Below the pieces are notes generated by a model that worked only from the letters and a program-made list of their open reading frames with translations, had not been told where the DNA came from and did not search any database. Position numbers and translations under genes: made by a program. A stretch of 64,000 bases of DNA from Hypomesus transpacificus (lineage: Eukaryota > Chordata > Actinopteri > Osmeriformes > Osmeridae), in contig NC_061067.1 of NCBI RefSeq assembly GCF_021917145.1, positions 4,359,389 to 4,423,388 on the forward strand. Reading direction: 5' to 3'. This document shows, piece after piece, positions 1 to 64,000 of the stretch. Numbering within the stretch: the stretch's first letter is position 1; each line of letters starts with the position of its first letter.

Positions 1-1080
1 GGAGTTAGAAGAATCAGCTCTCTAAGCCAGCCTGATTTTTTATCCAATGGCTCACCACAGAATGCTCACTCCAGTGGAACTTGGGCTGTGATTGGTTGGT
101 GGTCGAATTAATATATTTTTGGACAGTGTATGACTGTTTGTCATGATTTTTAATAAAAGACATGACAGGAGAAGGGAGGAGAAGAGAGAAGAGGATGAGA
201 GAAAGTCGGAAGGGAGCGGAGAGAGCAGTAGAGGGGTAGTGACCTTGCTTGCGTGCCTGGCCTTGTTTTCGATAGAGACCACATGTTTGGACACTGTACA
301 ACACCCTCTGCATAGCGGTTTGTAAATCATGATGTATCATGTATTTTATATATTTTTGGAGGTGTGGTGAGTTAAGTTAAGATGCATGTGGATGTGTGTG
401 TGTGAATGTGTGTTTATCGTCTAGTATAAACACCACTGCCTTCACTGGACATCCGGGTAGATTTGGACAGAAGCTGTACTTCTTAGAGAGTGTTAGAGAG
501 TGTTTATTAGAAAACAAACTGGTAATGCTGATTCACAAGTGAATATAGGAAAGGACGAGAAGGGAGGGGAAGGGGGTTAGGGGCAACAATTAATGCCCAT
601 TCATAAAACTCTCCAGTATTTCCAGGCCTGTTCTGCCTGGGTGGATCTCCATGGCAGCTGTCTGCCTTCAGACTCAATTAAAAGCCAATTAAAGGGGCAT
701 TCCGCATGGAAACAGGGATGTCTTTGTAGTGATGTTTGTACAGGTGCTGCACATCACATGCTGTAATGGTATTAGATTTACACCCAAGGACTGGCGTAGC
801 CCACGCCAGTTTCTATACCCTCCACACACACACACACACGGACACACAAACAAAACACCCGCGCACGCACACCAGAAGCAGCCTGACGGACTGGTTCTGT
901 GGGTATGGATGCTGAGATCAGCCTGTCCTCACCTCTTCCTTCAAACCATCTAGCTGCTTCCTCAGACCTCGAGAAGAGCTGGCTTCATTCAGATGTTTGC
1001 TTTGACTTGTTCTGACAGACAGAGAGATATCCTTCAGGATCAATAAAGTGAGTGAATTAAAGTGAGTGGAGACAGAGGGG

Positions 1081-1084
<4 letters not shown>

Positions 1085-1142
<58 letters not shown>
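1085..1142. repeat. (GA)n microsatellite
   Basis: An uninterrupted GA run of about 58 bases. Serine/leucine-rich frames across it are repeat artefacts. Confidence 0.97.
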
Positions 1143-1146
<4 letters not shown>

Positions 1147-2244
1147 GAGGAATAAAACATGGACATGAGTAGCAATGCAGGTAATGTGTGTCTCAGAGGA
1201 CAGCGGGGAGTTAACAGAAATGACAGGTGAATAAATGGTTAATCTCCATTAACGCTGTCACGCCATGACATTGAACATTCTCCAACCCAGCCTCAGGCTT
1301 TGGAAGTGAGGCTCTCCAGGGAGCTGGGGCTGGGATGTGTGTGTGTGTGTGTGTGTGTGTGCATTTGTGTTTATGGTTGAGGCACTACTATTGGATACTG
1401 TGTATGGCTGTGGTGTTTATACAGAGTGGGCGGGGCTGGGAGTATATAGCCACGCCCCCTTGCACGCGATCCGTGCAGGTGGGGGATTTACTCAGCACGC
1501 CACACACACACACACACACTTGATATAGAGCTGTCACAGATAACACAGATCAGCTGACATCACAATGAGACACAGCACACACACAAACACAAACTCATTC
1601 ACGCTCACACAAGCGCATTCATGCTCACACAAGCATACATGCACTCATACAATACACATTCCCATGTACTCATACCAACACACACACACACATACAAACA
1701 CACACGCACATCATCTGCACCAGAGGGAATTGACCGGCAAGCAAGTGCATGCTTCCTCCCTCTCTCCCCCATTCCCCTCCCCTCTCCATCCATCCAGGCT
1801 GTCTGACAGGGTATGGCTCCTCCCCTCCTCCCACCTTGTCAGTTAGACCCAGAGAGACAAGATTTGATTTGTGTTTCACCCCTTTGAATTATTGAATCAC
1901 CCCTGGGTCACGATTATGCCTCCAAGAGTGAGACTGTACTGACTTTAAAAAATAAAGCCGAATGATGAGAGCACTTAAATGACAGTGATATGGTCATGGT
2001 GCACTTTAAAACCGATCAACGGTGAATCTAAGATCCCTATCAGCAGATGTGAATGGTACTCTAGTTGTCATACATTATGAAAGAAAAAGACCCGCCCCCT
2101 CTCTCTCTCACACACACACACAAACACACACACACACACACAGCAGCACCATGTCTCAGCTTGTTAGCATAATAGGTGGGGACTGTCTAACCACCTATTG
2201 TGACAGCCAGAGCTAAATATTAAGACATACAGAAGCTTGGCTGT

Positions 2245-2390
2245 CTAGGGAGTAGAAGACAGGCAGGGAGAGAAGAGGAGAGGGAAGGAGAAAGGGAAGG
2301 GTGAGGATGGGAGAAGGAAGGAGGAGGGAGAGGATGGGAGAGGAGATGGAAGGAGAGGAGAGGAGAAGGAAGAAAGAGCGGAAAATATCT
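2245..2390. repeat. Purine-only G/A-rich tract
   Basis: About 140 bases made almost only of G and A in irregular GGAGA and GAAGG words, with few pyrimidine interruptions. Such tracts can form triplex DNA. There is no coding signal. Confidence 0.7.
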
Positions 2391-4979
2391 GGATTCTAAT
2401 GTGTTTTATACTCCTTTCATTTTAAATTCAAACAGGTTGCATTGAGATGTAGCCAGCATACGCTCACCATATGGTTCAGAGTGTTAACTGGACCGGTCCC
2501 GCCCTTCCGTGTTTAATAAGAACTGTGGGCCCGCTCCACTAAGACCCACCAAGGGCTCTGTGAAACCTGAGTTCACACCCAAAGGGACCCACATGTGGAC
2601 ACTTCCCATTCAGGTGGAGTCATTCCATGACTGCTTGGGTCTGAAGTCTTTTCTTTTTCTCTCGTAAGCTTTTATTGTCTGAAGTTGGGTATGGAGTCCA
2701 ACACAGGGTTTATTGGTTGGGGGAAAGAACAGGCCTTTTGTGTCTTCCTCGTGCCTGCCCTGCCCCAGATGTCTGCTGTACGGACAGCAGGATTAAAGTG
2801 TTCTGAATAAAGACCAGGCCATGGAGTTTGATGGTAAACTAAGGAAAGGTGGAGGCTTAAACAGACCACACACCAGGACAGCCTGACTAACCGATGTCCA
2901 TCTAGAGCAAGATAATTGATACAGTCGCTGTGTAAAACAGCATCCTGTTCTCAGATGGTCGGCCTGTTTCTGCTGGTGTAGGTCTACTTCTGCCTGGCTT
3001 TCCTGGTCAGGTGTGCAGATGTGTGTGCGTGTGTGTGAGTTGGGGGGGTGGGGGGTGGGGGGGTGCTTCCTCTATGGCTCTGTGGTTCTGTGGTGGTAGA
3101 TAGACGTCACTGGTGTCACAGGTGAATGACTGTTTCCATGGTGACAGGGCATCACAGGGGATTGTGGGCCTACTGGACTTCCTCTAGTGAAGTATCATAA
3201 TCAAATACAAAATAACTTCCTGTGATGAGCTATGATGTCATAGGGGAAGTGTGCTGTATGTATGTTTAGTACTTCAGATATAAGAAATCAATTTTTTCAG
3301 GATATATTCTACCAATGCTTCTTCTCTTTGTTACTTTACACAACTCTGTTCCACTCGTCTCTGCTACTCTGTTCTACTCTGCTGCAGTGGAAAAGCAGCC
3401 TGTGCAATTAATAACTGAAACTCAAGACAGACCACGGCAAAAAGAAACAGGTTTCAGACCTCTCAACATGTAAAGCATGTAAACTTGGCACGGCAGAAAA
3501 TTGTTGATTGCGGGCTCCTGATGTGACCAGTTTGAGGTTAAAACGTTCCATTAGGTCTTCGCACGCTATCCCTCTTGCCCCTCCCTCTCCTCTCCCTTCT
3601 CTCCCTCCCCCTCAATACTCCCCTAGTCACATGAGGAACAGTTGCACCAGTGTTGGGTGAGGATGTGGGTATTTGCAGCATGTGTGTGTGTGTGTGTGTG
3701 TGTGTGCGAACCTCTTGCCAGCACAGGTGGTTGAGCACTGCTATGATGTCAGCCAGATCAGTAATGCTATACCATTCCGTTTCTTTTTTTTTTTCCTCCA
3801 TCTTTCTTTCTCTTCCTCTTTATCAGTCTATCTCTCTCTTTCTCTTGGACTGTTTCTCTCTTTTTTTCTCTGTCTTGATCTCTCTCTTTTTGCTGATCTG
3901 GTTCCTGCAGGGTAAGAAAGACAGTAAAGATTATAACACATGTTACATCCCCCCCTCCTCCTCCTCCCTCCTGTTCTTTTTTTCTTTTTTTTCTTTTCAT
4001 CTCTTCTTCTTTTCCTCCGTTCATGAAGCGTCTCTCAGGCCCAGCCTCCCAGGGATTGCGTGAGTTTTCCGGAGTGACACAAGCTGTATTTTGGAATTGT
4101 TCGTACATCTTTGCGAAATCAGCAATGTTCCCTTCTCCTGGAGACACACTGAAGTGATTGGGGAAGAAATTCTTGTGGTCTCGTCGTAAATCAAACTTCC
4201 GCATAGAAGCTACTATTGGAGTGACATACTGTGTAGCAACTCACCAGAACAGTAAACACACATTATTGTTCACAAGCTAATTTCTCTCTACACAATTTAA
4301 GTAAATATTAGATCTGGACACTCCTGTTTCTAAGTCTTTCAACTTTTATACTTTCCTGAAAACCAAGTAAAGGGTATTCTTTACCATGTTTTATCCTGTC
4401 TGTCAAGCTAATTTCTTCAAATGATGCATCACTTTTCAAAATCATTAGGCCTACAGTGCCTAATTCTGTATGTTATTAGTCAACAACATCAAGATCATCA
4501 GCTGTAGCTTTTTTAAGCCTAGCTTTCATTTGCCCTAGGTGTGAAAATTCTGTTTTCAAAATAGCTTAGCTTAATTTATTCCTACTTGGTGTGCCAGGTC
4601 ACACAACCTAGCTGTGTGTAAGCTAAGCACCCAGTTAGCTGAGCCTAACCATAAGTCTACCCTTTTCTAAGCCAACCAACCAGCTAGCATAGCCCAGCCC
4701 TGGGCTCATAATGGGCCCAGTTCCAGTTCTTGAAGCCACAAGCCTCTGCTTCCTTTGCCTCCAGATGCCCAACAACACGGCTGTTTATTTGCACAGGAGG
4801 TCTGCTGAAATCCATTACCGCGGTAGTGATAATTACCAGTGTTGTCTACGTGACACGTGCCGTGTGGTAAAACCCTAGATAAATGTACCACTTATCCGTT
4901 TCCCCTGTTGCCTCTGTCGCAGTGTAATACCAGTGAGGGCCCTCAATCATTCCTGACATAATAACTATAGACGTGTATC

Positions 4980-5045
4980 TAGAGGGGATCGAACCTGGGT
5001 CTCCGGCTTTGATCCACATATTCCTAGTGGCCTGTTGGATATTCT
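4980..5045 (-). repeat. tRNA-like fragment, possible decayed SINE
   Basis: On the minus strand the sequence contains a good RNA polymerase III B-box (GGTTCGATCCC), preceded at roughly tRNA spacing by a weak A-box-like word. It cannot be folded convincingly into a whole tRNA, so a tRNA-derived SINE remnant is the best reading. This rests on one box only. Confidence 0.3.
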
Positions 5046-8000
5046 AAAGGCAATAGATAGGTCTAAACGTGTCAAGTATTACCGTATCATCGTGTCATTT
5101 TTTTACTTTTCATCAATGGTTACAGAAAAAATACCTGAGACAAGTGGAATAAGAGGTGACTCACACATCCACCGCACTGCATTATCATGTAATGGTTCAC
5201 CTCCGCTTTCTGCCAAGCCCAGTCAAGGGATATAAATGTCCGAGGGAGGGAAGGGGGGAAAGGCATCCAGCTCTTAGAACTGAGGCGGGCTTTGCCAAAA
5301 AAATCTTAATATTAAATTCTCCTGATAATTGCTTCATTCACTGTTTTGAGAGACTGGGGGATGTGAAGCGGAGAGCAGCTGGAGGCTGGGAGGCAGAGCC
5401 AGGTTTCCACACGGCTGTGGGGGCCATAGCGTGACATGGGGTGGGTGGAGAGGGCAGAACAGTGGCTGCTCAAGGTTACTCCTACAAATACAACCTTGAC
5501 ACACAGACATGCATACACACACATGCATGTGACCATGAATACACTGTCCAGGATACAGCTGCAGGCTATAACAACTGACAGGCCTTGAAGTGCTTACACA
5601 CACACACACACACACACAGACTCCAGGCACATGTCCGCCCTATATGCCCAAACCAACTTCTAACTGGTATGTTTTGGCTTGTGAGAGTGTGTGTGAGAGT
5701 TTGTTACATGATGGAGGGTGTCAAGTGGGTGAATTATTATGGTTCAGTGCAGAGGGCTCCCCTCTGCAAACTGACAAGCTCACTGTCATAAACCAGGCCA
5801 ACTCTGTCCATGGCAGGAGACAGGATCAAGCCCACACCATGGCCAAGCACCACACAGCCTGACTCATTAGCCATTCAACCCGGTTTAAATAAACAACCGT
5901 AAACAATGAAGGAGAAATAGAGGGAGACAGAGGTGGAATAGAGAGGGGGAGGGGACGAGACTGACACTGAGAAACCAAACGAACAGAGAACTGACACTGA
6001 GAAACAGAAAAGGGGGAGAAAGAGAGAAGAAGAGATAAAAAGGAGTTCAGATGTGCGTAGGAGGCTGTCTATTGACCTCTTGGGTAACAAGCCTCCCCAG
6101 GCACACACACACACACACAGGCTTCCGTGAGAAGAGGGGATCGTCTTCTTCGAGTGGCCGAGTCAACCATGTGGCAGTGAGATCATCACCAGGCTCAGCC
6201 GCCTTGCACCACCAAAACAATACCTAAATCCCCTCGTCCTCCCCCTCTTTCTCCTCGTTCCTCTCCTCTCTTCTCATTTCCTCCTTTCTCTCTCTTCACG
6301 TCTCATCTTCCCTTTTTCTCAGCCTCACATCTTTGAAGATTAGGATTGTGTGATTATTTGATGACTTTAAAACTTTAAAAGGCTCTTTTAAACACAGATT
6401 TAAGAAAAATAACTCAGAGATAAGACAAAAAATTTAAGACTAGAAAACATGGAAAGAGGTGTTTGTTGTGGAAAATGTTTGGACTGACTTGATCTTTGAG
6501 TTCAAGACAAGTGGTTCTGACAAAGCATGAACAAAGCATGTGGCAAATTCCTCCGTTTATTGGCTGGATAATAAATAGGAACACAAACCAAAACAAACAG
6601 CTCCTAACACAGTCACACTCTCACATGCTAGCTCCAATTGCCTGGGAAAACATTAGTGTAATTTTGTGTGTGTGTGTGGTGACTGGGGCTTCGTGACTCT
6701 CTTGGATTTTCCAATTTTAGCAGGCTTGCGTGACCTGATGGTTGCTCTGTCAAGTGCCCCCTTGCCCCCAACCTCCTGCAGGAACATCACACCAAATGTA
6801 GGGGGGGTTACAAATCCCCCCCCCTTCCTCCTTCTGCCTTACATACTTACAAAGTGATCGGCATGAACTGGAAAACTGTGTTTGTATAAATAGGGATGGA
6901 AAGCAACATGCAATTAACATGTTTAGATATCTGACACACACACATGGAGCTCTGGAGAACATAGGAACCCTGAGGCTCTGTATTATTTACACTTCCGGGT
7001 TCCATCCAGCAGTTGGACTGGAGATCTTCCACGGCGATTTAAGGAGTGTAGGTTCCGACTGTGAGTACGTCTTGGGACATTTTCGGATAGATTCAACGTT
7101 TGGCAGACCTGTCAGATCTTTTACATTTGAAGTTGAGTTTCAGTAGAAGCAGCCTACTTCACACACACTCTTACACATACTAACCCCAACCCTGGGAAAT
7201 GTAATTAAATGGGTGCAAGATGGTTGATACGTGTCCAGAGTTCGAGGATCAAGTGATGGCGATGCTCCGGATCATGTGTTATTCATGTTAATCATTAGTG
7301 TCAGTCAGCCTGCTTCATCTTGGGTGTTGTGTGTCGGATGCATTGTCGCCCAGGTCTCCACTGCAGACCTGTGAACCAGGTCATTCATGGCGCTGTAACT
7401 CTGCTAGATGCCAGGCCCTGGTGGTATCTGTTTCTTTGTATCTTTATCTTTGCCCTCTCTCTCTTCCTCCCTCTTTCTCTCCATCCTATTTTCTCTCTCC
7501 TATATAATTGATCTAGGTCATGTTGCTTACTCATTGGAAACCTGGGTCAAAGACAATTACTTTAGGTAAGCTGGATTTGGACCATAACTAATCACCAGAA
7601 CTAAAAAAAAGTATTGCAATTGCAAAGTTTTGTAATATCAAAATGTAAGTAGTGTAGTGTAATGTGGTGTCTTAGGATAAACCCCTAACCTTGATCACCT
7701 AAGAATAATTCAAGACTGACCCCAAGTTCAGATCAGTAGGTCATAAAGTTGTATTTATCAACTTATTGTATCTCATGGTCTTGCTGGCTGACTGTGGCTG
7801 TCATTGAGAATGTCACACAAACAACATGATAGCTGACAGTGCTAATTCATTAAGCTGTGTGCTAACACGCTAACCCTGGAATATCTGATTATCCCTGGCC
7901 GGGCTGCCTCTCGCTGCAACCTCAGCCTATTAGCACCCCAGCGGGCTAACGGTTGACACTGATGTAAACATACAATGCCTGTCATGCAACAAGCCTTATC

Positions 8001-8401
8001 CCTTTTAATGAATGAAACTAAAGGGACAACAGTTCTCTTTTGTTTGTATTTGCTCTGTGATAGTGCTTAAGGAACTGGAGCAGGCTGCATGAAGGCCAAT
8101 TGACAGAAGTCTATTGAATGCTAATATTATGGTTAGCATTGCGTGTTGAAGCTGCATTAGCACGGGTTCTAAAAAGAGACTCAGTGTTAGCGGTTAGCAT
8201 TGAACATTGCGTGCTGTGACAGCATTAGCGTAGCTCCCCTCACTCACCCATATGTATTCACCTCAGAAGGACCATCTGTCCTGTATTACTCCCCTCAATG
8301 GGCCGAAACGAGACTATAATCTATTTAACTGATTTTCTCTGTTGCTGTGCAGGCTGACTGAAAAATAATATCCAACTATTGCTCCCTGTTGTTGCTGCAC
8401 C

Positions 8402-8475
8402 TCCTAGGCTTGCGGCCAAGGTGGGACTCAAACCCAGCATCAAAGACATTAGCTAGCTGGGTAAGCCGAAAGTGC
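8402..8475 (-). repeat. tRNA-like fragment, possible decayed SINE
   Basis: The minus strand has a B-box-like word (GGTTTGAGTCCC) followed by a possible acceptor-arm remnant, with a poor A-box 5' of it. It does not read as a functional tRNA. The assignment is weak. Confidence 0.25.
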
Positions 8476-9091
8476 GTAAGCTCAGGGAGTCAGCTAATGT
8501 GTTTAGGCCTTAGGCAGAGTTAGTGATCACGCAAGTCTGATGTTGACAAGAATCCTGTTCTGAAGTCATCGCCCATTGATGATATTCACAAACTAAACAT
8601 AAACATATTATTCTCTTTTCTGTAATTCCCTATGAATCCCCAAATATGTGTCTCTCTCTCTTTTCCCTCTCTCCCTTACTCTCTTCAGAGATCTCTCTCT
8701 TTCACTCTCTCCACTCATGCTCTCTCGTGCAGGAATGCGGCTAAGCATTTCTGCAACCAAAATAGAGGGCTTCACAACTAATGATTATTTCCAGAGTTGT
8801 TTAACTTGTCTGACGTGTTTCCCGCTCTCCTCTGTGGCCTCTGCAACCCCACAGACCTCCAACACAGAGGAACAACCCAACCTGCAATAGATTTTCTCAG
8901 AGAACCACCACCACTGTTGAGAACTAAAAGGGGCTGGGGAGTCTTGGATGCCATGTCAAGCTGTCAAGATCCACAGACCTGTTCATATTGGGAAACCTTA
9001 GAAGACCGCTTGCCAGTTCCAACTTAATAGTAACCGTAAATATGGGTGCAGTAGGTCAGATGATGATAGTGCTAAGACTTTGAGACCCTAG

Positions 9092-9117
9092 CCCCCCCCC
9101 CCCCCCCCCCCCCCCCC
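9092..9117. repeat. Poly-C run
   Basis: 26 consecutive C residues. The length is likely unstable and is a common assembly error point. Confidence 0.95.
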
Positions 9118-9699
9118 AGCAAGAACATGTGTAAATAAGTGTTAACGCAGCCCGTTTGGAAAAAAACATCTGTTTCTATCTGAAGAGGGCGGGGGTTTGT
9201 TGGTTTTTTAAAGAATCTGTATAAAAATAGTTTTTCATTTCCAAACATAGCTCTAATTAAACTTGAAATCAATTACATTTGGGTTTATAGCTTTACAACC
9301 ACAGTGTGGCCTGCACATGTGTGAGTACAATGTGCTGTGCTGATATTAAAGACCTTTTATTGGGATTATTTACAGTCTGTTCAATCCCCTTTGAAATGAT
9401 TAAATAAACTGTGCTTTGTTATGTTAGCACATAAGTAAGTAGAGAGTTACAGCTGTAAATTACTTTATTGTGGCCAGTGGTACAACAATGTTGCAATTTA
9501 AAGACCAGTAAGATTTTGGTGAATGCAGCTCCACCACCACTCTGAATCAAGCTTAAAATATCTTCAGTTGGGAATTTAGCCACACACAAATATTGTACAC
9601 AAACTAGGTTAATGGTAGTTTATGTTTGATGGTAGATGGCTCAGAGACATTACAACGTGTGAGGTCTTAAGCTGGTTTTATACAACTGTAAAACCTAAT

Positions 9700-9867
<168 letters not shown>

Positions 9868-11601
9868 AACACACACACACATATCCTCACACACACTGGA
9901 CTGGGACCATAATTCCTTGACCCAATGTGACATGCAAATGACCTGGGTTAATTCTTGCCTGTTGATCGGGTCTTTATCTGTGTCCTGCAGTCTTTGAGTC
10001 TGGACGCAGTGGAAACCAGAAACAAATGAGTCATGAGAGGATGTTTGAATGAATGTATCAGAGGAAGACTGGCTTTACTATTAGGTTAAACAGTCCCACT
10101 ATTACAGCCTTTAGCAGCCAGTCAGAGTGGCGTTGTGACAATGGGCTTTCAATTAGGGGAGGCCAATATCAGTGTGTATATGTGTGTGTCTGAGGGTGTG
10201 TCACACGCTGGGCTATCCTGATCTGACCTGGGTAGTGAGGAGCAGCCATAATTGATAAAAAAAACAGTTGATCCTTTTACAACATATCGGTACCCATACC
10301 AGACCACCACACTATCTATACAAGGCTAGAATATGAAAAAGAACCGTTGACTTAATAAACAAACACAAAATACCGAATATGTGGTTGTCACCCACATATC
10401 TTTAACTGTGCCTAAGCTATGCTGTCACTTCTAAAGTTGGTCTTGTTTTTTATTCACCCGGCGCAAGCATTTGTCACATTTAATAAGATATAAGTAAGAT
10501 GAATTATGAGGCGAGGTCTGTTTGGGGAACAACAGCTGAAAGATGTGGTATAGGCTAATTTGACATTACATGGTATTGAGTTCCTTAGATGCTCCTGTTA
10601 TCCAGTTGGATCTCATGTCAAACAGTAGTTTCAGTAACAGAAGTGATGTAGCATCAACAAGCTGTTAACCAGCAGTGCCTGAGGGGATGACCTGACAACT
10701 CTGTCAGGTACCTCTGCCAGTCTGTGCCAAGTGAAACAGAGCAAAGGAAACAATCGAGGTTGTAGCCCAATTCAAATGTTTATACAGTGATATTTTCCAT
10801 GCCAGGATCCCTTCCCTGTGCTGCATGATCTCTAGTTACAAATTGTGCTCTCGTTTCATTCTTTTTTAAGAAAGAGAGAGTGAGAGAGAGACATTTGGAG
10901 CTGGAGCTGTGCTCTCCATGTAATCACTATTGATGATCATCTGTAGTGACAGATGAAAAGTGGAATTTCCTTTCAACACAACTCCGTTTCTCAGACATCC
11001 GTTTAGTGAGCAAGATGTGGGACTCTACTTTTGTTTGACTTTTTATCTGGTCAAAGAGTATGATCGATCTCCAATTTTGTGAAAACAGACCATTTAGTTA
11101 AATGTATTTGATATTGTCATACTAAGTATGGATAAATCGCACATAAAAAAAAAAAATATGTGCATCCTTTTCCCCCAGAAATGTAGTCAGATATGGGGAT
11201 TATGGTTTTATCTTTCCAACCCCAACCCTTGGCCTCAGGATGATGACAGAGTTACAGAAAATATTACATTGTTGTGTCATTAAGATGCAATGCAGACTAC
11301 AGCTTCCAGGCATAAAAAATATACAGAGAAGTTGAACACAAACTGAATTAGCTGCTTCTCTCTCTCCCACTCTCTCTCTCCCTTTACAGTAAACCCAGAC
11401 TTGATGTCACCCCCCACCCTCCACCAAAAAGTCGGAGAAGAGTTTTGGATATTTGATACGAGACATAATGAAGAATTAGGTTCCATTACAGACCAGGCTT
11501 AACCTTTGCGCAGCACATTGAGCCCATGCCAGCAGTCATCAATATTTAACAGCTGTTGTTATTATGAAATTCTTTATAGACTAATGTGGCTTGCCGGCTT
11601 G

Positions 11602-11958
11602 CACGCAAGGCTTTGGCTGCCTGCCAGTGCACTGTCAGGGGCCGGGCCTGAGATTGACAGACGGTTAGCTCGCGTGACAACCAGGCTTTGGGCAGCCAGC
11701 TCCCTACACACTCCATGGCCGGCTGCCATGTTAAGACACACACGTGCGCGCGCACACAGACTCTTTCTCTCTCTTTCTCTTTGGTGTTTTCTCTTTCTCC
11801 AGTGGATTTCCTGTACTGGGGGGTGTGGAGGGGTGGAGGGGCGGGTATAGGCAAAGAAGGTGGCTGTCAGCCAATCCAGGCTCTTTCCCTCCCTCCCCCT
11901 TACTCCCCTCAGCCCATTGCCTCGAGTAAGGATATGTGTGCTCCCTGTGCTCACGCAA
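11602..11958. promoter_or_regulatory. Candidate AHR-responsive element cluster (three XRE/DRE matches)
   Basis: Three full matches to the xenobiotic response element TNGCGTG occur in 357 bases: CACGCAA at 11602-11608 (minus), TCGCGTG at 11670-11676 (plus) and CACGCAA at 11952-11958 (minus). The segment from 11590 to 11760 is GC-richer than its surroundings. Two more matches (TTGCGTG) lie at 13973-13979 and 14756-14762, flanking the first recognised exon. AHRR is known in vertebrates as a direct AHR target with response elements in its promoter and introns, so the placement makes sense. No binding is shown by sequence alone. Confidence 0.35.
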
Positions 11959-13246
11959 GCCCTGTTAGGCAGCAGAGCTGGGTGATAGAGAGAGAAAGAG
12001 ATAGAGATATTTATACTTTGAGCACAAATAGTAGTGTGAAGACTTGCACAGGAAAATAGCTCTACATTCCCGTCCTGTCTGAGTAAATCTACAGCATGTA
12101 TCACCAACTGTGAACCAGAGTCTCAGCATTGTATTATTAGTTTCAGGAAATCTATGCGTGATCCACACAGATGGAAGCAGATTGTTGCAGACAACAGCCT
12201 AGCTCGCGGCACCATCTAAAAAGGATTCCCTTCTTTGCCCAACCTTCCAAACCTATCATTCTCACCCTAATGTCACAGTATTGTATTGGAGTCTGGCCTG
12301 CAACACCTTACATTAAAGTGGTGTTCAACCCTATCCCCTCGCTCCACCCATCCTGTTCTCTCTCCACACACCCATCCCTCCACCCCTCTCGCTCCACACC
12401 TTTCCTTACATCATTTTCCCTCCCTCCCTCCACTCTTCCTTTCCTCCCTTTCCATCCTTCCCGCTCCTTCCATCCTTCTCCCTCCATCCCTGTCTCTTCA
12501 CCCCTTTATATCATCTAGTTATTTGTAGTTTGTGTGTTGTGGAACATTTTTCAGTGCGTGTTAAATTGGCCATTATCTCCAGAAAAAGAACATGCCACCC
12601 GGGCGATGCTCGAATTCCCCATGCTGGAATATCATGACATATCACGCAATCTCTCTCTTTCTCTCTCTCTCTTTCTCTCTCTGTCTCTCATCTGCTTCCT
12701 GGTTGCTATTGGTTAGGAGAGGAAGTGGGTTAGATAGCAAAGGGTGTGTGACAAAGAGTTCTTCCTACGACATGCTCCGCTCGCTTTGTGGCTCCACACA
12801 TGACTTGAAGGCAGTTCCATCATCCTCCCCCCCCACTCCCTCGACCCCTCACCTCCTCATCAGTACCACCCCTCTCTCCCTGCTCCGCACTCTGACTCTA
12901 ATGCACTCAACCAGCACAACCCCACCTCACCGTTCAGTATCCCCATGACACCCCCTTGTCCTTTTCTTCTCTTCATCCCTCCATCCCCTTGTCTATCTCT
13001 CCATCCCCTCCTCTGTCACCCCCTCTTTGTTAGGCACGAGCTGAGGAGACCGAAAGGGCTGTCTGAGGTTAACACCCCACTTAGCACAGTCGACTCAACA
13101 GATGCCACCCCCAGCACGCACACAGTACACACATACACGGTTCACTGCTCATCATTTGTATTAATTGACAGTCCTACATGGGGACTTCTGTCAGACCTTA
13201 TATATCTATGAAACATACATGGGCTAGATAGATAGATGGGTAGAAA

Positions 13247-13364
13247 GACTGACAGACTGACAGACTGACATACTGACAGACTGACAGACTGACAGACTGA
13301 CATACTGACAGACTGACAGACTGACAGACTGACAGACTGACAGACTGACAGACTGACAGACTGA
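13247..13364. repeat. 8-bp minisatellite, unit GACTGACA
   Basis: About 14 tandem copies of an eight-base unit, with two units changed from GACAG to GACAT. The minus-strand frame reading repeated serine, valine, cysteine and glutamine is an artefact of the unit. Confidence 0.95.
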
Positions 13365-14242
13365 TTTAACTTGATGGTCTGTTCATGGTCTGACTGTAGC
13401 TTGTACTGTAACAGAACAGGCACTGACTCCTACAGAACCACACCCACATCTTGCTTTTTGTTGGGAGGTCAGGCTTCTCCTCTGCCTTCTGGCCCTTGTC
13501 ACCTCACACTAAACACACACAGACACACACATACACACACACACACTTCGCCATTAGCCTCTCTGTTTTCTTATAGAGAGAGTGAATAAGAACAGTGTTG
13601 GCTGGATAGGAAGCCCCGTCTCCATAATTAATCATCTGTATATTTGTCTTTCCTGAGCCCAAAGTCCTCTCCAAGTCTGTCGTCAGAGCAGTGTGTATGT
13701 GTGTGTGTGTGTGTCACTTAGGGAGAAACTTGAATTTCCTCCTGTGGTTTCCTTTAGTCGGAAGAATACAGGTGATTATAAGGAACAACCCTGTCTCCAA
13801 GTGCTAGGATATGCTGACATAATACTGTGGTGGTGTGTGCTTTAGTGGGAGAGAGTGAGAGAGTGGGAGGGAGGGAAGAGAGAGAGCGGTTTACAGTGTA
13901 CTTATCTGGATCAGGTCTTGTCCATGTTATTATGATTGGAGAAAATGACAAAGACCAGGAGTAAGGATGAGATTGCGTGCATCAGCAGGAATTAAGCTGA
14001 GAGTGAACAGTGCGGAGTCACGGAAGCTTCTGCCACTGTTCAGCAGAGAGGAACGAGAGAGCGGGAAAGGTGTGAGGGGGAAGAGATAGGTAGAGGAAGG
14101 TAGGGGGAAAGGGGGAGGAAGAGGGCCTTCTAACACTCTTCACTCTCTTTCTCTTTTCACTCTCTTTCTCTTTTTCCACCGCTCACCTTTTGGGACAATT
14201 CATTGATGTGACCATGTCTTCTCTCTCTCTTCTTATTTACAG

Positions 14243-24484
<10,242 letters not shown>

Positions 24485-26115
24485 ATAGATACGCAGCTAT
24501 GTCCTTGAGAAACACAGGTCCAGTTTCTTAGGAGAAATCACTGATCTGACATCACTGGCTAAGCTGATGTACAGACAATGAGCTATTGTTTCACTCATCC
24601 ACTGGTGTTAGATCAGAGATTACCTCAAGGAAGGAAGGAAGGAAGGAAGTTGTAATCAGGGTAGACAGTATGAACTGTACAATCAATCCTTGTTCACCAG
24701 CATTACACCAATTAAGTTAAATCCACTAACTACCAATGTTTTCCATGGCTGATATTGTGTTTTAATCTGATACATTAATTGAACTAATGAATTAAGTGGC
24801 CCATGCATTAACGATTACATGAGGTGCGGTAATGAGTACAGGCTTGAAGGGACAGGCTGGAGATTTTAGGCTGAAGAAAACGCTTCTTTTTGTTTAGAAG
24901 GTCTTCAGGACAAGACTCAGGTTCAGAGACGTTCAGTGTTGACACAATCACAGAGCGAGGTGGGAGGGGGGGGGTGGGGGTCAATCTATTTTTTGTAATT
25001 TTCTTTATTGTTGCTGAGCATAAACTGTAATTACTATTCAAAGCACTTTTTGATATAGTCATGATGATGCAAACATTTTCTAGTCTCACGTTTAGTTTTA
25101 TCTTTGTGTTTGTGTACACCTGCTGTTCTGTTGGCAGTGCAAACATATGAAGGGCATACTGTACAAAGTTTGGTGTTGTGCGTTATAGTCCCATCAGTCA
25201 GCTGTACACCCTTTTAGAGCAAGGGTCGGAGAGAGAATGCCTTTTGTTATTTGTGCGTAATTTGACATTTTAAAAATACATTTCTGTTAACACAGGTCTT
25301 CCCCATAGAGGGTTTTGCATGCTTTTATTGAACAATATTGAAGGACATGGTACCTGTCGGATAGAGAAGAGAGTGTGTGTGTGTGCGTGTGTTTGTGTGT
25401 GTGTGTGTGTGTGACTGTACAGTCACCTGAGATCTTAAGTATTTTTCATGTTTTAAGATTATTTGAATTCATAGTCTGATTTCTATGCGCACAAAACCGT
25501 TCTGTGATCCTCTGTCACATTCTTGTCTTGTTTGTTTGTAATATCATGGTGATTACATTTAACAAATGACAGATTACATTAGTACATTTTTAGTGTCTCT
25601 TGCCATTTAGTCATTCGATTTACAATGCAATAGTTACAATGGGGCATCTTTGAGCCACTCAATTTCCTAGTGATAATAATCAATCACTCATCAACAATCA
25701 ATACGTAAAAACTACTGTTCAGCCATCGATTATGACGTTGCACTATTCGGAGAGAGTTATCAGTACAATAGACCTATCTTCCTCCAGACATGATGTCAAT
25801 TTGACACGCACAACTGTACACTTTTGACAATTACAAAATATGTAAATACATTTATTTTTTGTGTGCATTGTTTATTAAATTCAGTCAATGTCCAATGATG
25901 GTTGCTATTTATTGTCTCAGACAAAAGTGTATATTTAAAGCAAAAATGTCTCTGAGTGCTACTTTCTTTTCTTGCTCTCTTTTTTGATAGATATTAACAA
26001 AGGCAAAGGAGTTCTCTTGTGAACTGTGTAGTTGCTAGGCAGCCAACTTGTCTTGCTTCTGTATGTTATTTGGAAAAACATAATCATATAATAAAAGTAT
26101 TTCCAGAAGAGTCCG
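24485..26115 (+). other. ahrr: Probable AHRR 3' untranslated region
   Basis: AT-rich non-coding sequence directly after the AHRR stop codon. An AATAAA signal lies at 26090-26095 and a weaker ATTAAA at about 25874, which would give a 3'UTR of 1.4-1.6 kb. It contains a short GGAA run near 24630 and a GT run near 25373-25412. The end point is inferred from the signal only. Confidence 0.5.
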
Positions 26116-29100
26116 TACGTCTGCTCTCCGTCTGTTTTCTTTGCTTCATCGTTGTTGGAAGCAGTACAGCAAGGAAGATTGACTGCACCAGTGGGTTTGC
26201 TAAGATGTCTTGGTTGACAACCCTGCAGAGGATTAGGGATTCATACTGATCCTTCTGTGACCCTTCTGGTATGGTGACCTGCAGTTGACCTATGACCGTT
26301 ACTAAGACACTGGTAATGCCGGTGCTCACACATTAGTACAGTCAGTTCCTTTGACCAAAAGAAAAAGTGTTAGATGTATTGATGGAACAAGCCATTTTAC
26401 GGTTCTCTTGTTACTTGATGTACAGTAATTACTTGACATAACGTATGTTATGTGTGACTACCACATACAGTCAAACTTCCTTAGCGGTGGATTTGTGTGT
26501 CTAAGACATATACTGCACCACTGCTCCAAATTAAACATCCTTCTGAGAAGCTACGTAACTCTTCCAGGTTGATAGATTAACACTATGATTAACCAACCAA
26601 ATCAGATGGCTTCCAGACTAAATCCGAGCCTTTGCCCTCATAATAAAGCAGGCCCAGGACCATGGAGAATAACATACTGACCTTATGAGACACTTCCAGA
26701 AGAATTGAGACACAGGGGCACTCGCTGATTCCTGTATAGAAACGATGACAAAACGAAGGGTCAACAACAGTCTATTTTGATTCTGAAAGTACCACTTGAG
26801 TATAAAGCCCAGGGAAAGCTGTGTGTATTACTGTCATTATGGTCTGTTGAGGTTACAGCTTTGTGAGTCGGTTTGCAAACTGCTCCAGCTCAGCTCTCAA
26901 TAAATGGAGGGAAATCCGCTCTAACCTTAGCTTCACCCCTTGACCCCAAGGCTAACACTAAAGCACGACCTCCATTCACCTAAACACCCACAAGGCATTT
27001 TCCGGGTCAAAAGGTAACTGCTGGAGTTCACAAGGAAATATCTTGAAATGAATGAACACCTTCATTCTGCTGTTGCCATTGCAAGTGCATCTGTTTATCT
27101 ATAAGTTGTGTCAAAACTTTTATGCAAGTAGGTAAGTCCACTCGGGGGAAAAATCTTCAAGTTCAAGTCTTTTATTTGTCAGGTGCACAGAACAACACAA
27201 GGTTAGACTGAAAAAGGTTAACAAGAAAAATCTTGTTCAATGAACACCGACCTGGGAGAGAGGTTTCCATTGTGCTACAATGTAGATCCATCTTCCAGAG
27301 GACAACCAGGATTTTCTCACCATACAGGACTTAAATTAGCCAGCCAGGCACCCTGGCCTGAAGAAAACAGGTTTATGCTCTTATCGTAACAGACTGGATA
27401 CATCATTTAGCATAAGTTTAGCATGGCTGGCTACATCACACTGTAATACCTGCTTCTGAACAGACCCGTATCATCTCCCAGGTGTCACTGGGGTAGGAAG
27501 AGGATCAGTCTATGTGATCAGAGGATTAAACACACACACTCACATGCACGCACACAGGTATATGTGTAGACACACACACACAGACATTCATACATACACA
27601 CTTCATTTGTATGTATGCACTGTAAACACACAAACACTCTCAGCCAATCCCCTCTGTTGTTGCATGCTAGAGGCTATCCAGACAGCTTAAAGCTGTGTTA
27701 CCAACCTTCACACTCAGTCCCATACCCTTCCAGGAAAAATGTCCTGCAGGAGCCATAATCCAGGACCCCTGGTGTGCCTACACTCTCTGACACACACCCA
27801 CCCACACCCACCAGCCTGAGGTTCCGTGGTCACCTGGACCTCAGTAGGACTGCTGGAGGTACAGGATGTCACCAGCGTTAGCGTTCTGGTTAGGTGACGG
27901 AAGAGATCTGTGAGTGTTGGATGTGTTTCATTGATGAATATGGAATATACGAGATGAAGAGCCTTCTCTAAAACCTCTATTGGAGTCAAACATTCTCAAA
28001 CAAAGGAGCAACAATCTCACAGCAGAAAAACATTTCACAACAACCGGGGTGCCAAGATATCGTTTTGAAATACCCAGCGACTGAGTGCTGTTCATCTGTC
28101 TGTCACAGCAGATCTTCACAGCATCTGTGAGACAGGGAGAAGTGCTCCCTGATGTGTTCCCCCAACTGTGTAGTCCTCTCCACTATGTCGGAGGAGATCT
28201 GTCACACACACATAGACACACACTACTCCCTGCCGTGGTCTATGTGAGTATCACCTCCTCCGTATGTAAGTGACTATATGAGGGTAAATGTGAACGTGGT
28301 GGAAGACTGAAGCGTTGTTTTAAATGTTTAATCTTCGTCAGCACGCAGGCAGCCAAAGAGCACGCCATCAAAACAGTTGAACACTGGAAGAGAGAGATGG
28401 GGAGGAGAGAGAGGGAGGGAGAAGGGGAGAGGGAGAGAAGAAGGGGGGAGGGAAAGAGAGATGGGGAGAGGAAGGAGGGAGAGAGGGATGGAGAAGAAGG
28501 GGGGAGAGAGAGGGGAAGGGGGGAGAGGTTTAGAACTAAACCATGGTGCAAAAGGGAGTGTCTGATGTGCACTGACAGCTGGATAACAGAATGAGGAGCA
28601 GGAGGGCGGGAAAAACAAGGGCCTGAGTTGATCTACTAACAGACCCATAGTCCTTTGCTAGGAAGGTTGCGTGACCAGTCATACCCTTTCATTTTCAGTA
28701 AGATTAATCGGTAATTGGTCACACCCACTTCCTCCTTGGCCCCTGCCCCCACCCCTAAACCCCTACCCTACTATCCGCCCCCTAACCCCCACCCTATTCC
28801 TGAATTGATAATCTGGGACTTTAAGGGTGATGATGGCTGTAATAGACCTGCCTCTCCCCCCAACATACATGCACCATCAACGAGCAGATGGATAGTAGTC
28901 ACGCAACCCCTTAACCATAACCCCTCCCCCTTGCCTGCCCTCCCCAAGAGATTTCCTATGGAGTGTCTACTGTATGCTGAGGTCTATGGAAACTGTGTTG
29001 GAGGTGTGCTGAACAGAAGTGGCAGTGTGTGTGCGGTGTGTTTGGTGGCATCAGATGGCATATTAAATAAGGCGGGGGGGAGGGGTCCTCAGAGAGGGGG

Positions 29101-30040
29101 GTCGAGGACAGTAGTGCTGCGCATACTCGGGACATGTAGGGCAAGGCTGACACACACACACACACTCTCACACACTCTAATGTAGTAGGTTAATTCATGC
29201 CTTAGGTCAGCACCGCTGGAAGTGATTCATAAGTTCCTTAAAATAATGAAGCATACTAAAAAAATCTGAAATTCAAAAGTAGGGAGGAATCACTGCGTGT
29301 TAACCTGCAGCATGGATTAAGAAAAGCTGCCGTGTATGTTTCAGTGTGTTTTGGGTTGAGTGGATGGTCCACTAGGCCGATTACACTGTAGGGCAAATAA
29401 GGACAAAACGGCATAAATCCCATCCAACTAAACAAGACTGGTCATCATGACATCTACTGGTCATCACAGGTAACTGCACCTTCAAAGGTAAACAAAATAC
29501 AGCATATAAAACAATACATTTATATAAGTATATATATTGGAGAAATGTATAGTTATCATTTAAACATTGGTAGTCAATCCATAAAATATTTTTTTTATTA
29601 ATATAGGTGGTTACTAATCTTATTAGCATCTTGACAAAAGCAATGCAAGAAAAATATAAAACATTTATAAAAATAGGGGATCTTGATTAAGGGAAATAAA
29701 TGCATAGTCAGGAGTACAGGTGCTCCATCAAATAGGATTTGGGGCAGATGTGCTTCTGTGCTTTCAGGATTCAAATAAACCTGGGTCATGATTCTGATTA
29801 TTTAGCAGTGTACTCTGACCCCACGCTCGAGTAATCCCATAGAAGGCTAAACAATTGTGGTCCACTCAAAGCTTGAGGAGCGGAGGAGCAGTTGAGCAAA
29901 GGATCTCTGACCCCCTGCAGAGGGGCATCAGTGTCAGAAGCCACAGAGAACTGCTTTGGGAGACAATCATTATTTTGTGTTGATGCAGTAAAGAAGTATT
30001 GCCATGGAGTACATGTTTATCAAGAGGCTGAGCTGTAGTA
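26116..30040. other. Intergenic DNA between AHRR and PIGM
   Basis: No exon can be supported here. Purine-only tracts (28385-28530), CA runs and C-rich stretches (28720-28800) are present. A segment at about 27150-27215 (TCAAGTCTTTTATTTGTCAGG and following) resembles the ends of widely dispersed fish repeats, but I cannot name the family. Confidence 0.5.
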
Positions 30041-30047
30041 TCAAGAG

Positions 30048-30053
30048 TTTATT
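30048..30053 (-). terminator. pigm: Candidate PIGM polyadenylation signal
   Basis: AATAAA on the minus strand, about 900 bases after the PIGM stop codon. If used, the 3'UTR includes the 23-base minisatellite. Another AATAAA lies further downstream near 29694. Confidence 0.4.
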
Positions 30054-30244
30054 CAAAAAATAAAATAAAAACTTTTTTGCAGTCTCACATTGGAAAAGTT
30101 GGTCTGTTTTGTCCAAGTTCATGCTATACCACCAAGAACATATAGCTAAAGTGTTACAGTGCAGCCAGAAAAGAATATGTCACTAGACTCGAGTGCAACA
30201 TATTAACCCATCCTTTTTTAAAGTTAGGGTTATCCTTTAGAGAC

Positions 30245-30845
30245 CATCCCTCTCCTTCTGCTCCTCCTCTAGGTCTGCTGTTCCTCCTCCTCTAGGTCTG
30301 CTGTTCCTCCTCCTCTAGGTCTGCTGTTCCTCCTCCTCTATGTCTGCTGTTCCTCCTCCTCTAGGTCTGCTGTTCCTCCTCCTCTAGGTCTGCTGTTCCT
30401 CCTCTTCATCTAGTTCTGCTGTTCCTCCTCCTCTAGTTCTGCTGTTCCTCCTCCTCTAGGTCTGCTGTTCCTCCTCCTCCTCTTGTTCTGCTGTTCCTCC
30501 TCCTCTAGTTCTGCTGTTCCTCCTCCTCTAGGTCTGCTGTTCCTCCTCCTCCTCTAGTTCTGCTGTTCCTCCTCCTCTAGTTCTGCTGTTCCTCCTCCTC
30601 TAGTTCTGCTGTTCCTCCTCCTCTAGGTCTGCTGTTCCTCCTCCTCCTCTAGTTCTGCTGTTCCTCCTCCTCTAGGTCTGCTGTTCCTCCTCCTCCTCTA
30701 GGTCTGCTGTTCCTCCTCCTCCTCTAGGTCTGCTGTTCCTCCTCCTCTTGGTCTGTTGTTCCTCCTCCTGTAGTTCTGCTGTTCCTCCTCCTTTAGGGTT
30801 GCTGTTCCTCCTCCTCTAGGTCTGTGTTCCTCCCCCTTTAGTTCT
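30245..30845. repeat. 23/26-bp minisatellite in probable PIGM 3'UTR
   Basis: About 25 tandem copies of TCTGCTGTTCCTCCTCCTCTAG-type units. They alternate between 23 bases and 26 bases, where one extra CTC triplet is added. Units degenerate at the proximal (PIGM) end near 30800-30850. On the PIGM sense strand it is purine-rich (GGAGGAGGAACAGCAGA). Confidence 0.95.
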
Positions 30846-30949
30846 GCTCCTGCAGGTTCCATTCTCCTCCTCCAAGTCAGATTTATAATCTTCTACAGGC
30901 AGGCATGGTGGTTGAACTGACCCAAGCTGGTGCAGTAAGTATGACATAA

Positions 30950-33085
30950 TCAGTCAGTCTTCTGTCTCAGAGCAGGGTGCTTTGCTTGGTAGTGGGAGAT
31001 GATCTGGTCCATGATGAAACAGTTTATAACCAGGAAGAGCAGTCCAGCCAGCCATATCTCCCGGAACGTGTTGTAGCCCTCAAACTCCAGGAGGTATGCC
31101 GGAGCCAACCACATAGCCTAGGGCAGACACAGAAAGCACCCGTTTCACACAATCTAAAGATGAAGGAGTATATAGCTGTCTTCAGACTATAGAGCCCCAG
31201 AGAGCTTAAACAGGCCCTTTCAATGCAGAGACATGATATACATCTATAGTCTCTATACATTCTATATTTGTCATTAAAACAAACCTGTCCAGCAAACCAG
31301 AGGACCAGCAGCCCAACTCCCCTCTTTACGGACATCCTCAGACGTGGGATGACCACAGGAAGTAGACACAGGTACCACAGGAAATACTGCAACAGCATGA
31401 CACAATACACAATCATCATGATTCAGCAGCGCTGTTTTCTCCATGTTGAGGATATCATGAAGCATCAAAAGGATCCTTTAACATAATAGCATAGTCAATG
31501 TGTTAATAGCGAATTTAGAACAGGTCTATCCAAGCATACAGAGGTAGGAGTGGTACCTGTGAGGTACAGACTTTGTTGAAGGACACAAAGATGGCGGTGT
31601 GCAGGAAGAAGCAAAAAGGCAGGTCAGAGTAGAAAGCCAGGGAGACTTGGAAGAGGAGGAAGACCTGGGGGATGAAGGCTGCCAGTCCCAGATGCAGACT
31701 CCAGGGGCTGTCTGCAAAACATTAGGGATGGAGGGCACCACACAACAGGTTTGTCTAATAAAAGTCTGAAATTCTGAAAAAAAGCTCAAAGACAGCGCAT
31801 TTGTCGAGACAGTCAACATGGTTCCAAAAGCTTTATATTTTATGTGTAAGACATATTGTAGCCCATGTCAAACCTGCAGTAAGGTACAACATGTAGAAAT
31901 ATGGGGAGAAGTTGTGGCGGATGTCTCTTCTGGTCAGGTGGTACAGGTAGGTCTCAAAGAGGAAGTTCCAGCCATACCTGTAGGATAGAATATAACAGAG
32001 TAGAACAGAGTTTTATCAAAGTAGGAACAGAGTAGAAACTGAAATTTAACTGAATGATGCTGCTTCTGTACCAGCAGAGCTCATCTACCATATCGGTCTA
32101 TCAGTCAGTCTAGGGGGAGATAGTCATGGATGGAGGGGATAGTGATGCATACTCACATGTAGTAGAACAAAGCAGTCAGCCCACAGAACACTCCTCCAGC
32201 TATACCACCGAAGAGGAGCAGATCCTTACAGAAAAAAAGTCTGAGCAACCCCACCCCTTTCCTCCACCTGTTCTTCCATCTCCCCTCTGTCCCCGTCTCC
32301 TCTCCACCCTTCCTGATGCCCCCTCCCTCCTTCTCCTGTCCTTCTCTTGCTCCCAGAGCTAGAGAAAGAGCTATAGGTAGGGCGTAGGTCACCGGGTAGA
32401 TCTTCATATGGACCGACAACCCATACAGAGCCGCCGCAGGCCCTAGACGCCTTCGCTCCAAGCAGAGCAGCGTTCCCAGAACCAGGGCTGCCAGGAGCGA
32501 CTCGGCGTTACCTCGGGTCGACACCCCGACGGGCAGTGGATTGAGAAGCCAGAGAGAGGTGACACGACTGGCGGCCGCGCCATCGGACCCCCGTAGGCAA
32601 AGGATGTGGTGGAGGAGGAGGCCGGAAAGGAGGTCACAGGCCACGAAGAGCAGCTTCCCGAACATGGGGTTGAGGTAGATATTAGGGGTGAGAAGCCAGG
32701 CTAGCAGGGGTGTGTAGCGGTAGGTGGGACGTCTGTACGGAGATTCTCCCTGCACATCAGAGACAACTTAGCATCTTTAGACACATGGTTATTTGGGCTA
32801 CTGGTCGGCACAATTGTGAAATAGCCATTGCATAAAAATAACGTTCATCCAGTGAGACGCCACAAAATACATTTCTTGTGGTGACATTCGTTAGCTCCTC
32901 ACCTGAGTGATGAATCTCGCTGCATCCGTGAAAACATGGTAGTCTACATCAGTGTACTTGACCACCATCGTCTTGTCCTGATACACGCCATAAAAAACCA
33001 GGACCAAGCGCACGGCAAGGGAAACAGTGAAGTGAACATGTTTCTTCATGAGAAAAGACATTCCCCTTTCCACAACAGAAGCCAT
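30950..33085 (-). CDS. pigm: GPI mannosyltransferase 1 (PIG-M), complete
   Basis: This ER multi-pass enzyme adds the first alpha-1,4 mannose, from dolichol-phosphate-mannose, to GlcN-acyl-PI in GPI-anchor synthesis; it works with PIGX. Exons on the minus strand are 33085-32903, 32749-32157, 31977-31874, 31711-31557, 31386-31285 and 31117-30950, with phases that all join, giving 434 residues (human 423). The catalytic DXD motif is present as DVD at residues 46-48 in the first luminal loop ([16 protein letters not shown]). Family words follow: [64 protein letters not shown] and [11 protein letters not shown]. Hydrophobic segments repeat throughout. A Gly/Glu/Arg-rich stretch after the [11 protein letters not shown] segment is longer than in mammals. 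No break is seen. PIGX is not in the window. Confidence 0.97.
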
Positions 33086-33617
33086 ATTCAGCCTTCTGAC
33101 AGAGAAGACTTTTACTGTGCACTGACGGAGGGGTCTGGCTAGCTAGCTAGCACTGATTTCCGCCACTGGCTTCATCTGTAAATTTCAGATGATAATTTGG
33201 TTTAGTCAAATGGACAAATATAGCCACAAAAACAAGCAGTGCACTATAGCTGTTGTCCATTATAAATTCGACATACATTAACGGTGTTGTTCCAAGACTT
33301 TCTTGTTTCCATCCACCACTAACCTAGTTGAAATCTCGCTAAATGGTGAGCCGAGTCAGGAACTATTTACACGAGGGACAAGGAAGTGCGACATGAACGA
33401 CCAATCAGAATTAAATTCCTAACATTAACTTCCGCTCTAAAACAACAGGTGAAATCACATATCAAAAATAAATATTTTAAATATGTTATATGAATCTTAG
33501 TCAGCGTCCTAGAAAAAGCTTACTTTAAAAGAAAACTATTAAGTATTTTTGTTTTTTGGGGGTGAATTAGATATGTTAACTTTGAAGATGCCCTTTTAAG
33601 ACCCTGGGTGGTAGTAG

Positions 33618-34861
33618 CCTATTGTACGGTGGCCCTGAAGTGCAAATGACACCCCCTAATATGAGTATATCCCCCAAATGAAAATACTCCCCCCCCCGAT
33701 ACGAGTCAACTCCCCCCAAATCGGATGACTTGTTCACCTCCCCCCAATACAAAAACGCACTCCCCCAAATGGAAAACGACATTAAATTAACTCAAAAACA
33801 CATTACATTAACTCTGAACGGAAAGGGTAGGTACTACACTTTAGCGCTGATTGGATGCAGTAGGCTAACTGACAAGAAATAAGAAATTGATTGACAGAAG
33901 TACAAAATGCAATAGCCTGACAGAGTCACGTGCACCAGAACATTTATTTGGGTATCTAAGCATGTAGCATAGGCTATGTATGCAAAAGCATAAATTGCAG
34001 TGTTAAACGTAAACATCGATAGCCAAACAAGTAACTCTGTCATTATCATGAACTTAATCGTTTTGATTGGAAGGAAAGAGGAAACATTCATGTTTACAAT
34101 TCGGAGTCATTACACTACTCTTTATTTTAATCTGGGTAATTCCTATGAAATAATCTTAGATCTGCTGTTAACGTTTCACAATATGTAGCCTATGCGCACG
34201 CTAAAAACGCAGTTGAAGGAAGCAGGACTTTTCAGAAGAAAAAACTAATACTCCACTACAGAAGAATGAAATGCCACAATGACAGAGTAACGTGGACCAG
34301 GATAGTTGTTTGGCTATCGATTTTTACATTTAACTCGAAATACTTTTGCCTAAGTAGCCTACTATTTGCTACATTCTTCTATAGCCAAACACATGTTCTG
34401 GTGCACGTAACTCTGCCAGGCTATTGCATTTTGTACTTCTGTCGATCAATTTCTTATTTCTTGTTAGTTAGCCTACTGCATCCAATCAGCGCTAAAGTGT
34501 AGTACCTACCCTTTCCGTTCAGAGTTAATGTAATGTGTTTTTGAGTTAATGTAATGTCGTTTTCCATTTGGGGGAGCGCGTTTTTGTATTGGGGGGAGGT
34601 GAACAAATCATCCGATTTGGGGGGAGTTGACTCGTATTGGGGGGGGGGGAGCGCGTTTTTGTATTGGGGGGAGGTGAACAAGTCATCCGATTTGGGGGGA
34701 GTTGACTCTATTGGGGGGGAGCAGGTTTTTGTATTGGGGGGAGGTGAACAAGTCATCCGATTTGGGGGGAGTTGACTCGTATTGGGGGGGAGTAGTTTGA
34801 TTTGGGGGATGTACTCATATTAGGGGGTGTGGTTTGCACTTCAGGGCCACCGTACTATTGT
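33618..34861. mobile_element. Foldback-type, non-autonomous hAT-like element
   Basis: The element spans 33626-34853 and is flanked by near-identical 8-base target duplications (CCTATTGT at 33618, ACTATTGT at 34854). Its ends are inverted: ACGGTGGCCCTGAAG on the left and the complement on the right. The inverted arms are unusually long: the left arm runs to about 34060 and the right arm from about 34260, leaving a loop of about 200 bases. Both arms therefore carry mirrored open frames ending in similar peptides; these are not genes. The right arm holds three copies of a G-rich block of about 80 bases (GATTTGGGGGGAGTTGACTC) and the left arm one. No transposase is encoded. Confidence 0.85.
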
Positions 34862-35541
34862 GCTACGCAAATTAAATGCACGGAGGATCACAGTATACAT
34901 ACTGTATAATGTTAATATTCATTTCTATATGCCTACTGTTTGTATACTTTGGATAAAAACCTAAAGTTTGTACAGATTCATGGTGACAACTTGTAGTAGA
35001 ACAAAACAAAGCGAAACAGAAAGACACAATTATACCTCATTCACTCTTTACTTCTATAATATTGCATAAACTGATATTCCTTTAAGACACACTCTCAGGT
35101 CAAGTGCTGTTCTCCAGAATACAAATGAGACCGTTTATCACAGCTAAAGACCTTGCGAGGATAATTGCACTTTCGTCATAGTAAAGCCAGTAATAGTAAG
35201 GCAACTCTGATAACAGTATACTGTAACATGGTGGAGTGTATAATAGAGCTTCAGACCAGTTAAGGTGACATAACTACTTACTTTTGGTTATATTATTGTT
35301 AGATGCAGCAAAAAATCCATCAAGCAAATAGTGGTATATGCAGCTATAATATATTACACTTCACACTATATTTTATATTTGACATATGCATATAACTGAT
35401 GAATACATTGGCATGGTAAGAATGCAGTGCAAACACATATCCAAACTAAACATCTCTGCCTGTCAACAGATGGTTCCTTCCACTGACAATACAATACACA
35501 GTGCAATACACTCCTCAGAATTGTTCCATCCTTTTCAGGGT
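34862..35541. other. AT-rich DNA downstream of the serpin stop codon
   Basis: About 680 bases with no exon. Its proximal part (toward 35541) must include the serpin 3'UTR, but I see no clear AATAAA on the minus strand to fix its end. Confidence 0.4.
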
Positions 35542-38500
35542 CTAGGGAGAGCAGTAGCGCCCATAGAAGAGGACACTATTGGTGGGGTTGTGTCTGATGA
35601 AGAAGAGGAAGGGGTGGTCAGCGATGAAGGAGGCTGGCATCATGGCACAGCGCAACATCATGATAGCGGCCGTGGCAGCGGCGGCTTCTGTGCCCTCCTC
35701 GTTGACCTCCACAAAGGCTTTGTGGATGACTTTGGACAGGACAAGGTCGTTTCTGGGGGACATGCCTGTGGGGAAACAGATAAAAACAGGATGTTATCAT
35801 TTGAATCATCCACCTGGGAAAGTGCAGGTGTCTGATCTGAATCAATTTGTAGTTGATTAAATCATTAATAATGAATCCATTCATTTATATAGTGTAAAAG
35901 AACAGAGAATGTGCAGAGGGGAAAACGGATGAGGAAGGAAGAAAATAAAAAAAGAACAGAAGGAAGAAAGAAACACAAAGGCGTAGGCCCTACCAGAGAA
36001 GTCGGCAAGGTCCTGGTCGAAGGCATCCATCATGCCCATACTGGTCAGTTTGGCTCCCAGGTCCAGGGTCTGCTCCAACTTGAACCTGGGCAGGCCCACC
36101 TGCACTTCCTGCATATCCATCATGTCTGGTCTGGTCCATTCTATAAAGTTCTCATAGCTCAGATTCTTCTCCAGCTGGGGGGAGGGAGAGGCTTTCATTT
36201 ATACAGGTTTTCATTACTGGGGAGGGAAATAATTTGTGAGAGTATTCAAACAGAGTTCAAGGCAGCTTGTAGAGAAAGTGTTTATTTTTCCTACCTTCGT
36301 CAGACCTGTGATCTCATTGGGCAGCATGATGAGCATGCTCAGATCTTTTCCAACATAAGGTAGCTCCAGGATCTGACAGTTGGCCTCAGGGATGAATGTC
36401 AGGGGGAATTTTGTCTTCTGGTACATCATCTTCACTGGCTTGCTCTCATTCTGGAGGACAACACCAGAATTATGTGGATGGTATTAATAACAGATTCATG
36501 CAAAAGAGGTAGAACACAAGCTTTGTTCAATTCGTGGCCTTACTTGGTTGAGCTTGAACTGAGTGTCTCTTGTGTTTGTGTCCTTGAACTTCTTCTCCCA
36601 GCTGCCCTTGAAGTAGATGGCGTTGACCAGCACCAGCTTGGTCAATTCATCCAGAGTGCCCTCCTGCAGAAGATTCTGGATCTTATCTAGGGAGGAGAAA
36701 ACCATAGAATCAGACCCAACCTTTTTCATGATAACTGGCTTTTTGGTAGAGTACAGTGAATACAGCTACATCACAGTCACCTTGAGTCTGTTTCTCCACC
36801 CAGCCGTTGATGTTGAGCCTGGCCGCCTCATAATTCTTTCCAAAGTCCACAGTCTCCAGCTCTGCATCGTAGTGTTTCCTGGTGTCTCCTAGGAACTCCT
36901 GACACACGCACACAGTAGTGAGAGAAGGTTCATAACGTTATCTCTGAAATGGACACTCATTTTTAACATGGACGAGTTGCGTCCCCGCGTCCATCAAACT
37001 GCGTCTTTCACACATTCCCTTTGGCTCTCCCTCCCTTCTTCCCCCCCTCTGGATCAACACACGGGGCGTTACCTTGACAAACTCGTATGTCTGCTCTCCG
37101 TAGAGCCTGTTAGCCAGGCTGAGGGCATAGGGGGCTTCTTTCTTGTTCAGCTGAGCCATCAGCTTACTAAAGGCCACGTGCACATCATCCTTTGTCTTGT
37201 GAAGGTGCAGGGACTAAGTCAGAGAAGGAATAGGAGTCATCTTCAAAACGGCATATTATATGTTTTGAGGTTGGAGGTTTGGGACTCTGTGTGTGTGTGT
37301 GTGTGTGTGTGCACTGAAGTGTATGTAACATTTCCTCTCCATGGGTGATAAGTAACATACAGTGTGCCGCATGACAGGCAACATTTCCTGTTTATCAAGT
37401 CACTGCTCTCTGATAACATGGAAAGGGAACAAATAGCAGGCGGCCATCTTAAAATAGCTGAAAGAAAATTTAAAGAAATAGGGCACACATGCAGTCCCAG
37501 TCGACCTGTTAGTAGATGTTGTTTCCTGAGAAATCTGAAGAAGAACAGCACAGAGAGAGATATTCTGGACTATTTGTCTACATAAATTAGATTAAGTGAA
37601 CAGACGGTGTCCTGTGTCTAAGACGCTCGGCAAACACAGCCATGGAACCAATCCTCTTTGTGTAGCCATGACAACATGAAATGACAGATGTTGTAACCTG
37701 AGAGACACTTTGAACAGCTTACCTTCACCAAGAACCCCACCCTCAACTGAATTATAGACACACATGCAGGCCCCATACCCCCTTAACGCACACTTCACCT
37801 TATCTCCCAACGCCCTTTCTCCCCTGGTTAGTCATTGCTGTACTCGATTTTGTGTTAAAGTTACCATCTTGACCAGAGCCTGAGGAAGCTGGGCTCTCTG
37901 GACCTGCTGTTGCATCATCTGCTCTGGGCATGCTGCATGTTTAGCCTGCTTTGCTTTGCTGAAGCAGAGCACCTAGTGGTAGAATGGTTATGATGATGTT
38001 AAGGCGATTTTGAGTATTCAGTCATTGAAATGTATATTGGACAGTAACATTGTTAAATTGTGTTAGACATTAACAGGGTGTTTTGGGATGTGTCTGTTTG
38101 TGTGTATGTAAATGCATATTGTGTGTTTATAAGATCTGTGTGTGTTTGCGTTTTAGAAATAGAAACCAAGGCCTTTAAAGTTGAGTTACTGAACAAGTAG
38201 CATGATGGTGTGTGACCACACCTTCCATTGAAGTGTATTCCAAGGAATCCACTCTGCCCCACCATACCTTCCGTGGCCTCACCAGAGACACTCCTTTTAC
38301 AAGTCACACCCACAACATTGCCTCACCACAGCTGGGTGTGTGTCATGGTGTTCTTTGTTGGGAAAGAGGTTTGGAAATTTGACTCATTGAGAGTGTGGCT
38401 CTGCCAAAGCATGTACAGCCACACAATTCTACCCATTTGCTGAGTTTGAGATATAGTATTTGAGGGTGAGTAGTTAGTGTTTTTATAAAGCTATCTTTCA

Positions 38501-39358
38501 GGATCAGACTTGAGTACAAAGGTAAACCGAGAGTGTGGTGGAACAGACAAACTGATAAGGTTTGATTGGTTACAGCTTGTAGCTTGGCCTTTATAGCAGG
38601 GCGTTGCTATAGTAACAACTGCCCTCTTGTTAAAATCACATTTGAAAGAGACAGGACTATATTTGCTGACGGAGTGACTCTACGGTGAGTCATAAGGGAT
38701 AAACAGCACTGCATGTCTATCTGTCTTTCTCTCACATCAACTCTACAGTAGAAGTGGAAAGTTTCTAAAGACTTGTGTCAGGGTTGGCCCCATTTCTGGT
38801 TTCTATAGTGACTGAAACAACAGAGGGATGCCCATTGCTGACATGGCAGAGTGATATAACGTACAGACCTGTGTGAATTTAAAACATTTAAAACCTTCCT
38901 TACTTATGATGAGCACCCCTGGGTCAATGCCATGACCTAACGGTCCCATGGACCAAATACTTTTTTTAGGAATTGGGGTCCAGTAGACTTCACGTAACAA
39001 TCTCTGCATGCCCTAACACACAATGTTGTAATAAAGTAGGTCCAAGCACCACAATAGTCACGCTAGATTTTGTTGTCATAACAAACATATTATAAGAATA
39101 AATTCTGTGGCCTATCTTTAGATACCTACACATTGATACAGACATGCTGTTGGACTGAAACAGACCACCGAAGCCTACCAGACCCACCTCGGACATCTGT
39201 GTGGCCGTGTTGCCCCTGGCGCCGAGTAGCACCATGGCCAGAGCTGAAGAGATGCTGAGGGGAGAGAAAAAGACGTTTCCTGTTGGGGTTTCCTCTGCTA
39301 TCTTCTGGAACAGGGCCAGGGAGAAGTTGGCGTTTGCCTCGGCTAGGGGTGATGCCAT
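35542..39358 (-). CDS. serpinb1: Clade B serpin, SERPINB1-like, complete
   Basis: An intracellular serine-protease inhibitor of the leukocyte elastase inhibitor group. Coding exons on the minus strand are 39358-39188, 37972-37865, 37213-37073, 36898-36781, 36686-36544, 36450-36295, 36174-35994 and 35765-35542. All phases join, giving 413 residues. There is no signal peptide, as expected for clade B. Family words include [52 protein letters not shown] and [10 protein letters not shown]. The hinge ([11 protein letters not shown]) is intact, so it should inhibit. Aligned gap-free to the human SERPINB1 loop, P1-P1' is Arg-Cys (LRCAMMP). The second exon is an extra 36-residue Gln/Lys-rich CD-loop insertion not present in human SERPINB1. 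A 5'UTR exon ends at 39748. Exact orthology among fish SERPINB1-like copies is unsettled. Confidence 0.95.
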
Positions 39359-39747
39359 GATGATGGGCTGCTGATGGCAAGGACGGAGAGGACGGAGAGA
39401 GAGGGGTGAAGGGTGAGGAACCATTACAGCATACTACACAGGATCTGAAAAATGTGTAAAGACGTTTTTAAACCATCCAGGTTTCAAATTGAGATAGTTA
39501 GACAGGGAGTTAAGACTTCTCAAACGTAAACAATCATACTCTCAATTTTTTTCCTTAGCAAAAGGCTAAAAATAACAAGTAAAATGTTTATATATATTTT
39601 GAAACCACCTTTTTTGACAACTTAAATAACTATGTTGCGTTTCTAAAGTTTGATCGTGGGATGACCGTAGTCCTACTGTTGCTCAGCTATCTATTTGAAC
39701 AAAGTTCAAGCACTCTGGCAAAAAAAATGTCCGTCTTGAATACTCAC

Positions 39748-39835
39748 GTATGAAAGGCTGTCTTTCTCAAGAAATGTCAGAGAAGCTCTTTGGTCCAGAG
39801 GTTGCTAGTGTTCTTTCAATAGTCTGGTACAGAAG
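39748..39835 (-). other. serpinb1: 5'UTR exon of the serpin gene
   Basis: On the minus strand a good donor (TTCATAC|GTGAGTATT) ends at 39748. It pairs with the acceptor before 39370, 12 bases upstream of the ATG. Non-coding first exons are usual in clade B serpins. The 5' edge is a guess. Confidence 0.5.
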
Positions 39836-39978
39836 TGTAAAACCAACTACCCAACTGATATTATTTACATCATGGGTGACACGCCCAACGCTGTCATAAA
39901 CGTGCTTCCGCATTCTCATCGTGTGCGTTCGACGGCAAGCATAGTGTATAAAACCGTACTGTGAACTGGTGTACTGGT

Positions 39979-39984
39979 TTTTAT
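39979..39984 (-). terminator. Candidate polyadenylation signal of the RING-MIF4G gene
   Basis: AATAAA on the minus strand, about 400 bases after the stop codon at 40382. It lies roughly 150 bases before the serpin 5' exon, so the two genes would be tightly spaced head-to-tail. Confidence 0.4.
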
Positions 39985-40381
39985 TATACCATCATTACAA
40001 CACTCTGGGGCCCTGTGGCTCCATCAAAACATGAACATAGCCAACAACCAGAAATACATTTTATACATTTCATAGGAACATAACTTATCTACTCTCAATG
40101 CTGCATTCAGATTATTCATTACTGCATCAACACTAAATAATGGTCGTCTCCAAGCATTGCCAATCAGTTTGGTTTCTTCAGTCAGATCTGGAAGGACCTC
40201 GGGTTAGGGACTTTCCGGCAGATTTCTGATCCTATATTGTAGATTTAATTGTAAATTGATCAAATCCCCATGAATTTACACCCAATTAGCCATTTGCTTA
40301 TATTTTCTGAAGCCACTGTATGTACGTATGTATATATATGTGTATATATTGTATATATATCATGAATCAATTTGACATTCT

Positions 40382-42860
40382 CTATTTTTCTTCTGTTTCT
40401 GTTGCAGTCCCACTTTCATCTTGGCCTGGCACGGATTTAGAAGCAGCCAACTTCTGGTCTCTATTCCTCCAAATTTCCTGGGAAAATTAGGAACACAATT
40501 ATTTGTATTTTACTGTTTGGTATACTATACAGAAAAGTGGAATTACTGGAAAAAAGTGAAGGGAAAGAGAAAAAAAGTGAAACTATCTTAAAATGTGACA
40601 TCACACATGCAAAGGATGGCAAATTAAATAATGCCAACGACACAAGAGCCTGTCTTCAGTGAATTGAAGACAAAAATATATCTTTCATAAACAAATAAGC
40701 CTGTACTTTGTATTGTACAGTTTTGCTACCTGTCTAATTTCCAGCAACTCTGTAAGCTCATTACAAACATGGGGTGGGATCTTCTTGTCCTTGACAATCT
40801 TCTCAATTTGATTGTAGTACTGATCCATTCTTGGCTGTGGGAATATAAATGGAAATAATTAGTCATTTATTTGTATGGACCGATAATCATAATTTATTAT
40901 ATTTATAACACGCTTTTCTCGAACCAAAGCACTGATGGATCGACACACAAAGAACCTGACACACATATGTAGGAGTTACTGTACATGCTCAGACACTCAA
41001 AACACATACACAAACACACAACTAAAAAATTGTAGACAGCCTTACCTTGGACTTGTCATAGTCCAAGTCTTTACCAACAGTGGACAGAATAGTGACCACA
41101 CAAGAAAGTGCTATGTTTTCCTTGCATTTCAGTAGTTCCACAATGCAGTCGTGGATGATAGCTTCTGTCACCATCTTTATCTTAAACAACTCAGAAATCA
41201 GTTTGACGTTTCCTACAGCCTCAGCTTGAACCTCAGATGTTATCACTCTTATTTCCTCTCTCAGTCGTATGCGGTCCTTATTCTTGATCAGATCAGAAGA
41301 AAGTTTTAGTATGCAAAGAAATTAGTATGTTTTAAAATCATGTATTATTTCCTTAAGTATTATTTGTGTTAGACTGATTGTCTTGCCTTAAAATACTGCC
41401 TCAGCTCTAGCTGAGATCAATAATGTGTACATATGCAAGGTGATGTCATACATCAACAGCGCCCTCTAACTCTTTCTGCTTCTCCCTCAAGCCCTTTGTC
41501 TTGTCTTGGTCAAAATCCACCTGGCAACGGTTTAGCAGCAATTTGCGGAAATTCACTGTCTTTCCTGGATTGTCTGAACTGGGGACTTTACGCTGGGTGA
41601 GAGACAGAAGAAGAGAGAAAGAGAGAGAGATGATTAAAATATAAAATGGGAACACATGCAGACACATATTGCCAGAATAACAGACTTACCCCCATCTGGG
41701 ATCTGCACATGTTGGCATACACCTCTGAGTTGTCAGGGTCTGAAATGGCCTTCTGATAAATCATGTCTATGATGCCTTTCAATCTCTCTTCCGTGTTAAT
41801 AGGCAAGGTCCCAACTTCTTTCATCACCTGTTGAAAGTTCTCTCTGTTCACGTGAATCAAGATGGCTTCCATTTTGGCAAACATCTCCTGCGTCTTCACC
41901 AACTCAGGGTTCTTGGGCTCTTCCTCCTATACGGGGCAAAGAACATGCAGGGAGTTTGCCATCAATCACTTTTTGCCACCAAGGTGGGAGCCAAACTTCA
42001 ATCAAAGTTGTTCAAATAAACCAACATTTGTAATTCACCCATCTGTGGCCTTCGATTGTTACCTGTCTGTCTTTCAGCAATTGGTGAAGCTCAAAGAGGA
42101 CATGCCTGTAAGGCACAGAGGAATTCTTTTCCTTGATGATTATCTCAACGTGCTTGTAGTACTGATCCATTCTGGGCTGTGGGAATATAAAGACATAACT
42201 GTGTCTTTTGTTGACAAGCAAGGCACACACATGTACACACACTAACAATGAGTAGACAGACTTGTCTTTCATGTTTTACCTTGGCCTTTCCATGGTCCAA
42301 GTCCTTTCCGATGGTAGAGAGCATAGTGGAAAAACATGCAATGGATATTGCATCCCTTCTCCTCACCAGCTTTGTTAAGAATTCATGCATTTGGGCCTCT
42401 GTCATCATGTTTAGTTTGAAGAACTCACAGATGAACTTGATGTTTCCCACTGCTTTGTCTAGAAGCTCAGAAAATACCTCTTCCAGTTTCTCTCCCTGCA
42501 GGCTGCGTTTCTCCTTCCGAGATGACATAGATAAAGGCAAACCTTTTATATATAATACTGCAGAACTACTTTTTAGTTCTTATCTGTACTTGATTGATAA
42601 TGCTTGACACTAATGACGCATGATTATCAACATTTAAACCAGTCTAAGGGTTTAAAGTATTAAAAAAAACTAATACATGTAAAAAAATAACAAGCATATG
42701 CACTTTTCCATACTTCAGTGGCAGCCTTCATCTTGTCAACAAACTCTTTGAAACACTCAGTGTGTTTCCTCTCAAAGTCTACAAGGCATCGATTCAGCAT
42801 CAGCTTGCGGAAATTCAATGTCTCTCCAGGTTTGTCTGAGCTGGGGACTTTACGCTGGGT

Positions 42861-42950
<90 letters not shown>

Positions 42951-45519
42951 TTAATCCTGGAAGCAAGACATAGTATAACACATGACATAGACATGGAGAG
43001 ACAGCCAGAGTATCAGTCTAACCAGCTGCAAACATTTGCACATTTGTGCGTAAGCCTCAGAGTCGTCAGGGTCTGAGATGGCCTTCTCATAGATGAGGTC
43101 TACGATGCCCCTCAGCCTCTCCTCCGTGGTGATGGGAAAGGTCGCCACCACTTTCATCAGTTGCGGAAATCTCTCAGGCGTCAGACGGCCCAGGATGTCC
43201 TCCATCTGTGCAAACATCTCCTTTGTCCTCACAGACTCTATGTCTTTGTAGTCATCCTAAAACAAGCCATGAATCGTATGAATAAGGATGCTTCAGAGAT
43301 ACCCCAGATTCATTACAATATCTTGTCACTGTTTTCTTACCAGCTCATGTTCCTCCACTACTCTATCAGCAAGGGAAGACAGCGCTAAAGAGAGAGGGAC
43401 AGAATCCAAATATCTCCATCAAACTGTGTAGTGCTGTGTTATGAATAGGAACCTATTCATGAGTAGATTGTAAGAATGGTGTGAATGGGGATGCTTACTG
43501 TGAGGTTCTAGCAGATGTTTAGCTGTTGGGGAAAAAGACAGATAAAAGTGACTGTGAAGGAACCTCCCTCCAACTCATGTGTACTCACACACCTGCAAAT
43601 AAACACACTCACACGCACCTTCTAAGAAGAAATCCTTGAGTTCAATGTCGAAGCTCATTTCAAGTTGCTTCTGCAGTCTGTAGACACTTCTTTGCACCAT
43701 GCCAAAGGCAGAGGTGATGCTGGGTATCTTCTACTAGCAGACACAGACAGAAAGACCAACCACTTCATTGTACGACATGAGTAACAGAAGTTTGTCACAC
43801 ATACAAAAATGGCACTATCTGCTTTACCGAGCCTGAGTAACCAGCCAGGGACAAACCAACAACATTCTGATTAAATTATAATTCAGCCTTGCCTAAAATA
43901 CCGCCAAAATAAGGCCTTCCTGCTTGTTTGGGGGTATACCACCTGAAGGAGTTGCATTTATGAGAGGTTAAAATACCAAACTTTTGGGGTAAACGATCTT
44001 GCTCCACCGGCAGAAGAATATTTTAGATAAAGTAAATATCTCTTCAAAAGAGGCCTCTTCACATGCACGCACCTGGAAGAAGTGTGGGCGTTCATCTAAG
44101 GGAGCCAGTGGCTTATGCTCCGCCTCTGCTCTTCTCAGTTCTACAATCTCCGCCTCCAGGGTTTGCAGGTGACCCTCAGCCTCCCTCAACATGGCCCCCT
44201 CCTGGGCTTGGATACGTTCTCTCAGTTTAGAGGTCGTTCTCTCCACCAACTCCGTCAAGAACTTCTCAAAGTCCTCCACAGTAACTTGGGTGGAACGCTG
44301 TTTGGAGAGAAATCCAACTGTTAGAGACCATAGTGGTTCATCCTTTTAGCAACTGTCTAGTGGAGAGCCGTGTGGATTATCTGTTTTGTGATGGTGCCCT
44401 CTAAACCATTATAGATTCCTTGACAAATCACTGATCTAACATGGATGTTGTTGTTTTTATTATTGTTAATATCCCACCACCACCATCCCTTTTTGGAGGA
44501 ATTTCGTATTTATTTCAAGTACTAATTCAATACAGCAACATGCTGTATTGATGCAAGATGCAAGCTGCAGCATGCCAGGCACTGTCAGAAAGTACGGCAA
44601 ATGATTGAACGGCTTAGAGGCCTCTTGTAGAGAAATGTATGGTTTTTACAAATACAGCATGACTGGATAGTTAACAGCTGTCTAGGGAAAGCATGCTGTC
44701 AGCTGCTCAGTTATGTTAGATCGAGGTTGCCTTCAGGAAGGGAGTAAAGGGTGCATTTGAATAACTCATACAGAACCACACCTTCTATACACAAGTCTGA
44801 CCTTCAGAGATTCCATCTCATCTTTCAGGTTCTTTAGCTCCTCCTCTCTCTCTTCAATGATGTCATTGTACGTTCTGGGGGGGTCACTCTTTTTTTTATG
44901 CCGGTGACCCTACAGTGGAGGGGAGGGTAACAAGTGATTAGAATTGAACTTGGCAATAGCATGGTCTAGGTAGAAATTTGAATAAGTTTGACTCACTAGC
45001 TATAACACATTGATGCTCCCACACTGAACCTACTACAATACAGTTCCAACAGCTTTCGCTGTTTACAGTTAATGCACCGCAGTCTAACCACACCTTTTTA
45101 GACTTCTTTTCTGAAGCGGGTCCTGAGTTGTCCCCCTCAGGGTGACCATCAGCACACTCTGTGCGAACATTGAACTCGTCGCTGAGGACAGAGGGACAGA
45201 CACTCTGTTGGGTCGAAGGGCTGTCCTTCCCAATGACTGGTGGCTTGTTGTCGGTTTTTGAGCAGAGCTGAGTATCATTCTTTGCAGGGGATACACGTTC
45301 TTCTCTTCCAGTCTCTTCAGTTACCTTGATGACAGGTTGTAAAGTGGATGCCCGACCGCACTGAGGGCAGCAGCTGTCACTTTGATCATGCTGATCCCAG
45401 TACTTATTGAAACAGACCTTACAGTGAGTGTGTCCACACTGGGTTGTTATAGGATCCTTTGGTACATCTAGACAGATGGGACATTTTGACTCATTTAAAA
45501 GCTTTCCTACTTCAGCCAT
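40382..45519 (-). CDS. RING / coiled-coil / tandem MIF4G protein (TRIM-like, eIF4G-derived), complete
   Basis: I know no named gene with this architecture. Exons on the minus strand are 45519-45094, 44909-44802, 44297-44073, 43730-43619, 43522-43499, 43384-43341, 43256-43023, 42854-42714, 42513-42280, 42176-42063, 41926-41690, 41592-41452, 41282-41046, 40834-40730 and 40477-40382. All phases join, giving 825 residues. Residues 13-54 are a C3HC4 RING (CPICLDVP, CGHTHC, CPQCG), as in E3 ubiquitin ligases. Residues 55-142 are a polar linker. Residues 143-260 are a Glu/Lys/Arg-rich coiled coil, and the short exons to 313 resemble TRIM linker exons. Residues 314-554 and 555-825 are two MIF4G domains like that of eIF4G (FRKLLLNRC, GNIKFICEFFKL, TIGKDLD, PRMDQYY), the scaffold that binds eIF4A. 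No eIF4E-binding YxxxxL-phi site, B-box, B30.2 or MA3 domain is seen. The upstream ISRE/GAS pair suggests interferon control. Weakest junction: the acceptor before 42513 has a poor pyrimidine tract. Confidence 0.92.
40730..43256 (-). repeat. Tandem duplication of a four-exon MIF4G block
   Basis: Coding exons 7-10 measure 234, 141, 234 and 114 bases; exons 11-14 measure 237, 141, 237 and 105. All begin and end in phase 0, and corresponding exons encode corresponding parts of MIF4G. Exons 8 and 12 both begin RKVPSSD, and exons 10 and 14 both begin with PRMDQYY. Even the splice context (CTTTACGCTGGGTGAGAG at 42846 and 41584, plus strand) is nearly identical. This is direct evidence of an unequal duplication inside the gene. 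The copies have since diverged: the second resembles eIF4G more in its FRKLLLNRCQ and LREKQKELE words. Confidence 0.93.
42867..42941. repeat. (AG)n microsatellite in the RING-MIF4G intron
   Basis: An AG run of about 75 bases in the intron between coding exons 7 and 8, starting just after the acceptor side of exon 8. Confidence 0.97.
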
Positions 45520-45595
45520 TGTGCTGCAGATATCACTAGTCAGGGGCAGCATACATACAGTCCAGCCTGTGGTTCTTTGAAAGGCACGAACTATA

Positions 45596-45618
45596 AGTTT
45601 CAGTTTTATTTCCCGGAA
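45596..45618 (-). promoter_or_regulatory. Adjoining ISRE-like and GAS (STAT) sites upstream of the RING-MIF4G gene
   Basis: On the minus strand, 77-99 bases before the ATG, the sequence reads TTCCCGGAA and then ATAAAACTGAAACT. The first is a perfect TTCNNNGAA palindrome, the STAT/GAS consensus. The second matches the interferon-stimulated response element (GAAANNGAAACT) at all but one fixed position. The two abut. Interferon-induced vertebrate genes commonly carry such sites close to the transcription start. The start site itself is unknown, so these could also fall in the 5'UTR. Confidence 0.6.
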
Positions 45619-45619
45619 G

Positions 45620-46130
45620 ATGAATGTCTTAAACAGACAGTGCACAGTAGCCTAGCCAAATCGCCTGTGTCAAAATCATAGTCAAAATGCGAGATTCACA
45701 CGTTTGAATTATGATGTTCAATTTTAGGGAGAGAAACAAGCAAGAGTGATCAATCAGCTTTGTTAGTAAAAACACACTACACACCCTGTTACAATGTTTG
45801 GGGGGCGTAATTATTTCACACATGCCGGTCATTTTTTGCGTAATTATGTAACACATGCCGGTAAGAACACTGATATAAAAATAACGCGTTCGTAACGTAG
45901 TTTTTTAGCGAACGCTGAAAATGTATTCTCTTAATTTCAATCTCAGTTTATTGCAAAATTTTAGTAATAGTGTAGTTGGGATTTCGGGACTCAAATAATA
46001 GGCTACCTGTAGCCTAGTGTGTCCTATGTTCCAAATATCTCGTGGCGAGAGATCTTTTGAATTATTATTTTTACAGTAACAGCTTCCTGGTGGTAGGTGG
46101 AGCTTGTTTATACGTTTTATCACATTTTAA
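45620..46130. other. Divergent intergenic spacer between the RING-MIF4G gene and IMPA1
   Basis: About 500 bases of AT-rich DNA between two genes transcribed away from each other. A near-repeat of TTATTTCACACATGCCGGT and TTATGTAACACATGCCGGT lies at about 45811 and 45842. It probably holds both promoters. Confidence 0.5.
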
Positions 46131-46240
46131 CCAATGATACATTCGCTTGTCATGTCACCGACGTCGGTGGACCAATAATCTATTCGTTATACTCACGCCA
46201 AGCCTGCCCCAACGCACAGTAGTCATTTACATAAAGTGAA
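46131..46240 (+). promoter_or_regulatory. impa1: IMPA1 promoter and non-coding first exon
   Basis: Two CCAAT boxes (46131-46135, 46172-46176) flank a perfect 14-base palindrome CACCGACGTCGGTG (46156-46169) with an ACGTC core like that bound by CREB/ATF factors. A consensus donor (AAGTGAA|GTAAGTTG) ends a probable 5'UTR exon at 46240, pairing with the acceptor before 46761. No TATA box is obvious. The transcription start is not determined. Confidence 0.5.
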
Positions 46241-46435
46241 GTAAGTTGTCTTGAATTATTGCAATTTTAACAATCGTTGTCACTTACTGTTATAACTTAG
46301 CTTTGTTGAACGGAAGTGTGATGTGCATGTAGAATCATGTCTATCTTGCAAAGTATATTAGCAGTATCAGAGGTATTAGTGGTATTTAGTCTATATGGCT
46401 ACTATAGCTGGTTAGCTTGCTCTGCTGTAGGCTAA

Positions 46436-46592
46436 TGTAACGGTGTGAAAACCGTGAAACTCACTCCTCAGGTATGTGATAATCCACCCGCGTCAACGAC
46501 CAGCTATCTTTTCTTTGGCGTAGTTGGTAGGTCGCGCTTGGCAAATCAGAGGTCGAGCGTTCGAACCCAGCGAGTGGCTGCCGACACCTTGT
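46436..46592 (+). repeat. tRNA-like dispersed element, copy A (in IMPA1 intron 1)
   Basis: This sequence is shared, in reverse orientation, with 58342-58549. The common text runs from TGTAAC and GGTGTGA through GTGAAACTCACTCCTCAGG and CTTTTCTTTGGCGTAG to GCGCTTGGCA. The 3' half looks like a tRNA: an A-box-like GGCGTAGTTGGTAGG and a B-box-like GTTCGAACCC at tRNA spacing. Two diverged copies in 12 kb indicate a mobile or SINE-like family, not a tRNA gene. Confidence 0.7.
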
Positions 46593-46778
46593 TATGATGG
46601 AGCGTGGCAACGTCTGTCACTCTAAACTCCAGAATAGTACTAGAGAATGTATGTCACCAGTATCGTATCTATCACGTTAACTCGTTCAGTTCAATTGACA
46701 ATATTTGTTATGTGTGCGCTAGTCTAGACATATACTCAGTTGTTAATTGTGTGACTTCAGGTTACGATTTCTGTCACC

Positions 46779-49051
46779 ATGGCTGACGAGTGGAAGGAGT
46801 GCATGGACCACTGTTTGGAGGTGACCAAAGAAGCGGGGAAGGTTAGTTCGTTTCAGGTCTGGGACACTGAAATACTACTGAGACAAGACTCACACAGTAC
46901 ATCCACCGTGTTACTCCAACATGTTTCTTTCACCCTTTAAAGGGTGAAGATTGAGTTGAAGCCTATAGCTAGCTAGATGGAATCTAAATGATGCGTCTGT
47001 ATTACAGATACCTCCATTTAATCAGCAACGTAGCTTGCATAGACTGCATTAGTCAAATTGTAGGATTTCCATTAATCTGAGCAACACCTTTCCAAGACTA
47101 ACCTACAGGCTGATGCCACTATTTCCTTGACTTTGCGGCTTGTCAGATGATCCGTGCAGCGCTCCAGAAGGACATAGCCATCATGCAGAAGAGCTCTCCG
47201 GTGGATCTGGTGACTGAGACGGACCAGAAGGTGGAGCAGCTCATCATCTCCTCCATCAAGGAGAAATATCCCACACACAGGTATCCCAGACCCCCCCCCC
47301 CACTTCAGCAACACTAGAAACACCACAGTAGAAAATGGTCACTCATTGTTCTTCCTGTGTTTCTTACATTTTGAATTGGGGTAAGGGTGAGGTGGGAGTG
47401 ATTACTAATGATGTATTACTTAGTAGTTGAGCATTCATCATCATAAGCATACAAACATACATTTTTAGACAGAAACAGATGTTTTAAAAAGGTAACCCTC
47501 TCCCCTGTATGTCTGCCTAAGGTGTATTTGGTCTCTGATGCACTTCCCCTCCTCTCCTTCTTCCTCCAGTTTCATAGGGGAGGAGTCAGTAGCCGCTGGT
47601 GACCCCAGCATCCTGACAGACAACCCCACCTGGATCATCGACCCTATCGATGGAACTACCAACTTTGTACACAGGTGGAGGGGGGTGTTATGACTGGTTA
47701 AGCCTTGGACATTGAGTACCCTCATCACTATCTGGGGCTTTTCAGTGTGTTCATGTGGGCATTAGCAGCACAGCGGTGTGGCTATCTTTAATGAAGCTCC
47801 CCTTAGAGCTGACCCCTCGGCCTGGGAGGAAGAGGAGCCGCTAATAGAAATGGATTCTGCCGCTGCCCAGATCCTTAAGGAGTTGTAGCCTACCACCCTC
47901 CAACTTCTTGACTGTAAATTCTCTGTGGAGGATACAATCTATTCCATTTCGTTTTATTCTATTCCATCTTCCAACTTTGTGTTCCCCTTCTTGTGTTTCT
48001 CAGGTTCCCTTTTGTGTCTGTGTCAATTGGCTTTGCTGTGAAGAAAGAGGTATGTTAAGCATTTATCATGTGTGAGGACATCAGTCTCCATTGACTACTT
48101 CTAAAAGTCACCCCTTGGTAAAACTGTTTAAGTCTTTGACTCCAGGCTGTTTTTGTTTTGGTGGAATTCAGATAGAGTTTGGTATCATTTACAGCTGCAT
48201 AGAGGATAAGATGTACACTGCTCGGAAAGGGAATGGAGCATTCTGTGATGGAGTCCCCATCAAGGTGTCTGGGCAGGAAGGTAGGGTGTACAGCAGTCCT
48301 TTAAAGAAAAATACATGTGTAACTGAGGTGTTGTGTAAGTAAGTTGACTGCTTTCCTTTCTTGTGTAGACATCACTAAGTCCTTGGTGCTCACGGAGATG
48401 GGTTTCAAGAAGGACCCTGAGCACTTCAAAACAATGATGGCCAACATCAACACCATCCTGTCCATTCCTGTCCATGGGTAAGCAGGGCAGAGCTGCACAC
48501 CTGGGACCTGTATCATAATTCATTCATTGAACGTGTTGTTAAACTTAATTTTTTGTTTTGGGGGAGTTTGTGTCAATTTGTGGGCTGCCACGATCTCTTT
48601 CTGCATGATCTTTCAATCAGTCAACCCATCGACCAATAAATCAATTGATTAATAAAATCCTAGGATTCGTTCACCGGGCAGCGCGGCGGTAAACATGTGT
48701 CTGGTTGCGTGCGGCGCGGCGGACGCCTACTACCACATGGGCATCCACTGCTGGGACATGGCAGCCGGCGCCGCCATCATCAGAGAGTCAGGCGGAGTCA
48801 TCATGGACATCTCAGGTGAGGAGTCACTTTGATTCAATTTACGATTCACTTAAACTCAATACCTCACCTAAATGTCTCCTCAGTTGAGTAGCTGTTTTCA
48901 TGAGGATCTCTCTGTGGCCTGTGTGTCTACAGGAGGACAGTTTGACCTGATGTCCAGGAGGCTGATCATCGCTAGCAGCAGGACCATCGCAGAACACATC
49001 GCCTCTAAAGTTACTGTGTTCCCCTGTGGACGGGATGACTTGGAGGACTAG
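46779..49051 (+). CDS. impa1: Inositol monophosphatase 1, complete
   Basis: This cytosolic Mg-dependent, lithium-sensitive phosphatase hydrolyses inositol monophosphates to free myo-inositol for phosphatidylinositol recycling. Coding exons are 46779-46841, 47147-47280, 47570-47674, 48004-48049, 48172-48280, 48369-48477, 48664-48815 and 48933-49051. All junctions are in phase and give 278 residues, against 277 in human IMPA1. Signature 1 ([14 protein letters not shown]) and signature 2 ([16 protein letters not shown]) are intact. The upstream metal ligand is in FIGEES, and the early [10 protein letters not shown] word is conserved. The start is the first ATG after the acceptor at 46761, in a good context (CACCATGG). 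Nothing is broken or unusual. IMPA2 is a possible alternative, but the start [10 protein letters not shown] and the length favour IMPA1. Confidence 0.97.
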
Positions 49052-49384
49052 AGACACATACATACACAGAATATGTATGTTTACACTGTTTGTGATTGGC
49101 AGTTCCGGATTCAAGTTCTGCATGACTTAAAGTTGTGATATTGACCTCTTGTTAGATGCCTCGTGGACTTGTGGGAACATGTCAGTGTTTTCAGATTGTT
49201 ACAGTTCATTTATCAGCTGTACCTCCTAGTCGGCTACTCCAGGGCTTTGACTTGTTATTTATACGTTCTTGGGCTTTTTCTTAGTAATTCTTTTGTCTGT
49301 CAGTGATATCAGAGGTGACAAAATCACCTCTATCCTGTAGAGCTATGTACAACTACATACTGTACTTCAACAAGATATCAGTGA

Positions 49385-49390
49385 AATAAA
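49385..49390 (+). terminator. impa1: IMPA1 polyadenylation signal
   Basis: AATAAA 334 bases after the stop codon. A second AATAAA lies near 49924 and could give a longer form. Confidence 0.6.
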
Positions 49391-52300
49391 GCCATCCTTG
49401 CAAATCTCTACTCCTGGGGCTCTGGAAATACACTCTTAAATCAATATTTTAGTATTGAAATTGGTTTTTTCTCACTCTGCATACCTGTGTAGGATGTGTA
49501 TAGAGTGAAGTATATTCTTAACTTATTGCAGCCAATTGCTTTTGTGTTTGCAGGAAATTAAAGTAACATGAAAATTCAGAAAGCCATTTTAGTTTTTCAG
49601 ACCGATAATATTGGTATTTAACAGTAGCTTCCTTACCTTGTAAAAAACTATGGTTTGAATGAAAGAAATATAGAGGAGTATTCTGTAAATAACGATGTGT
49701 AATAACCATGGTATATTATTTCAATGAGTCATCTGATGTACATTTGGTGTTTGAATATTAGGAAAAACATCACATTTTGTATTTGTTGTCTTCTATTTTA
49801 AAGCATATTGATGTTTTTTTTTAACCAACTTTGCTGCCATTTACAGGGGTGTGATTCTGTTGTGGTGGTGGGAGGGAGGAGAGAGGAGTGTTAAAGTGTT
49901 GAAACAAGTGTGGATGTTTACGCAATAAAGTTACGCAAGGTGGGCGAGACTGGCACTGGAATGTCAAAATGCATCTCTTTGTCTGATTCCTACCATCCCT
50001 GCTTTCTTCTCTGTTCTCAGGAAACTGAAACAATGATTCAATATGTTTCCCTCTGTCCCCCATGAGTCACTGCATCTCACGTCTGTAAACACGCTCTTAA
50101 GCCCAAGTACAAAAAGGAACTAATGCCACTGTTGCTGCTGTATCAAATGTGAAGGCGGCATACTTGCTCTACAAGTCCAAAATTATTTTATTAGTCAAAC
50201 GCATACTGCAGATGTGGATTTCCTCCTCAATAAAACATACAACCTAAATATGAACATATGGTGAGAATTATTCCAGTTGTTTGATCAAATTATTCCTGTC
50301 CAATTCAGCAATATTCAATGACGATATATCATTAAAGATAAATGACACTACACAACTTTCTATAGTTGTATTCACATCTTGTCAATCAACAGAGCCAGGC
50401 TTAAGAGAATATCGATGATTAGAACCTAGCTAAGATATGGTATTTGTGTGTGTACACAAGTTGTTGTGTGTGTTTCTATGTGAGCTACAAAAGAAGTACT
50501 CCAGAAATCCTTATCATACAGGCATGATCATTTAATGGGTTTTGAGAGTCTAATCAATTATTTTGTTCTTCTTCAGGTTATCAATGTGCAATCGTCTGTG
50601 TAAACACATGAAAGGAAACGTGTTCCCCCTTATTCTAATATTAAATTATTATATGTAGTGTGTCATAGGAGAAAATAGATATAAGTTATGGTCTGATGAT
50701 TAGCTTTATTGTGAGCTGATTTGGATTTGAAACATAAAACACACAGTGAGCAGTGCAGAAATGATGTTATGCTGCAGTGAGATTCCTACTTTTCCACAAG
50801 AGGGCAGTAGTATATCACTTAAAGTTGATCTTTGCCAGGAGAAGTATGGCTCTAATCAGTGAGTTTGCAGGCCGTTTAAGAATGTAAATTTTAACCATTA
50901 TCATCGAGTTATTATTAGTTGGAGTCTTTTTCATTGCGGTTAAATGGCATTTGAGCCCTCTGAAGTTTTGTATAGCTGACTGATCGTTGTTAATAAGGAA
51001 AGTGACGGAGAGAAATACTTTTGATGCTCGTTATTGAGACGTTCTAAAAACACTTGATACAGAAAGAAAGAAAGACAGAGGTATGGAGTGAGAGAAAATG
51101 AGAGAGGGAAAGGAAGGGAGAACAGACTGAGAGTCAGAGTGAAAGGGAGAAGGGGTGGTATTATCAAGTTACATTACTCACAACAGGAGACTCACACATT
51201 TTTCCTGCTCAAACGTTTTTCGAAAACTATCCTGGACGCAGATATTTGATTTTAATCCGACACACTGTGTGATGTCGATGAACGCTTTGAAATATTTGCT
51301 TTTCAAGTATGAACACATCTTCCACTTGTCGGCATCTCTCTGTAGTGTAGATGAAGTCTGTGATGTTGCAACAAAGATGTTGCATGTCTTTTCGATGACA
51401 CATCCAGTTACTCTGATCAGAGGCCATTCCTCATCCTGCAACTCTCTGCTCATCCACACCATCAAGAGACTTAGCCAGGTATCTGCTATAATCAGGTGCA
51501 GGTGCTTTATTCCCAGTCAAAATGGAAATTGCTTTTTTAGTCGAAAGGTATATTTTTTGATTAAGGCAATTGAGTTGGGTAATTTGTATTATATGGAGCA
51601 CCTGAGTGTTGATGGGAGTGGTAATTGTTCATTGAGCATGGTTTACCATTGACTACATAATAAAGACAATATCCACATGTGAGTAAATCTCAGATAAGCA
51701 ATTGAAGGATCAGGGACCTCCATCAAGAGGAGCAGCAACAACAGTGCCTGAATCAAAATAACAAAATGGGAGATGAGGAAAAAAGGAGAGAAGGCAGGGG
51801 AGGAGGGGGGAGAAAAAATACTAAAAACAGGCATTCCGACTCTACGCCAAGCAACAGAGAAGTCCAAGAAAATGTGCAGAGTCCAACTTTCTGGTTCAGT
51901 GGACCCAGAACTAAAGCTGACTGAGGTAGCTGCAAGTCCTAGTGGGCCTACTGTACTCCAGCAGTGTAAACATAGCTCCCCAATAATCAAGGGGATGTGT
52001 GAGAGCCAATTAACGATGTTATTCTTGTTATCATTATCCATTATCATCAGTGCTGCTACTCAGCATCCCGCCAGGGCCCCTGAGATCCACTGTGTACATA
52101 CTGTGCTCTGCCTAGATCAACCCGGTTCCCATGCAGTACATTTGGGAGCTTATCATAGGGCTTACAGGGCAGCACAGTGACTTGAACCCAGGCAAACCCT
52201 GTAGCTTTTTAACTTTTTTGTGTCTTGTTAGTTTCTTCCGACTTTGGCCAGTGTCTAAATGCAAAGTACTAGCCTATCTGAGACCAAGCCAAATAAATGA

Positions 52301-53478
52301 GCTTGTCCTGGCCGCCAGCCATGCTGACTTTGGGCTTGAAGTCCCAGTTGTTTTGCTGTTTGTTTTCTCTGAAAGCTGAGCAGATACATATTAGTTACAG
52401 GCTGATTCATGCAAGGACTTGATCAATATAACTGTCCCTGAGTGTGAGTAAACAATCAATAAAGCCACTATTGATCAACTTCAATAGTTTTCTTACTTGT
52501 TGAAATGTGTTATTTCCTATTCATATTTGTATGCTTTTACTACGCTAAACCTGACTGAATCACTCAGACACCAAATCCAAATATCACTATGTTAGTGATC
52601 CTACCCGCATAAGAATATGTTAACTCCCTTTGTTGCTATGAGATGTCTGTGACAAGCTAATGCATGTCTTGTTTGCCTATGTTTGCCTAAGTGGTCCATT
52701 TTGCGAGAACGTTGATGAATCAGTCTCCTTTGTCTTGTCAGTCCGGTTCCATCGACCCATTTAAACAAACGCTGCGATTCCGCTTTTTAAACCCAAGATT
52801 TAATTATCTTTATTGGACCTGTGACTTTTCCCCCCCCTCTTTCTGTTCCGAGAGAACACATTTTTTTACACGGTTGAACTTTCCCTCCCCTTTCATCGAC
52901 TGTCCCCCACCCGCAATCTCACAAACCCGAGCTGTCCAATTCATTAGGGACCGATACCTGGCATACTAGCATCAAAGCTGTGTGTAGCGTCAGCTGAAGG
53001 TGCACCACACACCACAACAGAGGTTGCTATGCTGCTATCGGAAGGCATGGGTAGGCCAACGTTATCGACGCTCTAACGTGATGCCCTATCTCCATCGATC
53101 ACTGCGTCATTCAAGCTGTCTGAAATGTGAGGATGAGGAATCAATACATTTGCCGGTGCCGGTGGGGGCGTTAGTAATAAGCAGCCCAGGCTGTCTACAA
53201 GGCTTTGAGACTGGTAGCGGACAGATCACATTCTGTAGGGAAGTAGGCCTACCTCATCTAATCAGAATTTTTTTTCCTAATAGTTGATCTAATTATTTAC
53301 GATCACCCTGAATTTGCTATTTTGTTTTTACATTTGATTAAAACTATAATATATTAATTCTGATTACCACAGAGTTAAGATACAGTAGGTTTTTAGATAC
53401 AGTAGGTACATCATATCATATTTCAATAAACACAAGAACCCAACCTTTTTTTAAACATTAAAATAATGCTTTGTGATT

Positions 53479-53692
53479 GTTCAGGGCAAGGCCATAATCT
53501 TAATACATATTGGGGGAGACACATCCCCCCCAATATTCAAATCTGGTCAAAATGTCCCCCCCAATATATTGATATAAAAATATAAATGTGCTACGCTACG
53601 ACAAGCAACCATACACGCTGTCCGAAATTATCATTAAAAAAAATATTCGTCCCCCCCAATGTTGACTCCATGGCTACGGCCTTGGTTCAAGA
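53479..53692. mobile_element. Small hAT-like MITE
   Basis: A 198-base element (53487-53684) begins CAAGGCCATA and ends with the near-complement TACGGCCTTG. It has the CA...TG ends usual for hAT elements. Flanking 8-mers GTTCAGGG and GTTCAAGA match at 6 of 8, consistent with an old target duplication. The interior has mirrored C- and G-rich words (CCCCCCCAAT). No coding capacity. Confidence 0.55.
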
Positions 53693-56600
53693 CATCCAGA
53701 ACCTAGTCCTGTACAGTACTCATGAGTATGGTACACCAGTTTACCATATTTTGGTTCTACCATTACATAGATAACAGCTGGGTTTTCATTAAATGTATGC
53801 ACAATTGTTTATGTTTACATCCAGAATGGAGTCCACCAGTGCTGGATGACAGCTTTCACTATCGCTGGGAAGATACAAAGCACCCTTGGCTCTTACAACA
53901 AGAGAGATCTGCATGCGGTAGAGACGTGTATCCCAGACTGACACATTGTGCTGAGTACAGTGTGTTTAAAATATGTCTTTAACTTATCTCGAGCAAACAG
54001 TAGTACACACAATACCTAGACTGACATTATGCTAATACACATCCATCATGCCAAAAGGTGTTTGCTCTCATCTCTGTCAGCGATGAATTCTCCTGACGTA
54101 AAGAAGTCAGCCATCAACTCAGGTTGTGTGTGGGAGGCCTATGAGCCCATGGGCTAGCTAGACCATGTCATTGTTTTCCTATTCCACAGTGTGTTGAAAC
54201 AACCTGTTCTCCCCAGCCCTGGGTGGACACACACCAGAGGGGGCTGTTACACATGGGGACTGGCCACAACCGGCCGATAGGGCTGCCCAGGGGTTGGAAG
54301 CAAAGCACCCCTTAATTTGCATAATCTGCTCATCCCAATGCACACATTTGCTTGTTTGGGACTTTTTCCAAAGTAGTCATTGGTGTATTTCACGTGCAAA
54401 TCATCTTACAAAGTCAGTCTACTTCCTCAGTGTGGACTCAGAACAGAGGCTCATAACAGAGGCTCAACAAATGTGGGTGAGAATAAAAATGGCCGCTGTC
54501 GCAGTGGCAGAAATTCAGAGTGAGTTAAAACAGTAACTTACTGCATCAGTAATCAGGACTCGGTGTGCTTTAACCTCAAACGATCAGTCATTCCTCACTC
54601 AAGTTAAAATGGATGCTTATACAGATGGTCAATAACTTTATAATAGCGCAAAGTGTGACTTCCCCAGTATCTCGTGTGTAGAGGGCATGTGGGTGATTGT
54701 GCATTGGGGCGTCCTCCAGGGGACCACTTCTGCTTCTTCTTCTCATAGATCCCCTAATGGATACTGCCGCCGTGGGATTTAGGGATGGGCAGGTTGCTCA
54801 CCTGGTAAATAGGCAGCGCTTCCTAAGTCCATCCTCACAACCGATCCTGTCTGCCAGAGCATGTCCACTCCACCGCCAGCAAACAAGCACAGCAGGGTTG
54901 TTTTTCAGCACTCTGTTCCAGTCTCAGATGATGTGCTGTTTCGAGGTGATTAGGAAGACTCCTTTTCAACTTTACTTTGACTTTACACAAAGAGCAAACA
55001 ACAGAAACAAAAAAGCATTACCTGACAATCAATGTTGGTGACTTTAATTAAATATTTCTGTTTTTGTCCATGATCGGGCTGGGGTGCTGGCCAAAAAGCC
55101 AGTGAAAACATGGTTTCAACTTGAAATGACAATCTCGTCACACACACACACGCACACACCAAGGAACACATACACATACTCATAGATCTGTTTATGCTAT
55201 TAATTGGAAGCATAGCCCAGAGGGTATAAGTGACAGGAAGCAGACCTGCCTATGGCCACTGGCCGGACCGGTGCTGGAGAGAGACAGCCTCAGAGAACCA
55301 GTCTGACTTTGTGCCAAGCTTTGGTTGCTTGGATACACAGCAAGCCCTGTAAATTCTAATTAGAAATAATGTGATTCACACCCTATCCTCTTCAACTCTT
55401 TCCCTCAAAGTTGTGGTACTCACAAGAGTTTATGAGGTGCAATGCAGAACACATTTAAAAAACATAAACACGGATCAAATTCAATAAAAACAATATAACA
55501 AAAATAACAAGAGAACATTCACAGCTATGAAGGCCCCACGTCTGTGGGAGGAGCAGCCATGAGGTCAACCTAACAAACTCTCTATTAGTTTGTTCTCCAC
55601 AGGCACTGCTTGTTAGGGTTCAGATCATATTCCAGAGTTATTAGATAAATTGCTTGTATGAATTTGTAGACCGCCCTTTAAACAAACTGTGATAAAACTC
55701 CCCTTGAATTTTTTCTGAAAGCTGGAATGGCACCCTTGGGATGGTTGTTCTCCCAATGATTAGGGCAAGCTGAACTTTTCAAGAGAACGCTCCTTGAGTT
55801 AAGTCCCCCTCCCTTTCCAATACAGAGTGCGCTAGGCTGATCTTGGAGGCTAATTGGCCCCGGGGTTGGACAAGCAGTGTTTACCAGTGGTCCTCTGAGA
55901 ACGGGATGAACTGGTGGAGGGAGAGAGGACGGGTGCAGACACGCCTGTGTAAGCTTCAACCCCAAGCCCACTGTGAGCCCCCTGTAGTGTACCTCACCTG
56001 GGTGAAGGGGGGGGGGGGGGAGAGACAGTCTCTGAGGTGTTTTTGATGCTGGCTTGCTGCAATTAGACAGGACTTATGGGATAAATGTCAGAATTTTTAT
56101 ACCAACATGGTCACTGTCCAATATCTGTCCACTGTGCACCCCCCCCCCCCCAATATACATCCGGTTCATAAAATCCTCCTGTATTCTTGTTTATAGCATT
56201 GTATGTGGGTTTATTTATCATTTCTTCATAAACCAGACTTTTTTTTTACCTAGGATTTACTCAAAATGTCTGTCTTGACTTGATTGCTAGTTGTAGTTGA
56301 GGTCAAGGGTGGATAAATATATTTTTTCACAAATTGTGTCTGTAGATTTTCCAGCCGGCTCTGTTTTGAAATGGAGCGTTCATTTCAATTACAGAGCCTG
56401 AGTACAAAGCTACTGAATTCTTTGCTTGTCTTGCATCTTTTCCGATTGGATAGGGAAGCAGGTGAGAATACACATAAATAGTGTGGGCTCAAGGCGCATG
56501 GCATTCAGCCTATGAGAGACAATCAATTAAAAGCAAATGCCAGGAGCACCAACAGAATGCTTAATGTCTCCAAATAAAGATAGGGTGAATTTGGGTAATC

Positions 56601-57224
56601 TGGGACACCTAAACTCCAGAGCGTTTTCTTCCCTGCTATGACAATGTGTAGTCCACAGAACTTTTACCCCTAGGTTTAGCATGGTTCAGTCAAGACACTC
56701 ACGTGATTGATTTCACCATTTATTCGTACACATTACAAATGGTTTAACATTGGCAGAGAAGGGGACGGTGGTGGGTGGCAGCAGTGCAGAACACAAAGGT
56801 AAACAAGGATGTGTGTGCGTGCATGTGACGACTTTATAGCGCCGCCTATCAAGCTAAGCCTATGGGATAAGAACACGGCGATGGGTGACATGACGCGCGC
56901 TGCCCAAGTGCCATGCCTGAACCTGCTTCGCTCATGTGTTATGTGAATGAAATCACAAAACGTGGTTGGTTTGGTGTTACAGAAAGGGTCAGGGCACCGG
57001 AAGCTCCGATGAGAAAATGCATGCAAAACATGTCCCAGATAACCCAAATTCACCCTATTAGTTGGGAAAGTCTGTTCATTTTAGGGAATCAAGGTCTTTA
57101 ATTATGATAAAAGTATTCAATGGAAGCCAGTCATTTCTGCTTCAAAGAAGCAAAATGAAACTTGCATTTACTTCTTTCTATACCTAAACAAGGTCATCTA
57201 AACCTTCGCTTGGCAACTACATAG

Positions 57225-57510
57225 ACGAGGTAAGTTTATTTGTAAAGCACATTTCACAATGGCTATTCAAAGTGCTTAAGAAAAAGTTAAATTGGACAAA
57301 AGAAAAAAAAAAACTTTCAAAGGAATAGATTACGAAATTAACGGTAAAGAAACATGAAAGATGAAACAATGGTGAAAGTGAAATGCTTTGTTAGTCAAAG
57401 GTATGGGGTTTCATTCTAGATTTGAATACAAATCGAACCATCAACCTTCTGAGTAATAGCCCGATGCCCAAACCGCTCAGCCATCTGACTCGGACTAGGA
57501 TGTTCATGAG
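57225..57510. repeat. Dispersed fish repeat with tRNA-Leu/Ser-like segment
   Basis: The part from 57225 to 57290 (AAGTTTATTTGTAAAGCACA and AATTCAAAGTGCTT-like words) resembles a motif I recall as frequent in teleost genomes. At 57425-57490, minus strand, GATGGCTGAGCGGTTTGGGC is a clear tRNA-Leu/Ser-type A-box region, with a B-box-like GGTTCGATTTG further 3'. This is most likely a SINE remnant next to another repeat. Confidence 0.45.
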
Positions 57511-58341
57511 CTGGCAGTGTCCTCAGACTGTCCTTGTTCCTGTATCGGTTGTCGGACATTTGTGGGGTGAAAGAAAAACAGATTGAAGTGCACCAACCTT
57601 GATTTACATTGCAAGCAAACAAGTCCAATACCCTCATTTGCATAAAGAGCGAGACAACAATGGTTGATAATGGACAAAAGCTTGGCAGCTTAGCAGCTGG
57701 ATACTTTTAGACTTTGTTTGTTTGTGTGGCAGGTTAGTCCACTTTCCTGTTGCTAATACCTAATTAGGCAGATGAATATTGATCGAGGTGTTGAAAGTTG
57801 ACCACTAATCTACCATCTCTCAGGATGGGTAAAATCAATAGTTGAGTGTAATGAGAAATTCAGGTTGTTTACCGATAAAAACAATAGAATTCATTTTGGG
57901 GTGGATGCATATTTGAATTATGAAAGGAATAAGAAAAGACAGATATTTTATGTACTTCTATAAAATGAGAATGAAAACTATTAGTCAGACATAGATTTTT
58001 AAAGCCATGGGTGTTCATGAGTTTCTACCTCTCTTGCTATCTCTTTAACCAATAACACAAACACATGTACACACACACACACCTACACACTAACAAGACT
58101 AATGTGACTTAATTCCAAAGTCAATTACCACATTCCGCACCCAGTTGCCACCAGTGTATAAAACTAAAGGACGTAATTCGATCAAATGCTAAACTGGAAT
58201 AAATAAAACGACTTCTATCTTCAGACTAACCACCAACTTGAACCATGAATTCATATCCTCAAGGGTATCAAGGACTGTGGGTTCAGCGCTTAAAGAAACA
58301 TGGGAACTAGGATGGGGCCAAATGTTAGAGAAAAAAGCAAA

Positions 58342-58549
58342 TGTAACGGGGGTGTAACAGACGTGGTCTTGCTCAGTCCTGAAGGCTTTATGGACCATTT
58401 GTTTCGTCCCTGCCTGGTCTCAAACACGCCACCACTGACTGCCAAGCGCAACCATTACCAGCTACGCCAAAGAAAAGCTAGCTATTTGTTGATGCGGGTG
58501 GCCTGTTACATACCTGAGGAGTGAGTTTCACCGATTCACACCGGTTACA
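58342..58549 (-). repeat. tRNA-like dispersed element, copy B
   Basis: On the minus strand it starts TGTAACCGGTGTGAATCGG and follows copy A at 46436 through GTGAAACTCACTCCTCAGG, the TTTTCTTTGGCGTAGCTGG A-box-like word and GCGCTTGGCA. Its B-box region (GTTTGAGACC) has decayed. Both ends carry inverted TGTAAC/GTTACA, so it may be a DNA element that captured a tRNA-like core. No clear target duplication is visible. Confidence 0.65.
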
Positions 58550-58635
58550 CAAATAATAAAAAATGAACACAAAAAATAAACTCTAACCGTAGAATGCTAA
58601 TCGGTCTGATAGCATGTCAAACTCCAGAGCCTTAG

Positions 58636-59263
58636 GTCTTTGGCAGGGGCGTCGTTAGATCCTTTTTACTGGGGCACGTGCCCCAGTATAAATCTTCTGT
58701 GCCCCAGTAAAATCAAATGTTTGACTTTTAACAATTTACTTAATGAGTCAGTGCATTTTTTTAGATTGATAATCCCGGCAACCTTTGAATCAAATAATTT
58801 TAACCTAAAACACAAAGCGATGCCCGCAGAAATCCATGTCAGCATGCTCTTCTGAGCTTGCCAAATAGTCACTGCAGCACGCACACAGAAGTCTCGGAAA
58901 ACTAGTCAGAATTGAGGAAGGTTAAGAAAACCTTACAAAACTAAAGAAAGTTTCTACATAGGCCAACCGATCATCTTATTTTGACTACAACGTAAAAACA
59001 ATATAACATTAAGGTCAAAAAACAGTATTTGCACTCAAATGAATAAGAAAGAAATGCTCACTCGCATTAACTATTGATGTCCCTGCCAAAGCTGTTATCA
59101 AACTTGCGTCCCTGAACTATTGTATAGAGGGTTAAGCAAGGGGAGTTTATAGAGCCTAGCTAGTAGTGCATTGTGCGCAGCAAGTTTGGAAGAAAAAAAC
59201 GGATATGAATAGGGGCCTGTGCCCTAGTAGGGCTTTATGTCTAACAACGCCCCTGGTCTTTGG
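58636..59263. mobile_element. Non-autonomous hAT element with perfect 8-bp target duplication
   Basis: The element spans 58644-59255 (612 bases). It is flanked on both sides by GTCTTTGG. The inverted ends are CAGGGGCGTCGTTAGA and its near-complement CTAACAACGCCCCTG (one mismatch). The left end contains a local hairpin, GGGGCACGTGCCCC. No transposase can be read; short open frames inside are not supported as genes. End sequence and 8-base duplications place it in the hAT superfamily. Confidence 0.92.
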
Positions 59264-59819
59264 TAGAACCAATTACAGTGAGAGGGAGATCCGCCAGTGG
59301 TCATAAAACACTGGTTGAAACCAATTGGCCTGTAGTTTCCCGCCTGATTTACCGACAGCGGTTAGCATAAGGTGCTGTTTAAATGTTTCTTTCAGATCTG
59401 AACACAATCAGTATGGACCTTTTTTTGTTCCTGAAGGTTTAAGATTAAACGTGTCTCTAAGCAACCTCCTTCTTTTTTTAACACAGAGATTAGACCTTTG
59501 TTTATCTGACTGGGTTTGGACATGTAAATCATCATATCACTCTTTAGATTTCCTATGCAACAGCATGTGCCATCAAGAGCTGAAATACGCTCTGTCTCGA
59601 ATCTCACATCAACATTCTTAAATAATGAATTCCTACATTTACATCACAGGAGGAAATAAACGCCAGCATAACCAACATACTTTATTTACTGAGTTAACTT
59701 CCTCTCACCTGTTCTCGGAAGACAAGCTCTCTCCTGGCCCTGGCCTCGGAGGAGGAAGCCTTCCACAAAACAGATCTACTTTCCCCACTGCTAATTTGCA
59801 CAGCTAGGTTAAGCTTATG

Positions 59820-60160
59820 TAAAGGAGATGCATCGCGAGTACTTCGGAGAGCCCCCGGAAACCAACACTTTCCCATCTTCCCTCCCCTTTGACAGGCGAG
59901 TGACAGCTTTTTAAATGCAAACTGTCATTAACACACACAACCCTGCGCGACACCTGCTTTAATCACAGCAACAAAGGCTCAGCGAGTGGCCGCTCAGGAG
60001 CCCCCTCTCCCTGTGATATTGAAATGACGGGGGAGGTACAGTGCAGGAAAACAACAACATCAAAGAATGCGCTGCGTACAGGGAGACGTGGCGCCGCGCG
60101 GCTCCTTCCACACAGTGTTAATCAGCCTAATTTTCAAAGTGATTAAAGAAGAAGACGGCA
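59820..60160. promoter_or_regulatory. Candidate conserved non-coding element
   Basis: A repeat-free block with dense, well-formed factor-site words: TGACAG twice (Meis/TGIF type), ATGCAAA (octamer-like), AACAAAGG (Sox/TCF-like) and several ATTA cores, in a gene-free region. I infer a regulatory element only from this texture. Confidence 0.3.
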
Positions 60161-60646
60161 GGGAAAAAAAGGAAAAGAGAGAAGAAAAAAAAAATGGCGT
60201 GGTATAAAAGTTGATGAATTCACTTATAGTTGTGTGTTATTGACTCCCCTGTCCAGAGAGTACAGTCTACCTTGAACTAAGCAACCATGCATGCAGCTGC
60301 CAGCTGAGTGCTGTCTAGATGGAGGATGCACTCACTAGGTTTTGGGCACGATCCTGTGCTCTGGTTTCAGGGCAGCGTGCTACCCTCACCCCACCACCAG
60401 CACCACCGGCACCATTCATGACACATTTGACTCATACGTCCTCTGGCATTGTGGGTAATTTTTCTCAGCAGCACAGCCCTGGCCAGCGGACAGAAGTGGA
60501 GGGAAAGAGAGAGAGATAGAGAGAGAGAGAAAGGGGGAGGAAGGGAGAACTGAAGCAAGATAGAGGGGGGAGGGGGGATTGCAGAAAAAGACGAAGAGAG
60601 AGACAGGGTTAGAGTAGAGAAAAAGAGTGGGGGAGAGCAGAGGGGA

Positions 60647-60698
<52 letters not shown>

Positions 60699-60701
60699 AA
60701 A
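60647..60701. repeat. (AAAG)n microsatellite
   Basis: About 14 copies of GAAA at the end of a 200-base purine-rich tract that begins near 60495. Confidence 0.95.
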
Positions 60702-61314
60702 AGACAGAGTATTCGTGCCTGTGTGTGTTTTTGTGCATATGAGTTTGTGTGTGCATGTGAGTTGTTGTTAAGTCGTGTTACTATAACTTTGGGACCAATG
60801 TAACTGCAATTATTAGACATCTGCTGCCATCCCCCGAGAGAATAAATCAATAGCCACTCTGAGTAATCAAATTTAATCACCCAGGCACCAGTCTACTGGA
60901 TGTAATTAATGGACACAGCACATAACATATATCTGTGAATGACTGCCATGAGTCCTCACCCGTAAATAACGTAATAAAATGTCACAGCATGTTCTGAGGC
61001 TATCCGTTGACTTCCACAAGCCTCACTGCAGGCTAAGCAGGAGAAAAACAGAGCTTTTATATAAACCAAAATGGATTTGGAATACAGAGCAAAGTTCAAA
61101 AGCAGAACCATGCAGATATTGTTGCTATTGTTTGTGCCAGCCTCCAAACTTGCTGTACCTGTCCTTCAAAACTTGGTCAAATTCATATCTGTTGTGTTTT
61201 TATTAGAAAGAGGAATCAATTCAGTCCTTGGAAACTGAGTAGATTTTTACTGCAATTCCATTACATTTTGGTGTTTCATCCAAAACATCTGAGCCCTTTC
61301 TCAGTTCAGATCAG

Positions 61315-61449
61315 ATCTTCATCTACCACCAAAGTTCATGCTAGCTAAGCGTTGAGTCATTGCAATGAACAATATTCACATCTTTATCTAACACTGAAGT
61401 TCATCTTGTGTGCTCGCTAAGCCTTGAGTCATTGCAATGAACAATGTTT
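61315..61449. repeat. Short tandem duplication
   Basis: Two direct copies of about 65-70 bases (61315-61378 and 61380-61449). Both contain TTGAGTCATTGCAATGAACAA, with 5' parts ATCTTCATCTA and ATCTTTATCTA. The second has a few extra bases. Confidence 0.85.
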
Positions 61450-62436
61450 ATAGTAGGAAATTGCCATGTGTTTTTGTGATGAGGTAGATGAGGTCATGTC
61501 TGAGACGAGCATCTAACAAGAGACAAATCTCGTCTTCAAAAACTTGCGAAACATGATCAAGTATTCACTTCTATGTTAATTAGATTTCCTCAGGGGTTCC
61601 TGTAGATGTTAAACCCAACAGGACAGTGCTGGTACTGAGCGAAGAGAACAAACAGGCCTTTCCTGTGCCTGAAACATGGTCTATTTCAGCTGGGCACACA
61701 AATCCCCACAGACTTTCATCAGATGAGGATTTTGTGGATTTTCTGCAGAGCGGATGAGGAGAAATCCCCAAATCCCTCAACAAGACGATCCTGATGACAT
61801 TTATGAATGGATCTGGGCAAACATCCCCGCACGAAACAGGAAGTTAGTTATTAGCAAAATCGGAAGAATTGGTGCCGTTTTCTTTTTAACATAAATAACA
61901 CAGCTCATTGATGCATTTGATGAAGCATGGAATGTGACCCCCCCCCCCCCAACACCTTCTTCATACTAACAAGATGTTAAACACATGTTTTTTGCATGAT
62001 GAACTGACTGAAGAGACATCCTGTTGACTACAGCCTTCACCATGGGGCTAGCTACTTAAGTGACCCGATGGGCCACCATGCGTTTCTGGAAGCGGCATTG
62101 ATGGGGAGTATGTTCTGCCACAGGGAGACATATCTGGGTTCATACCAACATGTCTACTCCTTTGGGCATTTTAATATTAATGAGTTGATGTGGCACAAGT
62201 CAAAGCCACTTAAGCAACCAGTCTGTATGCATGACTGACACTGCAGCTTGACATGAGCAGTGAAACAAGGGTGTGGGTGAAGGGGTTCGGCTCCCCATCC
62301 AGGTCACGGGACCGTGGGCTGACGCCGAGAGACAGATCCACATAAAATATGTAGAATGATTCATAGGAGGAAAGGAGGAGCCCTCTGGCTGTACATCATG
62401 CCCAAGTCACCTTGATCATGACCCCCCTTCCTTCTT

Positions 62437-62440
62437 TCCA

Positions 62441-62536
<96 letters not shown>

Positions 62537-62574
62537 CCCTCTCTCTCTCCCCCTCTCTCTCTCTCTTTCTCTCT
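62437..62574. repeat. (CT)n microsatellite
   Basis: A long CT run with short C-rich interruptions (62533-62555). The RE/ER-rich frame on the minus strand is an artefact. Confidence 0.97.
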
Positions 62575-64000
62575 CCTTGCTGTCCAAAACTCCACTGTGG
62601 CCTACCTTCATAGTGCTCATGCTTTGCACTGTAACAGATGTGTGAGAGCATGCACACAAGTGGATGTGGATGTGTGTGTGAAAAACAACAACAGAGAGCA
62701 GTGTGTCTTCTTGGCCAAGTATGGGCTTACGTATTACAGTAAAGTTAAGGTCTCTTCTTCTCCATCCTGACATCATCCATCCTCTACCCTGCTGGCCAGG
62801 GTTCAGGACTGGTCCGGACGCCCTCATCAATGTCGCTTGGCTGAATAATCTGTATGGCAACAGTCTGGGTACTTTCTCACTTTTTTCCAGGCTGTTCTGC
62901 AGATGGATCCGCTGTGATGTTCATGTCTGTGCCAGCTGTACCCTCTAGCTAGAAGTTGTGTACAAATGCACAGTTCACGCACAATGTAAGTAAATAAGCA
63001 CTTTGCATTAAATTTGTATGAACCGTGCGTGGGGTTGATTTGAGTTCACAATGATCCTGTTATTATGTTACATTACGATATAGTTCATGCATGTTAGAGT
63101 GAACATTTCATATCCCCCCTCAAGTCCTTCAGCCTTTCCTTCTCCTAGAAAGCATTAGCCTTACTCAGAGTCTTTGTTAAGGAAACACAGCTTCTCTCCT
63201 GGGCCCCTGTTTACAGTTTTTAGCAACACATTATTATGCATCAAAAGCTTTTGTCAGCACATTTATAGTTGTTATTTATTTATTTATTTTAGTTTTACAT
63301 GATGTTATTTTTGGATGGAAGAAGAGGAACGGCAGTTTCTGATCTGTGAACACAAAGGGAGATATTTTAATGATAGTACAGCCATGGGTCAGTATCACTA
63401 TGGTGGCACGTATTGAAGTCTTGGTGCGTTTCTTAGCCAAATGCAGCGGTAAGCAGAACACACCATACTCCTCCCCAAGGTTTAATTGTATTATGTTCCT
63501 TTTTACCCGCTCTCCACGCACTTTATACAAGTGCTGCGGATGACAACCATTTTACTTCATTTTCCCTTTTTGGTGATTGATAGGGCAGAAGAAATGATGA
63601 TTAATGTCTGAAGTAAACGCAAAGCATTCATTGTCTTCACATGAGCTCCTCTCTCCCCTCAACCTCATCTGTCTCTCTGTTCCTCTTTGTTGTTTTCATG
63701 GTGAACTTCTAACATTAGAAAACTCAAGAGAAGCAATTACTGTCTCCCAGCATTTCAGCTTTAGCGTCAAGCCCTCCATGTGTCAATTATAAAGAGGAAA
63801 TTGTCAAAACGAAAAAGGAAACATAGGCCACAGGGCCTAAAGAAACCACTGAGAAGAACTGAATGAAATGATTAGTAAAATGTACCTACATGTGGATCAA
63901 TTAAGAAGTTTACATGTTTATTTCTTTACATCTCAAACCGTTACCTCTCAATATCATTACCAGAATTCATTACTTCCAGATGGGAACCAATGATATCGCC

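Follow-up and report, generated by a model that had tools for sequence, protein, structure and literature searches.

A delta smelt gene that joins a TRIM-derived RING and coiled coil to two eIF4G-type MIF4G domains

Does a single gene of the delta smelt (Hypomesus transpacificus) encode a TRIM-like RING protein that carries two MIF4G domains of eIF4G, and what might such a protein do? The gene lies on the minus strand, from 45519 to 40382, of the window (the whole 64,000-nucleotide stretch of DNA that was analysed), and its 15 exons join in phase to encode 825 residues (Table 1). All 14 introns have GT-AG ends, the phases are continuous, a start codon is present, and the single stop codon is terminal. 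The coordinates, exon number, and length given by an earlier sequence-only reading were borne out, as was its claim that a RING, a TRIM-like coiled coil, and two MIF4G domains belong to one gene. At the sequence level, the gene is a genuine TRIM-eIF4G fusion. The predicted protein P0002 from the same species is identical, letter for letter, to residues 214–825 and does not contain the RING; the sole smelt isoform in the database (X2) begins inside exon 3. The orthologue from rainbow smelt (Osmerus mordax, P0001) contains every part and matches with 98% coverage and 90% identity. The full layout is also present in an 870-residue frame (P0003) on a contig of 2,705 bases, about 96% of which is coding, and in an 843-residue frame (P0004) on a contig of 2,888 bases, about 88% of which is coding. 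Because both contigs are short, intronless, and mostly coding, they look like transcripts.

Table 1. Exons of the delta smelt fusion gene, with positions in the window; substitutions are in human eIF4G1 numbering.
Feature	Position	Strand	Evidence
Exon 1: ATG at 45519, RING (residues 13–54, about 45358–45483) and linker, residues 1–142, without B-box	45094..45519	-	Pfam; PDB 5fer 1.3e-9; 8/8 zinc ligands
Exon 2: residues 143–178, TRIM coiled coil begins	44802..44909	-	GT-AG, in phase; TRIM_CC 160–264
Exon 3: residues 179–253, TRIM coiled coil; P0002 starts at M214 here	44073..44297	-	Splice/phase; Pfam; P0002
Exon 4: TRIM coiled-coil region ends	43619..43730	-	Splice/phase; Pfam; in P0002
Exon 5: linker exon, 24 bases	43499..43522	-	Splice/phase; in P0002
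Exon 6: linker leading to MIF4G-1	43341..43384	-	Splice/phase; in P0002
Exon 7: MIF4G-1 part 1, residues 314–391; R764Q, S767D, Q783V	43023..43256	-	Pfam; residue mapping
Exon 8: MIF4G-1 part 2, residues 392–438	42714..42854	-	Splice/phase; intron place matches smelt eIF4G
Exon 9: MIF4G-1 part 3, residues 439–516	42280..42513	-	Pfam; splice/phase; intron places
Exon 10: MIF4G-1 part 4, residues 517–554	42063..42176	-	Intron places; splice/phase
Exon 11: MIF4G-2 part 1, residues 555–633; R764K, S767A, T773N, Q783E	41690..41926	-	Pfam; residue mapping
Exon 12: MIF4G-2 part 2, residues 634–680	41452..41592	-	Intron places; splice/phase
Exon 13: MIF4G-2 part 3, residues 681–759	41046..41282	-	Pfam; intron places; splice/phase
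Exon 14: MIF4G-2 part 4, residues 760–794	40730..40834	-	Intron places; splice/phase
Exon 15: C-terminal tail, residues 795–825, and stop codon	40382..40477	-	Splice/phase; identical in P0002

The domain search suggested with the sequence-only reading was run with Pfam on a model of 808 residues, which lacks exon 15 and has its end read into the intron, and identified a RING (PF15227, 3e-8), a TRIM_CC coiled coil (PF25600, 3.9e-16), and MIF4G in two stretches (PF02854, 1.4e-62). The RING is of the C3HC4 type, and the best PDB match of exon 1 is human TRIM25 (PDB: 5fer). No B-box was found in the smelt protein, either as a Pfam family at E ≤ 1 or as a motif match, and the protein is therefore a TRIM-derived RING-coiled-coil protein rather than a full tripartite TRIM. 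All the zinc ligands of the smelt RING are kept, and the linchpin position is occupied by Gly in delta smelt and Ser in Osmerus, whereas it is Arg or Lys in the TRIM25-like fish relatives shown. TRIM32, with a linchpin Ser, is reported to be active, and TRIM6 and TRIM22, with Gln, to be pseudoligases (PMC11992055). We are unsure whether the smelt RING has ligase activity. The zinc-binding His is missing in both lgn relatives and in four of the five salmonid two-MIF4G proteins shown, and the fifth has lost a Cys ligand instead of the His. Because the RING ligands of these relatives are broken, ligase action cannot be the function common to them. In the AlphaFold model of the full-length Osmerus protein, the RING is not folded (pLDDT below 32 through residue 150), and residues 160–241 form a long helix (pLDDT about 61–70); when exon 1 was modelled alone, residues 11–40 reached a pLDDT of about 80. 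The front belongs to a large group of fish TRIMs, with at least 74 match segments for P0057 listed in the smelt genome.

Both MIF4G units match human eIF4GII (PDB: 1hu3; 4.5e-65 for MIF4G-1 and 4.4e-74 for MIF4G-2). The three inner introns and the end boundary of each unit match positions in smelt eIF4G loci, the inner introns being seen in three of these loci and the end boundary in two, and intron-containing genomic DNA was therefore captured. Neither MA3 nor W2 was found as a Pfam family in the smelt model. In eIF4G, the eIF3-binding stretch is located after MIF4G; only 31 residues follow MIF4G-2 in the smelt protein, which leaves no space for it. The claim that there is no eIF4E site was confirmed for the smelt protein, in which the search for the YxxxxL-hydrophobic motif gave no match, but does not extend to the wider set of fusions, since P0046, P0050, and P0060 from other fish retain the motif YDREFLL.

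The check for both domains in one predicted protein of other fish gave a positive answer. Protein searches, covering the best 120 of 439, of 7343, and of 3234 matches, identified TRIM-eIF4G fusions in several fish orders, with differing TRIM fronts, eIF4G donors, and junctions. Trees were calculated from hand-picked sets of 73 (first tree), 47, and 42 (front tree) rows, and one of the 23 chosen SPRY proteins was dropped from the front tree, as it had no RING motif. In ten tests (five of MIF4G and five of fronts, p uncorrected) of groups chosen after the first tree, the placement of all fused MIF4G domains in one clade was rejected (p-AU 0.002), as was that of all fused fronts (p-AU 2e-47). A single origin of the fish fusions is thus rejected. 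The groupings of carp with icefish kin (p 0.131) and of the smelt clade with icefish kin (p 0.226) in the MIF4G tree, and of the smelt clade with anchovies in the front tree (p 0.196), were not rejected, and the smelt-plus-salmonid front group has a support of only 85/89; therefore, we put the number of captures at no fewer than two, and more are likely. Gene conversion may have exchanged the fronts, in which case the front tree would give too high a count. No second fusion was seen in the smelt genome when the 23 MIF4G and 74 TRIM matches listed were compared by eye, and the two kinds of matches are never less than about 1.7 Mb apart on one contig. In the TRIM search of the genome, 71 of 319 candidates were scored, and the diverged RING exon of the window itself was not among the matches listed, so that a diverged second fusion could be missed. 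The C37 locus is a diverged eIF4G-like gene in which no RING was seen with five queries.

The contacts of human eIF4GI with eIF4A are putative and modelled on a yeast structure; the substitution S767D abolishes the binding of eIF4A1, and Q779D with Q783D also fail (PMC7470955). According to sequence mapping, MIF4G-1 keeps two and MIF4G-2 one of the six putative contact residues, and MIF4G-1 naturally carries S767D. The mapping weakens an eIF4A-scaffold mechanism for the smelt gene, and the MIF4G domains as an eIF4A scaffold, as put forward previously, are not supported here. When canonical rows were compared with smelt-clade rows, which were assigned by hand, include many near-identical salmonid isoforms, and count sequences rather than events, S767 was kept in 72/74 versus 0/84, Q783 in 74/74 versus 0/84, and R764 in 39/74 (a further 33 have Lys) versus 0/84 (three have Lys). 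The first tree contains 29 clade rows. MIF4G matches that span at most 190 profile positions were excluded from these counts, and P0002, which is identical to the window sequence, and P0035 were omitted from the clade rows. Of the RNA contacts of human HEAT-1 (PMC10462655), the two smelt copies keep 6/8 and 7/8 (13/16 together), and the difference from the kept eIF4A contacts has a Fisher p of 0.006. Against all other eIF4G-invariant columns, the eIF4A residues differ with a p of only 0.07, and their loss may thus partly be general drift. Within the clade, the RNA contact D919 is Asp in only 44/84 rows, and K923 is kept in 55/84.

We propose that, in the smelt protein, a TRIM chassis carries a recognition module derived from eIF4G and that the protein is probably antiviral. 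The MIF4G/HEAT-1 pair takes the place of a B30.2 targeting domain, and the protein would neither support nor arrest eIF4F through eIF4A. A coiled-coil dimer would display four eIF4G-like surfaces, which may grip eIF4G binders other than eIF4A, either viral leaders and other structured RNA or the proteins with which viruses seize eIF4G. Both EMCV IRES RNA and norovirus VPg are reported to bind human eIF4G HEAT-1 (PMC10462655, PMC4703368). The bound targets could be blocked by decoy and clustering, and by ubiquitination where the RING is sound. The complete proposal, of a TRIM25-like front with an eIF4G HEAT-1 pair that has lost its eIF4A face and acts as a decoy against viral RNA or proteins, has in our estimate slightly less than an even chance of being correct. 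More tentatively, two or more captures, probably four or more, may have joined TRIM25-like or TRIM35-like fronts to eIF4G3 (tunas, anchovies) or eIF4G1 (icefish kin) for antiviral TRIM targeting, with the smelt-salmon-pike clade shedding eIF4A and largely keeping the RNA side, so that viral RNA or proteins could be captured and host translation left unharmed. An ISRE-like site with one mismatch is positioned 77–88 bases upstream of the ATG; however, the interferon-type promoter motif has 7 sites in the window versus 6.5 expected by chance, and the site is therefore no evidence for an interferon promoter.

The retention of most RNA-contact residues and the broken RINGs of the relatives would also suit a regulator of translation or mRNA with no immune role, in which a coiled-coil dimer uses the MIF4G pair to hold specific host mRNAs and the RING is a remnant. 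The identities to P0003 point in the same direction, with the MIF4G domains (175/239 and 161/240) somewhat more conserved than the RING (38/60) and much more than the linker (41/95); the coiled coil has 113/160 identical residues. However, the front comes from the large fish TRIM group described above, and recurrent fusion across orders would suit an arms race better than housekeeping. We consider such a regulator rather unlikely.

Since the MIF4G of eIF4G is a platform for eIF4A, an active TRIM ligase might instead bind eIF4A or eIF4F through it, ubiquitinate or sequester them, and shut down translation. The other fish fusions examined keep S767 in 21/23 rows and Q783 in 19/23, and the contacts being largely kept and the eIF4E motif being present in three proteins, this mechanism could fit the carp, anchovy, milkfish, and tuna proteins. 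In the smelt protein, the contacts are altered in both copies (S767D, Q783V, and R764Q in the first; S767A, T773N, and Q783E in the second), and S767D by itself is sufficient to abolish binding in human eIF4GI (PMC7470955), which makes the mechanism improbable for this gene. A decaying gene with no selected function would account for the lineage-specific occurrence, the absent B-box, and the linchpin residues of delta smelt and Osmerus, but it is a little less credible still, as all 15 exons are open, the splice sites are intact, MIF4G-1 is 93% identical to that of Osmerus (223/239) and 73% to that of P0003, and the transcript-like P0003 contig retains the whole frame. The false merging of two adjacent genes by gene prediction, which the start of isoform X2 within exon 3 might suggest, is very improbable, because X2 still links both MIF4G units with some of the coiled coil, the layout is complete in Osmerus, and all parts stand without introns on two contigs of 2.7–2.9 kb.

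The assertion that no family with such a layout has been described agrees with the literature listings, which cover at most 20 of 25 and 20 of 209 matching papers in the larger searches and show no description of one. According to the available text of a study of the zebrafish and pufferfish TRIM repertoire (PMC3137616), C-terminal exons were lost or gained in fish TRIMs; that text contains zero occurrences each of initiation factor, MIF4G, and eIF4G. By term search, eIF4G is absent from a paper on common-carp TRIMs (PMC10048487). Two other matches were set aside: PMC12294397, which in its available part deals with another MIF4G gene (NOM1) and TRIM16/21, and PMC5463356, an unrelated paper that gives PPIA as TRIMCyp-similar. 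If our proposal is true, the fish fusions would be the second natural repeated case, after TRIMCyp, of a virus-exploited host protein placed on a TRIM chassis, here aimed at translation, and a role of viral leaders or VPg-like proteins in driving the fusions could be tested. Natural HEAT-1 variants appear to split eIF4A binding from RNA binding, and database names such as "eIF4G1/3-like" or "TRIM25-like" can hide TRIM-eIF4G fusions in fish.

The smelt protein is similar to TRIM25 and fish TRIM25-like proteins in its RING and TRIM_CC coiled coil, and its front nests among TRIM25-like proteins in the tree; unlike TRIM25, it has neither a B-box nor a PRY-SPRY domain and carries two MIF4G domains instead. 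It shares the MIF4G/HEAT-1 domain, in duplicate, with eIF4G1 and eIF4G3, but differs from them in the absence of the eIF4E motif, MA3, and W2, in having next to nothing past MIF4G, and in its replaced eIF4A contacts. The closest parallel in logic is TRIMCyp (TRIM5-cyclophilin A) of primates, tree shrews, and rodents, in which the usual C-terminal domain of a TRIM front was swapped, on multiple occasions, for a whole host domain that a virus grips; independent origins in New World primates, Old World primates, and rodents and a retrotransposed CypA have been described. The smelt protein likewise combines a TRIM front with a host domain that, in human eIF4G, viruses bind; in TRIMCyp the targeting end of the TRIM is a host protein whose binding a virus needs, and the proposal for the smelt protein follows this logic. 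In contrast to TRIMCyp, the smelt fusion captured eIF4G exons together with their introns, not a retrotransposed copy, lacks the B-box, and has a putative antiviral role.

The minus-strand TRIM-eIF4G fusion gene in the window consists of 15 exons with phase kept throughout and encodes 825 residues, exactly as given by the sequence-only reading, and all 14 introns have GT-AG borders. The C3HC4 RING and the two MIF4G stretches proposed in that reading are recovered by Pfam, together with the TRIM coiled-coil family PF25600; no B-box is found by Pfam. In sequence comparisons with solved structures, the RING exon comes closest to human TRIM25, and both MIF4G domains come closest to human eIF4GII and eIF4G1.

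Coordinates of the fusion gene, nearby features in the window, and a related locus elsewhere in the smelt genome
Feature	Location	Strand	Remark
TRIM-eIF4G fusion gene	ATG 45519, stop 40382	-	
Long (GA)n microsatellite	~42868-42941		Intron between exons 7 and 8, within MIF4G-1
Serpin gene	35881-39433	-	Neighbour of the fusion
Inositol monophosphatase (IMPA1-like) gene	~46780-47700	+	Neighbour of the fusion
L029 and L030, diverged eIF4G-like gene	G000:C37 ~534.8-541 kb		MIF4G and weak later-domain matches

The rainbow smelt (Osmerus mordax) protein P0001 contains every part of the layout and is 90% identical to the model. The predicted Hypomesus transpacificus protein P0002, labelled isoform X2, is identical to model residues 214-825; its start falls within exon 3, and it is therefore without the RING. 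Two "lgn" relatives, P0003 and P0004, are 65% identical and are encoded by contigs of 2,705 and 2,888 bases. Because about 96% and 88% of these contigs are coding, they are most likely assembled transcripts bearing all parts, and they provide indirect evidence for a single transcript of the whole fusion.

A tblastn search of the smelt genome finds three close eIF4G loci, L024-L026, together with L027, which is more distant and which we guess to be DAP5, and the diverged eIF4G-like locus on contig C37, where the queries used revealed no RING. Both window units have exon ends matching introns of L024-L026: one following CLMG or CLAT, one in the loop that precedes the ERxxLxEELE stretch, and one between KAK and PRMDQY; a boundary after DLR plus one residue is found in two of the three loci. 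The boundaries concerned are all phase 0 in the window. The two units are 50% identical, with exon-by-exon identities of 44/78, 25/47, 32/78, and 20/38. The shared intron places and the exon-by-exon match of the units indicate that genomic eIF4G exons were captured and that the unit is present twice in the gene.

The combination of RING and MIF4G in one protein, whose absence from other fish would have refuted the sequence-only reading, occurs in several fish groups among the matches listed. A strict motif finds a RING or B-box in 26 of the 164 MIF4G-matching proteins listed, and further ones have a TRIM coiled coil alone or a broken RING. The hosts of the 26 are rainbow smelt, salmonids, carps, milkfish, anchovies, tunas and pomfret, icefish kin, and one freshwater mussel. 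The icefish-kin fusions have a B-box and lack a RING in the predicted protein, and the first MIF4G of the salmonid proteins with two such domains is N-terminal to the coiled coil. The 1531-residue P0270 of the freshwater mussel Potamilus streckersoni, with predicted RING, two MIF4G, MA3, and W2, may be either a non-vertebrate RING-eIF4G fusion or an annotation merge. Of the mackerel (Scomber scombrus) eIF4G3-like proteins P0233 and P0238, one has MIF4G, MA3, W2, and PRY-SPRY, and the other a TRIM-like coiled coil followed by MIF4G. In P0044, P0035, P0171, and P0235, fish eIF4G-like proteins that lack a RING, MIF4G is present two or three times, so the expansion of MIF4G in fish exceeds the TRIM fusions.

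A single origin of all fusions is rejected by both the MIF4G tree (p-AU 0.002) and the tree of the N-terminal TRIM fronts (2e-47). In the MIF4G trees, tuna and anchovy domains lie within eIF4G3 (100/99), and icefish-kin domains group with percomorph eIF4G1 (97/86). Those of carp and milkfish are not part of eIF4G3 and fall among eIF4G1 rows that the trees leave unresolved; smelt, salmon, and pike domains form a separate single clade (100/99). Grouping carp with tuna (0.0013) or tuna with icefish kin (0.0175) is rejected; grouping icefish kin with carp (0.131) or with the smelt clade (0.226) is not. The front tree rejects the latter two groupings (9e-61 and 7e-11), as well as smelt clade with carp (5e-54), and does not reject smelt clade with anchovies (0.196). 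It groups the smelt front with the salmonid two-MIF4G fusions at 100/99 and nests the carp fronts among carp and catfish SPRY proteins. Over 290 residues, tuna and pomfret fronts share 78-82% identity with the SPRY protein P0222; their identity to P0232, named TRIM35-like, is 74-76%. Icefish-kin fronts share 74-82% identity with percomorph SPRY proteins from the TRIM25-like group. The junctions, read off the sequences, differ: in carps and tunas they lie near the B30.2 start, which we take to be marked by an LDPxTAHP-type motif. Milkfish and anchovies have them upstream of the eIF4E motif, and smelt and salmonids immediately ahead of MIF4G. These sequences argue firmly for at least two captures, and at least four are likely.

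All eight zinc ligands of the RING are present in delta and rainbow smelt. The ligand histidine is replaced by arginine in P0003 and P0004. Of the five salmonid proteins shown, four have glutamine in its place and the fifth has lost a cysteine. The linchpin position, after the last cysteine, is Gly or Ser in the two smelts and Arg or Lys in the TRIM25-like fish relatives shown. Among human TRIMs whose linchpin is not basic, PMC11992055 describes at least one active ligase as well as pseudoligases. This mixed activity and the broken ligands of the relatives imply that ligase activity is possible in the smelt protein and cannot be the function common to the clade.

The sequence-only reading suggested that the MIF4G pair, as an eIF4G-type scaffold, could target eIF4A among other things; this role is weakened for the window gene, in which most putative eIF4A contacts are replaced. 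These contacts, modelled on a yeast structure in PMC7470955, are R764, S767, T773, Q779, Q783, and D982 (human eIF4G1 numbering), and S767D, or Q779D with Q783D, is reported there to abolish eIF4A1 binding. The corresponding residues are Q, D, T, Q, V, and E in copy 1, which thus carries S767D, and K, A, N, Q, E, and E in copy 2. S767 is kept in 0 of 84 clade domain rows versus 72 of 74 canonical rows, and Q783 in 0 of 84 versus 74 of 74. Of the eight HEAT-1 contacts with EMCV IRES RNA, taken from section 6 of PMC10462655, whose residue numbers are one lower as deduced from the residue letters, copy 1 keeps six, with conservative D919E and K926R, and copy 2 seven, the change being K923E. H918, a residue of the norovirus VPg patch according to PMC4703368, is kept in both copies. 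Compared with the RNA sites, the loss of eIF4A contacts is significant (p 0.006); set against every other eIF4G-invariant column, it is no more than suggestive (p 0.07). The residue comparison in both copies and the clade indicates that the predicted eIF4A face has been lost, with most of the RNA-side face retained. S767 and Q783 are mostly kept in the other fish fusions (23 rows), three proteins of which retain the eIF4E motif; these fusions may work in a different mode.

No description of a MIF4G-TRIM fusion family was found in the open-licence literature, among the matches listed. In a study of how salmon resist infectious salmon anaemia virus (PMC8117317), an EIF4G1-named gene is among those closest to the Ssa13 resistance QTL, and resistant salmon, mainly two fish, show higher levels of a TRIM25-named gene. 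Since salmonid fusions carry both kinds of name, either of these genes might be a TRIM-eIF4G fusion. The nearest parallel in logic is TRIMCyp, the fusions of TRIM5 with cyclophilin A, in which a virus-gripped host domain has repeatedly taken the place of the TRIM targeting end; we infer that the fish fusions could have an antiviral role.
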